From the NCBI RefSeq assembly GCF_002812705.1, contig NZ_CP025030.1, positions 3,472,001 to 3,536,000 on the forward strand: 64,000 bases of DNA, in the 5' to 3' direction. Positions within the stretch are counted from its first letter, which is position 1. Every line of letters begins with the position of its first letter. The notes below the pieces were generated by a model. It was not told where the DNA came from. It saw nothing but the letters and a program-made list of their open reading frames with translations, and did no database searches. Position numbers and translations under genes: made by a program. This document shows, in pieces, positions 1 through 64,000 of this stretch. This DNA is from Achromobacter spanius. Lineage in GTDB: Bacteria; Pseudomonadota; Gammaproteobacteria; Burkholderiales; Burkholderiaceae_B.

Positions 1-1
1 C

Positions 2-1240
2 TACACGCTGGCGCCCGATTGGCAACTGCGCTACACGCTGGGCGTGTTCAAGCTGGACAGCGATTTCGACAACACCTACCTGACGGGCTACAACGCCGCC
101 ACCGGCAAGGTCACGCGCACGCGCTGGCAGCAGGACCTCAGCACGCGCAACATCACCAACAACCTGGAAACCGAAGGCCTGTTCCGCACGGGCAGCATCG
201 AGCACCGCGTGCTGTTCGGGGTGGAACTGGCCCACCAGGACAGGTCGCCCACCTTGTATTCCGCCGCCACGCGCGGGCCGGGCGCGCAGCCCGTGCCGGC
301 GCTGGATCTCTATGATCCGGACTTGTCCCGGCAGCACAACGGCGCCATGGCGCTCAGCAGCGATGCGCGCCACAAGGTCAAGAGCCAGGGCTACTACGTG
401 CAGGATCAGATCCGGCTGAACGACGCCTGGCAGGTATTGCTGGGCGTGCGCATGGACCGCTTCAACATCGATTCCACCAACCGCCTGCTGGATGCCTCGG
501 CGTCGCACGACAGCAGCGGCGTCAGCCCGCGCGTGGGCCTGGTGTGGTCGCCGCTACGCGACCATTCTTTCTATGCGTCGTACAGCAAGACGTTTTCACC
601 CACGGGCGGCGGCACCATCGGCATCACGCCGAACGCGCGCGGCAACACCAACGAGCTGGACCCGGAACACACGCGCCAGACGGAAGTGGGCGTCAAGAGC
701 GATTGGCTGGACGGGCAGCTGAGCACCACGCTGTCGCTGTACCAGCTTGAACTCTATAACCGCCGCACCACCGACCCCAATGACCCGACGCTGGTGCTGC
801 TGACCGGCAAGCAGCGTTCACGCGGCATCGAGCTGACCGCCGCCGGACGGCTGACGGGCAACTGGTATCTGCGTGGCGGAATCGGCCTGCAAAACGCCGC
901 CATCATCGAAGACAACAACGGCATGGCGGGCAACCGCGTCAGCAACGTGGCGCGGCGCAACGGCAGCGTCTTCCTGACCTACAAGCCGGCCGAAGGCCTG
1001 TATGGCGAAACCGGGCTGACCTTCGTGGGCGAACGCTACGCCGACAACACCAACCTGACGACGCTGCCGGGCTATGCGCGGTGGGACGCGCTGGTGGGTT
1101 ATCGCACCGGCAAGTGGGACTGGCGCCTGGCCATGCGCAACATCACCGACAAGACCTACTACGGCTCGGCCACCAGCGCCGGGCAGATCCAGGTGGGCGA
1201 GCCGCGCACCGTGGTGGCCACGGCGCAATACCGGTTCTAA
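2..1240 (+). CDS. TonB-dependent siderophore receptor, C-terminal part (5' truncated by window)
   Basis: The reading frame is open from the first bases and ends at a TAA at 1238-1240, so about 413 C-terminal residues are visible. They show the alternating aromatic/polar beta-strand pattern of an outer-membrane barrel, including a region with SPRVGLVWSP and YASYSKTFSPTGG, typical of the conserved barrel segment of siderophore receptors. The protein ends with an aromatic residue (AQYRF), the usual signal for outer-membrane insertion by the Bam complex. The plug and TonB box must lie upstream, outside the window. The family takes up ferric siderophores using TonB energy; the specific ligand cannot be told. 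Nothing points to truncation other than the window edge. Confidence 0.9.
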   Translation, partial: YTLAPDWQLRYTLGVFKLDSDFDNTYLTGYNAATGKVTRTRWQQDLSTRNITNNLETEGLFRTGSIEHRVLFGVELAHQDRSPTLYSAATRGPGAQPVPALDLYDPDLSRQHNGAMALSSDARHKVKSQGYYVQDQIRLNDAWQVLLGVRMDRFNIDSTNRLLDASASHDSSGVSPRVGLVWSPLRDHSFYASYSKTFSPTGGGTIGITPNARGNTNELDPEHTRQTEVGVKSDWLDGQLSTTLSLYQLELYNRRTTDPNDPTLVLLTGKQRSRGIELTAAGRLTGNWYLRGGIGLQNAAIIEDNNGMAGNRVSNVARRNGSVFLTYKPAEGLYGETGLTFVGERYADNTNLTTLPGYARWDALVGYRTGKWDWRLAMRNITDKTYYGSATSAGQIQVGEPRTVVATAQYRF

Positions 1241-1248
1241 CGCCGCGC

Positions 1249-2004
1249 TCAGGCCATGCCGCCATTGGCGCGCAGCACCTGCCCATTGACCCAGCCGCTG
1301 TCGGGGCCGGCCAGGAAGGACACGATGCCCGAGATGTCGTCCGGCTGGCCCAGCCGTTCCAACGGCGGCATCTTGGCAAAGTGCTCGATCAGTTCGGGGC
1401 TCTTGCCCTTCAGGAACAGCTCGGTGGCCACCGGGCCGGGCGCCACGGCGTTGACCGTGATGCGGCGCCCGCGCAATTCCTTGGCGAACACGTGCGTCAG
1501 GCTTTCCACCGCGGCCTTGCTGGCGATGTAGATGGCGTAGCCCGGCAGGTTGGTCGCCACGGTGGTGCTGGACACGTTGACGATGCTGCCGCCGTCGGCA
1601 AGGCGCGTGGCGGCTTCGCGCAGCGTGTTGAAGGTGCCTCGGGTATTGATGTCGAAGGTCTGGTCGTAGTCCTCGTCGCTGGTCTGCGCCAGCGGCTGCA
1701 CCTTCAGTACGCCGGCGCTGTTGACCAGCGCGCTGACGCGGCCCAATTCCGATTCCACCTTGTCGAACAGCGCGCGCACTTCGGCGGGCTTGGCCACGTC
1801 GGCACGCACCGCCAGGGCGCGGCCGCCGGCCTGGCGGATCTCGTCGGCCAAGGCCTCGGCGTGCGAGGCGCTGGCCGCGTAATTGATGGCGACGGCGTAA
1901 CCGTCCTGGGCCAGGCGGCGCACGATGGCGGCGCCAATACCGCGCGACCCGCCGGTAACCAGGGCGACGCGTTGAGATGCGTGATCAAGGGCTTGCGTAT
2001 TCAT
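1249..2004 (-). CDS. SDR family NAD(P)-dependent oxidoreductase
   Basis: A 251-residue classical short-chain dehydrogenase/reductase. The Rossmann glycine motif TGGSRGIGAAI is near residue 17. The structural motif is NSAG in place of the common NNAG. The catalytic set is a Ser in NVSSTT with YIASK thirteen residues on. Length and motifs fit FabG-like 3-oxoacyl reductases, but substrates vary widely in the family. A GGAG lies seven bases before the ATG. The gene is divergent from the LysR gene at 2167, which is its likely regulator, and runs tail-to-tail with the receptor gene, whose stop is nine bases away. Function beyond oxidoreductase is not resolved. Confidence 0.88.
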   Translation of the reverse strand: MNTQALDHASQRVALVTGGSRGIGAAIVRRLAQDGYAVAINYAASASHAEALADEIRQAGGRALAVRADVAKPAEVRALFDKVESELGRVSALVNSAGVLKVQPLAQTSDEDYDQTFDINTRGTFNTLREAATRLADGGSIVNVSSTTVATNLPGYAIYIASKAAVESLTHVFAKELRGRRITVNAVAPGPVATELFLKGKSPELIEHFAKMPPLERLGQPDDISGIVSFLAGPDSGWVNGQVLRANGGMA

Positions 2005-2107
2005 GGGGGGACTCCAGTGAAAGGGGAAGGCAAAACAGGGAATCGAAACTGCATGGACCGAATCATGAACTATTCCAAACTGAAAATAATTACCCTATAT
2101 TCGCTAA

Positions 2108-2128
2108 GTTAATTTCATTTGCATTAAC
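2108..2128. promoter_or_regulatory. AT-rich inverted repeat between SDR and LysR genes, possible LysR site
   Basis: GTTAAT and ATTAAC form perfect six-base arms around a nine-base centre, in the AT-rich 160-base gap between the divergent SDR and LysR genes. LysR regulators commonly bind T-N11-A dyads in such gaps and control both genes. No binding evidence exists, so this is inference from position and symmetry. Confidence 0.35.
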
Positions 2129-2166
2129 AATCCGAACCCTCATCCCAGCCGTAAACCCAACTACCC

Positions 2167-3078
2167 ATGGACCGTTTCCAGGAAATGCAGGTGTTCGTCC
2201 GCATCGCCGAGCGGCGCAGTTTTTCGCAAGCGGCGGAAGACTTGCGCATCCCGCGCGCCACGGTCACCAACCCGATCAAGCGCATGGAAAAGCGCCTGGG
2301 CGCGCGGCTGCTTGAACGCACCACCCGCCAGGTGCGCTTGACGCATGACGGCGAGGCCTATTACCAGCGCTGCGTGCGCTTGCTGGCGGATCTGGAAGAG
2401 GCCGACGGCGCCTTCCTGAACACCGCGCCCAAGGGGCTGCTGCGCGTCAATGCGCAGGGCACGCTGGCCAAATATTTCCTCATGCCGGGCTTGCCCGGCT
2501 TTCTGGAACGCTATCCCGACATCGTCCTGCATCTAGGCGAAGACGACCGGCTGGTTGACCTGGTGCGTGAAGGCGTGGACTGCGTACTGCGCTCGGGCAC
2601 CTTGCAGGATTCATCCCTGGCGGGCAGGCAGATCGCCTTGATGCCGCAGGTAACGGTGGCCAGCCCCGCGTATCTGGCGCGCTTTGGCGAACCCACCGGC
2701 CTGGACGACCTGGCCGGCCATCGGGCCGTGGACTACATTTCAAGCGCCACCGGCCGCGCCATGCCCTTGGACTTCATGGTGGATGGGCGCAACGTCACGG
2801 CGCGGCCGGCGTCAGTGGTCAGCGTGACGGGCGCCGAGCTCTACACCGGCGCGGCGCTGGCCGGACTGGGCCTGGTGCAGGTGCCGCGCTATCGCGTCGA
2901 GCGCGAACTGGCGGCCGGGCATCTGCGCGTCGTGCTGCCTGATCTGCCGCCCGCGCCCATGCCGGTGTCGGTGCTGTACCCGCAGAACCGGCAGGTGTCG
3001 GCGCGGGTGCGCGTCTTTACGCAGTGGCTAACCCAGGTGTTCGCCACCGCGTTCGATCAGACGATGCCGGTCAGGTAG
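2167..3078 (+). CDS. LysR family transcriptional regulator
   Basis: A 303-residue LysR-type regulator. The N-terminal winged helix-turn-helix (MDRFQEMQVFVRIAERRSFS onward) covers about residues 1-60, followed by a linker helix and a periplasmic-binding-protein-like effector domain (about 90-295). The DRFQEMQVFVRIAE form is typical of the large subgroup often found divergent from an oxidoreductase, which matches the SDR at 2004. The 3' end overlaps the convergent GntP permease gene by 22 bp, so the two transcripts are antisense there. The effector is unknown. Confidence 0.93.
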   Translation: MDRFQEMQVFVRIAERRSFSQAAEDLRIPRATVTNPIKRMEKRLGARLLERTTRQVRLTHDGEAYYQRCVRLLADLEEADGAFLNTAPKGLLRVNAQGTLAKYFLMPGLPGFLERYPDIVLHLGEDDRLVDLVREGVDCVLRSGTLQDSSLAGRQIALMPQVTVASPAYLARFGEPTGLDDLAGHRAVDYISSATGRAMPLDFMVDGRNVTARPASVVSVTGAELYTGAALAGLGLVQVPRYRVERELAAGHLRVVLPDLPPAPMPVSVLYPQNRQVSARVRVFTQWLTQVFATAFDQTMPVR

Positions 3079-4451
3079 TACACCGCAATCACCACGAACA
3101 CCGACAGCGTTGAAATCAGCGTGATGGCGAAGATGTCGCCATACGACTGGCGATGCGTCAGGCCGGTGACGGCCAGCAGCGTGATGACCGCGCCGTTGTG
3201 CGGCAGCGTGTCCATGCCGCCGCTGGCCATGGCGGCAATGCGGTGCAGTACCTCCATGGGAATGCCGGCCGCCACCGCGCCGTCGATAAAGGTCTGCGCC
3301 ATCGCGGCCAGCGCGATGCTCATGCCGCCCGAGGCTGACCCGGTGATGCCCGCCAGCGACGTCACCGCCACGGCTTCGCCGATCAGCGGATCGGGAATGG
3401 CCTTGAGCGCGTCGGCCACCAGCAAAAATCCCGGCAGCGCGGCAATAACGCCGCCAAAGCCGTATTCGGCCGCCGTGTTCATGGACGCCAGCAGCGCGCC
3501 CGACACGGCGCTTTTGCTGCCTTCGGCAAAATGCGCCCTGATGGTGGAAAACGAAAACAGCAGGATGGTCGCGATACCCGCGATCAGCGCGCCCATTACC
3601 GCCCACAGCGCCACCTGGTCGGCGGCGTTGACGGGCAGGGGCTGGGCCAGGCCAGGCAGGTCCACTTCGGCGCCCGCCGGATACCAGCCGGGAATCCAGC
3701 GGGTCAGCAGGAAGTTCACCACCCCCACGACCACCAGCGGCAGCAGCGCGATCAGCGGATGGTGATTGCGTTCGGTAGCGGGCGTGGTGGGTTCGTTGCG
3801 CAGTTCGGTGCCATAGGTTTCGCCCGCCGCCGCCGCGCGCTTGCGCCGCCATTCCAGATACGTGATGCCTATGGTCAGCGTGAACGCCGCGCCGATCAGG
3901 CCCAGCCAGGGTGCGGCCCAGGTGGTGGTTTCAAAGAAGGTGGTGGGGATGATGTTCTGGATCTGCGGCGTGCCGGGCAGCGCCGTCATGGTGAAGGTGA
4001 ACGCGCCCAGCGCGATGGCGCCGGGCATCAAGCGCTTGGGGATGCCGCCCTGGCGGAACATCTCGGCCGCGAAGGGGTAGACGGCGAACACCACCACGAA
4101 CAGCGATACGCCGCCGTAGGTCAGCACCGCGCACACCATCACGATGGCCAGGATGGCGCGCTCGGCGCCGATCATGCGCAGCACGGCCTGCACGATAGCG
4201 CGTGAGAATCCGGACAGCTCGATCAGCTTGCCGAACACGGCGCCCAACAGGAACACGGGGAAATACAGCTTGGCGAAGCCCGCCATGCGCTCCATGAAGA
4301 TGCCCGAGAACACGGGGGCCAGCGCGGATGGATCCGTCAACAACACCGCGCCCATGGCGGCGATGGGTGCGCACAAGATGACGCTATAGCCTCGATACGC
4401 CGCCAGCATCAGGAACGCCAGCGCCGCCACCACGATAAACAATCCGGTCAT
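3057..4451 (-). CDS. GntP family permease
   Basis: A 464-residue polytopic inner-membrane protein with about 12 hydrophobic segments. It has GntP-type sequence features: an early FAKLYFPVFLLGAVFGKLIE block, YGGVSLFVVVFAVYP, and the LPGTPQIQNIIPT motif that is characteristic of the GntP/CitMHS side of the ion transporter superfamily. A glycine/serine-rich segment follows near GITGSASGGMSIAL. The family imports gluconate, other sugar acids or 3-hydroxybutyrate by proton symport; the substrate is not identifiable here. AGGAG six bases before the ATG supports the start. No neighbouring kinase or dehydrogenase gene clearly belongs to it. It overlaps the LysR gene at its 3' end. Confidence 0.88.
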   Translation of the reverse strand: MTGLFIVVAALAFLMLAAYRGYSVILCAPIAAMGAVLLTDPSALAPVFSGIFMERMAGFAKLYFPVFLLGAVFGKLIELSGFSRAIVQAVLRMIGAERAILAIVMVCAVLTYGGVSLFVVVFAVYPFAAEMFRQGGIPKRLMPGAIALGAFTFTMTALPGTPQIQNIIPTTFFETTTWAAPWLGLIGAAFTLTIGITYLEWRRKRAAAAGETYGTELRNEPTTPATERNHHPLIALLPLVVVGVVNFLLTRWIPGWYPAGAEVDLPGLAQPLPVNAADQVALWAVMGALIAGIATILLFSFSTIRAHFAEGSKSAVSGALLASMNTAAEYGFGGVIAALPGFLLVADALKAIPDPLIGEAVAVTSLAGITGSASGGMSIALAAMAQTFIDGAVAAGIPMEVLHRIAAMASGGMDTLPHNGAVITLLAVTGLTHRQSYGDIFAITLISTLSVFVVIAVYYLTGIV

Positions 4452-4579
4452 TCACGACTCCTGGAATGAAGAGATAAGGGGTGCAGGGGGCTACACCTTA
4501 CCTGAACATGCGGGCCGCATTGCAAGGGCCTGGTGGGCGATGTTCAGGTCAACTGCGGCGTCCTCGCAGTCTGGCTTGG

Positions 4580-4618
4580 GACGCCGACTTATCACGACGA
4601 CGTACGACGCCGACTTAC
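4580..4618 (-). repeat. 13-bp degenerate tandem repeat over the NUDIX stop codon
   Basis: Read on the plus strand, three 13-base units lie at 4580-4592, 4593-4605 and 4606-4618. Units 1 and 3 differ only in the last base (GACGCCGACTTAT and GACGCCGACTTAC); unit 2 is a looser match. The last unit contains the NUDIX stop codon (4615-4617, TAA on the minus strand), and the first repeats that stop 26 bases downstream. It belongs to the set of stop-associated repeats described in the findings. Confidence 0.7.
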
Positions 4619-5115
4619 GAGCCGGACATCAGCGCCGCCGCCTTGCGGGCCAGGCGCGCCACGCCGAAGCTCGTGGCAAGTTCGTGGCCTTCCAGGTCGG
4701 CAAGCGCAATCCAGCGTGCGTCGCGCGCGTCGTCGCCGGCGACCGGTTCGCCGGACTGCCAGCGGCACAGCATGGCGATCAAGATGAAATGACGGCGCAG
4801 GGCGCCGGTGTCGTCGCGGTCGAAGACGTCTACCGCGTCAAACACGTGCAGGGGCTCGGCCACGACGCCGGTTTCTTCCAGCAATTCGCGCGCGGTCGCC
4901 GCTTCGAGGGGTTCACCGGCGTTGATCTTGCCGCCGGGGAAGGCCCAGCAGTTCTCGTCGGGCGGGTTCGCGCGGCGCACCAGCAGCACATGGCCGTCGC
5001 GGATGACGGCGGCAATGGTGGCGGCGATGGGGGCAGCGACGGGGGCTGCTTTGCGTGTGTTGGAGGCAGCGATGGGGCCTGACAGCGGGCCCGGCGCGGC
5101 GGCGGGGGAGGTCAT
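4615..5115 (-). CDS. NUDIX hydrolase
   Basis: A 166-residue protein with a complete NUDIX box at residues 62-84: G62, E68, R76-E77 and E80-E81 fit GX5EX7REUXEEXGU, so the metal-binding glutamates are present. The family cleaves nucleoside diphosphates linked to another moiety, for example ADP-ribose, sugar nucleotides or oxidised dNTPs; FPGGKINAGE resembles ADP-ribose pyrophosphatase-like members. The first 35 residues are an Ala/Pro-rich extension encoded by degenerate 12-bp repeats (about 5008-5052), unusual for the family. AGGAGA eight bases before the ATG fixes the start. It is monocistronic or read with the upstream binding protein gene. Confidence 0.9.
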   Translation of the reverse strand: MTSPAAAPGPLSGPIAASNTRKAAPVAAPIAATIAAVIRDGHVLLVRRANPPDENCWAFPGGKINAGEPLEAATARELLEETGVVAEPLHVFDAVDVFDRDDTGALRRHFILIAMLCRWQSGEPVAGDDARDARWIALADLEGHELATSFGVARLARKAAALMSGS

Positions 5116-5127
5116 GCGGAAATCTCC

Positions 5128-5169
5128 TGGGGGTGGCGCTCATCCTAACGTATCCGGCGAGGCCACCCC
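5128..5169 (-). terminator. Hairpin between binding-protein and NUDIX genes
   Basis: GGGGGTGGC (5128-5136) and GCCACCCCC (5161-5169) are perfect nine-base arms around a 24-base loop. They sit exactly between the binding protein stop (5177) and the NUDIX ribosome-binding site (AGGAGA, 5122-5127 region). There is no U tract, so it may be a weak terminator, an mRNA 3' stabiliser, or an element affecting NUDIX translation. Confidence 0.4.
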
Positions 5170-5176
5170 CAGGCGC

Positions 5177-6439
5177 TTACTTCTTCACCAGCGGGCAGGT
5201 GGATTTGGACAAAGGCATGAAGGCCTGGTCGCCCGGCAGGGTTGCCACCAGCTTGTAGTAGTCCCACGGCCGTTTGGATTCAGACGGCTGCTTGACCTCG
5301 AACAGGTACATGTCGTGCACCATGCGGCCGTCTTCGCGGATGCGGCCGTTGGTGGCGAAGAAGTCGTTGATGGGCATGGACTTCATCTGCTTCATCACGG
5401 CTTCGGGCGCATCGGTGCCGGCCGCCTGCACCGCCTTCAGGTAGTGCATGACCGACGAATAGGTGCCCGCCTGACTCATGTTGGGCATTTTCTTCAGCTT
5501 GTCGTAGTAGCGCTGCGACCACGCACGCGTCTGGTCGTTCATGTCCCAGTAGAACGCTTCGGTCAGCGTCAGGCCGGCCGCGGCGTCCAGGCCGATGGCG
5601 TGGATGTCATTGATATACAGCAGCAAACCGGCCATCTTCTGGCCGCCCTTGGTCAGGCCGAATTCGCTGGCTGCCTTGATGGCGTTGACCGTGTCGCCGC
5701 CCGCGTTGGCCAGGCCCACCACCTGCGCCTTGCTGGCCTGGGCCTGCAGCAGGTAGGACGCGAAGTCGCTGGAACCCAGCGGATGGCGCGAGGCGCCCAG
5801 CACCGTGCCGCCGTTGGCCTTGACCACGTCGGTGGCGGACGCTTGCAGCGTGTGGCCGAAGGCGTAGTCGGCCGTCAGGAAGTACCAGGTCTTGCCGCCT
5901 TTTTCGACGGTGGCGCGCGCCGTGGTGTTGGCCAGCGACCAGGTGTCGTAGGTGTAGTGCACGGAATAGGGCGAGCACAGATCATTGGTGATGCGTTCGG
6001 TGCCGGGGCCGCTGAACACCACAATCTTCTTCTTTTCGCGGGCCACTTCCAGCACGGCCAGCGCGGGCGCGGAACCGGCCACGTCCATGATGGCGTCCAC
6101 CTTCTGCGTGTCGTACCACTCGCGTGCCTTGGCGGCGGCGATATCGGCCTTGTTCTGGTGGTCCACCACCATCATGTCGATCTTCTTGCCCAGCACCGTG
6201 CCGCCGAAATCGGCGATGGCCATTTCAGCCGCCGTGGCGCTGCCCTTGCCGGTCACGTCGGCGTAGACACCGCTCATGTCCAGAATCAGGCCCAGCCGGA
6301 CGACGTCGTCAGAGATGGCGGCGGGCTGCTGCGCCCAGGCGGGGGTGGCCGCCGCCGCCAGCAGGGCGGATGCGGCGAATAGACGGGTAATCGTGCTGCG
6401 GCATTGCATGGAAATCCGGGGCGTGTTGGCGTAAGCCAT
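5177..6439 (-). CDS. ABC transporter substrate-binding protein (branched-chain amino acid type)
   Basis: A 420-residue periplasmic binding protein of the Leu/Ile/Val (type I) fold. The start at 6439 is chosen because AGGAGA lies just upstream and a Sec signal peptide follows (hydrophobic stretch about 17-32, cleavage after AWA at 36). The open frame continues further upstream to 6688 but that part overlaps the GntR gene and lacks protein character. Mature features include VRLGLILDMSGVYADVTGKG near the N-terminus and VVDHQNKADIAAAKAREW, typical of this family. No permease or ATPase gene lies nearby, so it probably serves a transporter encoded elsewhere. It closes the minus-strand module starting with the cyclase gene at 10106, suggesting it binds the aromatic or acidic substrate of that pathway; this is inference. 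Confidence 0.88.
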   Translation of the reverse strand: MAYANTPRISMQCRSTITRLFAASALLAAAATPAWAQQPAAISDDVVRLGLILDMSGVYADVTGKGSATAAEMAIADFGGTVLGKKIDMMVVDHQNKADIAAAKAREWYDTQKVDAIMDVAGSAPALAVLEVAREKKKIVVFSGPGTERITNDLCSPYSVHYTYDTWSLANTTARATVEKGGKTWYFLTADYAFGHTLQASATDVVKANGGTVLGASRHPLGSSDFASYLLQAQASKAQVVGLANAGGDTVNAIKAASEFGLTKGGQKMAGLLLYINDIHAIGLDAAAGLTLTEAFYWDMNDQTRAWSQRYYDKLKKMPNMSQAGTYSSVMHYLKAVQAAGTDAPEAVMKQMKSMPINDFFATNGRIREDGRMVHDMYLFEVKQPSESKRPWDYYKLVATLPGDQAFMPLSKSTCPLVKK

Positions 6440-6593
6440 GGTTTGTCTCCTCTTGTGCCGGATCATGTTGAAGTCTGCCGGCGCCTTGATGGCGCTCTGG
6501 TTTGGAGGCTGGCCGCGAAAGTGGCGTGGGTGGTGGGATGGGCTCCTTGGGCGATGGGATTGATGGGGTTGACGATGGCGGGTCGTTGCCGGC

Positions 6594-7337
6594 TCAGCGT
6601 TGCGCCAGCAGGTCGAATTCCATCCGCACTTTGCGAAACGGAAATTCCAGCCTCGCGAAATACACCACGCGGCCGTCGATGCAGGCATAGCGGCGCAGCT
6701 CGGCCACGGGCGACGACACGGGAATCTGCAAGGACTCGGCCGATTCCTGGCCGGCTTCGATCACGTTCAGCACCTGTCGCGCTTCGGTGATGCGGGTGCC
6801 GTAGAACTGGTCCAGCACGGGCGCCACCGTGCTTTTCTGGATGCGGGTGCGATGCTTGCGAAACAGCCCGCTTTCCAGGAACACTTCGCTGTAGCAAAAG
6901 GGGCCGGCGTCCGTGGTGTGTACGCGCCGCAGGTACTGGAACAAGCCACCGCGGTCCGCCTCGCAAGGCATGCCCAGCGTGTCGGGCAACGGGGAATCCG
7001 CGCTGGATTCCACCAAGGACACCGTGCCCAGCTGATTGCTCAGTTCCACGGTTTCAGCCCAGGTCTTGGGGATCAGCAGGGTAGGGGTTTCGGGCAGCTC
7101 CGCGTTCACGAACGTGCCCGACCCGCGCGAACGCCGGATCAGGCCGTCTTGCTCCAACAAACCGAACGCCTGGCGGATGGTGGCCCGCGAGATGCCATAG
7201 GTTTCCATCAACGACTCAAGCGGCGGGATCTGTTGCCCCGGCCGCCACGTGCGGTTCTGGATATGGCTGCGGAACAGCGCCGCCGCTTGCAGGTAAAGCG
7301 GCTGGGGGCTGCGCGAAAAGAGCTTGCGGGCGGGCAT
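6594..7337 (-). CDS. GntR family transcriptional regulator (HutC/UTRA type)
   Basis: A 247-residue regulator with an N-terminal winged helix (about residues 10-75, including PPLESLMETYGISRATIRQA and GLIRRSRGSGTFV) and a C-terminal UTRA ligand-binding domain (about 95-240). The start codon is three bases after the acyl-CoA ligase stop, without a clear Shine-Dalgarno sequence, so translation is likely coupled. It sits in the operon it probably represses. The palindrome at 10146-10163 has the inner GT-N4-AC form expected for HutC-type regulators and is the likely operator. The ligand may be the substrate or its CoA ester. Confidence 0.9.
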   Translation of the reverse strand: MPARKLFSRSPQPLYLQAAALFRSHIQNRTWRPGQQIPPLESLMETYGISRATIRQAFGLLEQDGLIRRSRGSGTFVNAELPETPTLLIPKTWAETVELSNQLGTVSLVESSADSPLPDTLGMPCEADRGGLFQYLRRVHTTDAGPFCYSEVFLESGLFRKHRTRIQKSTVAPVLDQFYGTRITEARQVLNVIEAGQESAESLQIPVSSPVAELRRYACIDGRVVYFARLEFPFRKVRMEFDLLAQR

Positions 7338-7340
7338 GGG

Positions 7341-9062
7341 TCAGGGCGTGGGCGGTAAGGAAGGATCCGAGAGCATAGCCTCAGCCATGTCGCGCAGCCG
7401 GTGTTTCTGGATCTTGACCGAATTGGCGCTTTCCACCGACGGAAAGGCGTCCAGCACGGTGAAGCCCACCGGCGCCTTGAAGCCGGCCATGGCGGCCTTG
7501 CAGGCGGCGGTCCAGCCGGCGGGGTCGGCTTGGGCGCCGTCATGCAGCAGCACAAAGGCGTAGGGCACGATCTTGCCGTCGCGCGTGGCCCCCACCACCT
7601 GGCAGGCGCGCACGCCGGGCAGGGTTTCGACCACCTGTTCGATTTCCACGGGGTTCACCAGAAAGCCCGACAGGCGCAGGGAATCGCCCATGCGAGTCTG
7701 GAACACAAACTGCCGCTCGGTCAGCGTGTAGCCCAGGTCGCCCGTCTTGAAATAGCCGTCATCGGTGACGGCGTTCCGGGTGGCCTCGGGGTTGTCCAGA
7801 TAGCCTTGCATCAGGCTGGGTGAAAGGATTTCAATTTCGCCTGACTGGCCGTGTGGCAGTACGTCGCCGGATGCCGGGTCGCGGGCGCGCACCCGCGCCT
7901 CGGGGTAGATCAGCGTGCCGCCGGGTTGGTGGCGGGCGGACACGTCGCCTTCCGCCGGATCACGGGGCTGGCCCGCCACGAGTGCAATCAATTCGCTGGA
8001 GCCGTACAGGCCGGTCAGCGGCACGCCGGCTTCGCGCGCCAGGTCCAGCATGTTGTCCAACGCCGGCGTGAAGCTGGCAAAACCGAACAGCCGCGCCGAG
8101 GCGAAGGCGCTGGCGGGCGCGCTTTGCATCATGCCAACCAGCGCCTCGTTGTTGGCATAGGTGTGCGTGACTTTGTAGCGTGCTATCGCGTCGGCCGATT
8201 CGGCGGCGTTGAACACCGGCGCGCAGACCACGGGCACGCCTTGCGCCAGGCCGCCCGCCAGGGTTGCAAAGCCGAACGCGCCGCAGAACGGCGCGCTGGC
8301 CAGCACGCAACTGTGGTCGTCATAGCTGAAAGCCCGCGCCACCGTGGCGCCGTGCCGCAGCAAGGTTTGCTGGTCATGCAGCACGAATTTGGGTTTGGAC
8401 GTGGTGCCCGACGTGGTGAAGCACAGCACCCCGGCGTTGCCGTGCGCGGCCAGGGGCGGTTGCTGGCTTGCCATCAGGTCGGCGTAGCGATGGGTCGGTT
8501 TGCCCGGGATGAATGCGGTGGGCGGTGTGGCGGGGGCATTCGAAGTGGCGTCGGTTGTAGGGGCGACGTTCGGGGTGGCGTCATTCGGGGTGGCAATGTT
8601 CGGGGTGGCATTGTTCGGGGTGACGTCATTCGGATCCGGCGCGGAAACGGCGATCACGCCTTGCAGGCGCGTCAGTTCCGACGCCGGGACGGCGGCCAGG
8701 ATGCCCGCGAAGTCGATGCCCTTGAACCCCGGCCAGAACACCAGCCAGTCGGCCTGGCCACGCCCCAGGATGTCGGCCACCTCTAGTGCGCGAAAGCGCG
8801 TGTTGACGGCCAGCACCAGCGCGCCCAGATGCGCGCAGGCCAGGAATGATTCCACCCAGGCGGCGCAGTTGGGCAGCCAGACCGCCACGCGTTGGCCGGG
8901 GCGCACGCCGATGCGCGCCAGTCCCGAGGCCAGGGCGCGGCTCTGGGCGCGCAACTGAGCCGCGCTGATCGGCTGGTCTTGATCGATCAACAGGGGCGCA
9001 TCGGGGCGGCGGGCCGCCAGCGCGTCCAGATGTTCGGCGAAGGTCGAGTACGGCAAGGTCAT
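7341..9062 (-). CDS. Acyl-CoA synthetase / AMP-dependent ligase
   Basis: A 573-residue ANL-superfamily enzyme that activates a carboxylic acid with ATP and transfers it to CoA. The AMP/phosphate-binding loop FTTSGTTSKPKFVLHD is near residue 225, with YGSSE and, further on, GDLGYTLTE as the adenylation and hinge motifs. The C-terminal domain ends in NSVKIQKHRLRD, carrying the conserved catalytic-type lysine. An unusual Thr/Pro/Asn/Ala-rich insert at about residues 144-175 is encoded by a 15-bp tandem repeat (8541-8630) and lies in a surface linker position. The gene starts four bases after the cyclase stop and is followed three bases later by GntR, so it is the centre of a tight operon. Substrate is probably an aromatic or branched acid; not resolved. 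Confidence 0.9.
   Translation of the reverse strand: MTLPYSTFAEHLDALAARRPDAPLLIDQDQPISAAQLRAQSRALASGLARIGVRPGQRVAVWLPNCAAWVESFLACAHLGALVLAVNTRFRALEVADILGRGQADWLVFWPGFKGIDFAGILAAVPASELTRLQGVIAVSAPDPNDVTPNNATPNIATPNDATPNVAPTTDATSNAPATPPTAFIPGKPTHRYADLMASQQPPLAAHGNAGVLCFTTSGTTSKPKFVLHDQQTLLRHGATVARAFSYDDHSCVLASAPFCGAFGFATLAGGLAQGVPVVCAPVFNAAESADAIARYKVTHTYANNEALVGMMQSAPASAFASARLFGFASFTPALDNMLDLAREAGVPLTGLYGSSELIALVAGQPRDPAEGDVSARHQPGGTLIYPEARVRARDPASGDVLPHGQSGEIEILSPSLMQGYLDNPEATRNAVTDDGYFKTGDLGYTLTERQFVFQTRMGDSLRLSGFLVNPVEIEQVVETLPGVRACQVVGATRDGKIVPYAFVLLHDGAQADPAGWTAACKAAMAGFKAPVGFTVLDAFPSVESANSVKIQKHRLRDMAEAMLSDPSLPPTP
8541..8630 (-). repeat. In-frame 15-bp minisatellite inside the acyl-CoA ligase
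   Basis: Six 15-base units occupy 8541-8630. The last four (8571-8585, 8586-8600, 8601-8615, 8616-8630) each begin CGGGGTG and differ at few positions; the first two are more degenerate. They encode repeats of the form Thr-Pro-Asn-x-Ala. Because the period is a multiple of three, copy-number change would lengthen or shorten the linker without a frameshift. Confidence 0.85.
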
Positions 9063-9065
9063 GGC

Positions 9066-10106
9066 TTACACCGTGGCGATGGGCGTCACGGGCGAACCCA
9101 CCGCGCCGGGCATGCGCAAGGGCGGGGCGGTCAGCAGGAAGCGGTTGCGTCCGTTGGCATGCAGCCAGTCGGCCAGGTCCTTCAAGTACCACAGCTCGGC
9201 CAGGGGCACGCCCAGTTTGAAGAGGCAATGGTGGTGCAGCGGGAGGATCGAATGGCCGGGGCCGGAGGTGCGTGCCGGGTAGGATTCCACCGCGTAGTTG
9301 TCGGCGCAAATGGCGGCCACGCCGCTGGCCGAAATCCAGTCCAGCAGCGCGCTATCGGCACCGTCCAGCACTGCGCCGGTCTGCTCCAGTGCGTGCGGGT
9401 CCGGCTGCCCGTTCATTTCAACCACGCGCTCGGCGAAGCCCGTGCGCAACACCAGCATGTCGCCGGTTTCCACCACCACGTTCTGTGCGCGCATGGCGGC
9501 TTGCAATTGTTCATGCCCCACCAGCGTGCGGCCGGGGCCGAAGGCGCGCGCCAGGTCCACCAGCACCCCGCGCCCCTGCATGCCTTTTTCGGCATAGCGG
9601 CTAACGCTGAGCTTGCGCGCATACGAGCCCCCGGGCGGGCAGCAGGCATCCGGCGACGTGTCGGGGTCGGCGCCGCCAAACACGTCCACCCCGGCGGCAT
9701 AACCGTTGTAGTACACGCGGCGGGCCTCGCCGTCGCCCTGGATGTCGAACATCGCGCCCACATGGCACAGGCCGTCCCACTGCGTGGAATATTGCATCGA
9801 CAGCGTCACCTGGTCGTCGGACAGCACGTCCACGGCCTCGGGCTGCACTTGCGACATCGCAAAGTTCAGGTAGGGCGTGCCCTCGCGGAACGTGGGCTTG
9901 AGGGTGGGCGCGTGGCGGCGGGGGTTGAGCACGTTGCCGCCCGGCAGGTCCAGCGGCAGCGACAGGCAGAACACCTTGCCCGCCTGCACTTCACGCACGG
10001 CCTGCAACACTTTTTCCTCGGTCAGCAGATTCAGCCGGCCCAGTTCATCGTCCGGGCCGAAGTCGCCCCAGGTGGATCCTTCGGGGCGTTGCGTCCAGCG
10101 TTTCAT
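9066..10106 (-). CDS. Cyclase family protein (kynurenine formamidase-like fold)
   Basis: A 346-residue member of the cyclase/formamidase family (metal-dependent hydrolases or cyclases with a swivelling beta fold). Recognisable elements are LGRLNLLTEEKV near the N-terminus, the metal-site region MQYSTQWDGLCHVGAMF about residue 110, and GDMLVLRTGF. The usual HxGTHxDxPxH signature is in the variant form seen in the long members of the family, so the catalytic metal set should be checked. GGAGA six bases before the ATG supports the start. It is the first gene of the minus-strand operon (cyclase, ligase, GntR, binding protein), suggesting ring opening or amide hydrolysis before or after CoA activation. 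Confidence 0.85.
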   Translation of the reverse strand: MKRWTQRPEGSTWGDFGPDDELGRLNLLTEEKVLQAVREVQAGKVFCLSLPLDLPGGNVLNPRRHAPTLKPTFREGTPYLNFAMSQVQPEAVDVLSDDQVTLSMQYSTQWDGLCHVGAMFDIQGDGEARRVYYNGYAAGVDVFGGADPDTSPDACCPPGGSYARKLSVSRYAEKGMQGRGVLVDLARAFGPGRTLVGHEQLQAAMRAQNVVVETGDMLVLRTGFAERVVEMNGQPDPHALEQTGAVLDGADSALLDWISASGVAAICADNYAVESYPARTSGPGHSILPLHHHCLFKLGVPLAELWYLKDLADWLHANGRNRFLLTAPPLRMPGAVGSPVTPIATV

Positions 10107-10145
10107 TGCTTGTCTCCTATCCGATTTCTGTGTTTTTATAACTAT

Positions 10146-10163
10146 AGTACGTATTTACGTACT
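10146..10163. promoter_or_regulatory. Perfect palindrome, likely GntR operator
   Basis: AGTACGTA-TT-TACGTACT is a perfect inverted repeat (arms 10146-10153 and 10156-10163) in the 119-base gap between the divergent cyclase and Bug genes. Its core GTATTTAC has the GT-N4-AC layout known for HutC-subfamily GntR operators. The GntR gene is third in the minus-strand operon, so one site could repress both directions. Confidence 0.7.
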
Positions 10164-10225
10164 TTGAGCAGTTGTCGATTTCAAGAAGAAATCCGCATGC
10201 AGCGGATTCAACAGGAGACAAGTTC

Positions 10226-11221
10226 ATGACCTCATCCGTACTCCCGCGCGCCGGGCGGCGCAGGCTGGCCCTGGCCGCCCTGGCCCTGCTGGCGTTGCCC
10301 GTGGCGCATGCCGCGGGCTATCCCGATCATCCCGTTACGGTGGTGGTGCCGTACCCGCCGGGCGGTGGCGCCGACATGTTCGGGCGCGCCATCGCCAATG
10401 CGCTGCAACCCGGCCTGAAGCAGACGGTGCTGGTTGAAAACAAGCCCGGCGCGGGCGGCAATATCGGCATGGCTTACGTGGCCCGCGCCAAGGCCGACGG
10501 CTACACGTTGGGTCTGGGCACGATCGGCACGCAGACCATCAACCAGTTCCTGTACAGCAACATGGCGTTCGACCCCGAAAAAGACCTGGTGCCGATCGCG
10601 CTGGTGTCCACCACGCCGAACGTCATCGCCGTCAGCGCCAAGTCGCCCTACAAGACGGTGGCCGATGTCATCAAGGCCGCCAAGCAATCGCCCGACAAAA
10701 AGCTGACCTACGCCTCGCCGGGCGTGGGCTCGTCGGTGCACCTGACCGGCGCGTACTTCGAGGCGATGGCGGGGGTGACGATGCTGCACGTGCCGTTCAA
10801 GGGCACCTCGGCATCGCTGCCCGCCGTGGCGGGCGGGCAGGTGGACCTGCTGTTCGACAACCTGCCCGGCTCGCTGGCGCAGATCAAGGACGGCGGCCTG
10901 GTGCGGGGCGTGGCCGTTACCTCGGCGCAGCGCGACCCGTCCGTGCCCAACCTGCCCACCGTTGCCGAATCCGGCCTGCCCGGGTTTGACGTGACGGCCT
11001 GGTTCGCGCTGTACGCGCCGCGCGGCACGCCCGCGCCGGTGGTCAAGCAATTGATCGACGCTGCCCGCAGCGGCCTGCAAGACGCCGCCCTGGCCAAGAA
11101 TTTCTCCACGATGGGCGCCAAGCCCGGCACGCTGTTCGGCGACGACCTGGCCGCCTTCGAACGCGCGGAGCGCAAGAAGTGGGGCGGGCTTATCAAAGAC
11201 CAAGGGATTACCGCGCAATGA
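10226..11221 (+). CDS. Bug/TctC family tripartite tricarboxylate transporter substrate-binding protein
   Basis: A 331-residue extracytoplasmic solute receptor of the Bug family, greatly expanded in Bordetella and Achromobacter. The start at 10226 is preceded by AGGAGACAAG; a Sec signal follows (cleavage about residue 29, AHA). The mature part begins with YPDHPVTVVVPYPPGGGADM and contains VENKPGAGGNIG, both family hallmarks of the carboxylate-binding pocket. The membrane partners (TctAB type) are not in the window, which is common for Bug proteins. The stop overlaps the next start (ATGA), so it is translationally coupled to the SDR gene. It is divergent from the cyclase operon and probably binds the acid handled by that pathway. 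Confidence 0.93.
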   Translation: MTSSVLPRAGRRRLALAALALLALPVAHAAGYPDHPVTVVVPYPPGGGADMFGRAIANALQPGLKQTVLVENKPGAGGNIGMAYVARAKADGYTLGLGTIGTQTINQFLYSNMAFDPEKDLVPIALVSTTPNVIAVSAKSPYKTVADVIKAAKQSPDKKLTYASPGVGSSVHLTGAYFEAMAGVTMLHVPFKGTSASLPAVAGGQVDLLFDNLPGSLAQIKDGGLVRGVAVTSAQRDPSVPNLPTVAESGLPGFDVTAWFALYAPRGTPAPVVKQLIDAARSGLQDAALAKNFSTMGAKPGTLFGDDLAAFERAERKKWGGLIKDQGITAQ

Positions 11222-11940
11222 ACACGCCCATCGCACTTGTCACCGGCGGCAGCCGGGGCATCGGCCGCGCCATCGTGGCCCGCCTGATTCAGGACGGCTA
11301 CCAAGTGGTGAATTTCAGCCGTCGGCCGCCCGATGCCTTGCTGCCGGGCGAGACGTTTCGATCGGTTGACCTGGGCGATGCGGCGGCCACCCGCTCGGCC
11401 GCGCGCGAACTGGCGGCCGAGCGGCGCGTGCTGCATCTGGTGAACAACGCCGGCATGATCCAGGTGGCCAACATCGAAGACGTGACCGAGGCCGAATTAC
11501 AGCGCACGTTGGCCTTGAACCTGACCGCGCCCGTGTTGCTGTTGCAGGCGCTGCTGCCCGCCATGCGCGAGGCGCAGTACGGGCGCGTCGTCAATATCGG
11601 CAGCCGCGCCGCGCTGGGCAAGGGCGGGCGCACGGTCTACGGCGCGTCCAAGGCCGGGCTGGCCGGCATGACGCGCACCTGGGCGCTGGAATTGGCGGCC
11701 GACGGCATCACCGTCAACACCGTGGCGCCGGGGCCGATCGCCACCGAGCTGTTCAATCAGTCCAATCCGCCCGGCCAGCCCAAGACGCTGGCGCTGGAGG
11801 CGTCCATTCCCGTGCGACGGGTGGGGCAGCCGGAAGAAGTGGCGCACAGTGTCGCCATGTTCCTGGACAAGCAGGCGGGCTTCATCACCGGGCAACTGCT
11901 GTATGTGTGCGGGGGTATGTCGGTGGGCCTGGCGGGGTAG
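11218..11940 (+). CDS. SDR family oxidoreductase (FabG-like)
   Basis: A 240-residue short-chain dehydrogenase. TGGSRGIGRAI lies at about residue 8, NNAG follows, and the active site is NIGSRAALGKGGRTVYGASK (Ser, then Tyr-x-x-x-Lys). The ATG at 11218 overlaps the stop of the Bug gene by four bases, so the frame opening further upstream is not needed. As part of the divergent module at 4.6-11.9 kb it may oxidise a hydroxyacyl intermediate; the substrate is not determined. Confidence 0.88.
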   Translation: MNTPIALVTGGSRGIGRAIVARLIQDGYQVVNFSRRPPDALLPGETFRSVDLGDAAATRSAARELAAERRVLHLVNNAGMIQVANIEDVTEAELQRTLALNLTAPVLLLQALLPAMREAQYGRVVNIGSRAALGKGGRTVYGASKAGLAGMTRTWALELAADGITVNTVAPGPIATELFNQSNPPGQPKTLALEASIPVRRVGQPEEVAHSVAMFLDKQAGFITGQLLYVCGGMSVGLAG

Positions 11941-11982
11941 CGCGTTGCCAGCGGCGGCTCCGGTGGTCTTGGCGGAGGCCGC

Positions 11983-12429
11983 TTATTGCGGCTTCCATTC
12001 GCGCCCGTCCTTGGACCGGAAGCGGCCCCCGGTGGCGCAGCATCCGCCCGCGCCCATCGCCATTTCGCCGATGATGGCCTCCACCGTCTGGCCTTCTCGG
12101 CTTAAGGACTGGCGCTGGCAGTCCATGAACGACGGATAGAACTCGGGCTCCAGCACCTTCGTCCAGCGGCGGGCGCCGGCTGACGTGGATTCGGGATCGG
12201 GCTCGTTCAGGAAGACCTCGCACTCGTGGACGATCAAGTGCACCTGCTGGCCGTTCAACTCGCCCTTGAATTCCCGGTGGGGCGCCAGATCCTTGAACAA
12301 GCGTTGTTCCAAGGTCAGCTTGGGCGGGTCGTCGGGGTTGTCGCAGCCCGCCAGCAGCGGCAGCGCCAGCAAGGCAAAGGCGGCGAGGGCGTGGCGCGCG
12401 GACTTGCGGTGGACAGCGGGTGTTGTCAT
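11983..12429 (-). CDS. Hypothetical lipoprotein
   Basis: A 148-residue protein with a lipoprotein signal: basic N-terminus, hydrophobic stretch 14-26 and lipobox LLAGC with the acylated Cys at 29. The mature part has several cysteines, including a CC pair near GAGGCCATGG, which might form disulfides in the periplasm. No family is recognised. The start codon overlaps the stop of the upstream GlxA-type regulator gene (ATGA), so the two genes form a coupled operon; any functional link is unknown. Confidence 0.72.
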   Translation of the reverse strand: MTTPAVHRKSARHALAAFALLALPLLAGCDNPDDPPKLTLEQRLFKDLAPHREFKGELNGQQVHLIVHECEVFLNEPDPESTSAGARRWTKVLEPEFYPSFMDCQRQSLSREGQTVEAIIGEMAMGAGGCCATGGRFRSKDGREWKPQ

Positions 12430-13409
12430 GGAGTGGACCTGTTGTGCGTGGGGCCCACATGTTGCTGGACCGATTTTTTCGACATCTTACCGGTGGCCTG
12501 CAGCGCGCGGGCGCGCTCCTGGCGCAGCCGCCGCAGCACTTCGGTGGGCGCCACACCAAAGTGCGCGGCGAACTTACGTTGGAAGGTACGGCGCGACATC
12601 TGGCAGGCATCGGCCATGTCGTCCACCGACCAGCGTGCCGACAGCTTCGCCTCGATTCTTTCGACCAGATCCCGGAACGGCGCGGCCACGCGATCTTGCA
12701 GGCGCAGCGTCTGGCTGTACTGACGCTGGTCGCCATCGCGGCGCATGAAGACGACCAGCCGGCGCGCTACCTGTTGCGACAGCGCCGCGCCCACGTCACG
12801 TTCGATCAGCGCCAAGGCCAGGTCGATGCCCGCCGTCACGCCCGCCGACGTCCAGTACTTGCCGCTTTCAATGAAGATGCGGTCGTCTTGCACGCGCAGG
12901 GCGGGGTACCTCTGCCGCAGCCGGTCGGCCGAACGCCAATGCGTGGTGACGGCGCGGCCATCCAGCAGGCCGGCCGCGGCCAGCACGAAGGCGCCGGTAC
13001 ACACGCTGCACGTGCGCGGCGCGCCGGCGTCGCGGCGGCGCAACCAGGCCATCGTTTCAGCATGGGCGCTGGCGTGGTCCGCGCCGGGGCCGCCTGGCAC
13101 AAGCAGCATGTCGATGGGCGCGTCGCCGTCTTGTTCGAAGGTGCCGTCCACCTGCATGCGCAGGCCCTGTTCCCAGGTGCTGACGACCGGCGTCGCGGCA
13201 ATCGTGCTCAACTGGTATAGCGCTTGTCCCGCCTCTTCGTTGGCGGAACTGAAGGCCTGCCAGGGGCCCGCCAGATCCAGCGGCTGGAATCCGTCGTACA
13301 GCATGAACACCACGCGCCGTGGCGCGGTTTGGCCGCATTCTGGCGCACCGGCGGGGGCGCGTCCGCCTATGCTGGACGCTGGCGTTTCTGAGGGAGCATC
13401 GTCATGCAT
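12426..13409 (-). CDS. GlxA family transcriptional regulator (DJ-1/PfpI domain plus AraC HTH)
   Basis: About 327 residues. An N-terminal DJ-1/PfpI domain (about 31-210, with VVFMLYDGFQPLDLAGPWQA and a nucleophile-elbow-like TCSVCTGAF, Cys134 and Cys137) is followed by a C-terminal AraC-type double helix-turn-helix (about 230-315, SVDDMADACQMSRRTFQRKF). Such proteins sense a metabolite with a catalytically dead DJ-1 fold and activate amine or nitrile genes. The start at 13409 is the best ATG (AAGAG upstream); the frame stays open to 13760 but that overlaps the divergent gene. The ATG abuts the start codon of the opposite DJ-1 enzyme gene. It is coupled to the downstream lipoprotein gene. Confidence 0.88.
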   Translation of the reverse strand: MHDDAPSETPASSIGGRAPAGAPECGQTAPRRVVFMLYDGFQPLDLAGPWQAFSSANEEAGQALYQLSTIAATPVVSTWEQGLRMQVDGTFEQDGDAPIDMLLVPGGPGADHASAHAETMAWLRRRDAGAPRTCSVCTGAFVLAAAGLLDGRAVTTHWRSADRLRQRYPALRVQDDRIFIESGKYWTSAGVTAGIDLALALIERDVGAALSQQVARRLVVFMRRDGDQRQYSQTLRLQDRVAAPFRDLVERIEAKLSARWSVDDMADACQMSRRTFQRKFAAHFGVAPTEVLRRLRQERARALQATGKMSKKSVQQHVGPTHNRSTP

Positions 13410-14078
13410 GTGAATTTTCTCTTGTTCGAAGGGCTGACCCAGTTGGACATGACCGGGCCCTACGAGGTCTTGGCGAACGCGCCGGGCTTCACCGTGGATT
13501 TTGTCGCAAAAACGCGCGATCCGGTACGGTGCGATCGCGGCCTGCAATTCGTGCCCACGCAAACCCTGGCGTCCGCGCCGCCCTGCGACCTGCTGGTGGT
13601 GCCTGGCGGGCCGGGCACGGATGATGCCATCGTCGATGCGGATTGGGTGGCGTTCACGCGCACGCAGGGCCTGGCCGCGCAAACCATCTTCGGCATTTGC
13701 ACGGGGTCGCTGCTGTTGGGCGCGGCGGGCTTGCTGCGCGGCAAGCGCGCGTCCAGCCACTGGCGCGCGCGCGAACTGCTGTCGCGCTTTGGCGCGATTC
13801 CCAGCGATGAACGCCTGTGTGTCGACGGCAATATCTACACGGCCGGCGGCGTGACGTCCGGCATCGACATGGGCTTGAAAGTGGTGGCGGCGCTGTGTGG
13901 CGAAGACGTAGCCAAGCTGATTCAGTTGCAGATCGAATACGACCCCAAGCCGCCGTTCCCGGGCGGCACGCCGGCCACGTCCGAGCCGGCCGTGGTGGAG
14001 CGCTACCTGGCCTTGTCAGAAGCGCGCTTCGCGCGGCGGTCGGCGGCGGTGGACCGCGCCGCCGCCGCCATGCCCTAG
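13404..14078 (+). CDS. DJ-1/PfpI family protein, isonitrile hydratase-like
   Basis: A 224-residue stand-alone DJ-1/PfpI protein starting MHVNFLLFEGLTQLDMTGPY, with VVPGGPGTDD and the nucleophile elbow FGICTGSLLLGAAGLL (Cys99). Length, N-terminus and cysteine position resemble isonitrile hydratase of Pseudomonas putida, which converts isonitriles to N-substituted formamides. GAGGGAG about eight bases before the ATG supports the start. The gene is divergent from, and shares the ATGCAT start region with, the AraC/DJ-1 regulator that probably controls it. Substrate specificity is inferred from similarity recalled from memory, so other DJ-1 activities remain possible. Confidence 0.85.
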   Translation: MHVNFLLFEGLTQLDMTGPYEVLANAPGFTVDFVAKTRDPVRCDRGLQFVPTQTLASAPPCDLLVVPGGPGTDDAIVDADWVAFTRTQGLAAQTIFGICTGSLLLGAAGLLRGKRASSHWRARELLSRFGAIPSDERLCVDGNIYTAGGVTSGIDMGLKVVAALCGEDVAKLIQLQIEYDPKPPFPGGTPATSEPAVVERYLALSEARFARRSAAVDRAAAAMP

Positions 14079-14087
14079 GCTATCGGG

Positions 14088-14157
14088 CTGCCTGACTGGG
14101 GCCGCGCGACTGAGGCCTTGCTACTTGGGCCTTGCTACTTGGACCGCGCTACTTGCC
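14088..14157. repeat. 14-bp degenerate tandem repeat filling a convergent intergenic gap
   Basis: Five 14-base units run 14088-14101, 14102-14115, 14116-14129, 14130-14143 and 14144-14157. Units 3 and 4 are CCTTGCTACTTGG followed by G or A; unit 5, CCGCGCTACTTGCC, includes the ABC exporter stop codon (14149-14151). The array begins ten bases after the DJ-1 stop, so it is essentially the whole gap between the two convergent genes. Confidence 0.8.
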
Positions 14158-16071
14158 GAAGGCGTAGCTGCCTTCATCCACGTCCGTGTCCAAGCTCGGA
14201 TCCAAGCTCGGGTCCACATTCGGGTCCTTGACCTTCGGGGGCGTGGCGCCGTCTTGCAGCATTTCGGCGGCCGTCAGGCCCTTGGTCAGTTCCAGGGCCT
14301 GGCGTTCGAACAGGCGCCGATACAGGCCGCCCTTCAGGCGAATCAACTGGTCATGGCTGCCTTCCTCGATGATGCGGCCACGGTCCATCACCAGCAGACG
14401 GTCCAGGGCGCGCACGGTCGACAGGCGGTGCGCCACCACCAGCGTGGTGCGGCCCACCATCAGGCGGTCCATGGCCTGCTGGATCAGCACTTCGCTTTCG
14501 CTGTCCAGGCTGGAGGTGGCTTCGTCCAGGATCAGGATGGGCGAGTCCGCCAGGAACGCGCGCGCGATCGCCACGCGCTGGCGCTCGCCGCCCGACAGCT
14601 TGATGCCGCGTTCGCCCACCAGCGTGTCGTAGCCCTTGGGCAGCGTCATGATGAAGTCATGCGCGCTGGCCAGCCGGGCCGCCTGCTCGATCTCGGCTTG
14701 CGTCGCGCCCGGCCGGGCATAGGCGATGTTCTCGGCCAGCGTGCGGTGGAACAGCACCGGGTCCTGCTGCACGATCGCGATCTGGCTGCGCAACGACGCC
14801 TGCTTCACCTGGGCGATGTCTTGCCCGTCGATGGTGATGCGGCCGTCGTTCACGTCGTACAGGCGCTGGATCAGCTTGATGAACGTAGTCTTGCCCGAGC
14901 CCGAATGGCCCACCAGGCCGACGCGTTCTCCGGGCGCGATGCGCGCGGAGAAGTTCTGGTACAGCGCCGTGTTGTGCGCGCCATAGCGGAAGGTCACGTC
15001 TTCAAAGCGGATTTCACCTTCGCGAATGTTGATGGCGCGTGCGCCCGGACGGTCGGCCACGCCCAGCGGCTGGCGTCCCATCGCCACCAGTTCTTCCATG
15101 TCGTTGACCGAGCGTTGCAGGTTGCGGATATGCATGCCCACGTCGCGCAGATAGCCTTGCAGCATGAAGAACATCGTCAAGGTGAAAGTGATGTCGCCCA
15201 CGGTGGCCTGGTTGCGCGACCACAGCAGCAGGGACGCGCCCAGGATGGCGGCCTGCATCGCCACCAGCATCGCGCCCTGGATGCCGCCGTTCAGTGTGGC
15301 GCGTACCCAGGTGCGGCGCGTGCGATGGCGCCACTTGTTCACCACGCGATCCAGCCGCGCCTCTTCACGCGCTTCCGCGCCGAAGGCCTTGACCACGGCA
15401 TTGCAACTGACGGCGTCGGCCAGCGCACCGCCCATGCGCGTGTCCCAGGCGTTGCCCAGGCGCGCGGCCGGGGCCACATAACCCAGCGACAACGCGGCGG
15501 TGACGGCGATGTATAGCACCGAACCCAGGCCCACCACCAGGCCCATCAAGGGCCAGTGCGCGCCCAGCAGGGCGGTTGCGCCCACCAACATCACCACGGA
15601 CGGCAACAGCGCGATCAGCAGCGTGTCGTTCAGGATGTCCACGGCCCACATGCCGCGCGTGATCTTGCGCACGGTGGAACCCGCGAAGCTGTTGGCATGC
15701 CAGTCGGTGGAAAAGCGCTGCACGCGGTAGAAGGCGTTGGACACGATCCCGTTCATCATCTTCAGCGTAAACGTGATGATGTTCTGGAACACTGCCTGGC
15801 GCAGCAGCGTGCCGCCCACGCCCAGCGCCACCAGCAGCCAGAAGGCCGTGATGGCCGCGTCCCAGGCCAGCGCGTCGCCGCTCGAGCCCGACGCCACGGC
15901 GTCAACCAGGCGGCCGGCATACATCGGCGTCAGAATATCGGCCACGGCCGACAGCAACGCCAGCAGCACGATGACCAGGGTGCGCAAGGGCTGCAAGGCC
16001 CAATGCTTGAAGGTAAAGCCCAGGACGTCCTTGAAGGCCTGTCCTCGAAAGTCGATTTTTTTTCTAGCCAT
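14149..16071 (-). CDS. ABC transporter ATP-binding/permease protein (half exporter)
   Basis: A 640-residue half-size ABC exporter: transmembrane domain with about six helices (residues 25-320) fused to a nucleotide-binding domain (about 355-600). It shows VGHSGSGKTTF (Walker A), KLSGGERQRVAIARAFL (signature) and ILILDEATSSLDS (Walker B). It probably works as a homodimer and is of the lipid/drug exporter type (MsbA/ATM1 shape). The start at 16071 (MARKKIDF) is an ATG; a TTG 21 bases upstream is less likely. The C-terminus carries Asp-Pro-Ser-Leu repeats encoded by a 12-bp repeat (14189-14224). A 165-base leader separates it from a possible 18-codon upstream ORF. Confidence 0.9.
   Translation of the reverse strand: MARKKIDFRGQAFKDVLGFTFKHWALQPLRTLVIVLLALLSAVADILTPMYAGRLVDAVASGSSGDALAWDAAITAFWLLVALGVGGTLLRQAVFQNIITFTLKMMNGIVSNAFYRVQRFSTDWHANSFAGSTVRKITRGMWAVDILNDTLLIALLPSVVMLVGATALLGAHWPLMGLVVGLGSVLYIAVTAALSLGYVAPAARLGNAWDTRMGGALADAVSCNAVVKAFGAEAREEARLDRVVNKWRHRTRRTWVRATLNGGIQGAMLVAMQAAILGASLLLWSRNQATVGDITFTLTMFFMLQGYLRDVGMHIRNLQRSVNDMEELVAMGRQPLGVADRPGARAINIREGEIRFEDVTFRYGAHNTALYQNFSARIAPGERVGLVGHSGSGKTTFIKLIQRLYDVNDGRITIDGQDIAQVKQASLRSQIAIVQQDPVLFHRTLAENIAYARPGATQAEIEQAARLASAHDFIMTLPKGYDTLVGERGIKLSGGERQRVAIARAFLADSPILILDEATSSLDSESEVLIQQAMDRLMVGRTTLVVAHRLSTVRALDRLLVMDRGRIIEEGSHDQLIRLKGGLYRRLFERQALELTKGLTAAEMLQDGATPPKVKDPNVDPSLDPSLDTDVDEGSYAFGK
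14189..14224 (-). repeat. 12-bp in-frame repeat in the ABC exporter C-terminus
   Basis: Three 12-base units TCCAAGCTCGGA, TCCAAGCTCGGG and TCCACATTCGGG (14189-14200, 14201-14212, 14213-14224) encode the DPSLDPSLD part of the acidic C-terminal tail, about 30 bases from the post-stop repeat of the same gene. Confidence 0.75.
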
Positions 16072-16193
16072 AACAATGGCCTGGCGGCACAAGACACGCC
16101 AGGATGTCCTTGTGAGGAAAGAGGGGTAACAAGCCGGATGCCCAAGGCATCGGCAACTGCGTTTACGGGTGTTGAGCGAGCGCGGTGGACCAG

Positions 16194-16215
16194 TCGCTAG
16201 GTAACGGTCTAGCGA
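16194..16215 (-). promoter_or_regulatory. Hairpin in the ABC exporter leader
   Basis: TCGCTAG (16194-16200) and CTAGCGA (16209-16215) form a perfect seven-base stem with an eight-base loop, between the stop of the possible leader ORF (16237) and the exporter start (16071). It could be the structural part of an attenuation or translation-control element. No U tract follows. Confidence 0.35.
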
Positions 16216-16236
16216 TGGATCCGCGCGGGCGACGAC

Positions 16237-16293
16237 TTAATGGCGTCGCGGGGATACGCGCGGGACGGCGGTGAGCATGGGGTAAAACATCAT
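16237..16293 (-). CDS. Possible 18-codon leader peptide upstream of the ABC exporter
   Basis: An ORF of 18 codons starting ATG ATG and encoding MMFYPMLTAVPRVSPRRH, preceded by a strong Shine-Dalgarno sequence (CAGGGAGG, about seven bases away). It lies 165 bases before the exporter start, in a 352-base stretch with no other gene (16072-16423). The C-terminal Pro/Arg-rich sequence (VPRVSPRRH) is of the kind that can slow ribosomes. A hairpin follows at 16194-16215. The layout resembles leader-peptide attenuation of export pumps, but no homologue is known to me and the ORF may be chance. The rest of the stretch holds the LysR 3' flank and no recognisable gene. Confidence 0.45.
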   Translation of the reverse strand: MMFYPMLTAVPRVSPRRH

Positions 16294-16423
16294 GCGGCCT
16301 CCCTGGCGGTAAGTGAAGTGGATAAAAAAGGAATGGGCAAAGGCCCGAATTGCTGATTCTATAGAGATGATGTAAGGGAATCAACGGGGCGCTTTGTGTG
16401 GGTATTGCCGCTGTGGGTTTTTT

Positions 16424-17356
16424 TCAACGACCGGGGCCGCGGGGCTTGAACGCGGCGAACCCCGCCCAACATTGCTGCGTGAATTCGTACAGCGCATCTT
16501 GCGCCGCCAGGGGCGTGCGCCCGGCCAGGCGCGCCAGCACGTAATGGCCCTGGCGCTGGCGGTCAGGCGGCAGCGGCACTTCCACCAGCCGCCCCGCGTC
16601 CTGTTCGCGCCGCGTCACGCAGATCACGCCCAGCAGCAGCGTGTCGGTATGCAGCGCCAGGTCGGCCAGCGCATCCAGGTTTTCGCACCGCAGCGTCACC
16701 ATCTGTTCGGGCGCGCCGCCTGGCCCCAAGGTTTCGGCAAGCCGTAGCGATACCTCCGGGCTCAGCGTGCTGGAGGCCACCGGGTATTGCCGCACCTGTT
16801 CGATGCCCACGCGCTTTTGCGCCAGGATGGGGTGCCCCTTGCGGCAGACCATGCCCGCGCGCAGCGGCGCCAGCGGGCGGGTGTCGATATCGGCGGCGTC
16901 GTACAGCATGCGCGCATCGCACACCATGGCGTCGATGCGCTCGGCGCGCAGCATGTCGAGCAGCGCCGCGGTGCTGCCGAGTTCGACGCCCACGCGCACC
17001 TGGGGCCGGTGGGCGGCCATGTGGGCCAGAAACGGCGACAGCAGCAACGACGCCGGGGCAGGGCTCAGGCCGATGATCAGCGAGCCGGCATCGCCGCCGT
17101 GCAACGCCTTGAGTTCGCGTTGCAGCTCGGCTTCCTCAAAGCGCATGCGGCGTGCGCGCTCGGCCACGCAAGCGCCATAAGGCGTCAGGCGGACCCGGCG
17201 CGTGCCGCGATCCAGCAGCGGCAGGCCCAACTCGGTTTCCAGCGCCTGGATGCTGCGGCTAAGCGCGGGTTGGGACAGGTTCACCTTTTCCGCCGCCAGC
17301 GAAAAAGTGCCGTGTTCGACCACCGCCAGCAGATGTTTGAGTTTCTGAAAGTCCAT
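16424..17356 (-). CDS. LysR family transcriptional regulator
   Basis: A 310-residue LysR regulator with N-terminal winged helix MDFQKLKHLLAVVEHGTFSL (about residues 1-60) and C-terminal effector domain. An in-frame ATG nine codons upstream (17383) is an alternative start; neither has a clear ribosome-binding site. A TATAAT reading on the minus strand lies at 17396-17401, only 13 to 40 bases before these starts, which favours a very short leader. The gene is divergent from the penicillin G acylase gene at 17512 and is its likely regulator. Confidence 0.9.
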   Translation of the reverse strand: MDFQKLKHLLAVVEHGTFSLAAEKVNLSQPALSRSIQALETELGLPLLDRGTRRVRLTPYGACVAERARRMRFEEAELQRELKALHGGDAGSLIIGLSPAPASLLLSPFLAHMAAHRPQVRVGVELGSTAALLDMLRAERIDAMVCDARMLYDAADIDTRPLAPLRAGMVCRKGHPILAQKRVGIEQVRQYPVASSTLSPEVSLRLAETLGPGGAPEQMVTLRCENLDALADLALHTDTLLLGVICVTRREQDAGRLVEVPLPPDRQRQGHYVLARLAGRTPLAAQDALYEFTQQCWAGFAAFKPRGPGR

Positions 17357-17511
17357 GAGCTTTACGCATCGAATCCATGACATAAATGCATTGGCATTAT
17401 AAGTAGCGGCTTCTTATCATGGTCCCCGGACGGCGCCCGCAGAGGCGCCGCATCCCGCGCTGAAGGTCGCTCGCAAGCATGGCGCGGTTTATCAATTTGG
17501 AGACAGAGTCA

Positions 17512-20106
17512 ATGAAGCAGCATTTGTTGTCGGCCGCCATCCTGGCAGCCTGCGCCGGCGTGAGCGCAGCCCCCGCGCAGGCGCAATCCCAGCCGCAATT
17601 CCAATCCCAACCGTCCCTGACCACCGACGCCCAGCGCCCCGCCGCCAAGCAGGTCACCATTCGCCGCGACGGCTACGGCATGCCCCACGTCTACGCCAAC
17701 ACGGTGTACGGCATCTTCTACGGTTACGGCTACGCGGTGGCGCAAGACCGTCTGTTTCAGATGGAGATGGCGCGTCGCAGCACCCAAGGCCTGGTGGCTG
17801 AAGTGCTGGGCGAAAAAATGGTGGCCTTCGACAAATCGATACGCGGCAATTTTTCGCCCGAGCGTATCCAGCGCCAACTGGCGGCCTTGCCCGCGTCTGA
17901 AAGGCAGATTCTGGACGGTTACGCGGCCGGCATGAATGCATGGATTGCGCGCGTGCGCGCCGAACCCGGCACGCTGATGCCCAAGGAATTCAATGACCTG
18001 CAATTCCAGCCGTCCGACTGGACGCCCTATGACGTGGCGATGGTGTTCGTGGGCACCATGGCCAACCGGTTTTCGGACGCCAATAGCGAAATCGATAACC
18101 TGGCGCTGCTGACCGCGCTACGCGACAAGCACGGCGAGGCGCGCGCCATGCAGATCTTCAACCAATTACGCTGGATGACCGACAGCCGCGCGCCGACCAC
18201 CGTGCCGGAAGAAGAGGGGGTTTATCAGCCCGCGATCTACCAGCCCTCCGAGCGTCCGCCCGCCAAGCTGTCCTACGCCTTGCCGCGCTATGACGGTACG
18301 CCGCCCATGCTGGAGCGCGTGGCGCGCGACCCGCAAACGCGCGGCGTGTTGCAAGACGCACCCGCCGACGCGCCCGCCCGCCTGCTGGCGCAGTTCGCGC
18401 AAAGCGGCCAGCCCGGCATCGCCGGCTTTCCGACCACCAGCAATATGTGGATCGTGGGCCGCGAGCACGCCAAGGACGCGCGCTCCATTCTGTTGAACGG
18501 CCCGCAGTTCGGCTGGTGGAACCCTGCGTACACCTACGGCATCGGCCTGCACGGCGCGGGCTACGACGTGGTGGGCAACACCCCGTTCGCCTATCCCAGC
18601 ATTCTGTTTGGCCACAACGCGCACGTCACCTGGGGCTCCACGGCGGGCTTTGGCGACGACGTGGACATCTACGCTGAAAAGCTCGACCCCACCGACCGCA
18701 CGCGCTATTTCCACAATGGCGAATGGAAGACGATGGAAAAGCGCACCGAGCTTATCCAGGTGAAGGATGGCAAGCCTGTGTTGATGGACGTGTACCGCAC
18801 GGTGCATGGCATCGTGACCAAGTTCGACGACAAGCAGCATGTGGCCTACGCCAAGGCGCGCGCGTGGGAAGGTTTTGAGTTGCAATCGCTGATGGCCTGG
18901 ACGCACAAGACGCAGTCGCGCAATTGGGACCAGTGGAAGCAGCAGGCCGCGCGCCATGCACTGACCATCAACTGGTACTACGCCGACGACCGCGGCAACA
19001 TCGGCTACGCCCACACGGGCTTCTATCCCAAGCGCAAACCCGGCCATGACCCGCGCCTGCCCGTGCCCGGCACCGGTGAAATGGACTGGGACGGCATGCT
19101 GCCGTTCGCCACCAACCCGCAGGTCTACAACCCGCGCCAGGGCTACATCGCCAACTGGAACAACCAGCCCATGCGCGGCTATCCGTCCACCGACCTGTTC
19201 GCCATCGTGTGGGGCCAGGCCGACCGCTACGCCGAAATCGAAACGCGCATGAAGGCCATGACGGCCGATGGCGGCAAGATCAGCGCGCAGCAGATGTGGG
19301 ACTTGATCCGCACCACCAGCTACGCCGACGTCAACCGCCGCCACTTCCTGCCGTTCCTGCAACGCGCCGTGGCGGGCTTGCCGGCTGACGACGCCCGCGC
19401 TCGCCTGGTGGCCGACTTGTCCACCTGGGACGGCATGGGCACCAGCGACAAGCAGCCCGGCTACTACGACAACGCCGGGTCCGCCGTGATGGACGCCTGG
19501 CTGCGCGCCATGCTGCGCAGCTCGCTGGCCGACGAGATGCCCGCCGACTTCTTCAAGTGGTACAGCGCCACGGGCTATCCCACCCCCGCCACGCCGGCCA
19601 CCGGTTCGCTCAACCTGACCGTGGGCGTGAAGGTCTTGTTCAACGCCTTGGCAGGCCCCGACGCCGGCGTGCCCCAGCCCTACGACTTCTTCAACGGCAA
19701 GCGCCCCGAAGCGGTCAGCCTGGCTGCGCTGGACGAAGCCCTGGCCGCCTTGCAAAAGGCGTATGGCCAGGACCCGGCCGCGTGGCGCATTCCCGCGCCG
19801 CCGATGGTGTTTGCACCGAAGAACTTCCTGGGCGTGCCGCAGGCGGACGACAAGGCGGTGCTGAGTTTTTCGGCTACCCAAAACCGGGGCACCGAAAACA
19901 ACATGACGGTGTTCGACGGCAAGGGCGTGCGCGCGGTGGACGTGGTGGCGCCGGGGCAGAGCGGTTTCGTGGCGCCGGACGGCACGCCGTCGGCCCACAC
20001 CCGTGACCAGTTCGACTTGTACAACCACTTTGGCAGCAAGCGCGTCTGGTTCACGGATGCGGAAGTGCGCGCCAATACTAAGTCGGCTGAGACGTTGCGC
20101 TACTGA
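17512..20106 (+). CDS. pac: Penicillin G acylase precursor
   Basis: An 864-residue Ntn-hydrolase precursor that hydrolyses phenylacetyl side chains of beta-lactams and related amides in the periplasm. The start at 17512 follows GGAGA and gives a Sec signal peptide (cleavage about AQA24). The alpha chain contains ANTVYGIFYGYGYAVAQDRL; the beta chain starts at Ser310 in TTSNMWIVG, the N-terminal nucleophile exposed by autocatalytic removal of a spacer. The following NGPQFGWWNPAYTYGIGLHG closely matches the Escherichia coli enzyme, as does STAGFGDDVDI, which holds a calcium ligand. Length fits the family (E. coli precursor 846). The stop lies 28 bases inside the convergent ABC exporter gene. LysR is divergent upstream. 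Confidence 0.95.
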   Translation: MKQHLLSAAILAACAGVSAAPAQAQSQPQFQSQPSLTTDAQRPAAKQVTIRRDGYGMPHVYANTVYGIFYGYGYAVAQDRLFQMEMARRSTQGLVAEVLGEKMVAFDKSIRGNFSPERIQRQLAALPASERQILDGYAAGMNAWIARVRAEPGTLMPKEFNDLQFQPSDWTPYDVAMVFVGTMANRFSDANSEIDNLALLTALRDKHGEARAMQIFNQLRWMTDSRAPTTVPEEEGVYQPAIYQPSERPPAKLSYALPRYDGTPPMLERVARDPQTRGVLQDAPADAPARLLAQFAQSGQPGIAGFPTTSNMWIVGREHAKDARSILLNGPQFGWWNPAYTYGIGLHGAGYDVVGNTPFAYPSILFGHNAHVTWGSTAGFGDDVDIYAEKLDPTDRTRYFHNGEWKTMEKRTELIQVKDGKPVLMDVYRTVHGIVTKFDDKQHVAYAKARAWEGFELQSLMAWTHKTQSRNWDQWKQQAARHALTINWYYADDRGNIGYAHTGFYPKRKPGHDPRLPVPGTGEMDWDGMLPFATNPQVYNPRQGYIANWNNQPMRGYPSTDLFAIVWGQADRYAEIETRMKAMTADGGKISAQQMWDLIRTTSYADVNRRHFLPFLQRAVAGLPADDARARLVADLSTWDGMGTSDKQPGYYDNAGSAVMDAWLRAMLRSSLADEMPADFFKWYSATGYPTPATPATGSLNLTVGVKVLFNALAGPDAGVPQPYDFFNGKRPEAVSLAALDEALAALQKAYGQDPAAWRIPAPPMVFAPKNFLGVPQADDKAVLSFSATQNRGTENNMTVFDGKGVRAVDVVAPGQSGFVAPDGTPSAHTRDQFDLYNHFGSKRVWFTDAEVRANTKSAETLRY

Positions 20107-23100
20107 CCGTGTAGCCGCCCTGGTGGCTGGCCAGGCGCGCATAGGCCCCTTGCTTGCGCAGCAATTGGTCATGCGTGCCGGCCTCGGCCAGCGTGCCGCG
20201 GTCCAGCACCAGGATCAGGTCCGCGTTGCGGATGGTGGACAGCCGGTGCGCAATCACCAGGGTGGTGCGGTGCTGCATCAGCGCGTCCAGCGCGGTCCGC
20301 ACCTGCATCTCGGACAAGGTGTCCAGGTGTGAAGTCGCCTCGTCCAGGATCAGCACCGGCGCGTTCTTCAGGAAGGCCCGCGCAATCGAGATGCGCTGGC
20401 GTTGCCCGCCCGACAACTGCATGCCGCGTTCGCCCACCTTGGTGGCCAGCCCGTCAGGCAGTTGCCGCACGAATGCCGTCAGCGCCGCCTGGTCCAGCGC
20501 GCGCGCCAATTCCTCGGGCGTGGCCTCGGGGCGCGCCAGCCGGATGTTGCCCTCCAGTGTGTCGTTGAACAGGTAGGTGTCTTGCGTGACCAGGGCTACC
20601 CGCTCGCGCAAGCCGTCCAATTGCAGTTGGCGCACATCCAGGCCGTCCAGCTTGACCGCGCCCTGGCGCGGGTCCCAGAAGCGTAGCAACAGGCTGGCCA
20701 CGGTGCTTTTGCCCGCGCCCGAGGCGCCCACGATGGCCACGGTTGCCCCGGCCGGCGCCTTGAAACTCAAGTCCTTCAGCGTGTCTTCCTGTTTGCCGGG
20801 GTAGGCGAAGCTGACGTGCTCAAACGCCAACGATAAGCCATGCGTGGCCACCGGCGGCGCCAGCGGGCCGTCGGTAACGGGTTCGGGCTCGTTGCTGACC
20901 ACGTGCAGGCGGCGCGTGGCGGCGATGGTGTCGGCCAATTGGCGGCTGACCTGTGAAATCTCGGACACCGGCAGAAAGGTCGCCATCGCAATCAAGACCA
21001 GCAAGGGCAGCATGCTGGCCGACAGCGCGCCCGCCGACACCTGCAGGGCGCCCACGACCGCCACGGCCAGCCCGCCCAAGCCCATGGCCACTTCAAACCA
21101 GGCCGTCTGCTTGGACAGATCGCGCAGGATGTCCAGGCGGCGGATACGGTATTGGTCAGCCACTTTCAGGAACTGGCCTCGGCGGCGATCGGTCGCCTGA
21201 AAGGCGGTCAGGTCGGCCAGGCCCTGGATGGTGTCGGTGGTGTGCGCGCTCATTTCGCCCAGCGCCTGCCGGGCCTTGTCGCCCAGCGCATCGATATGGC
21301 GGCGGCCACGCACGGGCGAGACCAGCGCATAGGCCAGGAAGGGCAGCAGCGCCAAGGCCACCGGCCAGCTATACACGCCCAAGAATCCCAGCACCGACAG
21401 CGGCACCAGCACCGACACGATGGCCGGGGCGATGGTGTGCGCGTAGAAGTACTCGACCATCTCGATGTCCTGCGTGGCCAGCGCAACCAGGTCGCCCGAG
21501 CGGCGCTGCAACAGGTAGGCGGGCGCCAGGCGCTCCAGCTTGTCGAACAGCTTCACCCGCATGTCGGCCAGCAACTGATAGGCCATCGCGTGCGCCAGCC
21601 ACGACTCCAGCCAATGGAACAAGGCGGCCAGCGGCGCGCAGATCAAGAGGCCGATGATCAGGGCGGAGACCTCGCGGCCATCGCGGATGGCGGCCACGAT
21701 CAGCGCGCTGAACACGCCCACGCCGATGAAGGCGGCCACCCGCGCAACGCCCAGCAGGATCGTGGCGGTCAGCGTGCCGCGCCACGGCTTGACCACGGAC
21801 AGCAAGGTGCCCAGCGTGGCGCGCCAACCCACTTGGTCCGCATCGGCATCCAGCGGGCGCAGGGCGGAGCCTTGCGCGCCGCCGTCGCCGTCTGCATCGT
21901 CGGGCTTGGCGGCATCCAGCACCGGAGCCGTCGCCAGGGCGGCCACGCCGGCCGACGGGTTCCGGTGCGCCTCGGCCTGTTCGTGCATCAGGCGGTAGTA
22001 CAGCCCGCGTGCCTGCATCAGTTGCGCATGCGGCCCGGCTTCCACCACGCGGCCCTGATCCAGCACCAGGCTGCGGTCGGCACCGATGACGCTGGCCAGC
22101 CGGTGCGCCAGGATCAACGTGGTGCGGCCGGCCATCAGGCGGTCCAGCGCCTGTTGGATCAACGCTTCGTTTTCGGTGTCCACCGATGACAGCGCTTCGT
22201 CCAGGATCAGGATGGGCGCATCGCGCAGCAGCGCGCGGGCGATGGCCACGCGCTGGCGTTGCCCGCCCGACAATTGCAGGCCGCGCTCGCCGATGCGGGT
22301 GGCGTAACCGTCGGGCAGCGCCATGATGAAGTCGTCGATATTCGCGGCGCGGGCGGCGGCGCGCACCTGCTCGTGCGTGGCGTCGGGCCGGCCCAGCCGC
22401 AGGTTGTCGTCGATGGTGCCGTGAAACAGCGTGATGTCCTGGCTGACCAGCGCAATTTGCGACAGCAGCGTCTGCGTGTCCAGCGTGTTCACATCCTGCC
22501 CGCCCACGCGGATGACGCCCGCCTGCGGCACGCATTCGCGCAGCAGCAGCCGCACGATGGTGGACTTGCCCGCGCCGCTGGGGCCGACCACGCCGACCCG
22601 TTCGCCCGCCGCGATGCGGAACGCCAGCCCTTGATGCGCGCGGCGCTCGGGCGTGTAGGAAAACGCCACGTTGTCGAATTCGATCGTGGGCGACAGGGGG
22701 GCGGACGCGAGTTGGTTGGGCGCTGGATGGCCGGCCGTGTTGCGCGTGCCCAAGACCGTGCTGGGCACGGGCGTCAGCGGCTGCGCGTCCATCAAGGCAT
22801 GGATGCTGACGGCGGCCGACTGGCCCAGCATGCCGCGGTGCAAGACCGAACGCAGGTCGCGCAGCGGCCGGAAGATCTCGGTGCCGGCCATCAGCACGAT
22901 CAGCAGCGCTTCCACGCTCATGTCGCCCGAGGCCACGCGCCAGGCGCCCAGCGTCAAGGCCAGCGCCGCGCCCAGCGCCACGCCCAGGTCGCTGATGCCG
23001 CGCGTCAACAGGCTGACCGACAGCACCCAGAACGTGTTGTCCGACAGGCTGCGGGCACGGGCCGCCAGGCGCCGGCCCCAGGCCTTGCCCTGGCCGTAGG

Positions 23101-23728
23101 ACTTCAACGTGGGCAGGCCTTGCACCGCATCCAGGAAGTCTTCGCCGAAGGCATTCAGCGCCTGCGTGCGCGCCTGGCTGGCGCGGCGGTCCAGCATGTG
23201 CACCGCCATCGGGCCGAACAGCGCGAACAACGCCGCCACCAAAAACACCAGCGCGGTGGGTACATCCCAGAACGCGATCACGGCGAAGATGGCAAAGGGC
23301 GCGGCCGCCGCAATGGCGACTTGCGGCAGGTATTGGCCGAAGAAGGTTTGCAACTGCTCCACGCCGTCCACCACGGTCAGCATGACGCCGCCCGTGCGCT
23401 GGTTGGCGAACCATGCGGGTCCCAGGGCGACGATGCGGTCGTACAGCTTGCCGCGCAAGGTCTGCTGGATTTGCGCCGACGTGTGGTTGGCCTGCACGGT
23501 GCGCCAGTGGTCGAACAGCGCGCGCAGCAGCACCATGGCGCCCACGCACAGGGCAGGCGTGATCCAGTCTTGCCACGGCGCGCCGTCGAACACGCGGGCC
23601 AGCAACTGGCCCAGGAATACATAACGGGCAATGCCCGCCGCCAGCGCCAAGAGGCCCAGGAAAATGCCGCCCGCCATGCCGGCGCGCAATCCCGCCGTCA
23701 AGCGCCACAACCGAGAGTCAAAATACAT
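20078..23728 (-). CDS. Fused double ABC exporter (CydDC-like architecture in one chain)
   Basis: About 1216 residues made of two complete half-exporters in tandem. Half 1 has helices (about 15-330) and an ATPase with Walker A GPSGAGKS near residue 380 and QLSGGQRQRVAIARALL. Half 2 repeats this, with Walker A GASGAGKS near residue 998 and QLSGGQRQRISIARAFL. Both signature and Walker B motifs look intact, so two active sites are expected. The start at 23728 (MYFDSR) has GGAG eight bases upstream; the open frame continues upstream across the next promoter. The first half resembles CydD-type thiol exporters, which are normally separate proteins. Its 3' end overlaps the acylase gene by 29 bp. Divergent LysR may regulate it. 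Confidence 0.88.
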   Translation of the reverse strand: MYFDSRLWRLTAGLRAGMAGGIFLGLLALAAGIARYVFLGQLLARVFDGAPWQDWITPALCVGAMVLLRALFDHWRTVQANHTSAQIQQTLRGKLYDRIVALGPAWFANQRTGGVMLTVVDGVEQLQTFFGQYLPQVAIAAAAPFAIFAVIAFWDVPTALVFLVAALFALFGPMAVHMLDRRASQARTQALNAFGEDFLDAVQGLPTLKSYGQGKAWGRRLAARARSLSDNTFWVLSVSLLTRGISDLGVALGAALALTLGAWRVASGDMSVEALLIVLMAGTEIFRPLRDLRSVLHRGMLGQSAAVSIHALMDAQPLTPVPSTVLGTRNTAGHPAPNQLASAPLSPTIEFDNVAFSYTPERRAHQGLAFRIAAGERVGVVGPSGAGKSTIVRLLLRECVPQAGVIRVGGQDVNTLDTQTLLSQIALVSQDITLFHGTIDDNLRLGRPDATHEQVRAAARAANIDDFIMALPDGYATRIGERGLQLSGGQRQRVAIARALLRDAPILILDEALSSVDTENEALIQQALDRLMAGRTTLILAHRLASVIGADRSLVLDQGRVVEAGPHAQLMQARGLYYRLMHEQAEAHRNPSAGVAALATAPVLDAAKPDDADGDGGAQGSALRPLDADADQVGWRATLGTLLSVVKPWRGTLTATILLGVARVAAFIGVGVFSALIVAAIRDGREVSALIIGLLICAPLAALFHWLESWLAHAMAYQLLADMRVKLFDKLERLAPAYLLQRRSGDLVALATQDIEMVEYFYAHTIAPAIVSVLVPLSVLGFLGVYSWPVALALLPFLAYALVSPVRGRRHIDALGDKARQALGEMSAHTTDTIQGLADLTAFQATDRRRGQFLKVADQYRIRRLDILRDLSKQTAWFEVAMGLGGLAVAVVGALQVSAGALSASMLPLLVLIAMATFLPVSEISQVSRQLADTIAATRRLHVVSNEPEPVTDGPLAPPVATHGLSLAFEHVSFAYPGKQEDTLKDLSFKAPAGATVAIVGASGAGKSTVASLLLRFWDPRQGAVKLDGLDVRQLQLDGLRERVALVTQDTYLFNDTLEGNIRLARPEATPEELARALDQAALTAFVRQLPDGLATKVGERGMQLSGGQRQRISIARAFLKNAPVLILDEATSHLDTLSEMQVRTALDALMQHRTTLVIAHRLSTIRNADLILVLDRGTLAEAGTHDQLLRKQGAYARLASHQGGYTVSSATSQPT

Positions 23729-23800
23729 ATCAATGCTCCATGCAGAGCCTGCATGGTCGCTGATCCGCCGCCGTTGCGATAGCGAGTCTTTTTCACTCTT

Positions 23801-23821
23801 GGGTTGAGATAAACTCAACCC
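23801..23821. promoter_or_regulatory. Perfect 21-bp palindrome abutting the LysR start codon
   Basis: GGGTTGAG-ATAAA-CTCAACCC has perfect eight-base arms (23801-23808, 23814-23821) and ends one base before the ATG at 23823. It contains TTGAG-N5-CTCAA, a good LysR box of the T-N11-A type. It leaves no room for a Shine-Dalgarno sequence. It is placed to autoregulate the LysR gene and control the divergent exporter. Confidence 0.7.
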
Positions 23822-23822
23822 C

Positions 23823-24794
23823 ATGTCTGATCTGCCCAACCAGAATCCATCCCCCGATCTGCCCACGCACACGCCGCCCCTGGCCGCCTTGCGTGCGTTC
23901 GAGGCCGTTGCCCGCCTGGGCAGCCTGAGCCGCGCAGCGGGCGAGCTGCACGTCACCAAGAGCGCGGTCAGCCATCAGCTACGCGCGCTGGAGACGGACC
24001 TGGGCGTGCAATTGCTGCGCCGGGGCGGCACGGTGCGCCGCGCCGAAACCACCGAAGCGGGCGCCAAATTGCTGGCTTCCGTACAACAGGCCTTGACCCT
24101 TCTGGAGTCGGCATGCCGCGACGTCCGCGCCACCGCGCGAGGCCGCCGCCGCTACACGCTGAACGTGTCGGCCAACCCGTCGCTGGCCGCGCTATGGCTG
24201 GCGCCGCGCATCGGGCGCTTCATCGAACTGCATCCCGACATCGGCGTGCAGGTCTACTTGCACGCCAGCCAGGAGCCCGCCTGGAAAAGCCAGGATATCG
24301 ACCTGGCCTTCCTGCACGTGCGCGCCCGGGGGCCGCACCTGGCCGAGCCGGGCGACATTGCGCTGATGACCGAAACCGTGGTGCCCGTGTGCAGCCCCGC
24401 GCTGATCGCCGAAGCCGAACGCGGCGACCCCCGCGTATTCCTGCGGCACCGCTGGCTGGAGGAAAAACACATCGACAGCCCCGAAACCGATTGGCGCACC
24501 TGGGGTCCGCGCTTGGGGCTGGCGGAATCGGAGTGGCAAGAACCGATGGTCTTGAGCGGCCTGAGCACCGTGGTGGCCGCCGCCGCCGCGGGCGTGGGCA
24601 TTGCGCTGGGGCGCGCGCCGCTGATCGATGAAGACCTTGCCAGCGGCCGCCTGGTGCCGCTGATGCCGCAACTGCGCATGCCGGGCTCGTGGGGCTATGT
24701 GATGCGCATCCACGCCAACCGGCCGATGGATGCGTCGCTGCCCGCGCTGGTGGAATTCCTGGCCGAAGAAGGGCGCAGCCAGGGGGCCTGGTAG
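23823..24794 (+). CDS. LysR family transcriptional regulator (GcvA-like)
   Basis: A 323-residue LysR regulator. The helix-turn-helix PLAALRAFEAVARLGSLSRA and VTKSAVSHQLRALE (about residues 19-60) is of the GcvA/AmpR subgroup. An 18-residue Pro/Asn-rich extension precedes it. There is no ribosome-binding site: the palindromic operator reaches to one base from the ATG, so the mRNA may be leaderless or the start may be wrong, though no better downstream start precedes the DNA-binding domain. The effector domain covers about 95-315. The stop codon lies in the first unit of an 11-bp repeat array. Confidence 0.9.
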   Translation: MSDLPNQNPSPDLPTHTPPLAALRAFEAVARLGSLSRAAGELHVTKSAVSHQLRALETDLGVQLLRRGGTVRRAETTEAGAKLLASVQQALTLLESACRDVRATARGRRRYTLNVSANPSLAALWLAPRIGRFIELHPDIGVQVYLHASQEPAWKSQDIDLAFLHVRARGPHLAEPGDIALMTETVVPVCSPALIAEAERGDPRVFLRHRWLEEKHIDSPETDWRTWGPRLGLAESEWQEPMVLSGLSTVVAAAAAGVGIALGRAPLIDEDLASGRLVPLMPQLRMPGSWGYVMRIHANRPMDASLPALVEFLAEEGRSQGAW

Positions 24795-24883
24795 GGACAA
24801 GGCAGCGGCCATGTATCGGCCAGGCTAAGGCCAGATAGCGGCCTGGTCGTGGCCAGGTAGCGGCCTTCGTCGGGCCAGACCCG
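24785..24883. repeat. 11-bp degenerate tandem repeat, nine units, filling a convergent gap
   Basis: Nine consecutive 11-base units run from 24785 to 24883. Unit 1, GGCCTGGTAGG, carries the LysR stop codon (TAG, 24792-24794). Others include GGCCATGTATC, GGCCAGGCTAA, GGCCAGATAGC, GGCCTGGTCGT and GGCCAGGTAGC; only unit 2 lacks the leading GGCC. The array ends one base before the stop codon of the convergent ABC ATPase (24885). The whole gap between two genes is therefore repeat. Confidence 0.9.
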
Positions 24884-24884
24884 C

Positions 24885-25664
24885 CTAGTCGGTCGTCAGC
24901 TCCATGCTGCGCGTGACCTCTTCCTGCACCCGTTCCCAGATCGACCGCTTCAACTCCACAAAGCGCGGCGACAACTGCACGTCGGCGCTGCGCGGATGCG
25001 GCAGGTCGTTGTGGATGTCTTGCACGATGCGCCCGGGCTTGGAGCCCATCACGGCCATGCGAGTGGACAGGGTCAGCGCCTCGTCGATCGAATGCGTGAT
25101 GAACACAATCGTCTTGCCGCTTTGTTCGTAGATGGACAGCAACTGGTCTTGCAGCACCTGGCGCGTCATGGCGTCCAGCGCGGCAAAGGGTTCGTCGAAC
25201 AGCATCACGTCCGGGTCGTTGGCCAGCACGCGCGCAATGGACACGCGCTGCTTCATGCCGCCCGACAGCGCATGTGGATACTTGTCCGCCGCCTGCTTCA
25301 AACCCACCATCTCGATGAACTTGCGGGCAATCGGCGCACGTTCCTGCTTGGACATGCCGCGCATTTTCAAGCCGAATTCCACGTTCTCTTGCACCGTGCG
25401 CCACGGAAACAGCGCGTACTGCTGAAACACCATGCCGCAGGCGGCGGTCACGTCGGTGACCGTCTTGCCATTGATGGCCACCGTGCCCGTGTTGGGCTGG
25501 ATGAAGCCGGCCATCAGGTTCAGCAGGGTGGACTTGCCGCAGCCGGACGCGCCCAGCAGCACCAGGAATTCGCCGCGCTTGACCTCCAGGTTGACCTTGT
25601 CCAGCACGGTCACGTCGCCATAGGCCTTGGACACGTCGGTCAGCTGGATCATCGTTTCGTTCAT
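24885..25664 (-). CDS. ABC transporter ATP-binding protein (SsuB/TauB/NrtD type)
   Basis: About 259 residues: GASGCGKSTLLN (Walker A, near residue 38), GMVFQQYALFPW (Q-loop), LSGGMKQRVSIARVL (signature) and VMLFDEPFAALDAMTR (Walker B). This pattern is typical of ATPases that energise uptake of sulfonates, taurine, nitrate or thiamine precursors. The ATG at 25664 overlaps the permease stop (ATGA); in-frame ATGs at 25673 and 25685 are alternatives. It is the last gene of a minus-strand importer operon with the order binding protein, permease, ATPase. Confidence 0.9.
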   Translation of the reverse strand: MNETMIQLTDVSKAYGDVTVLDKVNLEVKRGEFLVLLGASGCGKSTLLNLMAGFIQPNTGTVAINGKTVTDVTAACGMVFQQYALFPWRTVQENVEFGLKMRGMSKQERAPIARKFIEMVGLKQAADKYPHALSGGMKQRVSIARVLANDPDVMLFDEPFAALDAMTRQVLQDQLLSIYEQSGKTIVFITHSIDEALTLSTRMAVMGSKPGRIVQDIHNDLPHPRSADVQLSPRFVELKRSIWERVQEEVTRSMELTTD

Positions 25665-26431
25665 CGTTGCCATGCCAGCACCCATCGTTCAAGTAGCCGC
25701 AAACACAGATCGGTCACCAGCACGGTGAAACTGATCAGCACCATGCCGAGCACCACGGTGTCGGTCTGGAAGAATTCCTTGCCGTTCATGATCATGAAGC
25801 CCAGGCCTTCCCGCGAAGCGACCAGTTCCGCCGAGATCACGCAGGTCCAGGACAGGCCCAGGATGATCTTCATGCCCGACAGAATCTGCGGCAGGCAGCC
25901 GGGAAACAGCACCTCGCGCATGACCTGCCAGCGGTTGGCGCCCAGGTTGCGCGCCGCGCGCACCAGCACCGGGTCAATGCTGCGCGAGGCTTCCATCACA
26001 TACAGCAGCGCGGGCACGAACGAGCCCATGAAGACGATGCTGTACTTCTGCGTTTCGGTAATGCCGAACCACAACAGCGACAGCGGAATCCAGCTCATCG
26101 ACGGCAGCGGCCGCAGGAACGAGATGATGGGGTCAAAGACGGCGCGCGCCACCTTCGAGGTGCCCAGCAGGATGCCTAGCGGTATGGCCACGAAAACGGC
26201 CGCCAGAAAGCCCACCATCACGCGGCGCGTGGACGCCAGCACGTTGTAGAACAGCGTGCCCTGGTCCGACATGGACAAGGCCCGCGCAAGCACCTGGGAC
26301 GGCGCGGGCAAAAAGATGGGGTCGACCGCGCCGGCACGGCACAGGCCTTCCCACAGCAACAGAAAGCCAAGAAGCGAAAACACGCTGACCCAGATCAGCC
26401 GTGTTTCCTTTGAAGACGAGCGCGCGGACAT
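25661..26431 (-). CDS. ABC transporter permease (SsuC/TauC type)
   Basis: A 256-residue inner-membrane permease with about six transmembrane segments. The cytoplasmic loop that contacts the ATPase (about residues 160-200) is seen as RAARNLGANRWQVMREVLFP, the family EAA-like motif. A preceding FLRPLPSMSWIPLSLLWFG is strongly characteristic of the sulfonate/nitrate/taurine importer group. It overlaps the ATPase start by four bases and follows the binding protein gene after a short gap. Confidence 0.92.
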   Translation of the reverse strand: MSARSSSKETRLIWVSVFSLLGFLLLWEGLCRAGAVDPIFLPAPSQVLARALSMSDQGTLFYNVLASTRRVMVGFLAAVFVAIPLGILLGTSKVARAVFDPIISFLRPLPSMSWIPLSLLWFGITETQKYSIVFMGSFVPALLYVMEASRSIDPVLVRAARNLGANRWQVMREVLFPGCLPQILSGMKIILGLSWTCVISAELVASREGLGFMIMNGKEFFQTDTVVLGMVLISFTVLVTDLCLRLLERWVLAWQR

Positions 26432-26449
26432 GGCGAGTGGGTTCCGCGT

Positions 26450-27448
26450 TTACAGGTACGAGGCCTGGACCCAGTCCTTGACCTGGGGCGCCTTGTCGAT
26501 CTGCTTGAGCGACACCAGCATCTCGGCCAACTGCTGCATGCCGGTGACGAAGTTGCCCGGGTCCACCATCAAGGCCTTCTGGTCGGCGGCGGAATACCAC
26601 TGCGTCTGCTTGATGACGGCCAGTTGCTCTGGCCGCGACAGGCCGGTCAGTTCCAACAGCACGCCGGCGGCCTCATCGGGCTGCTCGGTCAGCATGGCGT
26701 TGGCCTGGAACACGGCGTGCAGGAATTTCTTCACCGCTTCCGGGTTCTCGCGCCCCAGCTTGGCGTGCGTCAGCAGCACGTCCGGGCCCGGGGTGATGGC
26801 GTATTGCTTGTAGAGCGAGAACGCGGTGTCGTCCAGCAGCACGTGCGTGCCGGGCACCACCTTGATGCGGTCGAACGCGGGCGTCCAGGCCACCGCCGCG
26901 TCAATCTGCTTGCCCTGGTAGGCGGACAGCAGGTTGGTGGCCGGCAGGTTGATGATGGACACGTCGCGTTCGGGGTTCAGGCCGGCCTGGCGCAGCACGT
27001 CAAGCAGCAGCACGTGGGCGCTGGAGGCGTAGGTGACGCCGATCTTCTTGCCCTTCAGGTCAGCCACCGACTTCACGTCTTCGCGCACCAGCACGCCTTC
27101 GGCGCGGCCGAAGTTGTTGGGCGTGGCGATCACCTGGAACTGGCGCGCGCCGGCCGCCATCAAGGCCAGCGACGACACCACGCCGGTGCCGGCCAGGTCG
27201 ATATTGCCGGCCATCACGGCGCTCATGCGGTCTGACGACGTGGCAAAGCTTTGCCACTTGATGTCCAGGCCTTGCTTGGCGAACAGGCCGGTTTTCATGG
27301 CGATGTAGGCCGAATAGTGGCCCAGCCATGCCGAGCCGCCATACGTATAGGAGGCATTGGCGGCGCGGCCGATCATGGGAAAGCCCAGGGCGCTTGCGCC
27401 CGCCAGGGCAGCGGTGCGCACCAGCATGGCGCGGCGATTCATGTTCAT
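26450..27448 (-). CDS. ABC transporter substrate-binding protein (SsuA/NrtA/TauA-like)
   Basis: A 332-residue periplasmic binding protein. It begins MNMNRRAMLVRTAALAGAS, a signal peptide with paired arginines compatible with Tat export, ending near GRAANA (about 31). AGGGG lies close upstream of the ATG. The mature domain has WLGHYSAYIAMKTGLFAKQG and DRMSAVMAGNIDLAGTG, typical of the NMT1/SsuA-like family that binds sulfonates, nitrate, pyrimidine precursors or aromatic amines. It is the first gene of the importer operon and divergent from an FAD oxidoreductase 265 bases away, so the imported compound may be the substrate of that enzyme. Confidence 0.9.
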   Translation of the reverse strand: MNMNRRAMLVRTAALAGASALGFPMIGRAANASYTYGGSAWLGHYSAYIAMKTGLFAKQGLDIKWQSFATSSDRMSAVMAGNIDLAGTGVVSSLALMAAGARQFQVIATPNNFGRAEGVLVREDVKSVADLKGKKIGVTYASSAHVLLLDVLRQAGLNPERDVSIINLPATNLLSAYQGKQIDAAVAWTPAFDRIKVVPGTHVLLDDTAFSLYKQYAITPGPDVLLTHAKLGRENPEAVKKFLHAVFQANAMLTEQPDEAAGVLLELTGLSRPEQLAVIKQTQWYSAADQKALMVDPGNFVTGMQQLAEMLVSLKQIDKAPQVKDWVQASYL

Positions 27449-27713
27449 ATTTTTCCCCTACGCGGATGTAGATTGACGGATAGATTCCATGTCGCCGGCA
27501 CTCTATGGTGCGGCAGACGAGACTTTCACCCGGCCGCCGCGCGAAGCCATGAATATAAGGAGCGGCGATGGTCAAAATTCGCTGCGCTTAAGCAATTCGC
27601 TTCCGTCACGCCCTGTTCTTGCCGCGCTTTTATTAAGTATTCGCGATGCTTATATTGCGATCGGCCAGACAACGCAGGTTCACACTCGCGCCACTTGTCC
27701 TTGGAGCCTTGTC

Positions 27714-28901
27714 GTGAAAAGTTATGACGTGATCGTGATTGGTGCCGGCGTGATCGGCAGTTCGGTGGCGTTCCACCTGGCGGAGCTGGGCGCGAAGAAC
27801 GTGCTGGTGCTGGACCGCGCGACCATCGGCGCGGGCACGACCTCGCAGTCGTCCGGTATTTTGCGCACCCATTATTCGGTGCGCGAAAACGTGGAGCTGG
27901 CGCAGCGTTCCTGGAACGTGTTCAACCACTTTGCCAGTTACGTCGGTGACGACGAAGCGTCCTGCGGCCTGGTCAAGTGCGGTTATCTGATCACCGCTGC
28001 TGACGACGACAAGCTGGCGCCCTTGCAGAGCGCGCTGGACCAGCAGCGCGAACAGGGCATTGCGCTGGAATTGCTGAACCCCGCCCAGGCCCGCGAGCTG
28101 CTGCCCATTGCCTCGTTCGACAATGCCGCGCTGATCGGCTTTGAACCGGAAGCGGGCTTTGCCGATGCCTACCTGGTGGCCACCAGTTTCGCGCGCGGCG
28201 CCCGCCGCCGTGGCGTGACCATCCGCGAAAACGTGGACGTGAAAAAACTGCTGGTGGAAAACGGCCGCGTGGTGGGCGTGTCCACCTCGGAAGGCGACTA
28301 CGCCAGCCCGGTGGTGATCAGCACGCAGAACATCTGGACCTCCGAACTGGCGGGTTGGACCGGCGTGGCCATGCCCGTGGTGCCCGAGCGCCACGCCGTG
28401 CTGGCGCTGGAATGCGACGCCGCGCCCTATACCTATTCGATGCCGGTCTTCAAGGACCTGGCCTCGCCCGGCATGCTGTATTGCCGCAGCTATGGCGGCA
28501 ACCAGATGCTGGTCAGCGAAGGCATCGTGGGCGAGGCGCTGCAAAACAGCGATGCCGAGCAAGGCGACATTCCGCTGGACTACGTGGCCGAAGTGGGCGA
28601 GCAGGTGGCGACGCGCTTTCCCGCCTACGAGACGGCGGGCCTGGCCTCGTCCTGGACGGGCGTGTACGACGTCACCCCGGACTGGAACCCTGTGTTGGGC
28701 CGCGTGCCGGGCGTGCAGGGCCTGATCGTGGGCTTCGGGTTTTCGGGCCACGGCTTCAAGCTGTCGCCGACGGTGGGCCGCGTGCTGGCGCAGGAAGCGC
28801 TGGGGCTGGCCACGGACGTGTCGCTCAAGCCCTATGACATCGGCCGCTTTGCAAGCGGTGCCTTGCTGACCGGCAAGTACGGCCTTGGCGCCGTCTCGTA
28901 A
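27714..28901 (+). CDS. FAD-dependent oxidoreductase (DAO / sarcosine oxidase beta-like)
   Basis: A 395-residue flavoprotein. The dinucleotide-binding motif VIVIGAGVIGSSVAFHLAEL is at the N-terminus, and the C-terminal FAD segment is GFGFSGHGFKLSPTVGRVLA. This is the D-amino-acid oxidase/glycine oxidase/dimethylglycine dehydrogenase fold, acting on secondary or tertiary amines. GTG at 27714 is chosen because GGAG lies seven bases upstream; the frame is open further up but has no protein character. EtfBA encoded about 0.8 kb downstream may accept its electrons, making it a dehydrogenase rather than an oxidase. HutD follows four bases later. Confidence 0.9.
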   Translation: MKSYDVIVIGAGVIGSSVAFHLAELGAKNVLVLDRATIGAGTTSQSSGILRTHYSVRENVELAQRSWNVFNHFASYVGDDEASCGLVKCGYLITAADDDKLAPLQSALDQQREQGIALELLNPAQARELLPIASFDNAALIGFEPEAGFADAYLVATSFARGARRRGVTIRENVDVKKLLVENGRVVGVSTSEGDYASPVVISTQNIWTSELAGWTGVAMPVVPERHAVLALECDAAPYTYSMPVFKDLASPGMLYCRSYGGNQMLVSEGIVGEALQNSDAEQGDIPLDYVAEVGEQVATRFPAYETAGLASSWTGVYDVTPDWNPVLGRVPGVQGLIVGFGFSGHGFKLSPTVGRVLAQEALGLATDVSLKPYDIGRFASGALLTGKYGLGAVS

Positions 28902-28905
28902 CGCG

Positions 28906-29574
28906 ATGCGCCCGCTGCACGCAAGCTGGCTGGCCGTCACGCCCGAACCCTGGAAGAACGGCGGCGGCGTGACGCGCACGCTGTCGGTGGACGCTGCCCA
29001 GCAACCGCCGCGGTGGCGGGTGAGCGTGGCGGACATCGACCGCGACGGGCCGTATTCCCGCTTTCCCGGCTATGACCGCGTATCGGTGGTGTTGACGGGC
29101 GGTGGTGTGGAGTTGGTTGTGGATGCGGCGGAGGCGGCGGATGTGGCGGATGCCGGGCGCATCACGCTTGCGCCCGGTGTGGCCACGGCCTTCGCGGGCG
29201 ATGCGGCGTTGCACTCCCGACTGGTCAATGGACCGGTGCGCGTGCTGAACCTGTTTGTGTTGCGCGGCTCGGCGGCGGCCAGCGTCGTCAGCGTTGGCGG
29301 CGGCCAGGCTGCTGTAGAGGCGGGCGGGCTGGCGCAAGACGGCGCCGCCGCGCACACGCTGCGCATTGTCGTCGCCGCTGAGGCGGGGCGCTTGAACCAG
29401 GGAGCGGCCGATGCTGGCATTGCGCTGGCGGCGGGCAGCTATGTGCTCGGCGTGCCCGGCGCGTCCTGTGGCATCGATGCGCGGCAGGCCTTTGCGCTTG
29501 CACAGCCCACGGTGCGGGATGGTGTGGCAGCAGTGGTGCTGGACGTGCGCGTACTGGCGTCGGTTGCCGTGTGA
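28906..29574 (+). CDS. hutD: HutD family protein
   Basis: A 222-residue cupin-like protein with the HutD signature PEPWKNGGGVTRTL near residue 15 and a following DIDRDGPYSRFPGYDR block. HutD members accompany histidine-utilisation operons and are proposed to limit Hut activity; the biochemical role is unsettled. Here it stands outside a hut operon, directly after an FAD oxidoreductase. The Ala/Val-rich middle is compositionally biased. The ATG at 28906 has no good ribosome-binding site and is four bases after the upstream stop, implying coupling. The stop codon is part of a 14-bp tandem repeat. Confidence 0.85.
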   Translation: MRPLHASWLAVTPEPWKNGGGVTRTLSVDAAQQPPRWRVSVADIDRDGPYSRFPGYDRVSVVLTGGGVELVVDAAEAADVADAGRITLAPGVATAFAGDAALHSRLVNGPVRVLNLFVLRGSAAASVVSVGGGQAAVEAGGLAQDGAAAHTLRIVVAAEAGRLNQGAADAGIALAAGSYVLGVPGASCGIDARQAFALAQPTVRDGVAAVVLDVRVLASVAV

Positions 29575-29638
29575 GTCGTGCGGTGTGATCCGTGCTGTGT
29601 GATCCGTGCTGTTTGGGTGCGCTGTTTGAGGTGCGCGG
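29569..29638 (+). repeat. 14-bp degenerate tandem repeat starting at the HutD stop codon
   Basis: Units at 29569-29582, 29583-29596 and 29597-29610 read GTGTGAGTCGTGCG, GTGTGATCCGTGCT and GTGTGATCCGTGCT; two degenerate units follow to about 29638. The TGA in the first unit is the real HutD stop; each later clean unit repeats a TGA. Confidence 0.85.
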
Positions 29639-29727
29639 TTTAACCCTGTCCTATTCGATCCATTTTTGACGTCCTGCGCGGTTGCGGCGCAAGGCGTTCA
29701 TTGATTCCCTGACCCAGGAGTGTTTGC

Positions 29728-30477
29728 ATGAAGGTATTAACCGCGGTCAAGCGCGTGGTTGACTACAACGTCAAGGTGCGCGTGAAGGCCGATCAAAGCG
29801 GCGTGGACATCGGCAACGTCAAGATGTCGATGAACCCGTTCGATGAAATCGCCGTCGAGGCGGCCGTGCGCCTGAAAGAGCTGGGCGTGGCGACGGAGGT
29901 TGTCGCCGTGTCTTGCGGCCCCGCGCAATCACAGGAAACGCTGCGCACGGCGCTGGCCATCGGCGCCGACCGTGGCGTGCTGGTGCAGACCGACGCCGCG
30001 CTGCAACCGCTGGCCGTGGCCAAACTGCTGCGCGCCGTCGTGCAGAAAGAACAGCCCGCGCTGGTGATCCTGGGCAAGCAGGCCATCGATGACGACGCTT
30101 GCCAGACGGGCCAGATGCTGGCCGCGCTGTTGGGCTGGCCGCAAGCCACCAACGCCAGCGCCATCGAGATCGACGGCGGCACGGCGCGTGTCACGCGCGA
30201 AGTGGACGGCGGCCTGGAAGTGCTGGACCTGACCCTGCCCGCCATCGTGACGGCCGACTTGCGCTTGAACGAACCGCGCTACGTCACGCTGCCCAACATC
30301 ATGAAAGCAAAGAAAAAACCCGTGGACATTGAAACGCCCGAGGGCTTGGGCGTAGACCCCGCGTCGCGCCTGTCGACCTTGCGCGTGGAAGAGCCCGCGG
30401 CGCGCGCGCCCGGCATCAAGGTGGCCGATGTGGCCGCGCTGGTCGACAAACTGAAGAACGAAGCGAAGGTGATCTGA
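29728..30477 (+). CDS. etfB: Electron transfer flavoprotein subunit beta
   Basis: A 249-residue EtfB with the N-terminal [20 protein letters not shown], the recognition-loop region [20 protein letters not shown], and the C-terminal [20 protein letters not shown]. The heterodimer takes electrons from acyl-CoA and amine dehydrogenases to ETF:ubiquinone oxidoreductase. Sequence is close to the general housekeeping type of betaproteobacteria, so a dedicated role for the FAD enzyme upstream is only possible. AGGAG precedes the ATG. Its stop shares one base with the etfA start. Confidence 0.97.
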
Positions 30478-31409
30478 TGACTGTCCTGGTTATTGCCGAA
30501 CACGACAACCACACTCTGAACAGCGCCACGCGCAACGCCGTTGCCGCCGGCGCCAAGCTGGGCATGCCGATCCATGTGCTGGTGGCGGGCGCCGAAGCAC
30601 AAGCCGTGGCGCAGTCTGCCGCGCGCATCGCGGGCGTGCAGAAAGTGCTGCTGGCGGATGCACCGCATCTGGCCGATGGCCTGGCCGAGAATCTTGCGGC
30701 GCAAGCGGTCGCCGCTGCCGCAGACACCTACACGCATGTATTCATGGCTGCGACCACGCAGGGCAAGAGCGTGGCCCCGCGCATTGCCGCGCTGCTGGAT
30801 GTGGAGCAGGTGTCGGATGTGATCGAGGTGCTGGCGCCCGACACGTTCAAGCGTCCCATCTATGCGGGCAACGCCATTGCAACGGTCCAGAACGGCTATG
30901 CCGTCGTGGTGGCGACGATACGCTCCACCGCGTTCGATGCGGCGGCCGAGGACGGCGGCAACGCAGTGGTCGAACCCATTGCCGCCGTGGCCGACCTGGG
31001 CCTCACGCAATTCAAGCGCCGAGAAATCGCCGCGTCGGAACGGCCCGAACTGGGCGGTGCGCGCGTGGTGGTGTCGGGCGGGCGCGGGCTGGGCAGCGCC
31101 GATAACTTCAAGCTGCTGGACCCGCTGGCCGAAAAGCTGGGCGCGGCGCTGGGCGCCTCGCGCGCGGCGGTGGACGCGGGCTATGCGCCCAACGACTGGC
31201 AGGTGGGGCAGACCGGCAAGATCGTGGCGCCGGCGCTCTACATCGCGGTGGGGATCTCGGGCGCCATCCAGCACCTGGCCGGCATGAAGGATTCCAAGAC
31301 CATCGTCGCCATCAACAAGGACGGCGATGCGCCGATCTTCGGCGTGGCGGATTATGGCTTGGTGGGCGACCTGTTCGATGCCGTGCCGGCGCTGACGACG
31401 TCGCTGTAG
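30477..31409 (+). CDS. etfA: Electron transfer flavoprotein subunit alpha
   Basis: A 310-residue EtfA starting [20 protein letters not shown], with the C-terminal FAD-binding domain marked by [26 protein letters not shown] and [16 protein letters not shown]. The length is normal. TGATG overlap with etfB couples translation. No acyl-CoA dehydrogenase gene follows, unlike many etf operons; a convergent LysR gene lies 22 bases downstream. Confidence 0.97.
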
Positions 31410-31431
31410 GGAATTTAAGCGCCCGCCCGTG

Positions 31432-32445
31432 TCAACGCCGCGTGCTGCGCCAGAGCGTGGCGGGCGGCAGGCCGAGGGCCGGCGCGATGTCTTTCTGGAT
31501 CAGGCGTTCCACCGCCATCAGGATCACGTCGCGCGCCTCGGTGGGCAGCTTGCCCACCTCTTGCTGGCGCGAGGCCAGGTACAGCGTGCGCGACAGGCCC
31601 GGGTCATCGGCACGCGTCACACCCAGATAGGGCGCCAGCGGCAGCACCCGCAACTGGTCCACGAAATGGCGCGACTGCCAGATGCACAGGGGCGTGCTGA
31701 TCGCAAAGCCGATGCCCGCCGTGACCAGGCTGAGCAGCGGGTCGGTGTTGTCGAATTCGAACGTGCGTTCGATCATCACGTCGTGCGCCTCGATCAGGCG
31801 GTCGATCTCGGCGCCGATGAACGAACGCGCGCTGTAGCGGATGAACTGCATGCGCTTGCCCAGGTCTTTCAACGAGCCGATCTTGTCCACGTCCAGCGTG
31901 CGCGGCACGATCAGCACATAGGGTTCGCTGAACAGGCTGATCTTGCGGATGGTGGGCTTGCCCGCCACGGCGCTGGTGGTGACCACCAGGTCCAGTTGCC
32001 GGTCTTCCAGTTGCTTGTCCAGCACGGGCGTAATGCCCGACCACAAGCGAATCTGGCGCGACGCGCCGGACAGGCCGTGAATCAAGGTTGGCCCCAAGGT
32101 GCCCGCAAAGGAATCCACGCAGCCAAAGCGCACGATGTTGCGCTTGGCGCGGCTCAGGTTGCGCACGCTTTCCGTCATGTCGCCGGCTTGCGCCAACAGG
32201 CGCGCGGCGTGATCGAACAGCAGTTCGCCCGCCGGGGTAGGCCGCGCCGGCCGTGTGCTGCGGTCCAGCAGCTCGGTCGACATGGCGGCTTCGAGTTGCT
32301 TGACCCGCTGCGACACCGCCGCTTGCGACAGGCCCAGCAGGCGCGCCGCGCCGGACACCGACGCGGCTTCCACCACCGCCACCCAGGTCAACAGCAGGCT
32401 CCATTCCGGATAGTTTTCCGTCGTGCTGAAGGAAAAGCGGTTCAT
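31432..32445 (-). CDS. LysR family transcriptional regulator
   Basis: A 337-residue LysR regulator with a 20-residue N-terminal extension before the winged helix ([20 protein letters not shown], about residues 32-51). The effector domain covers about 110-310. It is the downstream partner of the deformylase gene on the same strand, separated by 76 bases that are largely the 7-bp repeat array, and so may be cotranscribed with it or have its own promoter inside the repeat. It may control the amine-catabolic cluster at 24.9-33.3 kb. Confidence 0.9.
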
Positions 32446-32485
32446 GGCCTGGGTTGTCCTGGATACGGTGGAGGAAAGGCTGGCG

Positions 32486-32534
32486 CTTGGCGTTTATCGC
32501 TTAGCGCTCAGCGCTTAGTGCTTAACGCTGACGC
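32486..32534 (-). repeat. 7-bp tandem repeat over the HutG stop codon
   Basis: Seven 7-base units on the plus strand: CTTGGCG, TTTATCG, CTTAGCG, CTCAGCG, CTTAGTG, CTTAACG, CTGACGC (32486-32534). On the coding (minus) strand this reads CGTTAAG, CACTAAG, CGCTGAG, CGCTAAG, CGATAAA, CGCCAAG. The first TAA is the HutG stop; because the period is seven, the following stops fall in all three frames. Confidence 0.9.
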
Positions 32535-33325
32535 GCCGTGGTCTGCTCCAGCGCGGCCCGCACCATGGCTTCGACCACCGGGATGACGCGGCCGGCCAGG
32601 TCGGGGCGATAGCCGTAGGGATGCGTTTCGTCCATGTAGGTGGACTGGCACATTTCCAGTTGGATGGCGTGTACGTTGTCGGCCGGCGAGCCATAGTGGC
32701 GCGTGATGTAGCCGCCCTTGAAGCGGCCGTTGACGGCCCAGGTGTAGTCGGTGCAAGGGTCCAGTTGCGCCTGGACGGCGGCCAGGATGTCGGGCGCGCA
32801 GGCGGCGCCGTCGGACGTGCCGATGTTCAGGTCGGGCAGCTTGCCGTCGAACAGGCGCGGCAACACGCTGGCGATGGAATGCGCTTCCCATAGCAGCACG
32901 GTGCCGTGCTCGGCCTTGATGCGGTCGATTTCGCTGCGCAGTTGCGCGTGGTACGGCTGCCAATAGGTCTGCAAGCGCTGCGCGCGTTCGGCGTCGGTCA
33001 GCACGGCGTCGTCCTGGTAGAGCGCATCGCCACGGAAGGTCTGGGTGGGGCAGAGGCCCGTCTTGGTCTGGCCGGGGTACAGGCTTTCGTCGTTGGGCGG
33101 GCGGTTCAGGTCCACCACATAGCGCGAATAGCGCGCGCCGATCACCGACGCGCCCAGGGCCTGGGCAAATTGATACAGCGTGTCCAGGTGCCAGTCGGTG
33201 TCGCCGGACTGCAAGCCCAAGGGCGTCATTTGCGCGCGCTGCGCATCGGGAATCTGGCTGCCAAGATGGGGAATGGAAATCAGCAGCGGGGCGGTGCCAC
33301 GGCTGAAATGAAAGAGGTCGCTCAA
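32522..33325 (-). CDS. hutG: N-formylglutamate deformylase
   Basis: About 267 residues with the N-formylglutamate amidohydrolase pattern: FHFSRGTAPLLISIPHLGSQ at the N-terminus, RYVVDLNRPPNDESLYPGQT, WEAHSIASVLPRLFDGKLPD and GGYITRHYGSPADNVHAIQL. It releases formate and glutamate from N-formylglutamate, the last step of one histidine degradation route. The TTG at 33325 is preferred because GGAG lies seven bases upstream; a GTG at 33343 has no ribosome-binding site. No hutU, hutH or hutI is in the window, so this copy is detached from the classical operon and may act on another N-formyl amino acid. Confidence 0.9.
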   Translation of the reverse strand: MSDLFHFSRGTAPLLISIPHLGSQIPDAQRAQMTPLGLQSGDTDWHLDTLYQFAQALGASVIGARYSRYVVDLNRPPNDESLYPGQTKTGLCPTQTFRGDALYQDDAVLTDAERAQRLQTYWQPYHAQLRSEIDRIKAEHGTVLLWEAHSIASVLPRLFDGKLPDLNIGTSDGAACAPDILAAVQAQLDPCTDYTWAVNGRFKGGYITRHYGSPADNVHAIQLEMCQSTYMDETHPYGYRPDLAGRVIPVVEAMVRAALEQTTARQR

Positions 33326-33625
33326 GGGAAAACTCCGGGTCACAAAATGAATGCGCGGCGTGGGGGGGCTGACAGGCGCCGCGGGCGGGGCATGACAGCG
33401 TCGTGCGGTCGTTGCTGTGCCAGCTATCCAGCTATGCTAGGCAGCGCCATCCGCCACGGCAATTGCATCAGTTTAATGGATGTTGATAATCAGCAAGCCT
33501 GATGCTGATGGCGCGGGTGGGGCGACACCGGGAAATGGGTAAGGTAGAGTGCGCTACACAGCGCGCGGCAAGGCCCGCGCTTGTTTTGCCCGTACTTTTT
33601 TGCCTGCACTTTTTTCAGGAGTCCC
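33326..33625. other. Gene-free stretch between hutG and marC
   Basis: These 300 bases between divergent genes contain no ORF with protein character. They hold the inverted repeat at 33489-33509, a direct repeat CAGCTAT near 33420-33440, an imperfect GC-rich hairpin near 33560-33581, and two T-rich tracts before the marC ribosome-binding site (AGGAG). Promoters in both directions are expected here but none is clear. Confidence 0.6.
33489..33509. promoter_or_regulatory. Inverted repeat in the hutG-marC divergent gap
   Basis: ATCAGCA and TGCTGAT are perfect seven-base arms around a seven-base centre, in the gap between divergent hutG and marC. It is a candidate operator, possibly for the LysR protein next to hutG. 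Position and symmetry are the only evidence. Confidence 0.35.
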
Positions 33626-34309
33626 ATGATTGATGACCTGATTGAACTGGCCAAGCTCACCAGCCTTGGCCTGGCGCTGATGCTGCCCCTGGCCAATCCC
33701 CTGACGTCCATGACCTTGCTGCTGTCACTGGGCGGGCAGATTCCCTATAAAGAGCGCGAACGCCAGGTGACGCAGGCGGCGTTCTATGTGGTGGGCGTCA
33801 TGCTGGTGACTTACTACGCGGGCGCGTGGATCATGCACACGTTCGGCATTTCGATTCCTGGTCTGCGCATCGCGGGCGGGCTGATCGTGGTCAGCATCGG
33901 GTTCAGCATGCTGTTCCCGCCGGCGGAGCCTCGCACGCTGGCCGCGGAAGCGGCGGCCGACGCCCAAACCCGGCAGGTGCCCAACATTGCATTCGTGCCG
34001 CTGGCGCTGCCGGGCACGGCGGGGCCCGGCACCATCGCCATGATCATCAGTGGCGCGGCCTCGGTGGATGGCTCCATTACGCCGCAATACCCCGAGTGGG
34101 TGGTGGTCGTCACCCCCGTCATCGTCTTCGTCTTGCTGGGCGTGCTGTTCTGGGTGTGCCTGCGTTCGGCGGGCCGCATCGTGGCCGTGATCGGGCAGAG
34201 CGGCGTCGAAGCCATCTCGCGCGTGATGGGCTTTCTGCTCGTGTGCATGGGGGTCCAGTTCGTCATCAACGGCGTGCTGGAAATCGTGAGCCAGCATGCG
34301 GGCGGCTAG
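33626..34309 (+). CDS. MarC family integral membrane protein
   Basis: A 227-residue membrane protein with about six helices. MLPLANPLTSMTLLLSLGGQ early on, and ALPGTAGPGTIAMIISGAAS in the second half, are the paired MarC-family motifs. The transport role of the family is unknown; despite the name, a link to multiple antibiotic resistance was not sustained. AGGAG upstream of 33626 fixes the start. A strong terminator follows at 34361-34405, so it is monocistronic. Confidence 0.9.
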   Translation: MIDDLIELAKLTSLGLALMLPLANPLTSMTLLLSLGGQIPYKERERQVTQAAFYVVGVMLVTYYAGAWIMHTFGISIPGLRIAGGLIVVSIGFSMLFPPAEPRTLAAEAAADAQTRQVPNIAFVPLALPGTAGPGTIAMIISGAASVDGSITPQYPEWVVVVTPVIVFVLLGVLFWVCLRSAGRIVAVIGQSGVEAISRVMGFLLVCMGVQFVINGVLEIVSQHAGG

Positions 34310-34360
34310 ATGAGTGGAATGATCGCGGCGGTGTAACAGAGGCCGCGTAACGTAGGGCTT

Positions 34361-34405
34361 GCGGTAGCCGGTGCGCGGCAGGTCGCGCACCGGCTACCGC
34401 TTTTT
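34361..34405 (+). terminator. Rho-independent terminator of marC
   Basis: A perfect 17-base stem (34361-34377 with 34384-34400) and a six-base loop, followed by TTTTT. The stem contains GTAGCCGGTGCGCG. It lies 52 bases after the marC stop. Confidence 0.9.
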
Positions 34406-34570
34406 CATGACGTGTTTCTCGGCGTTACGGAACAGTGTTTTCCATTCCGTTATCGCGTATTTCGCGACGATTGTGGAGTAAATTTCTTTTCGCAGGCGCT
34501 GGTTGTGAGCCTTTCCAGCGCGATTTTTTCCGCCGGTTTCGTACCGCGATGTCTTCAAGGAGGGCGTCAG

Positions 34571-34777
34571 ATGTTCTGGCTGACCCTGGTTATTGCAGTG
34601 GTTGTAGCGGTAGGCATTGCCACCGTGCTGTTGCGCCGCCCTGGCGTTGTTTTTTATGACTGGTTCGCCACCCACCGAGCCGCCCGCCAAGCCCGCAAGT
34701 ACGCGGCCAAGGCCTTGCCGCGTGCGCCGAAGGCTGCCCCCAAGCATGTCGAGCCTGCGCCATTGATGACGAACTAA
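34571..34777 (+). CDS. Small hypothetical membrane protein
   Basis: A 68-residue protein starting MFWLTLVIAVVVAVGIATVL, a single transmembrane helix (about 3-21), followed by a basic Ala/Lys/Arg-rich cytoplasmic tail. AAGGAGG about eight bases before the ATG strongly supports this start over the longer frame from 34412. The stop overlaps the convergent LLM oxidoreductase stop by four bases. No family is recognised. Confidence 0.7.
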   Translation: MFWLTLVIAVVVAVGIATVLLRRPGVVFYDWFATHRAARQARKYAAKALPRAPKAAPKHVEPAPLMTN

Positions 34778-36075
34778 CTGGCGCCGCCGGGGGCCCCAGG
34801 CCGTTGCAGACCCAGATGTCCACGCAAGGTACTGTGTTCGTATTCCGTACGGAACAGCCCGCGCCGTTGCAGGACAGGAATGACCTGATCCACGAAATCG
34901 TCGATACCGCCCGGCAATGACGGCGGCATCAAGTTGAACCCGTCCGCGCCTTCGTTCTTGAACCAGTGTTCCATCTGGTCGGCAATATGCTCCGGCGTGC
35001 CCACCATGGTGCAGTGGCCGCCGCCCGCCGCCAGGCGCCCCAGCAATTGGCGCACGGTGGGCTGCTCGGTTTCGATAATCCGCAAAATCGTGGCGTAGCG
35101 CCCCTTCGGACCCTTGAACTCATGCAGGGGCGGCAGCGCTGGCACCGGGGCGTCCAATTCCCACGCGGCGCAATCCTGCAACACAAAAGTGCCCAACTGG
35201 CGCAACGACGCATCGCTGGGCAACAACACGTCCAGCTCGCGCTGCTTGGCGCGCGCTTCGGCCTCGGTCGACCCCACATAGGTGACCAGGCCCGGCATGA
35301 TCGGCACAAAAGCGCTGCGGCCCGCGGCGCGCACGCGCTGTTTGATGTCGCGGTAATAGGCTTGCGCGGCCGGCAGGTCGTACGCCACGGCATAGATGGC
35401 TTCGGCGCGCCGGGCGGCCAGGTCGCGGCCTTGGTCGGACGCGCCCGCCTGGAACAGCACGGGATGCCCTTGCGGCGGGCGCGGCACGGTCAGGGGGCCG
35501 TCCACCAGGAAATGGTCGCCGTGGTGGAGGATCTGCCGTACGCGTTCGGGGATGCCGTAGACGCCGTCGCGGTCGATGGCCAAGGCGTCGTCTTGCCACG
35601 AGTCGAACAGGCGCAAGGCCACGTCGACGAATTCTTCGGCGCGCGCGTAGCGCCAATCGTGGCCGGGCATGGCTTCAAAGCCGTGGTTGCGCGCTTCGGC
35701 GTCGAACATGGACGTGACGACGTTCCAGCCCATCCGGCCGCCCGAAATGTGGTCTAGCGACGCGACCATGCGCGCCGCGTGAAAGGGCGTGAAAAAGGTG
35801 CTGGACACCGTGCTGATCAAGCCGATGCGATGGGTGGCGCGCGCAATCGCGGCCATGGTCGTAAGCGGTTCCAGGTACCAGCGCGGCCCGTCGCCGATGT
35901 TGTCGGTGGACTGCCCGTCGGCAAAGAAAATGGCATCGAGCTTGCCGCGTTCGGCCGTTTGCGCCAGCGCTTCGTAATAGCGGATGTCGCCCAGGCGCTC
36001 GGCGGCGGAATCCGGGTGGCGCCACGCGGCGCGGTGGTGTCCGCAGCCGAAGATGAACAGGTTCAGGTGCAGCAT
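34774..36075 (-). CDS. LLM class flavin-dependent monooxygenase (NtaA/SnaA/DszA type)
   Basis: A 433-residue TIM-barrel FMNH2-dependent monooxygenase. Typical features are LDAIFFADGQSTDNIGDGPR, EPLTTMAAIARATHRIGLIS, the segment HISGGRMGWNVVTSMFD and HPVLFQAGASDQGRDLAARR. The group oxidises nitrilotriacetate, sulfonated or sulfur heterocycles and similar compounds with flavin from a separate reductase. The start at 36075 is five bases after the SDR stop; the frame continues upstream inside the SDR gene only as shadow. It forms an operon with that SDR. Confidence 0.92.
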   Translation of the reverse strand: MLHLNLFIFGCGHHRAAWRHPDSAAERLGDIRYYEALAQTAERGKLDAIFFADGQSTDNIGDGPRWYLEPLTTMAAIARATHRIGLISTVSSTFFTPFHAARMVASLDHISGGRMGWNVVTSMFDAEARNHGFEAMPGHDWRYARAEEFVDVALRLFDSWQDDALAIDRDGVYGIPERVRQILHHGDHFLVDGPLTVPRPPQGHPVLFQAGASDQGRDLAARRAEAIYAVAYDLPAAQAYYRDIKQRVRAAGRSAFVPIMPGLVTYVGSTEAEARAKQRELDVLLPSDASLRQLGTFVLQDCAAWELDAPVPALPPLHEFKGPKGRYATILRIIETEQPTVRQLLGRLAAGGGHCTMVGTPEHIADQMEHWFKNEGADGFNLMPPSLPGGIDDFVDQVIPVLQRRGLFRTEYEHSTLRGHLGLQRPGAPGGAS

Positions 36076-36080
36076 GGCGA

Positions 36081-36863
36081 TCAATTCTTGACGAGGCCGC
36101 CGTCCACGACCAGGTTCTGGCCGGTGACGCTGCGCGACCAGGGGCAGGCGAAGAACAGCACCGCGTCGGCGAACTGTTCGGGTGTGGTGACGGCACGCAA
36201 AGGCGTGCTGGCGGCAATCAGGTCGAACACCGCTTCGGGCGTGGCGGCCGACGCGTCGGTGGTGCGCAGCAAGCCGCCCGACACCATGTTGACCGTGATG
36301 CCATCGGGGCCCAGGTCCTGCGACAGCGTGCGGGTGAACGACAGCAACGCGGCCTTGGCGGCGGTGTAGTCGTGATAGGGCACCACCGGGTTCTGGACCA
36401 GATTGGTGCCGATGTTGATGATGCGGCCGACGCCGGCGCTGCGCATGCCGGGCAGCGCGGCCTGCGTGGTGTTCAGCGCGCCGCGTACGCAGCCTTCGAT
36501 CTGCTGATTCAGGTTGTCCCAGGTCAGGGTGTCGGCGTGGGGGCGCGCATCGCCATTGAACTGAAAGGCGGGCAGCGCATTGTTGACCACCGTGGTCACC
36601 GGCATGCCGAAGTGGCTTTGCGCCTGCGCGATCATCCCGGCCACGGCAGCGGCGTCGCGCACGTCGGCCTGCACTGCCAACGCGCGGTCGGACGCGGTAG
36701 CGGCCAGCGCCTGGGCGGCATCCGCACTGTTCAGATAATTGATCACCACGCGCGCGCCCTCGCGCAGGAAGGCCCGCGTGATGTGCGCGCCCAATCCACG
36801 GGCGCCGCCCGTGACAATAACCAGTTGTTCGTTCAGGGCAGGGGAGCGATGGGCAATGGACAT
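36081..36863 (-). CDS. SDR family oxidoreductase with Thr at the usual catalytic Ser position
   Basis: A 260-residue short-chain dehydrogenase: VTGGARGLGAHITRAFL near residue 17, VNNALPAF in place of NNAG, and the active site GTNLVQNPVVPYHDYTAAK. Tyr and Lys of YTAAK are present, but the residue thirteen positions before Tyr is Thr, where most members have Ser. Thr can substitute functionally in some SDRs. It is first in a two-gene operon with the LLM monooxygenase and divergent from the TPP riboswitch. It may process the monooxygenase product. Confidence 0.87.
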   Translation of the reverse strand: MSIAHRSPALNEQLVIVTGGARGLGAHITRAFLREGARVVINYLNSADAAQALAATASDRALAVQADVRDAAAVAGMIAQAQSHFGMPVTTVVNNALPAFQFNGDARPHADTLTWDNLNQQIEGCVRGALNTTQAALPGMRSAGVGRIINIGTNLVQNPVVPYHDYTAAKAALLSFTRTLSQDLGPDGITVNMVSGGLLRTTDASAATPEAVFDLIAASTPLRAVTTPEQFADAVLFFACPWSRSVTGQNLVVDGGLVKN

Positions 36864-36972
36864 GGTGGGCTCTTCGGTTCACCGGCACGCTTGCAAACAG
36901 GTGCCGCACGCGGGCGAACTTAGCACGAATCCATGCGTTGACATTGGCCCGCCGCGACCCTAATCTTGCGGC

Positions 36973-37059
36973 TATTCCTGGGGGAGCCCGTTTGGGCTGA
37001 GATTCCGCGTCATGCGGTAACCCTTTGAACCTGATCCGGGTAATGCCGGCGAAGGGAAG
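36973..37059 (+). promoter_or_regulatory. TPP (thiamine pyrophosphate) riboswitch, THI element
   Basis: The conserved core is clear: CTGAGA at 36997-37002 in the J3-2/P3 region, and ACCCTTTGAACCTGATCCGG followed by GTAATGCCGGCGAAGGGAA at 37020-37058. The outer P1 pairing is TTCC near 36974 with GGAA near 37055. It precedes a sodium:solute symporter gene whose ATG is at 37176. Confidence 0.95.
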
Positions 37060-37065
37060 GACATC

Positions 37066-37165
37066 GCACGGTTCGTGCGCCCTCCCTAGACTTTCATCCA
37101 TCAGCGGCCCCTGTTCCTCACGGGCCGCCGCATTGCGCGTCCGGCTGTCGGCCGGGCCAGGGAGG
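37066..37165 (+). promoter_or_regulatory. Expression platform of the TPP riboswitch
   Basis: CCTCCC (37081-37086) can pair with the ribosome-binding site GGGAGG (37160-37165). Two further hairpins lie between: GCACG-GTT-CGTGC (37066-37078) and GCGGCCC with GGGCCGC (37104-37110, 37122-37128). There is no U tract, so control by hiding the Shine-Dalgarno sequence is more likely than transcription termination. Confidence 0.55.
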
Positions 37166-37175
37166 ACTGTTTTTC

Positions 37176-38627
37176 ATGCTGACCCAAACCACCGCCTTGT
37201 TGTGGCTGCTGCTGTTTTCAGGCGGCTTCGCCGTTGCCAGCGTGCTCTATACCCGTCGCAAGCGCGGCACGCTGGAAGACTACATCGTGGCCCGCAACAG
37301 CCAGGGCGCGTTCGGCACCATCCTGACGTTGATGGCGTCTACGCTGGGCGCCTGGATCCTGTTCTCGCCCGCGCAGGCCGCCACCTGGGGCGGACTGGCG
37401 GCGGTGATCGGTTATGCGCTGGGGTCCATGTCTCCGCGCCTGGTGATGATTCCGCTGGGGCGACGCATGCGTGAACTGATTCCGCACGGCCATACCCTGA
37501 CCGAATTCCTGATGGCGCGCTATGGCCGGCCGATGTATGGGCTGGCGCTTTTCATCATGCTGTTCTATCTGTTCATTGCCTTGTCGGCCGAAGTCACGGC
37601 GATTGCCAAGCTGGTCACCATGCTGGCGCCCGTGCCGCTGTGGGCCACCGCCGCCATCGTGATGGGCACGACGCTGCTTTACACCACCTACGGCGGGCTG
37701 CGTTCGTCGATCTTCACCGACCAGGTGCAGATGATGGTCATCGTGCCGTTGCTGGTGATCCTGTGCGTGGTGGGCTGGCAGGCGGCGGGCGGCGCGTTGC
37801 CCACCATCGAAGCGCTGCAAGCCCGCGCGCCCCAATTGCTGGACCTGACGGATCCGGTGGGCGTGAAGGCGGGCCTGACGTTCTTCGTGGCGATCCTGTT
37901 GACGGGCATCTTCCATCAGGGCAACTGGCAGCGCATCTACGCCGCGAAAGACGCGCGGTCGATGCGCAATGGTTTCCTGCTGGGCGGAATCCTTGCCGCG
38001 CCGTTCATCTTCTTGATGGGCCTGTTCGGCCTGGCGTTCGTGGGCCTGGCGCCGCAGGGTGATAGCTCTGTCGCGCTGTTCAGCGTCATCATGCCGCACG
38101 CGCCGGCCTGGTTCGTGATCGCCTTGATTCCGCTGGGCCTGGCGCTGGTCATGAGCACGGCCGACACGGCGATCAGCGCGGTGTCCAGCATCGTGGCGGT
38201 GGACATGCGCCGCCTGATGCCGCACGCCAATGGCCGCGACATGAAGCGCCTGGCCCGCTGGGCCGTGCTCTTGCTGGCAATTCCCGTGATGATCGTGGCC
38301 TCGCAAGGCTACAGCGTGTTGTATCTATTCTTGCTGGCCGACCTGCTGTGCTCGGCCGCGGCGTTTCCGGTTTTCTACGGCCTGTTCAGCCGCAAACATG
38401 ATGGCGTGACGGCCACCACGGCAACGGCGGCGGGCCTGGCCGTGGGGCTGTTCTTCTTCCCGGCGCCGGGCGACAAGCCCACGTTCCTGCTCGAATCGTT
38501 TCTGCTGGCGGCGTTCGTGCCGGTTGTGGTAACGGTGCTGATGCGCCTGGTACGCCGGGGGGCGAAGGAGTTTGATTTGTCCACGCTGAGCGCGGCGGTG
38601 CGGCGGCTGGATAAGGATGTGGTCTGA
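37176..38627 (+). CDS. Sodium:solute symporter, probable thiamine or thiamine-precursor transporter
   Basis: A 483-residue SSS-family transporter with about 13 membrane segments. ASTLGAWILFSPAQAATWGG near residue 50, TYGGLRSSIFTDQVQMMVI near 170 and LVMSTADTAISAVSSIVAVD near 330 are the sodium-site and gating regions of the PanF/PutP-type group. Control by a TPP riboswitch implies uptake of thiamine, HMP or another precursor; comparative genomics has described a thiamine-regulated PanF-like symporter called ThiV, which this resembles. Start at 37176 has GGGAGG upstream. No thi biosynthesis genes are adjacent. Confidence 0.88.
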   Translation: MLTQTTALLWLLLFSGGFAVASVLYTRRKRGTLEDYIVARNSQGAFGTILTLMASTLGAWILFSPAQAATWGGLAAVIGYALGSMSPRLVMIPLGRRMRELIPHGHTLTEFLMARYGRPMYGLALFIMLFYLFIALSAEVTAIAKLVTMLAPVPLWATAAIVMGTTLLYTTYGGLRSSIFTDQVQMMVIVPLLVILCVVGWQAAGGALPTIEALQARAPQLLDLTDPVGVKAGLTFFVAILLTGIFHQGNWQRIYAAKDARSMRNGFLLGGILAAPFIFLMGLFGLAFVGLAPQGDSSVALFSVIMPHAPAWFVIALIPLGLALVMSTADTAISAVSSIVAVDMRRLMPHANGRDMKRLARWAVLLLAIPVMIVASQGYSVLYLFLLADLLCSAAAFPVFYGLFSRKHDGVTATTATAAGLAVGLFFFPAPGDKPTFLLESFLLAAFVPVVVTVLMRLVRRGAKEFDLSTLSAAVRRLDKDVV

Positions 38628-38631
38628 CGGG

Positions 38632-38709
38632 GGCAAAGACTGCGGTCTTGGACTACGGTCTTGGGCTGCGGCCTAAGAACGCAGCCTAAGAACGCAGCCT
38701 AAGAACGCA
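38632..38709 (+). repeat. 13-bp degenerate tandem repeat downstream of the symporter
   Basis: Six 13-base units begin five bases after the TGA stop. The last three (38671-38683, 38684-38696, 38697-38709) are identical, GCCTAAGAACGCA. Earlier ones are GTCTTGGACTACG and GTCTTGGGCTGCG, with a looser first unit. Differences between early and late units are largely transitions. The array ends just before the tRNA terminator. Confidence 0.9.
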
Positions 38710-38724
38710 GCTATGTAGCCCCAA

Positions 38725-38767
38725 AAACAAAAAAGCCTTGGAACACGTGTTGGTGTCCAAGGCTTTT
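38725..38767 (-). terminator. Rho-independent terminator of tRNA-Ala
   Basis: On the minus strand, AAAAGCCTTGGA (38767-38756) pairs perfectly with TCCAAGGCTTTT (38742-38731) around a 13-base loop, followed by a T-rich tract (TTGTTTTTG, about 38730-38722). It lies 13 bases past the tRNA CCA end. Confidence 0.92.
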
Positions 38768-38779
38768 CCGTCTGGTGTT

Positions 38780-38855
<76 letters not shown>

Positions 38856-38872
38856 AATGAAGCAAGAGCAAA

Positions 38873-38902
38873 ACTATACCTGAACTTCAAAGCGCCGCGC
38901 AA
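38873..38902 (-). promoter_or_regulatory. Probable promoter of tRNA-Ala
   Basis: On the minus strand, TTGCGC (38902-38897) and TATAGT (38878-38873) are separated by 18 bases and lie about 18 bases before the tRNA 5' end. The spacing suits a sigma-70 promoter; the -35 box is weak. Confidence 0.45.
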
Positions 38903-38923
38903 TACGGCGCCAGGCAATTATTT

Positions 38924-39706
38924 TCAGACGAATTCCAGCGTGGCCACGACCGGCGCGTGGTCCGACGGCTGCTCGTTGCGGCGCGGTTCCTTGTCAATGA
39001 CGCAGGCCACGCAGCGCTTGATCAGCGGCGCGGACAGCAGCACGTGGTCGATCCGCAGGCCGGCGTTGCGGCGGAAGGCGAATTGCCGGTAGTCCCACCA
39101 CGAAAACGACTTTTCCGGCTGCTCGAACAGGCGGAAGGAATCGGTCAGGCCCAGGTCGAGCAGGGCGCGCAAGGCGGCGCGCTCGGGTTCGGATACCAGC
39201 ACCTGGCCTTCCCACTTTTCGGGGTTGTGCACGTCTTCATCGGCGGGCGCGACGTTGTAGTCACCCAGCACGGCCAGGCGCGGAAACTGCTTGATCTCGT
39301 CGGCCAGCCAATTGCGCATGGCGTCAAACCACGCCAGCTTGTACACGTACTTGTCCGAATCCACCGACTGCCCGTTGGGGCAATACGCGCACACCACGCG
39401 CACGTCGCCTTCAGGGCTGGGAAAGGTCAGCGCCAGCACGCGTTGCTGCGGATCTTCATAGCCGGGAATGTTGCGCACCATCGTCGTGCCCGGCACCCGC
39501 GACACGATCGCGACGCCGTTATAGGTCTTCTGGCCCGCCCAGACGGCGTGGTAGCCGGCTTCCTTGAAAGCCGCCTCGGGAAACTTGTCATCCGTCAGCT
39601 TCAGTTCCTGGATGCACAGTACGTCAACAGGGTTGGCCGCCAGCCAATCCAGCACCTGTGGCAGGCGTACGTTCAAGGAGTTCACGTTCCAGGTGGCGAG
39701 TTTCAT
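38924..39706 (-). CDS. xthA: Exodeoxyribonuclease III
   Basis: A 260-residue AP endonuclease/3'-5' exonuclease for base-excision repair. [20 protein letters not shown] at the start, [13 protein letters not shown] (metal-binding Glu), [18 protein letters not shown] (catalytic Asp and Asn) and the terminal [10 protein letters not shown] (His of the catalytic pair) are all intact. Length is as expected. The ATG at 39706 matches the family N-terminus; the frame opens further upstream without homology. Confidence 0.96.
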
Positions 39707-39884
39707 GATTGTTGTAGACCGTTTGTTTATGCGGTTCTCAGGGGTGCTGCCTTCCAAAAAACCGATCTAGCTACAAATCTGGCTACTCATCCGTGGCGTG
39801 GTTGGCGGGCGCCATGGAGAAGGCCAGATGATACCTGCTGATGCTGCAATCGATCAGGGACTGAACGCTGGCGGCGGCAGTGGC

Positions 39885-41114
39885 TCAATGCGGGACGTGG
39901 GTCTGGTCACGCTGAGATGGCGGCTCCAGGTTGCGTGCGACATCGGCGATATCGTCGCCATGCGTGCTGCGCCAATGGTCGCGCTCGGCGCGGATCCGGC
40001 CGAGGTGGCTGTCGAGGTTGGCTTGGGTCAGTACCACACCGAAAGTGTCGTCGGCGGGGGAACGGTTGGCGATACGCTCAAGTATCCGGTCGCCGATTTC
40101 CTTCTTGAAGTGGAAACCGTCCCAGTAATTGTGCATCTGCGACGCCTTGTCATCCTTGGTCGGCACAGCTTCCGTAGTGACCGCGTTGTAACCGCTGAAA
40201 TCGATAACGGTGATGTTACCGCCGGTCGAAGCGTCGGCGGCGTGCACAAGTCGTCTTTTCCAGTCTTCAAAGACGTTCCACAGCCCAAGTTGCTGCATGC
40301 TTTCCAGCAGCCGCGCATGAGACGGGGAAATGACGATTGTCAGGTCGGCGCCGTCCTGGCGGGCCATGTCCATGATCCTGGCGATTTCCGCAATGCTGTC
40401 GTACCCGTCAGGACGAGTGAAGCTGAAGGCGCGCGACGGCGGCGGCAGAAAAGAGCCTTCACGGATGAAGGTCTCTGCATAGGCGAAGGCTCCGCCGTAG
40501 CCGTATTGCCGGATATGGGCGCTGCGGTAGTTCCATTCGAGCTGGCCGTTGGGCAGGAACGCGTTGGGTTGATCCTGCCCTTGCAATGTCGCCAGACTGG
40601 CGCGTGTCGTGTCCAGTGAAAACAGCGTGGCCAGGTTCAGTTTGCTGATCTGGCGGTTGGGCGAACCGTCCGCCGTCACGTTCAGCAGTTGTTCGTTGAA
40701 GTCCGGCCGGTTGGGCAGATTAGCGTTGAACATGAACAGATCAACGGCCACGACGACGCGCTTTATCCTTCCCGTCGAGCGGGCGTGCTGATAATAGCGG
40801 CGGACCTCGTAGATATTCGCACCGCTCAGGCCCAGGTTGTAGGCGCGCCCGGCCCCGTGCAGGGCGGAGGGATCCAGGCCCGTTTCGGCGGTCGAACTGC
40901 CCAGGATTAGCGCGTCGGGATTGGCCCAGGCGACGGATTTGGCCTTCGCCATCCGCAAATGCTTGGTGACCTCGGGTTTTACCGCGTTGAAGCCGGGGCG
41001 AGAGACCAAGTTGTAGAGGCTGTAGGGGTCGATCACGACGTTGAACGCACCCACGGCGGCCAGAGCCGCCAGCAACAAGGATGATTGGACGATCAGGTAG
41101 TTGCGCGCCGTCAT
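39885..41114 (-). CDS. Membrane-anchored SGNH/AlgX-like protein paired with an MBOAT acyltransferase
   Basis: A 409-residue protein with one N-terminal membrane helix (about 7-25) and a periplasmic domain. LILGSSTAETGLDP about residue 70 resembles block I of SGNH-like enzymes (Gly-x-Ser), and MHNYWDGFHFKKEIGDRIL near 340 gives a D-x-x-H block typical of acetyl-transfer partners of MBOAT proteins. It starts one base after the MBOAT stop. Together they probably acetylate a cell-surface polymer: the MBOAT protein passes acyl groups across the membrane and this one uses them. The acceptor is unknown and no polysaccharide genes are adjacent. Confidence 0.8.
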   Translation of the reverse strand: MTARNYLIVQSSLLLAALAAVGAFNVVIDPYSLYNLVSRPGFNAVKPEVTKHLRMAKAKSVAWANPDALILGSSTAETGLDPSALHGAGRAYNLGLSGANIYEVRRYYQHARSTGRIKRVVVAVDLFMFNANLPNRPDFNEQLLNVTADGSPNRQISKLNLATLFSLDTTRASLATLQGQDQPNAFLPNGQLEWNYRSAHIRQYGYGGAFAYAETFIREGSFLPPPSRAFSFTRPDGYDSIAEIARIMDMARQDGADLTIVISPSHARLLESMQQLGLWNVFEDWKRRLVHAADASTGGNITVIDFSGYNAVTTEAVPTKDDKASQMHNYWDGFHFKKEIGDRILERIANRSPADDTFGVVLTQANLDSHLGRIRAERDHWRSTHGDDIADVARNLEPPSQRDQTHVPH

Positions 41115-41115
41115 G

Positions 41116-42573
41116 TCAGAACTGGTAATAGATGAATTCGGACACGCGACCCATCAGTAACAGGGCAGTGACTCCCAACGCTGCGATGCCGATGGCGTAG
41201 GGCGCGGTGGGTTTCCAAGCCCATCGGTGCGGCAGGGGCGTCGGCTGCGGTCCTTCCGTCTCGACCGGGGTATAGGCGCGGGCAAAGAACTGCTGGGTGT
41301 TGGGCAGTAAGAACGCGATCGCCGCCAGGATGGCCAGTCGGGTAGCGACGTCGGCGGGCAGCGCCTCGGCGATATCCGCCCGCGTCGCGTTAAGGCTGAA
41401 CATCGCTTGCAGCAGATTGCCCGCCGCGTGCAGGTTGTCGGCGCGGAAGAAGACCCAGGCGCAGACTACGGCCACGAACGTCAGCGGCCCGGCCACGATC
41501 CCCGGCATGCGCCGTCCAGAGCCCTGCCAGGCATGGTTGACCAGCAGATAGACACCGTGCAGGCCACCCCACACGATGAAGGTCCAGCCCGCGCCATGCC
41601 AGAGACCTCCCAGCAGCATGGTGAGCATCAGGTTCACGGATCGCCGCGAGGAGCCCTTGCGATTGCCCCCCAACGGAAAGTAGAGATAGTCCCGCAGGAA
41701 GCGCGATAGCGTCATGTGCCAGCGGCGCCAGAATTCAATGATGTTGAGCGCCCGGTAGGGTGAATTGAAATTGACCGGAAAGCGTACGCCGAAAAGATAC
41801 GCCAGGCCGATGGCCATGTCGGAATATCCGGAGAAATCGAAGTACAACTGGAAGGTATATGCGAGGCTGCCAACCCATGCGGCGACGGCGGTCAGCGGCT
41901 TGCCGTCGCGCGCGGCATCGAACACCGGTCCGACATACGGCGCGATGCCATCGGCCAGCACCACTTTCTTGAACAGGCCGATCAGCAGGAAGCCCAAGGC
42001 CACGGCCAGGACTTCGGCGTTGATGCTGTGCCGGCCCAGGCGCGTGAACTGGGACATCATGGCACGGTGGTGCAAAATGGGGCCAGCTACCAGATGCGGA
42101 AAAAACGTCACGAACAGCCCGTAGGCTTCAGGCCTGCGCTCATGTGTCTTGCGCTGGTAGGTATCAACCAGATAGGCGATCTGGGTGAACGTGAAAAAAG
42201 AGATGCCTGGCGGTAGCTCGATATCCAGGCGGGTGCCCGGCGTCAGGCCGAGCAGGGGCGCAAGGTTCTCCACGAGGAAATTGCTGTATTTGAAATAGCC
42301 GAGCAGCAGCAGGTTGCAACCGACAGCGAGGCCAAGTAGTGCTTTGCGATGTCGTTCAGCGTGTTCGATGGCTGCGCCCGAGCCATAGTTGAATAGGGCG
42401 GAGGCCAGCAACAGGGGAATTGCCTCGGCGCTCCAACTACCGTAGAACACCAGCGACGCGACGAATAGCCAGATGATAGCGAGCCGGGTCGCATTGCGCG
42501 CCAACAGGAACCAGCCGACCAGGCAGGTCGCGGGAAGGAAGGCGAACAGGAATTCGTAGGTGTTGAACAGCAT
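41116..42573 (-). CDS. MBOAT family O-acyltransferase (AlgI-like)
   Basis: A 485-residue polytopic membrane protein. It begins MLFNTYEFLFAFLPATCLVG, typical of AlgI/DltB-related proteins, and has PPGISFFTFTQIAYLVDTYQ, the central FWRRWHMTLSRFLRDYLYFP and LLGGLWHGAGWTFIVWGGLH, in which the conserved His of MBOAT enzymes lies. A strong promoter is placed at 42678-42707 upstream. It forms a two-gene operon with the SGNH-like gene. Confidence 0.95.
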   Translation of the reverse strand: MLFNTYEFLFAFLPATCLVGWFLLARNATRLAIIWLFVASLVFYGSWSAEAIPLLLASALFNYGSGAAIEHAERHRKALLGLAVGCNLLLLGYFKYSNFLVENLAPLLGLTPGTRLDIELPPGISFFTFTQIAYLVDTYQRKTHERRPEAYGLFVTFFPHLVAGPILHHRAMMSQFTRLGRHSINAEVLAVALGFLLIGLFKKVVLADGIAPYVGPVFDAARDGKPLTAVAAWVGSLAYTFQLYFDFSGYSDMAIGLAYLFGVRFPVNFNSPYRALNIIEFWRRWHMTLSRFLRDYLYFPLGGNRKGSSRRSVNLMLTMLLGGLWHGAGWTFIVWGGLHGVYLLVNHAWQGSGRRMPGIVAGPLTFVAVVCAWVFFRADNLHAAGNLLQAMFSLNATRADIAEALPADVATRLAILAAIAFLLPNTQQFFARAYTPVETEGPQPTPLPHRWAWKPTAPYAIGIAALGVTALLLMGRVSEFIYYQF

Positions 42574-42677
42574 CTATAGGGGACTTCTTCGCTTCGCAAT
42601 GCGCATGCCAGCCCAGCACCCGAGGGGCGTGGTAGCTTGCGGCGTAAGGGGCGGGGCGCGCGGGTGCGGGCCGCGGA

Positions 42678-42707
42678 ATTATATAGGTCGGTGTATCGGG
42701 GTGTTAA
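42678..42707 (-). promoter_or_regulatory. Sigma-70 promoter of the MBOAT operon
   Basis: On the minus strand, TTAACA (42707-42702) and TATAAT (42683-42678) are separated by 18 bases, giving a near-consensus promoter about 100 bases before the MBOAT start. This is the best-matched sigma-70 promoter I see in the window. Confidence 0.7.
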
Positions 42708-42750
42708 CGTGTCGAATTAATGAGTAGGGTTTCGCGCTAGACACGCCTGA

Positions 42751-43554
42751 TCAACTCTCCGAGCCGCTGTTCAGCATCCGGCTCTTTGCTTTTTCAATAT
42801 GCGCCCGCATGACGTTGCGGGCGCCGTCGGCGTCTTGTTCCTGGATCAGGCGGTAGATGTGGCGGTGTTCGTCGATGGCGGCGCGGGTGCGTTTCCAGGG
42901 TTCGCTGTGTACCAGGTGTCGCATGACGTTGACGGCGTGGCTGACGTCGTATTCCAGCGATTTCAACACTTGCACGAAGCGCTGGTTGCTGGTGGCGGTG
43001 GCGATGGCGCGGTGAAAGCCGTAGTCGTAATGGTGGGCGATGGCGCCGGAGGCGTCGGCCTCTTCGTAGCCGGTCAGCATGCGGTCCATCTCGCGCAGGT
43101 CGTCGCTGCTGCGGCGCAGGGCGGCCAGGTAGGCGCATTCGGGTTCGATCACCATGCGTAGTTCCAGGCCGTCCAGGATGTGGCCGACGCGGCGTGCCGG
43201 GTCGACGGCGGGCATGCCGCCCATCAGGTCGGGCTTGGCGCGGACGTAGGTGCCCGAGCCTCGGATGGAATCCACCAACTGGTCTTCGCGCAAGCGGTCC
43301 AGCGCCTGCCGGACCACCGGGCGGGACACCTCGAACAGCGCGGCCAGTTCCAATTCAGTGGGTAGCTTGTTGCCGGGGGCGATCTTGCCGGTGGCAATCG
43401 CGTAGAACAGGCTTTCATAGACGCGCTCGGCAAAGCGCTCGGCGCGCACATAGCCCAAGCCCGACGCCACGTCCGCCAGCACGTCCAGTTCGGGACGGGG
43501 GCGCGAGGCGGATTCCAGCAGGGAGTCCAATTGGGGGTCACGCACATCGCTCAT
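42751..43554 (-). CDS. GntR family transcriptional regulator (FadR/FCD type)
   Basis: A 267-residue regulator with a winged helix (about 35-105: GKIAPGNKLPTELELAALFE and SRPVVRQALDRLREDQLVDS) and an all-helical FCD domain (about 130-255) with the metal-ligand pattern expected of that fold (Asp and His residues in HHYDYGFHRAIA). Such regulators respond to small organic acids. The gene is divergent from the aldehyde dehydrogenase; two TTGTCA-type palindromes lie between them. Confidence 0.92.
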   Translation of the reverse strand: MSDVRDPQLDSLLESASRPRPELDVLADVASGLGYVRAERFAERVYESLFYAIATGKIAPGNKLPTELELAALFEVSRPVVRQALDRLREDQLVDSIRGSGTYVRAKPDLMGGMPAVDPARRVGHILDGLELRMVIEPECAYLAALRRSSDDLREMDRMLTGYEEADASGAIAHHYDYGFHRAIATATSNQRFVQVLKSLEYDVSHAVNVMRHLVHSEPWKRTRAAIDEHRHIYRLIQEQDADGARNVMRAHIEKAKSRMLNSGSES

Positions 43555-43590
43555 TGGCGCGTTCCTGAAGAGGTTGAAGAAAGCCGAAGG

Positions 43591-43609
43591 TTGTCAGTCG
43601 CCATGACAA
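43591..43609. promoter_or_regulatory. Palindrome TTGTCA-N7-TGACAA upstream of the FCD-GntR gene
   Basis: Perfect six-base arms with a seven-base centre, 37 bases before the GntR start. The half-site shares TGTCA/TGACA with the second palindrome at 43702-43718, so both may be sites for the same regulator. Confidence 0.5.
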
Positions 43610-43701
43610 AAATCGCGGGTGCTAAGCCGGCAGGCAATGGCTTGATATCTAAGGGATTACCCGAATCTGGAGTCAAAAATCCCGAAGCTTAGGAAGAAAG
43701 C

Positions 43702-43718
43702 TGTCAATTCATTTGACA
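43702..43718. promoter_or_regulatory. Palindrome TGTCAA-N5-TTGACA upstream of aldehyde dehydrogenase
   Basis: Perfect six-base arms around TTCAT. The right half, TTGACA, equals a consensus -35 box on the plus strand, so binding here would block transcription toward the aldehyde dehydrogenase. Likely FCD-GntR operator by position. Confidence 0.5.
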
Positions 43719-43737
43719 AGTTAGGGGGGCTCCCTTA

Positions 43738-43793
43738 ATTTGCCTTCATAAGTTTGCCTTCACAAGTTCGCTTTCCTCAGTTTGCTTTACGAC
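43738..43793 (+). repeat. 14-bp degenerate tandem repeat upstream of aldehyde dehydrogenase
   Basis: Four 14-base units: AATTTGCCTTCATA, AGTTTGCCTTCACA, AGTTCGCTTTCCTC and AGTTTGCTTTACGA (43738-43793). Unlike the other arrays in the window this one lies before a gene, about 110 bases from the start codon. Confidence 0.8.
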
Positions 43794-43903
43794 CGTTGCG
43801 TACAGGTATTCGCCACCAGATACGCAGCACATCGCATCACTCACATCGCCCGCGCCTTGACGCGCACCCCAGGCCATTCGGCCGCTACTTTACTCCGCAC
43901 ATC

Positions 43904-45337
43904 GTGACTCAGAAGAACTTTATCGCCAACCAATGGGTGGCTGCTGCCACCGGTGAAACCATCCCCGTCCTGAACCCGTCCGATGGCAAGCCTTTCGAGT
44001 CGATCGCCCGCTCGGGCGAGGCGGATGTCGACCGCGCGGTGCAGGCCGCCCGCCAGGCATTCGAAGGCGAGTGGGGCCAGATGGCGCCCGCCGTGCGCAG
44101 CCGCCTGTTGATGAAGATTGCCTTCGCGCTGCTGGATCGGCAGGAAGAGTTGGCCCAACTGGAATCCGCCGATACCGGCAAGCCCATCAAGCAGGCGCGT
44201 GCCGACGCCGCCGCCGTGGCGCGCTATTTCGAGTTCTATGCCGGCGCCGTCGACAAGCTGCATGGCGAGACCATTCCCTACACCCCGGGCTTCACCGTGC
44301 TGACGGTGCGCGAGGCGCATGGCGTTACCGGCCATATCGTGCCCTGGAACTATCCGCTGCAGATCTTTGGCCGCAGCGTGGGCGCGGCGCTGGCCGCGGG
44401 CAACGCCTGCGTGGTCAAGCCCGCCGAAGATGCGTGCCTGTCGCTGTTGAAGCTGGCCGAGATTGCCGCCGAAGTGGGCCTGCCGGCAGGCGCCCTGAAC
44501 ATCGTGACCGGCTATGGTCACGAAGCCGGCGCCGCCTTGTCCGCGCATCCCGGTATCGACCACATCTCGTTCACGGGTTCGCCGCAGACGGGCAAGATGG
44601 TGGCCCACGCCGCCGCCGACAACCACGTGCCGGTCACCCTGGAACTGGGTGGCAAGTCGCCGCAAATCGTGTTTGACGACGCCGACCTGGACGCCGCCTT
44701 GCCCGTGCTGCTGGCCGCCATCATTCAGAACGCCGGACAGACCTGCTCGGCGGGCAGCCGCGTGCTGATCCAGCGCGGCGTGTACGAAACCGTATTGAAG
44801 CGTTTGTCGGAGGCGTTCGCGGCCACGGTGACCGGCCCCGCCGCGCAAGATCTGGACGTGGGCCCGCTGATCAGCGGCCGCCAGCATGACCGCGTGCGCG
44901 GCTTCCTGGCCGAAGCCGAAGCCGAAGGGCTGAAAGTGGCCGCGCGCGGCACGCTGAAAGAAGGCGCGCCCGAAGCGGGCTATTACCAGCCGCCCGTGCT
45001 GTTCCGCGACGTGCCGCCCAACAGCCGCCTGGCGCAGGAAGAAGTGTTTGGCCCGGTGCTGGCCGCCATGGTGTTCGACACCGAGGAAGAGGCGCTGGAA
45101 ATCGCCAACGGCACGCTGTACGGCCTGGTGGCGGGCGTCTGGACGCGCGACGGCGGCCGTCAGATGCGCCTGGCCCGCAAGCTGCGCGCCGGCCAGGTCT
45201 TCGTGAACAACTACGGCGCGGGCGGCGGCGTGGAACTGCCGTTCGGCGGGTCGCGCCAGTCTGGTTACGGCCGCGAAAAGGGCTTCGAAGCGCTGTACGG
45301 CTTCACCACATTGAAGACCATCGCCATCCGTCATTGA
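43904..45337 (+). CDS. Aldehyde dehydrogenase family protein
   Basis: A 477-residue NAD(P)-dependent aldehyde dehydrogenase. The core motifs are GHIVPWNYPLQIFGRSVGAA (cofactor region), VTLELGGKSPQIVF (catalytic Glu), and AAIIQNAGQTCSAGSRVLIQ (catalytic Cys). A conserved EEVFGPVLAAMVF follows. The GTG at 43904 (VTQKNFIANQWV) matches the family N-terminus but has no ribosome-binding site; the frame stays open another 50 codons upstream. The divergent FCD-type GntR gene is its likely regulator. The aldehyde substrate is unknown. Confidence 0.9.
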   Translation: MTQKNFIANQWVAAATGETIPVLNPSDGKPFESIARSGEADVDRAVQAARQAFEGEWGQMAPAVRSRLLMKIAFALLDRQEELAQLESADTGKPIKQARADAAAVARYFEFYAGAVDKLHGETIPYTPGFTVLTVREAHGVTGHIVPWNYPLQIFGRSVGAALAAGNACVVKPAEDACLSLLKLAEIAAEVGLPAGALNIVTGYGHEAGAALSAHPGIDHISFTGSPQTGKMVAHAAADNHVPVTLELGGKSPQIVFDDADLDAALPVLLAAIIQNAGQTCSAGSRVLIQRGVYETVLKRLSEAFAATVTGPAAQDLDVGPLISGRQHDRVRGFLAEAEAEGLKVAARGTLKEGAPEAGYYQPPVLFRDVPPNSRLAQEEVFGPVLAAMVFDTEEEALEIANGTLYGLVAGVWTRDGGRQMRLARKLRAGQVFVNNYGAGGGVELPFGGSRQSGYGREKGFEALYGFTTLKTIAIRH

Positions 45338-45343
45338 TGGCAG

Positions 45344-45367
45344 GGCGGGTGGCGTTCGCCACCCGCC
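45344..45367 (+). terminator. Hairpin after aldehyde dehydrogenase
   Basis: GGCGGGTGGC (45344-45353) and GCCACCCGCC (45358-45367) form a perfect ten-base stem with a four-base loop, starting seven bases after the stop. No U tract follows, so termination may be weak or Rho-assisted. Confidence 0.55.
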
Positions 45368-45450
45368 TGCTTCGGGGCGGCGCCTGGCAAAATATGGGTT
45401 AACGTTCATGTTTTGCTTCAGGGGCCCGCCGCCCCGTATTCAGGATCCGT

Positions 45451-46155
45451 ATGTTCACCGGTATTGTTCAAGGCACCGCGACGATCGCGAAGATCGCGGA
45501 TCGCGAAGGCCTGCGCACCTTCACGCTGGATTTCCCCCGTGGTTTCTGTGTTGACCTGGCCATTGGCGCCAGCGTGTCGACGGATGGCGTCTGCCTGACC
45601 GTGACCGAGCTGCTGTCCGACAACCAGGCAACGTTCGACGTCATGCTGCAAAGCCTGGCGATCACCACGCTGGGCAGCTACGCCGAGGGCGACCGCGCCA
45701 ACGTCGAACGCGCGGCAAAAGACGGCGCCGAAATCGGCGGGCACCCGCTGTCGGGCCATGTGGACTTCACGTCTGAAGTCGTCATGGTGAAGTCGTCGGA
45801 CACCAACCGGCTGATGCGTTTCAGCATCCCGGAAGCGTTCCGCAAATACGTCTTCGCCAAGGGTTACATCGCCATCAACGGCGCCAGCCTGACCGTGTCC
45901 GAGGTGAACCGCGCCGAAGGCTGGTTTGAAGTGTGGCTCATCCCCGAAACCCGCCGCATGACGGTGTTCGAGGACAAGCAGGTGGGCGATTTCGTGAACA
46001 TTGAAATCGAACGCAGCACGCAGGTGGTGGTCGACACCGTGCGCGAGACGGTGCAGGAAAGCCTGGGCAAGCTGCAGCCGCTGCTGGAAGCCATCTTGAA
46101 GGAAAAGGGCTTGACCCTGGAAGACTTCATCAGCCCCCAGGGCAAGCTGAAATAG
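45451..46155 (+). CDS. ribE: Riboflavin synthase, alpha-subunit family
   Basis: A 234-residue protein with two lumazine-binding barrels. It starts with the canonical MFTGIVQG; barrel 1 has CLTVTEL and IGGHPLSGHV, barrel 2 INGASLTVSEV and WLIPETRRMT. The enzyme dismutates two 6,7-dimethyl-8-ribityllumazine molecules to riboflavin. About 25 residues beyond the usual C-terminus form a charged tail, making it longer than the roughly 213-residue norm. It stands alone, without ribD, ribBA or ribH, and no FMN riboswitch is seen, so it may be a second, divergent copy. AGGA precedes the ATG. Confidence 0.88.
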   Translation: MFTGIVQGTATIAKIADREGLRTFTLDFPRGFCVDLAIGASVSTDGVCLTVTELLSDNQATFDVMLQSLAITTLGSYAEGDRANVERAAKDGAEIGGHPLSGHVDFTSEVVMVKSSDTNRLMRFSIPEAFRKYVFAKGYIAINGASLTVSEVNRAEGWFEVWLIPETRRMTVFEDKQVGDFVNIEIERSTQVVVDTVRETVQESLGKLQPLLEAILKEKGLTLEDFISPQGKLK

Positions 46156-46159
46156 CGCG

Positions 46160-46205
46160 CTGGGGTTCATGCCCGGGGGGTTAAGCCCGGGCTCTCCCAG
46201 GTTTT
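46160..46205 (+). terminator. Terminator between convergent ribE and M81 genes
   Basis: An inner stem GCCCGGG/CCCGGGC (46171-46177, 46186-46192) sits inside outer arms CTGGG/CCCAG (46160-46164, 46196-46200), followed by GTTTT. It starts five bases after the ribE stop and reaches the stop of the convergent M81 gene. Confidence 0.7.
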
Positions 46206-47697
46206 ACCCCTCGAACGGTCGGCCCTGAGGCCGCACGCGGATACCCGGCTGCAAGCGGGTCCAGGGCAGATCCGCGGGGTCGGCCTGCATCGGCCCGGGC
46301 GCCTTGGCCACCAGCACCTCGTGCGCGATGGGCTGGAAGTCGGCGCGAAAATGCACCGAACTCTTCACGACCAGAATCCCCATTTCCTCGGGCTGCACCC
46401 CGCCCACGCGGAACAGGTTGCGGTCCAGCATCTGCGCCTTGCTGGCGCTGACCACCACGCGCACGCCGCCGATTCGCAGGCCGGCCACGGCGCCCAGGTT
46501 CACATCCATCCCGTGCATCATCGGCCCGTCAAAACGCAGCTTGCCGGGCGATAGCGTTTCCACCACGAATTCCCCCGTGAACGGGGCGTCGCCCGCCACG
46601 CCCGACTGCCCACCCAAGCTAAGCGTCACCGTCTGGCCGATGCCGGCGGCGGTGGCGGCGCGCACGGCGTCGGGGTCATAGAGCAGGCCCAGCGCGGCAT
46701 TCTGCGCATCGGCCTCCACCAGTGCGCGCAGCATGCCCGTGGTGTTGGCGTCGCCGCCCGCGCCGGGGTTGTCCTGGGTGTCTGCGATCACGATGGGGCG
46801 CGATGCGCCCGCCGCCAGCGCCTGAGCGCGGCGCACGGCATCGGCGGGTTCCAGGAAGTCGGGCGACCATTCCGGCTCCAGTTCCAGCACCTGCCGATAC
46901 AGCTCGTCGGTAACGTGTTCCACGGCCGCCGCATCGGTGCCGTAGGCCCACACCACCGGGCCGCATTCCGGAAAATCAGCCGCCGGGAAACCGGGCGCGA
47001 ACGACATCGACGTGACCCCTGGCGTCTGCTCCAACTGGGCCAGCGTTTCGTACACGCCTTGCGACGGTTGCAGCATCGTGCACATGCCGTTGATGGGAAT
47101 CAGGAAGGGCAGGCGCCGCACGTGCCGGGTCCAGCGCGAGCCGGCCGCGATACGGGCCAGCAACAGGCGCGCGGCCTGTTCGCCGGTATCCGCCATGTCC
47201 ACATGTGGATAGGTGCGAAAGGCCACCAACGCATCGGCCTCTTGCAGCATCTGCGCGGTGACGTTGGCGTGCAGGTCCAGGCTGGCCACGATGGGCACGT
47301 CCGGCCCCACGATCTGGCGCACCCGCGCCAGCAGTTCGCCTTCGCCATCGTCCAGGTGTTCGGTGACCATCGCGCCGTGCAGGTCCAGGTAGACAGCGTC
47401 GTAGCGGCCCGACCGCGCGGCATCCAGGATTTCGCCGGCAATACGTTCAAACGCGTCGCGCGTGACGTGGGCCGAGGGGCTTGCTCCGGCCCAGATCACG
47501 GGATGCACGCTATGCCCCTGCGCCTGGATGGCGTTGATGAAACCGCCTGCGGGAATGTTGACCGAGCGCAGCGCCAGCACGTCCTGGCCGCGCGCCATGG
47601 CGGGAAAGCCTTCGCCCCGGACAAAGTTGTCGTACCCGGCCTTGGAGGGCGCAAAGGTATTGGTCTCGTGCTGGAAGCCAGCCACCAGGATGTGCAT
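46204..47697 (-). CDS. M81 family metallopeptidase (MlrC-like)
   Basis: A 497-residue protein of the MlrC/DUF1485 family. Family landmarks are the N-terminal VAGFQHETNTFAPSKAGYDN, LDLHGAMVTEHLDDGEGELL, ASLDLHANVTAQM and IVIADTQDNPGAGGDANTTG, which carry the proposed zinc ligands (Asp and His). MlrC of Sphingomonas takes part in microcystin breakdown; most relatives occur in operons for uptake and cleavage of small amides or peptides, so the natural substrate here is unknown. GAGGAAA precedes the ATG. The divergent neighbour is a 46-codon ORF followed by class II aldolase. Confidence 0.92.
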   Translation of the reverse strand: MHILVAGFQHETNTFAPSKAGYDNFVRGEGFPAMARGQDVLALRSVNIPAGGFINAIQAQGHSVHPVIWAGASPSAHVTRDAFERIAGEILDAARSGRYDAVYLDLHGAMVTEHLDDGEGELLARVRQIVGPDVPIVASLDLHANVTAQMLQEADALVAFRTYPHVDMADTGEQAARLLLARIAAGSRWTRHVRRLPFLIPINGMCTMLQPSQGVYETLAQLEQTPGVTSMSFAPGFPAADFPECGPVVWAYGTDAAAVEHVTDELYRQVLELEPEWSPDFLEPADAVRRAQALAAGASRPIVIADTQDNPGAGGDANTTGMLRALVEADAQNAALGLLYDPDAVRAATAAGIGQTVTLSLGGQSGVAGDAPFTGEFVVETLSPGKLRFDGPMMHGMDVNLGAVAGLRIGGVRVVVSASKAQMLDRNLFRVGGVQPEEMGILVVKSSVHFRADFQPIAHEVLVAKAPGPMQADPADLPWTRLQPGIRVRPQGRPFEG

Positions 47698-47818
47698 GTC
47701 GTTTCCTCTTGGATTCAGGTCCGTGAATTTCCGGGTCTGCCGAATTATTGGAGAGGGCGCGGGCTTTCAGCAATAGGGGTCTCCGCGCGCCGGTTCATTT
47801 CCCACGTTGGAAGGAAAG

Positions 47819-47959
47819 ATGAAGCTGAATCAGGATAAATCGGTGCAGGACCGCCTGGGGGTGGTACGCGAACTCAAGCGTTTGGGCGACACTGGCGGCT
47901 TGGCCATCGCGCGCTTGATCCGTGCCCAGCTTGATCTGGCCGGCCAGGCGGATGCGTGA
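47819..47959 (+). CDS. Small hypothetical protein, 46 residues
   Basis: An ORF of 46 codons (MKLNQDKSVQDRLGVVRELK onward) preceded by GGAAGGAAAG. The sequence is charged and helical, with no signal or membrane segment. It ends 27 bases before the class II aldolase start and is divergent from the M81 gene. The DRLGVVRELKRLGDTGGLAI stretch has protein-like composition rather than the Arg/Pro/Ala bias of GC-rich chance ORFs. Function unknown. Confidence 0.5.
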   Translation: MKLNQDKSVQDRLGVVRELKRLGDTGGLAIARLIRAQLDLAGQADA

Positions 47960-47985
47960 CCCTGATCGCAACCGGAGCCTTACTC

Positions 47986-48729
47986 ATGATTCAAGAAGCA
48001 AGCGAAGCACAAGTGCGTGAAGAACTGGCGGCGCTGTACCGCCTGGTCGCGCATTTCCGCATGACGGACTTGATCGACACCCACATCAGCGCACGAGTGC
48101 CTGGCGACAAACATCATTTTCTGATCAACCGCTACGGCGTGCTGTTTCACGAAATGCGTCCGCAAGATCTGGTGAAGATCGACCTGGACGGCAACCCGGT
48201 GGACCCGGGTGACGCCGAAAGCCAGGTGGTCAACGCCGCGGGCTTCACCATCCATTCGGCGGTGCACGCCGCCCGCCACGACCTGGCTTGCGTGGTGCAC
48301 ACGCACACCGCCGACGGCATCGCCGTGGCCTGCCAGCGCGATGGGCTGCTGCCGATTACCCAGCACGCGCTGCGTTTCTACAAGCGGCTGGGCTACCACG
48401 ACTACCAAGGCATTGCGCTGGACCTGGAAGAACGCGAAAGCCTGGTCGCCAGCCTGGGCCGGCACAAGGCCATGATCCTGCGCAACCACGGCCTGCTGGC
48501 CGCGGGTTCGTCGGTGGCCGAGGCCTTCGTCAATATCTATTACCTGGAACGCGCCTGCCAGGCGCAGGTCAAGGCGCAGGCGGCCGGCGTGCCGCTTGTG
48601 TTTCCGTCCGAGGCGGTGTGCGCACGTACCGCCGGACAATACGAACTGCCTACAGCCCCGATCTACACGCAACGTGTCTGGACGGCGGCCCGACGGCTGC
48701 TGGAGCCGGGCCTGGAAGCCCCAAGGTAA
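47986..48729 (+). CDS. Class II aldolase/adducin family protein
   Basis: A 247-residue member of the class II aldolase/adducin family. TDLIDTHISARVPGDKHHFL marks the N-terminal part, and the zinc-binding histidines are in CVVHTHTADGIAV and NHGLLAAGSSVAEAF, where HTH plus a later His form the metal site. Related proteins are fuculose-phosphate aldolase-like enzymes or non-phosphorylated hydroxy-acid aldolases. GGAG eight bases before 47986 fixes the start. The neighbours give no clear pathway. Confidence 0.9.
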   Translation: MIQEASEAQVREELAALYRLVAHFRMTDLIDTHISARVPGDKHHFLINRYGVLFHEMRPQDLVKIDLDGNPVDPGDAESQVVNAAGFTIHSAVHAARHDLACVVHTHTADGIAVACQRDGLLPITQHALRFYKRLGYHDYQGIALDLEERESLVASLGRHKAMILRNHGLLAAGSSVAEAFVNIYYLERACQAQVKAQAAGVPLVFPSEAVCARTAGQYELPTAPIYTQRVWTAARRLLEPGLEAPR

Positions 48730-48985
48730 AAGAGCTTCTGCTTGGGGCCAAGTTCGCCGGCCGTCGGCAAGCGTACTGCTGGGTTGGCGCTTTTTCTTCC
48801 GACGGCCGCAGCATTTGGTGTGGCGATTTTGAGAAATTCTTGATATTCAAAGCCAGCAATAACAATGCTTTCCAGCCATAAACGTCTTGAAACCCGCATG
48901 AACAAACAAGAAATTTCTGAAATTCCCATGAAACGGGCGTTTCGAGGCCAATAGGAATACAATGGCCGCACTTTCGGAGGTTTCT

Positions 48986-49570
48986 ATGTCGGTCATATCC
49001 GATATCAAAATTCGCCCCCTGGAGCGCGGCGACCTGCACTTCGTGCACAAGATCAACAACAACGACGTCATCATGCGTTATTGGTTCGAAGAGCCTTACG
49101 AGGCCTACGACGAACTGGTCGCTCTTTATGATCGCCACTTGCATGATCAAAACGAACGGCGCTTCATCATCGAGCACGATACCGGCCAACCCGCCGGCCT
49201 GGTGGAACTGGTTGAAATCGACTACATCCACCGCCGTGCCGAATTCCAGATCATCATTGCCCCCAGCTACCAAGGCCGGGGTTACGCCAAGGCCGCCACC
49301 CGCATCGCGGTGGGCTATGCGTTTCGCGTGCTGAACATGCACAAGGTCTACCTGGTGGTGGACAAGGACAACACCGCCGCCGTGCACGTGTACGAACGCT
49401 GCGGCTTCCAGATCGAAGGGCTGATGAAGGAAGAATTCTTCTCCAACGGCGCCTATCGCGACGCCTACCGCATGGCCTTGTTGCAGCACGAGCACCTGCG
49501 CGATGTCGGCCCCGGCGCCCCGGACGCGCCCGTGTTGCGCGACTGGCCGCAAGAAGAGCAGACGGGCTGA
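48986..49570 (+). CDS. speG: Spermidine N1-acetyltransferase
   Basis: A 194-residue GNAT enzyme very like Escherichia coli Spe[37 protein letters not shown], the allosteric/oligomer region, [20 protein letters not shown] (acetyl-CoA binding Q/RxxGxG/A) and [18 protein letters not shown]. It acetylates spermidine or spermine with acetyl-CoA to limit polyamine toxicity. The perfect GGAGG before 48986 selects this start over an ATG 24 bases upstream. The last 20 residues differ from the E. coli protein. The 256-base gap upstream is relatively AT-rich and holds its promoter. A 17-bp repeat array follows the stop. Confidence 0.93.
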
Positions 49571-49592
49571 GGCCCGGGGTGGAACGGCCGAG

Positions 49593-49660
49593 GATCTTGA
49601 TCGAAGGCACGGCTTGATCCACCGCGCGGCTTGACCGGCCGTCCCGCTTGAATTTCCACG
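49593..49660. repeat. 17-bp degenerate tandem repeat between speG and the metal ATPase
   Basis: Four 17-base units run 49593-49609, 49610-49626, 49627-49643 and 49644-49660. The central ones begin CGGCTTGATCC and CGGCTTGACCG; the last begins CCGCTTGAATT. Each carries CTTGA, that is a TGA triplet on the speG strand. The array ends four bases before the stop of the convergent P-type ATPase. Confidence 0.65.
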
Positions 49661-49664
49661 CCGC

Positions 49665-52043
49665 TCAATCCGCCGGGCGCAGCAGCCGCAGGCCGTTGGC
49701 CACCACCAGCAGGCTGGCGCCCACATCGGCAAACACCGCCATCCACAAGGTCGCATTGCCGGTCATGGCAAGCGCCAGGAACACCACCTTGATGCCCAGC
49801 GCCAGCACAATGTTCTGGATCAGCACGCGGTGGGTGGCGCGCGACAAGCGCAGGAACGTGCCGATCTTGCGCAGGTCGTCGTCCATCAGGGCGACGTCCG
49901 CCGTCTCGATCGCCGTGCCGGTGCCGGCCGCGCCCATTGCGAAACCGATGTCGGCGCGCGCCAGCGCAGGCGCATCGTTGATGCCGTCGCCCACCATGCC
50001 TACCTTGCCATCGGTTGCCACATTGGCCGCCAGCTTGCTTTCAATGGCGGCCAGCTTGTCTTCCGGCAACTGATCTCCCCGAGCTTCATCAATGCCCACC
50101 TGCCGTGCAATGGCTTCGGCGGTGGGCGTGTTGTCGCCCGTCAGCATCAGCGTGCGCACGCCCAAGGCGTGCAGGTCGGCGATGGCGGCGGCGCTGGTGG
50201 GCTTGACCGTATCGGCCACGGCGGCTAGCGCCAATACGTGCGTGCCGTCGGTCAGTGCGATGGCGCTCTTGCCTTGGCGTTCCAATTCATCCATGCGCGC
50301 TTCCAGTGTCGGATTCGACACGCCCGCATCGCACATCAGGCGGCGGTTGCCTAACTGGAACGTCACGCCGTCAACGCGCCCGCTGACTCCCCGGCCGGGC
50401 AGGGCGGTGAAGGCGTCTACTTCCAGCAAGGTGCTGCCGGCCTCGCGCGCGGCGTTGGCGATGGCCAGCGACACCGGGTGGTCCGAGCGGGCGGCCAGGC
50501 TGGCCGCGATCAGCGTGGCGGGATGGGGGGTGAAGTCGGCCACATCCCACGCTTCCAGGTCGGTCTGCACCGGTTTGCCCTGGGTCAGCGTGCCGGTCTT
50601 GTCCAGCGCCAGCCACTTCAGGTTGCGGCCTTCTTCCAGATAGACGCCGCCCTTGATCAGGATGCCTCGGCGCGACGCGGCGGTCAGGCCGCTGACGATG
50701 CTGACCGGCGTGGAAATGACCAGCGCGCAAGGGCAGGCGATGATCAACAGCGCCAGGGCGCGGTAGATGGCGTCGAACCAGGGCTGGCCCCAGAGCAGCG
50801 GCGGCACCGTGGCCACCAGCAGCGCCACCGCCACCACGGCGGGCGTGTAGATGCGCGAGAAACGGTCAATGAAACGTTGCGTGGGGGCGCGCGCGCCTTG
50901 CGCCTGCTCGACCGCATGGATGATGCGGGCCAGCGTGGTGTTGCCGGCGGCGGCGGTGACGCGGTATTCGAAGGAGCCCGCCGCGTTCACGGTCGCGGCG
51001 TAGACCGGGTCGTCCGGCGCTTTTTCCACGGGCAGGCTTTCGCCGGTGATGGGGGACTGGTCCACGGTGGAGCTACCGCTGACGATGATGCCGTCGGCGG
51101 CGATGCGTTCGCCCGGGCGCACGCGCACCACGTCGCCCACGTTCAGCTGCGCGGCCGGCACCGGCAGCCAGGCGCCGTCGGCCTGGCGGACGGTGGCCGT
51201 TTCGGGGGCCAGGTCCAGCAGGCCGCGCACGGCATTGCGGGCGCGGTCCAGCGAGCGGGCTTCGATCAGCTCGGCCACGTTGAACAGGAACATCACCATG
51301 GCGGCTTCGGGCCATTGGCCGATCAGCACGGCGCCGGTGACGGCGATGCTCATCAATGCGTTGATGTTCAGGTTGCCATTGCGCACGGCGATCCAGCCCT
51401 TGCGGTAGGTGCCCAGGCCGCAAGCCAGGATGGCGGCCAGCGCCAACGCCGCGGTCGCGCCCCAATGCCAGCCCGCAAAGTGCGAAAACTCGGACAGCGC
51501 GGCCAGCACGCCCGCGCCGCCGATCAACCACCAGTTCACCGGCGTGGAGGCGGGGGCGGGCGTGCTGGCCGCGCCTTCGGCCAGCGGTTCCGGCACCATG
51601 TCCAGGGATTTGATGGCGGCCATGATACGGTCCAGCGCGCCTTCGGCGTGCACCACGGTCAGCACGCGCTGCATCAGGTTGAAGTCCAGCGCATGCACGC
51701 CGTCCAGGCCGTCCAGCTTTTTACGGATCAGCGTTTCTTCGGTCGGGCAGTCCATTTGCCCGATACGCAGCCGCGCCAGCAACTGGCCGGGGCCGGCGCT
51801 AAGCGTGGACGCATCGGCCGCCGCCGCGTAGGCGGGCGTGGCGTGGTCGTGCCCGCAGCAGGCGGATGCCGCCTGATTGTGGCTGTGGTTGTGATCGTGG
51901 CTGTCGCTGTGACTGTGATCATGGCTATGGCTGTGGCCATGATCATGGCCGTGCCCCTTCGTGTCATGCGCATGGCCACCGCAGCCGGCGTGGGCATGCT
52001 CGGCAGAGGGTCGATCGTGGGATTTGACCGGCGGGAAAGACAT
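49665..52043 (-). CDS. cadA: Heavy-metal P1B-type ATPase (Cd/Zn/Pb export)
   Basis: A 792-residue P-type ATPase. The N-terminus is rich in His-Asp/His-Ser pairs (about residues 18-58), followed by a metal-binding domain with the [14 protein letters not shown] form typical of Cd/Zn/Pb pumps. Later come the TGES actuator loop, ACPCALV (membrane CPC site, near 436), [10 protein letters not shown] (phosphorylation Asp, near 481), SDHPVSLAI and [10 protein letters not shown] (near 684). The start at 52043 is chosen because the CadR-type promoter (-10 at 52075-52080) places upstream ATGs at or before the transcript start. Divergent MerR-family gene regulates it. Confidence 0.93.
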
Positions 52044-52074
52044 GGTTCTGAGCCTTGTTGAAACGGATGTCGCC

Positions 52075-52105
52075 ATTCCACACCTTGGAGTTACTATAGG
52101 GTCAA
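52075..52105 (-). promoter_or_regulatory. MerR-family (CadR/PbrR-type) promoter with 19-bp spacer
   Basis: On the minus strand, TTGACC (52105-52100) and TGGAAT (52080-52075) are separated by 19 bases containing CCTATAGTAACTCCAAGG, the interrupted dyad bound by CadR/PbrR/ZntR regulators. The overlong spacer is the hallmark of promoters that MerR proteins activate by DNA distortion. Confidence 0.9.
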
Positions 52106-52150
52106 CCCCCCCCAAAAAACACTCATTCGGATGCGATCCCAGGAGGCGTG

Positions 52151-52585
52151 ATGCGAATTGGCGAATTGGCCACGGCGGCCGGCACCACGGTCGAAACCGT
52201 GCGGTACTACGAGAAAGAAGGGCTGCTGCCCGCCCCGGACCGGGGCCTGAACAACTACCGCAGCTACGGGCAAGCCCATCTGGAACGGCTGCGCCTGATC
52301 CGCAACTGCCGGGCGCTGGACATGACGCAAGACGAAATCCGCGCCATCCTGTCCTTGGCCGACAACCACCACACGGGCTGCGGCCCCATTAATGAATTGT
52401 TCGACGAACACATCTCGCACGTGGATGAACGCATTGCCGAATTGATGCAGTTAAAGACCCAGCTGACTGATTTGCGGCAACGCTGCCTCTCGGCGCAGCC
52501 CGATGCGGAAAATTGCGGCATCTTGCATGGCCTGTCTGAAATGCAGGTCGAAGAGCGCCAGGAGCGGCATACGCACCTGGGCTGA
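52151..52585 (+). CDS. cadR: MerR family heavy-metal regulator (CadR/PbrR type)
   Basis: A 144-residue MerR-family activator with the DNA-binding domain [20 protein letters not shown] at the N-terminus, a dimerisation helix (about 80-115) and a metal site. Cys77 (in HTGCGPIN), Cys112 and Cys122 match the three-cysteine pattern of Cd and Pb sensors rather than the ZntR pattern. AGGAGG lies four bases before this ATG; the GTG one codon earlier is too close. It is divergent from the ATPase gene and binds the promoter at 52075-52105. Confidence 0.93.
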
Positions 52586-52610
52586 ACCCGCCCCGCGATG
52601 CCCTTGCCAA

Positions 52611-52636
52611 CGGCCGGGGGATACCCGCCCCGGCCG
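52611..52636 (+). terminator. GC-rich hairpin after cadR
   Basis: CGGCCGGGG (52611-52619) and CCCCGGCCG (52628-52636) form a perfect nine-base stem with an eight-base loop, 26 bases after the cadR stop. No U tract follows. Confidence 0.5.
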
Positions 52637-52688
52637 GGGCCATCGCTTAATATGAGAATCTATCTCTTTTACCTTTGCGCCTGAATCA

Positions 52689-53282
52689 ATGACCGACTCC
52701 ACCACCGCCACCCCGTTGCACGCGCTGACCACCCGCCGTTCCACCAAATTCCTGCGCGGCCCCGCGCCCAAGCCCCAAGAACTTGAGCAGATCCTTCAGG
52801 CCGCCATGTCGGCCCCCGACCACGGCGCGTTGCGCCCGTGGCGCTTTGTCGTGATCCAGGGCGAGGCCATCGCCAAGCTGGCGGACGTGGCGCTGGAAGC
52901 GGTCAAGCGCAGCGGCGACCCCCGCATGACGCCCGAAAAAGAAAAGTCGGTACGCGAATGGATGGCCGGCGTGCCGCTGTTCATTGGCGTGGCGCAAAAA
53001 ATCGCGCACGACAACACCAAGATCCCCGAGCATGAACAGTTGCTGGCCACCGGCTGCGCCGTCATGAACATCCTGAACGCCACCCACATGCTGGGCTACG
53101 GCGCGTTCTGGAGCACCGGCGTCGGCACCTACGTGGAAGACGTGCAAAATGCCCTGGGGCTGGACTCGCTGGACTACCGCTTCCTGGGTTATCTGGCCAT
53201 CGGCACGCCGGGTTGCGCCGTGCCGCCCGCCAACCGACCCGACTTCCGCGAGTTCGTCACGGAGTGGACCGGTCCGGTCTAA
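52689..53282 (+). CDS. Nitroreductase family protein (YdjA-like)
   Basis: A 197-residue FMN-dependent nitroreductase fold. LTTRRSTKFLRGPAPKPQEL is the N-terminal FMN-phosphate region (Arg-Arg-Ser), APDHGALRPWRFVVIQGEA matches the YdjA subgroup, and GYGAFWSTG forms the flavin edge. Length fits YdjA (about 183). The natural substrate is unknown. It lies between cadR and the iron-signalling cassette and is followed by hairpins, so it is probably monocistronic. Confidence 0.92.
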   Translation: MTDSTTATPLHALTTRRSTKFLRGPAPKPQELEQILQAAMSAPDHGALRPWRFVVIQGEAIAKLADVALEAVKRSGDPRMTPEKEKSVREWMAGVPLFIGVAQKIAHDNTKIPEHEQLLATGCAVMNILNATHMLGYGAFWSTGVGTYVEDVQNALGLDSLDYRFLGYLAIGTPGCAVPPANRPDFREFVTEWTGPV

Positions 53283-53310
53283 GCGCTTAAGGGCACGTCC
53301 CTTTGGCTAG

Positions 53311-53327
53311 GCGTCCCTACGGGACGC
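53311..53327 (+). terminator. Hairpin after the nitroreductase gene
   Basis: GCGTCCC-TAC-GGGACGC is a perfect seven-base stem with a three-base loop, 29 bases after the stop. There is no U tract here; the larger hairpin 53333-53384 with TTTTT lies next to it. Confidence 0.5.
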
Positions 53328-53332
53328 TTGCG

Positions 53333-53384
53333 CGCCAGGCAATAAATAACAATAATTCTTATTGTTAATTAGCCTGGCGTTTTT
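53333..53384 (+). terminator. Nested hairpin with T run, enclosing a Fur-like box
   Basis: Outer arms CGCCAGGC (53333-53340) and GCCTGGCG (53372-53379) are followed by TTTTT (53380-53384). Inside lies the palindrome 53348-53366. As RNA this is a terminator-like structure ending two bases before the sigma factor ATG; as DNA it may expose the Fur site. Confidence 0.55.
53348..53366. promoter_or_regulatory. Probable Fur box upstream of the FecI-like sigma factor
   Basis: AACAATAA-TTC-TTATTGTT is a perfect 19-bp inverted repeat, AT-rich in a GC-rich genome and matching the 19-bp Fur consensus at 11 positions by eye. It lies 20 bases before the sigma factor ATG, as expected for iron-repressed FecI genes. 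Confidence 0.75.
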
Positions 53385-53386
53385 CC

Positions 53387-53899
53387 ATGTCCTCATCCGC
53401 GCAGCCCTCGGAGCATTCCACTGCCGCGTTGTATCAAGCGCATCACTCCTGGCTGCAGGAGTGGCTGCGGCGCAGGTTGGGGTGCCGCCATGATGCCGCC
53501 GATCTGGCGCACGATACGTTCGTGCGAGTCCTGGCTGGCCGGCACACCGAGGCCATCCGCGAACCGCGCGCCTTCCTGACCACGCTGGCGCAGCGCACGT
53601 TGTTCAGCTTTTGGCGCCGCCGCGAACTGGAACGCGCGTATCTCGATAGCCTGGCCGCCTTGCCGCAAGCCAGCGCACCCAGCGAAGAATCCCGCGCCCT
53701 GGTGATCGACGCGTTGATGCACATCGACCGCGCCTTGCAACGCCTGCCGCCCAAGGCGCGCCAGGCCTTTTTGTATAGCCAGCTTGATGAGCTCAGCTAC
53801 AGCGAGATTGCCGCGCGCATCGGCACATCGGTGATCACGGTGCGCCGCTATATGAAGCAGGCCATCACGCTGTGCGTGACCGCGCGCTTGTCGGCATGA
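53387..53899 (+). CDS. FecI-like ECF sigma factor
   Basis: A 170-residue extracytoplasmic-function sigma factor with region 2 (about 15-80: LGCRHDAADLAHDTFVRVLA and LTTLAQRTLFSFWRRRELER) and region 4 (about 110-165: LPPKARQAFLYSQLDELSYS, EIAARIGTSVITVRRYMKQA). It belongs to the iron-starvation FecI group and drives transcription of the receptor gene downstream. No Shine-Dalgarno sequence precedes the ATG; the nested hairpin ends just before it. Its stop overlaps the fecR start (ATGA). Confidence 0.95.
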   Translation: MSSSAQPSEHSTAALYQAHHSWLQEWLRRRLGCRHDAADLAHDTFVRVLAGRHTEAIREPRAFLTTLAQRTLFSFWRRRELERAYLDSLAALPQASAPSEESRALVIDALMHIDRALQRLPPKARQAFLYSQLDELSYSEIAARIGTSVITVRRYMKQAITLCVTARLSA

Positions 53900-54864
53900 C
53901 GGCCCCCATGCCGGTGTTGCCCGCCGACCTGCAATCGGCCGTGGACTGGATGGTGCTGCTGTCTTCCGGTAGCGTGCCCACCGCAGACCGGGCGCGTTTC
54001 GAACAATGGAAAAAGTCCGACCCCCGGCACGAGGCGGCCTGGGAAACCGTCAACGCCGCCGTCAAGGACCCCTTTGCCGCGTTGACCGACGTTGAGCAGC
54101 GCCATGCTGCCGGCGCGGCCTTGCTGACCGCGCCCGCCCGGCGCCGGGCGTTGCGCAATGCGTTGGGCGTGGCGCTGGCCGCGGGCGGCATGGCGGCGCT
54201 GCTTGACCGCCAGATCCCCCTGCGCACGCTGACCGCCGACTTGCGCACGGGCACCCGCGAACGCCGTACCTATACCTTGCCTGATGGCAGTGAGCTGACG
54301 TTGAACGCGCGGTCGGCCGTGGACCTGGACTTCAGCGCGGGCGTGCGTAGGGTGCGCTTGCGGGCTGGCGCGGTCTATGCGCGGGTGACGCCGGATGCGG
54401 CGCGTCCATTCATCGTCGCCACCCCCGATGGCGAAGTGCAGGCGCTGGGCACCGTTTTCAGCGTGGCGCGCGAGCACGAGGCATGCATCGCCAGCGTGGT
54501 CGAACACAGTGTCGAGGTGCGCGCGGCGGGCCAGCGCCGGATTCTGCAAGCGGGGGAGGGCCTGCGGTTTGATTCGCAGGGCCTGGGCTCCCCGGACCCC
54601 GCACTGCGGGACGTCGCCGCCTGGCACGCGGGCATGCTGGTCGTTCATGACCAGTCCTTGGGCGAGGTGGTTGATGCGCTGCGGCCGTACCGGCGCGGCA
54701 TCATCCGCATTACGCCGGCGGCCGCGCGGCTGCGTGTATTGGGCGCGTTTCCGCTGGACGACACCAGCCGCGCGCTGGAGTCGCTGCGCCAGACCTTGCC
54801 GATCGATGTCAGTTCGCTGGGCGGCTGGTTCGTCAGCATCGACCTGGTGCCTCGCGCTTCCTGA
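53896..54864 (+). CDS. FecR-like anti-sigma/sigma regulator
   Basis: A 322-residue FecR-family inner-membrane protein. The cytoplasmic N-terminus (LQSAVDWMVLLSSGSVPTAD, RFEQWKKSDPRHEAAWE) contacts the sigma factor. A weak hydrophobic segment at about 95-112 (NALGVALAAGGMAALL) crosses the membrane. The periplasmic part (RRTYTLPDGSELTLNARSAV, FIVATPDGEVQALGTVFSV) receives the signal from the receptor. Coupled to the sigma gene by a four-base overlap and followed by the receptor gene after 70 bases. Confidence 0.94.
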   Translation: MTAPMPVLPADLQSAVDWMVLLSSGSVPTADRARFEQWKKSDPRHEAAWETVNAAVKDPFAALTDVEQRHAAGAALLTAPARRRALRNALGVALAAGGMAALLDRQIPLRTLTADLRTGTRERRTYTLPDGSELTLNARSAVDLDFSAGVRRVRLRAGAVYARVTPDAARPFIVATPDGEVQALGTVFSVAREHEACIASVVEHSVEVRAAGQRRILQAGEGLRFDSQGLGSPDPALRDVAAWHAGMLVVHDQSLGEVVDALRPYRRGIIRITPAAARLRVLGAFPLDDTSRALESLRQTLPIDVSSLGGWFVSIDLVPRAS

Positions 54865-54934
54865 AAATAAATGATCACTTTTGCCCCCGTCGTGGGACAT
54901 CCCTCCTGAACACCACACTGTTGCAGGAGAATCC

Positions 54935-57325
54935 ATGTTTCATCGTCCCCCGCTGCGGCCGCTGGCTGCCGCGCTGTTCATTGCCCTGACCCTTCCCACG
55001 GCGGTTGCCCAGACAACGCCGGCTGCCGTGTCGGCCGGGGCCGTCCAGCAATTTAATTTGCCAGCGGCCGCGCTGGGCGACACGCTGACCCGCATTGCGC
55101 GCCAGACCGGTCGCGCGGTGTCTGTCGACCCCGCCTTGGTCGCCGGCCGCAATGCGCCGGCTATCGTGGGGGATTACACAGCCGAAGACGCCGTGCGGCG
55201 CGCGCTTGCTGGCAGTGGATTGGAATTGGCCGTCACGGCCAACGGCACGTTGAGCGCCCGCCGCGTGCTGGAAAGCACCACCGTGCTTGAGCCCGTCCGC
55301 GTCACCGGGTCGCTGGAGTCTCCCACCGCGCACGTCGACGGCTACGTGGCGCAGCGCGCCTTGTCCGGCACCAAGACCGACACGGCGCTGATCGAAACAC
55401 CGCAATCGGTGTCGGTCGTCACCAGCGACCAGATCCGTATCATCAAGGCGGGTTCGGTGGCGGACGCCTTGGGCTACACGCCTGGCGTGTCGGCGCAATC
55501 GCCCGCGTTCAGCCGCATGGTGGACGACCTGATGCTGCGCGGCTTCAATGTGGCCGCCGGCAACTCGGGCCAACTGCGCGACGGCCTGAAGCTGCAATCC
55601 AGTGTCTACGATGGCGGCCAGGAGCCCTATGGGCTTGAGCGTGTTGAAGTGCTGCGCGGCGCCTCATCGGTGCTGTATGGACAGTTGAGCCCGGGTGGCG
55701 TGGTCAACACCGTCAGCAAGCGGCCAACGGCCGACACGCTGCGCGAACTGAACGTGGAGGGCGGCAGCTACGGCCGCCGCCAGGTGTCGGGCGACTTCGC
55801 CGGCGAGCTGTCTCAAGACGGTGCATGGACCTACCGCCTGACCGGCCTTGCCCGCAATGCCGACAACTGGGTGGACCATGTGCCGGACGACCGGACGTAT
55901 CTGGCGCCGGCCCTGACGTGGCAGCCTTCGGCGGCCACGTCGCTGACTCTGCTGGCCAGCTATCAGCGCATTCGCACGCGCTTTTCCGCGCCGATGCCCG
56001 CGGCCAATACCTTGAACGGCCAGGTGCCGCGCGACCTGTTCATCGGCGAGCCCGATTTCGACCGCTACGACACCGACACCTACACGGTCGGCTACCAGTT
56101 CGAGCACGCCTTCAATGACCGCGTGAAGCTGCGCCAAAGCGCCCGCTATTTCACCGCGGATGGCCAGTGGGACTACCTGAGCTTCGGCGCCTTGCAGGCC
56201 AACGGCCAGACCTTGAGGCGCGGCGTCGTGAGCCGCGACGAACATTCCTACGGCGTTGCCACCGATACGTCGCTGGAACTGAAGCTGGACGCAGGAGCCT
56301 TCCAGCACACGGTGCTGGCCGGCCTGGACTACTACCGCAGCGGCTACGATTCGCACCGTCATTCGGGCACGGTGGCGTCGTTGGCGAACATCTACAACCC
56401 CGTCTACGGCGCGGTTCCCATCGTGAACACCGCTGCCGATTACGGGATCAATACGCGCAGCAGTTCGCTGGGGCTGTACCTGCAGGACCAGATCAAGATC
56501 CAGGACAAATGGGTGCTTGTGCTGGGCGGCCGCCAGGATTGGGCCGATACCGACCAGAAGAGCTACACCACCGGCGCCACCACGCGCTTGCGCGATACCG
56601 CGACGACGGGGCGTGTGGGCCTGGTCTACCTGGCCGACAACGGCTTGGCGCCCTATGCAAGCGCCAGCCAGTCGTTCGCGCCGACCGTGGGGGTGGACCG
56701 GGCGGGCAACGCCTTCAAACCCACCAAAGGCACGCAATTTGAACTGGGCCTGCGCTATGAACCGCTTGGCGGCGACATGCTCTATAGCGCCGCCGTCTAC
56801 GACCTGACGCAGACGAATGCACTGACCAGTGATCCGGCCGACGCCACGTACTCCGTGCAAAGCGGGCGTGCCCGATCACGCGGCCTGGAACTGGAAGCCA
56901 AGGCGCGCCTGGGCGCCATGAATCTCACCGCCAGCTACGCCTACACCGATGCGCGCACCACGCGCAGCACCGTGCCCTCGCTTGTGGATCAGCGCATCGC
57001 GCTGGTGCCGCTGCACAGCGCTTCCGTCTGGGCCGACTACAACCTGAGCGCCGTGGGCGTGGCTGGTCTGACCGTCGGCGCGGGCGTGCGCTACGCCAGT
57101 TCGACGAACCTGCCCGGCTATCCCGCCAACGTGCCCGGGCAATTCCTGGTCGACGCGATGACTGCTTATGACTTCGGCGCCCTGGATCCGGCCATGTCGG
57201 GCTTGTCGCTGACGGTGAACGCACGCAACCTTTTCAACCGGGGTTATCTGGCGTGCGCCGGCGCGACGGGGTGCCGTTATGGCGAGCCGCGCACGCTGTA
57301 TGCCACCCTGAGCTATCGCTGGTAA
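54935..57325 (+). CDS. TonB-dependent siderophore receptor with STN signalling domain
   Basis: A 796-residue outer-membrane transducer. The start at 54935 follows AGGAGA. Signal peptide to about AVA25, then an STN domain (about 33-100, FNLPAAALGDTLTRIARQTG) that contacts the FecR-like protein, a plug (about 120-240, with TPQSVSVVTSDQIR and RGASSVLYGQLSPGGVVNTV) and a barrel ending LYATLSYRW with terminal aromatic residues. It is of the FpvA/FhuE-like group that binds hydroxamate or mixed siderophores and signals ligand occupancy through FecR to FecI. The ligand is unknown; no siderophore biosynthesis genes are near. Confidence 0.95.
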   Translation: MFHRPPLRPLAAALFIALTLPTAVAQTTPAAVSAGAVQQFNLPAAALGDTLTRIARQTGRAVSVDPALVAGRNAPAIVGDYTAEDAVRRALAGSGLELAVTANGTLSARRVLESTTVLEPVRVTGSLESPTAHVDGYVAQRALSGTKTDTALIETPQSVSVVTSDQIRIIKAGSVADALGYTPGVSAQSPAFSRMVDDLMLRGFNVAAGNSGQLRDGLKLQSSVYDGGQEPYGLERVEVLRGASSVLYGQLSPGGVVNTVSKRPTADTLRELNVEGGSYGRRQVSGDFAGELSQDGAWTYRLTGLARNADNWVDHVPDDRTYLAPALTWQPSAATSLTLLASYQRIRTRFSAPMPAANTLNGQVPRDLFIGEPDFDRYDTDTYTVGYQFEHAFNDRVKLRQSARYFTADGQWDYLSFGALQANGQTLRRGVVSRDEHSYGVATDTSLELKLDAGAFQHTVLAGLDYYRSGYDSHRHSGTVASLANIYNPVYGAVPIVNTAADYGINTRSSSLGLYLQDQIKIQDKWVLVLGGRQDWADTDQKSYTTGATTRLRDTATTGRVGLVYLADNGLAPYASASQSFAPTVGVDRAGNAFKPTKGTQFELGLRYEPLGGDMLYSAAVYDLTQTNALTSDPADATYSVQSGRARSRGLELEAKARLGAMNLTASYAYTDARTTRSTVPSLVDQRIALVPLHSASVWADYNLSAVGVAGLTVGAGVRYASSTNLPGYPANVPGQFLVDAMTAYDFGALDPAMSGLSLTVNARNLFNRGYLACAGATGCRYGEPRTLYATLSYRW

Positions 57326-57505
57326 ACCGTGGAAAACCCCTAGTGCAACGCGGGCCGGCATGCTGCTTTGGCCCTCTCAACGCCCCTGTCCCCTGTGCTA
57401 ATCTCGTCGACGGCCACGCATGTTTATCCCTATGCGCGGGCCGACGATGGCAGCGCCCCGGGTCACACGCCCTTGGCAATGTCTTGGTAGGAAGAAAACG
57501 CGTGA

Positions 57506-58762
<1,257 letters not shown>

Positions 58763-58764
58763 CC

Positions 58765-59808
58765 ATGGCAATTGATAACAACGCTGGTCCGGCCTCGGCG
58801 CCGATGACCATGATCCAGGCTTTGCGCTCGGCCATGGATGTGATGCTGGAGCGTGACAACAATGTGGTGGTTTTCGGACAGGACGTCGGCTATTTCGGCG
58901 GCGTATTCCGGTGCACGGAAGGCCTGCAAACCAAGTACGGCAGCTCGCGCGTGTTCGACACGCCGATCTCCGAAGGCGGCATCGTGGGCGTGGCGGTGGG
59001 CATGGGCGCCTATGGCCTGCGGCCCGTTTGCGAAATTCAGTTTGCCGATTATTTCTACCCCGCGTCGGACCAGATCGTGTCCGAGGCCGCGCGCCTGCGC
59101 TATCGCTCGGTGGGCGAATTCATTGCCCCGATGACGATCCGCATGCCTTGCGGCGGTGGCATCTACGGCGGGCAGACGCACAGCCAAAGCCCCGAAGCCA
59201 TGTTCACGCAGGTCTGCGGGTTGCGCACGGTGATGCCGTCCAACCCCTACGACGCCAAGGGCCTCTTGATTGCGTCCATCGAAAACGATGACCCGGTGAT
59301 CTTCCTGGAGCCCAAGCGGCTCTACAACGGCCCGTTCGACGGCCACCATGATCGCCCCGTCACGCCGTGGACCGGCCGCCCCGGCAGCGTGGTGCCCACC
59401 GGCTATTACACCGTGCCGCTGGACTCCGCTGCGATCGTGCGGCCGGGCAATGCGCTGACGGTGCTGACCTATGGCACGACCGTGTATGTGTCGCTGACCG
59501 CCGCCGAAGAGACCGGCATCGACGCCGAAGTCATTGACCTGCGCAGCCTGTGGCCGCTGGATCTGGAAACCATCGTGAATTCCGTGAAGAAGACCGGCCG
59601 CTGCGTGGTGGTGCACGAAGCCACGCGCACCTGCGGCTATGGCGCGGAACTGATTGCGTTGGTGCAAGAGCATTGCTTCCATCACCTGGAGGCGCCTGTC
59701 GAGCGTGTGACCGGTTGGGACACTCCCTACCCGCACGCGCAGGAATGGGCGTACTTCCCCGGCCCGCGCCGGGTGGGCGAAGCGTTCAAACGCGCGATGG
59801 AGGTGTGA
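58765..59808 (+). CDS. bkdA2: Branched-chain 2-oxoacid dehydrogenase E1 beta subunit
   Basis: A 347-residue E1-beta. MTMIQALRSAMDVMLERDNN at the start, VVVFGQDVGYFGGVFRCTEG, TPISEGGIVGVAVGMGAYGL (cofactor region) and ALTVLTYGTTVYVSLTAAEE in the C-terminal domain are typical. It pairs with the alpha subunit as a heterotetramer. It starts two bases after the bkdA1 stop. Confidence 0.96.
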   Translation: MAIDNNAGPASAPMTMIQALRSAMDVMLERDNNVVVFGQDVGYFGGVFRCTEGLQTKYGSSRVFDTPISEGGIVGVAVGMGAYGLRPVCEIQFADYFYPASDQIVSEAARLRYRSVGEFIAPMTIRMPCGGGIYGGQTHSQSPEAMFTQVCGLRTVMPSNPYDAKGLLIASIENDDPVIFLEPKRLYNGPFDGHHDRPVTPWTGRPGSVVPTGYYTVPLDSAAIVRPGNALTVLTYGTTVYVSLTAAEETGIDAEVIDLRSLWPLDLETIVNSVKKTGRCVVVHEATRTCGYGAELIALVQEHCFHHLEAPVERVTGWDTPYPHAQEWAYFPGPRRVGEAFKRAMEV

Positions 59809-59809
59809 C

Positions 59810-61222
59810 ATGGGGATCCATATCATCAAGATGCCCGACATCGGCGAAGGCATTGCCGAGGTCGAACTGGTGGGCTGGCACGTCAAGGTCGGCGACACGG
59901 TTGCGGAAGACCAGCCGCTGGCCGATGTGATGACCGACAAGGCCACGGTGGAAATTCCGTCGCCGGTGGTCGGCAAGGTGATTGCGCTGGGCGGCGACGT
60001 GGGCCAGGTCATGGCCGTGGGCGGGGAATTGATCCGCCTGGAAGTGGAGGGTGAGGGCAATGTGCGCCCCGGATCGGGCGCGCCGCAGAAGGCGGCATCC
60101 GAAGGGGACAAGCCGGCAGGCGGCGACGCGTCGGCGTCCGCGCAAGGTGACGCTGGCGCGAAGGCGGGCGGCATCGCCGGCCAGATCGCCGCGTCGATGT
60201 CGCCGGGGTCTGCGTCAGCGGCCGCGCCGGCCCAGCAAAAAGACAATCAAACAGCTCGTCCGCAATCTTCTCAATCATCCGGGCAACAAGCCGCGCGGTC
60301 TTCCTCCGCGTCTTCCACCACCCCCGCCGTGCCACGCCAACCGGGCGACAAGCCCTTGGCCTCGCCGGCCGTGCGCAAGCGCGCCTGGGATCTGGGCATT
60401 GAACTGCGCTTTGTTGCCGGCAGCGGTCCGGCCGGCCGCGTCATGCACGAAGACCTGGACGCCTATCTGCAATCGCAAGGCTCGGGCCAGGCCGCGCGTG
60501 GCGGGTCGGCGTATGTGGAGCGCCACGACCAGGACGTGGTGCCCGTCATCGGCCTGCGCCGCAAGATCGCGCAGAAGATGGCCGAGTCCAAGCGCCGCAT
60601 TCCGCACTTCAGCTACGTCGAGGAAATCGACGTGACCGAACTGGAAGATCTGCGCGTGCAACTGAACCAGAAATGGGGCGACTCGCGGGGCAAGCTGACC
60701 TTGCTGCCGCTCCTGGCGCGCGCCATGGTGGTGGCGCTGCGGGACTTTCCGCAGATCAATGCGCGTTATGACGACGAAGGCGGCGTGGTGACGCGCTTTG
60801 GCGCCGTACACATCGGCATCGCCACGCAAAGCGAGGGCGGCCTGATGGTGCCTGTCATGCGCCACGCCGAAGCGCGCGATCTCTGGTCCATGGCGGCCGA
60901 GATCGGGCGCCTGGCGCAGGCGGTGCGCAGTGGCACGGCCGGGCGCGACGAGCTGTCCGGCTCCACCATCACCATCACCAGCCTGGGGCCCTTGGGCGGC
61001 ATCGTCACCACGCCGGTGATCAACCACCCCGAGGTCGGCATCGTGGGCGTGAACCGCATCGTCGAACGGCCCGCTTTCCGCAATGGCGCCGTGGTGGCGC
61101 GCAAGCTGATGAACCTGTCGTCGTCGTTTGACCACCGCGTGGTGGACGGCATGGACGCGGCGCGCTTCATCCAGGCGGTGCGCGCGCTGCTGGAACAACC
61201 CGCGCTGCTTTTCGTGGAGTAA
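59810..61222 (+). CDS. bkdB: Lipoamide acyltransferase E2 of branched-chain dehydrogenase complex
   Basis: A 470-residue E2. One lipoyl domain (1-80) with lipoyl-Lys44 in [13 protein letters not shown], an Ala/Pro/Ser/Gln-rich flexible linker (about 90-185), the peripheral-subunit-binding domain ([20 protein letters not shown]) and the catalytic domain (about 240-470) ending in [15 protein letters not shown], where His is catalytic. The linker is unusually rich in Ser/Gln ([17 protein letters not shown]). It begins one base after bkdA2. Confidence 0.96.
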
Positions 61223-61224
61223 GC

Positions 61225-62628
61225 ATGAGCCAGATCACAAAGACTACGACCTTGCTGGTGATCGGCGGCGGCCCCGGCGGTTATGTGGCCGCCATCCGCG
61301 CCGGGCAATTGGGCGTGCCGACCCTGCTGGTTGAAGGCGCGCAACTGGGCGGCACCTGCCTGAACATCGGCTGCATTCCGTCCAAGGCGCTGATCCACGC
61401 GGCCGAGGAATTCGACAAGGCGCGGCACTATGCGGGGGAATCCCCGCTGGGTATTTCAGTGTCCGCCCCGGCCATCGACATCGCGCGGACCGTGTCCTGG
61501 AAAGACGGCATCGTCGGCAAGCTGACCGGCGGCGTCGGCGCGCTGTTGAAGAAGAACGGCGTGCAAGTGGTGCAGGGCTGGGCGCATCTGCTGGACGGCA
61601 AGACCGCCGAGGTCACCACCGCCGATGGCGGCACGCTGCGCATCCAATGCGAACACCTGTTGCTGGCGGCGGGGTCCGAACCCACGCCGCTGGTGTCGAT
61701 GCCGTTCGGCGGCATCGTGGAGTCATCCACCGAGGCCTTGTCGCCCACGTCCATTCCCAAGCAGTTGGTGGTGGTGGGCGGCGGCTACATCGGGCTGGAG
61801 CTGGGCACCGTGTACCGCAAGCTGGGCGCGGAAGTCGCCGTGGTGGAGGCGCAGGACCGCATCCTGCCGACCTACGACGCCGAACTGACCAAGCCCGTGG
61901 CCGCCGCGCTGGCGAAGATGGGCGTGTCGCTGCACCTGAACCGCAAAGTGCTGGGCTTGAACGCGGCGGGCAACGCGGTGCGTATCCAGGACGCATCCGG
62001 CGCCGAAACCCTGTTGCCGGCCGACCGCGTGCTGATCGCCGTGGGCCGGCGCCCGCGCACGCAGGGCTGGGGGCTGGAAAGCCTGCAACTGGATCGCAAG
62101 GGCAATGCGCTGCGCATCGACGACCAGTGCCGCACGTCGATGCGCGACGTCTGGGCCATTGGCGACATTGCCGGTGAACCGATGCTGGCGCACCGCGCCA
62201 TGGCGCAAGGCGAGATGGTGGCGGAACTGGTGGCGGGCAAACGCCGTCACTTCCAGCCCGCATCCATTCCCGCCGTGTGCTTTACCGACCCCGAAGTCGT
62301 GGTGGCGGGCTTGTCGCCGTCGGACGCGGAAGCCGCGGGGTTGGACTGCCTGGCGGCATCGTTCCCGTTTGCCGCCAATGGCCGCGCCATGACGCTGGAA
62401 TCCACCGACGGCTTTGTCCGCGTGGTGGCCCGGCGCGACAACCATCTGATCGTGGGCTGGCAGGCGGTGGGGCGCGGGGTGTCGGAGCTATCGACGGCGT
62501 TTGGCCAATCGCTGGAAATGGGCGCCACGCTGGAAGACGTGGCGGGCACCATTCACGCGCATCCGACCTTGGGCGAAGCGGTGCAGGAAGCGGCGCTGAA
62601 AGCGCTGGGCCACGCGCTGCACATTTGA
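61225..62628 (+). CDS. lpdV: Dihydrolipoyl dehydrogenase E3 of the bkd complex
   Basis: A 467-residue flavoprotein disulfide reductase. FAD motif [20 protein letters not shown], redox-active pair Cys45 and Cys50 in [21 protein letters not shown] motif [20 protein letters not shown] and C-terminal [14 protein letters not shown] (catalytic His-x-x-x-x-Glu). It reoxidises the lipoyl group for the complex. It starts two bases after bkdB. The Pseudomonas gene order is the same, supporting the lpdV name. Confidence 0.97.
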
Positions 62629-62662
62629 TTCGTCGTTTGTTGATCGATGCTGATCGATGATC

Positions 62663-62692
62663 AGCCGGTGGCGGCAAGCGCCGCTACCGGCT
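62663..62692. terminator. Hairpin between convergent lpdV and PEP-binding-domain genes
   Basis: AGCCGGTGGCGGC (62663-62675) and GCCGCTACCGGCT (62680-62692) form a 13-base stem with one G-T pair and a four-base loop. It covers the stop of the convergent gene (62684). No U tract on either side. Its outer AGCCGGT arm also occurs in the marC terminator. Confidence 0.55.
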
Positions 62693-64000
62693 GCCGTCGA
62701 TATACGGCCGGGCCTGCAAGACGATGATGTTGTCGCCCTGCACGGCCCATTCGATATCCTGATCCACATTGCCCAAACGCAGCTTGATCTGGTTGCCCAC
62801 GGCGGCCAGCCGCGCGACGAGCGCATCGTTCAGCACTTGTCGTGATCCTTCGATCGGCACTTCGCGCACGCCACCTGCCGCGTCCGCCACCAACTGCGTG
62901 TCCTCGGCGGAACGGCTCAGCACCTGCACCGCCTTGGACCAGGTGGAATACATCAGTTGCTCCGCCTGGCGCTTGCCTTCCACCACCTTGATGCCCAGCC
63001 CGCGCTTGGCGGAAATGTACGTGACGTAGCGGCGCGACGCATCAAAGGGATCGCGCGTGATCATCACGCCTGAACTGTCCGATGCCGCCGCCTGCTGCAC
63101 CAGCACCGCCATCACCACGCCATCCTGGCCGATGCCGGCCGCGCGCCGCGCCTCATAGGCTTCGAAGTTATAGACCGACGCCCATACGGTCTGCACGGCT
63201 TGCGCCAAGGCATTGGCCTGCGTCACGTTGGGCACGGTGGTGTAAAGACCCGCGCCGCTGAAGCCGGGTAGGTCTTCGGAATTGGATGAGCTGCGCACGA
63301 AGACGCCGCGCCCCTTCAACTGCTGTTGCCAGCGTGCGCGCCAGGCGGCAACCAGCGCGTCGTCGGGCGGGGCGTTGATGATGTCCTGGCGCAAGGCGGC
63401 CAGTTCGGCGCGGCGCACGTTGGCGTCACCAATAAAGTCCGGCCGCTGCTCCAGCGCCGCGATACGTTGCGGGATGCCCAACTGCGTCATGAACGCCGCG
63501 TACTGGGCAAACGGAATGCAGAAGCCGTCCGGCACGCTGGCCAGCGGCGGCAGCGCCGATTTGAGCGCGCCCAGGTTGGCCGCCTTGACCCCGCAGTACC
63601 GGCTGTCGCGCGTGGCCATGCCCGTCAGCGGCTTCAGCGCCCGAACCGACAGGTCGGGCTTGGGCAGCGGCGGGGCGGCGGCTTTGGGCGGGTCGTTGGG
63701 CTTGCCTTCCGGGTTGCCTTCGGGTTTGGCCTCCGGCTTGGCAATGGGCTGCACCTGATAGCCATTACTCGCGACCGTCAGTTCCACCCACTGGCCGTCA
63801 TACTTGCGCAGCGCCGCGACGGCATCGCGCACGTAAGCGTTGGGAATGCGCCAGCCCTTGGCCAGCAGGTTCACATGCGACAACAACGTGGACGGCCGCT
63901 GCGTGACCAGGCCCGCGACCGGCGAGATGGCGACGGGCACTTCGTCCAGCACCACGATATCGGTGGGCGCCAGATCCGGCGTGTCATCTACCGACTTCAC
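62684..64000 (-). CDS. PEP/pyruvate-binding domain protein (partial, continues beyond window)
   Basis: At least 438 residues ending at 62684; the frame runs off the window edge, so the start is unknown. From the visible start come a swivelling phosphohistidine-like segment (SPVAGLVTQRPSTLLSHVNL), a Lys/Pro/Glu-rich linker, then an ATP-grasp-type PEP-synthase N-domain (about 130-438: CGVKAANLGALKSALP, FVRSSSNSEDLPGFSGAGLY, GVMITRDPFD and the terminal NIIVLQARPY). The order His-domain before the nucleotide domain is the reverse of PEP synthase and like glucan water dikinase. The reaction is probably ATP-dependent phosphotransfer; the substrate is unknown. Confidence 0.85.
   Translation of the reverse strand: MKSVDDTPDLAPTDIVVLDEVPVAISPVAGLVTQRPSTLLSHVNLLAKGWRIPNAYVRDAVAALRKYDGQWVELTVASNGYQVQPIAKPEAKPEGNPEGKPNDPPKAAAPPLPKPDLSVRALKPLTGMATRDSRYCGVKAANLGALKSALPPLASVPDGFCIPFAQYAAFMTQLGIPQRIAALEQRPDFIGDANVRRAELAALRQDIINAPPDDALVAAWRARWQQQLKGRGVFVRSSSNSEDLPGFSGAGLYTTVPNVTQANALAQAVQTVWASVYNFEAYEARRAAGIGQDGVVMAVLVQQAAASDSSGVMITRDPFDASRRYVTYISAKRGLGIKVVEGKRQAEQLMYSTWSKAVQVLSRSAEDTQLVADAAGGVREVPIEGSRQVLNDALVARLAAVGNQIKLRLGNVDQDIEWAVQGDNIIVLQARPYIDGSR
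63704..63739 (-). repeat. 12-bp in-frame repeat in the linker of the PEP-binding protein
   Basis: Three 12-base units GCCTTCCGGGTT, GCCTTCGGGTTT and GGCCTCCGGCTT (63704-63715, 63716-63727, 63728-63739) encode repeats of Lys/Asn-Pro-Glu-Ala/Gly between the two domains. Confidence 0.6.

Follow-up and report, generated by a model that had tools for sequence, protein, structure and literature searches.

How a gap between two genes comes to consist, from one stop codon to the other, of short repeats that take in the end of one of those genes is the question raised by a locus in the window, a 64,000-nucleotide stretch of the Achromobacter spanius chromosome. Here the open reading frame of a LysR-family regulator (23823–24794, plus strand; Pfam HTH_1 and LysR_substrate) converges on that of the ATPase of an ABC importer (24885–25685, minus strand; Pfam ABC_tran), an importer that includes an NMT1-like binding protein. 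Among species-named records, 13 of the 15 relatives of the LysR protein are from Achromobacter, the others coming from Variovorax gossypii and a Corynebacterium (32% match). We describe the repeat array between these genes, its fate in related genomes and the setting of similar arrays, and we propose how it arose.

An 11-bp array from stop to stop

Nine units of 11 bp, with a consensus of about GGCCAGGTAGC, occupy positions 24785–24883 without assigned strand, as defined by Tandem Repeats Finder (TRF) and by lag identity. The gap between the two stops (24795–24884) is 90 bp long and is covered by the array except for its last base; the first 10 bases of the array are the end of the LysR gene, with its TAG (24792–24794) inside unit 1, and the remainder is non-coding. 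A preliminary description of this DNA had reported both the nine-unit stop-to-stop layout and the inclusion of the gene's own end, and its coordinates hold on both counts. Its account of the units themselves needs trimming: GGCC leads eight of the nine, unit 2 (GACAAGGCAGC) being the exception, and the stop triplet, said to be repeated in several units, stands in register in units 1, 5 and 7 only, not in the other six.

The periodicity is well beyond chance. Identity at lag 11 is 0.557 against a shuffle mean of 0.282 (s.d. 0.045), and across lags 4–33 none of 5,000 dinucleotide shuffles attained the lag-11 identity of the array, an outcome unchanged (0 of 5,000) when the 90-bp gap was taken alone; the array thus withstood the shuffle test proposed for it. 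TRF, also proposed as a check, reports a period of 11 (24785–24865, 7.4 copies, 65% matches, score 62) and, inside the array, a 22-bp dimer repeat (24829–24879, no strand, 2.3 copies, 83%, score 72). Because identity at lag 22 (0.623) exceeds that at lag 11, making the dimer stronger than the monomer, and because TRF recovers the 22-bp period, duplication of a dimer was probably one step in the growth of the array. Identity at least this high (0.557) at some non-triplet lag occurs in 74 of 21,301 99-nucleotide stretches of the window. When non-overlapping stretches are ranked by their best non-triplet lag, the array comes second, and the other strong stretches have periods of 13 (38629) and 14 (29545, 14059 and 43732).

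Head-to-tail units and, beyond those first 10 bases, a non-coding location place the array in a known kind, the intergenic variable-number tandem repeats (VNTRs) or minisatellites, here as stop-adjacent repeats. In Burkholderia pseudomallei, most tandem repeats lie between genes (74.7% on one chromosome, 68.2% on the other), with units mostly of 6–9 bp and many motifs that recur elsewhere in the genome (PMC1853098). The Achromobacter array resembles these VNTRs in having short, non-triplet tandem units between genes of a GC-rich betaproteobacterium and a length that changes between relatives; it differs in that its 11-bp unit is degenerate and single-copy and its length variation is seen between species. 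Closer in position are the G-rich heptamer repeats of Xanthomonas and Nostoc, which lie near or overlap stop codons as the Achromobacter repeats do, with 16% of them between convergent and 7–8% between divergent open reading frames in two xanthomonads (PMC4692102). The heptamers, however, are one dispersed 7-bp motif, capable of forming G-quadruplexes and mostly between aligned reading frames (PMC4692102), whereas each Achromobacter gap has its own unit. Our literature search, with subscription papers largely outside its reach, found no published report of the array or of the convergent-gap excess described below in Achromobacter.

The orthologous gap in relatives

Of 61 genomes queried with a 501-bp sequence, 40 gave a match, that of the array (G000) included, and loci were obtained from 30. 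Among the 29 loci from relatives, LysR and ABC genes are directly convergent in nine, are separated by 531–622 bases in another nine and are not both present in the fetched piece in 11. The long intervals (L011, L012, L014, L016, L017, L018, L020, L023 and L025) seem to contain a small open reading frame of a shared type.

The 11-bp array is absent from all nine directly convergent gaps, as judged by reading their sequences, and the gaps measure 18, 38, 45, 69, 72 and 95 bp, with three further cases (L005, L006 and L007) in which the gene ends overlap and no gap is left. In the sister genome G021, the nearest relative found, the LysR and ABC genes are 95.5% and 95.6% identical to those of G000 at the nucleotide level, and the gap is 18 bp as compared with 90 bp, a difference between species with one genome each; it contains the words GGCCA and GGCCAGACCCG. 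In G009 (LysR 93.9%, ABC 96.4%) a different sequence of 45 bp fills the gap, and the gap of G005, read in the same way, holds three copies of a different 14-bp unit from stop to stop. Since the gaps of relatives differ in length and sequence, and three have gone altogether, the LysR/ABC gap can alter freely and can even disappear. The preliminary description had supposed that the array is maintained or only slowly lost, and had itself named unrelated orthologous gaps lacking an 11-base period as evidence to the contrary; such gaps, read by eye, are what the nine fetched relatives have, so the claim of maintenance is not supported.

The units diverge from one another far more than the LysR flank does between G000 and G021 (95.5% identity). 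This divergence, high for a young array, counts against a reading of recent growth. The preliminary description took the divergence of the units to suggest old age. Because unit divergence so far exceeds flank divergence, the array may indeed predate the split of the two genomes and have collapsed in G021, or its units may have changed other than by point mutation. The words left in the G021 gap would fit the remnant of an older array.

Arrays and turnover in convergent gaps

To place the array among its kind, we surveyed gaps of up to 1,000 bp between genes called by our own codon-usage script, counting as arrays those TRF calls with a period of 6–40, at least 2.4 copies and a score of at least 45. 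The hypothesis of a convergent excess arose on the first sample of G000, and thresholds were fixed before the second. In the first, which included the window, arrays were present in 14 of 61 convergent gaps and 14 of 278 others (P = 5 × 10−5); the second, taken alone, gave 7 of 58 and 7 of 223 (P = 0.012). With the window left out, the two samples together have arrays in 18 of 109 convergent gaps and in 15 of 466 others (odds ratio 5.9, P = 2.4 × 10−6), or 1.22 and 0.22 arrays per kb, and shuffled gaps produced 0 to 0.4 arrays per class. The array is therefore one of many such arrays in the convergent gaps of G000 and is ordinary by itself.

Elsewhere the counts were 6 of 46 convergent and 14 of 213 other gaps in G021 (P = 0.14, not significant), 3 of 35 and 7 of 238 when four further genomes of the genus were pooled (P = 0.12, not significant), 3 of 38 and 4 of 239 in four other genera of the family (P = 0.056) and 0 of 32 and 2 of 227 in four genomes from other families of the order. 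The direction of the excess agrees across the genus, its significance coming from G000, and the excess is not established as genus-specific because the GC content of the control genomes spans 0.45 to 0.67.

The window and its genome offer further examples. A 14-bp array of 4.2 copies (14095–14153) lies in another convergent gap, a perfect 13-bp array of 3.2 copies (38671–38711) in a gap that is convergent by our gene calls, and two adjacent 14-bp arrays occupy 29565–29641, the first beginning 10 bases before the end of a called gene. Elsewhere in G000, convergent gaps hold a longer array of 13.9 copies of 13 bp (L089, 10498–10671) and one of 4.0 copies of 39 bp that extends past both stops (L092, 239–390).

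Turnover was followed in those G000 gaps for which both flanks could be placed in stretches of G021 at 88% identity or above (19 convergent, 59 codirectional and 31 divergent). Lengths differ by at least 6 nucleotides in 15 of the 19 convergent gaps, compared with 14 of the codirectional and 11 of the divergent ones (25 of 90 non-convergent gaps). All seven convergent gaps with a G000 array differ to this extent, and so do 8 of the 12 that lack one. In three of the seven, G021 likewise carries an array; in the other four, the LysR/ABC gap among them, it has none at a TRF score of 40. In the convergent gap at 14079–14148, the array is present in both genomes and the G021 version is shorter by exactly one 14-bp unit; a 12-bp array in the L068 gap is common to both (3.6 and 4.4 copies), and the L072 gap likewise has an array in each. 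The gap around the 38671–38711 array is 74 bases shorter in G021, with no array at the same score, and that around the arrays at 29565–29641 measures 58 bases there as against 153.

A search for the GGCC pattern uncovered a second 11-bp array, in G021 (L063, 1495–1586, strand not given; 8.4 copies, 92% match). It begins within the final seven bases of another gene and ends five bases before a convergent LysR open reading frame; of the eight units that follow the first gene's own stop, seven carry TAG. It is independent of the LysR/ABC array. The orthologous gap in G000 and G009, read from the sequence, is approximately 14–15 bp and unrepeated. Because the array is present in G021 and absent from these two, stop-copying arrays are gained or lost between genomes that are about 5% apart.

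Origin of the array and its alternatives

We consider the array to be a neutral, fast-turnover intergenic minisatellite of the VNTR type, compared here between species, whose growth at a gene end came about through tandem duplication (probability about 0.8). We infer the mutational mechanism, the neutrality and the role of the LysR end as seed. On this proposal, repeated short tandem duplication, probably through replication slippage or template switching, would have started from the LysR gene end and continued within the convergent gap. A duplication across the stop keeps the first stop in frame and does not alter the protein, and a convergent gap carries the promoter of neither neighbour; because a stop-spanning duplication is silent and the gap free of promoters, units of any length would be tolerated, would drift and would be quickly gained and lost. 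Seven samples drawn from six genomes of the genus gave 30 arrays in codirectional gaps, some of them shared by G000 and G021 as orthologues. Of the 30, 23 are closer to the upstream stop, 10 overlap that stop and none overlaps the downstream start, a placement that tolerance predicts.

Much the same placement would be expected if convergent ends were mutational hotspots, for example through colliding transcription, at which arrays are generated beyond what is merely tolerated. The density of arrays in the convergent gaps of G000 and the length shifts in most convergent gaps, including most of those without a G000 array, are in keeping with this idea, but relaxed constraint makes the same prediction, and these measurements do not separate mutation rate from tolerance; we regard a hotspot as doubtful. 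We would be similarly hesitant about its extended form, in which, in Achromobacter and perhaps related GC-rich genera, convergent ends are hotspots for short tandem duplications, often of 11–15 bp, in which a gene's stop may itself be copied, with whole gaps rebuilt as new arrays while their flanks diverge by about 5%.

That the array instead terminates transcription in both directions, or forms several RNA hairpins ending both convergent transcripts, and is kept by selection, seems unlikely. Its folding does surpass that of dinucleotide shuffles on both strands (z = −2.69, 4 of 200 as good; and z = −3.60, 0 of 200), and on the minus strand the actual order of the units outdoes 392 of 400 random ones in folding, with 8 as good, a weak hint of structure (plus strand, 95 of 400 as good). 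The effect largely disappears, however, on shuffling within the 11-bp columns (z = −0.24, 152 of 400; and z = −1.16, 49 of 400), the gap has no terminator-like site, the array lacks the GC-rich hairpin with trailing T run of an intrinsic terminator, its longest run of T or A being 2, and Rfam returned no match at E values up to 1 across 24400–25300. With the gap itself lost in three relatives, little speaks for a function under maintenance, and a structured RNA or terminator was rejected.

REP, BOX and ERIC elements are dispersed families of short intergenic repeats, and the array shares with them its shortness, its position between genes and its inverted-repeat potential; it is also GC-rich, with palindromic GGCC. 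It differs in occurring at a single place: four GGCC at 11-bp spacing are found nowhere else in G000, a DNA search with the array returned nothing there but the array (20 of 34 first-look candidates scored), and only 5 of 42 other genomes of the genus gave a match of 29 bp at 90% (E about 5 × 10−4). The GGCC pattern matched 7 of 37 genomes in one search and 8 of 61 in another, G000 included both times, and a reversed-pattern control also gave matches. Several matches are single places, one recurs word for word in six genomes and is probably a conserved gene, and beside the real array in G021, array-like places appear in G095 and G074. Lacking many genomic copies and any Rfam match, a dispersed family of this kind, or one resembling miniature inverted-repeat transposable elements (MITEs), was rejected as highly improbable, in agreement with the preliminary description.

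By itself, the single array carries little weight: it might serve as a marker for typing, and it illustrates repeat DNA that is tolerated. The broader pattern supplies a natural collection that can be counted, and with which to ask if short tandem duplications are simply tolerated at gene ends or are drawn to them.
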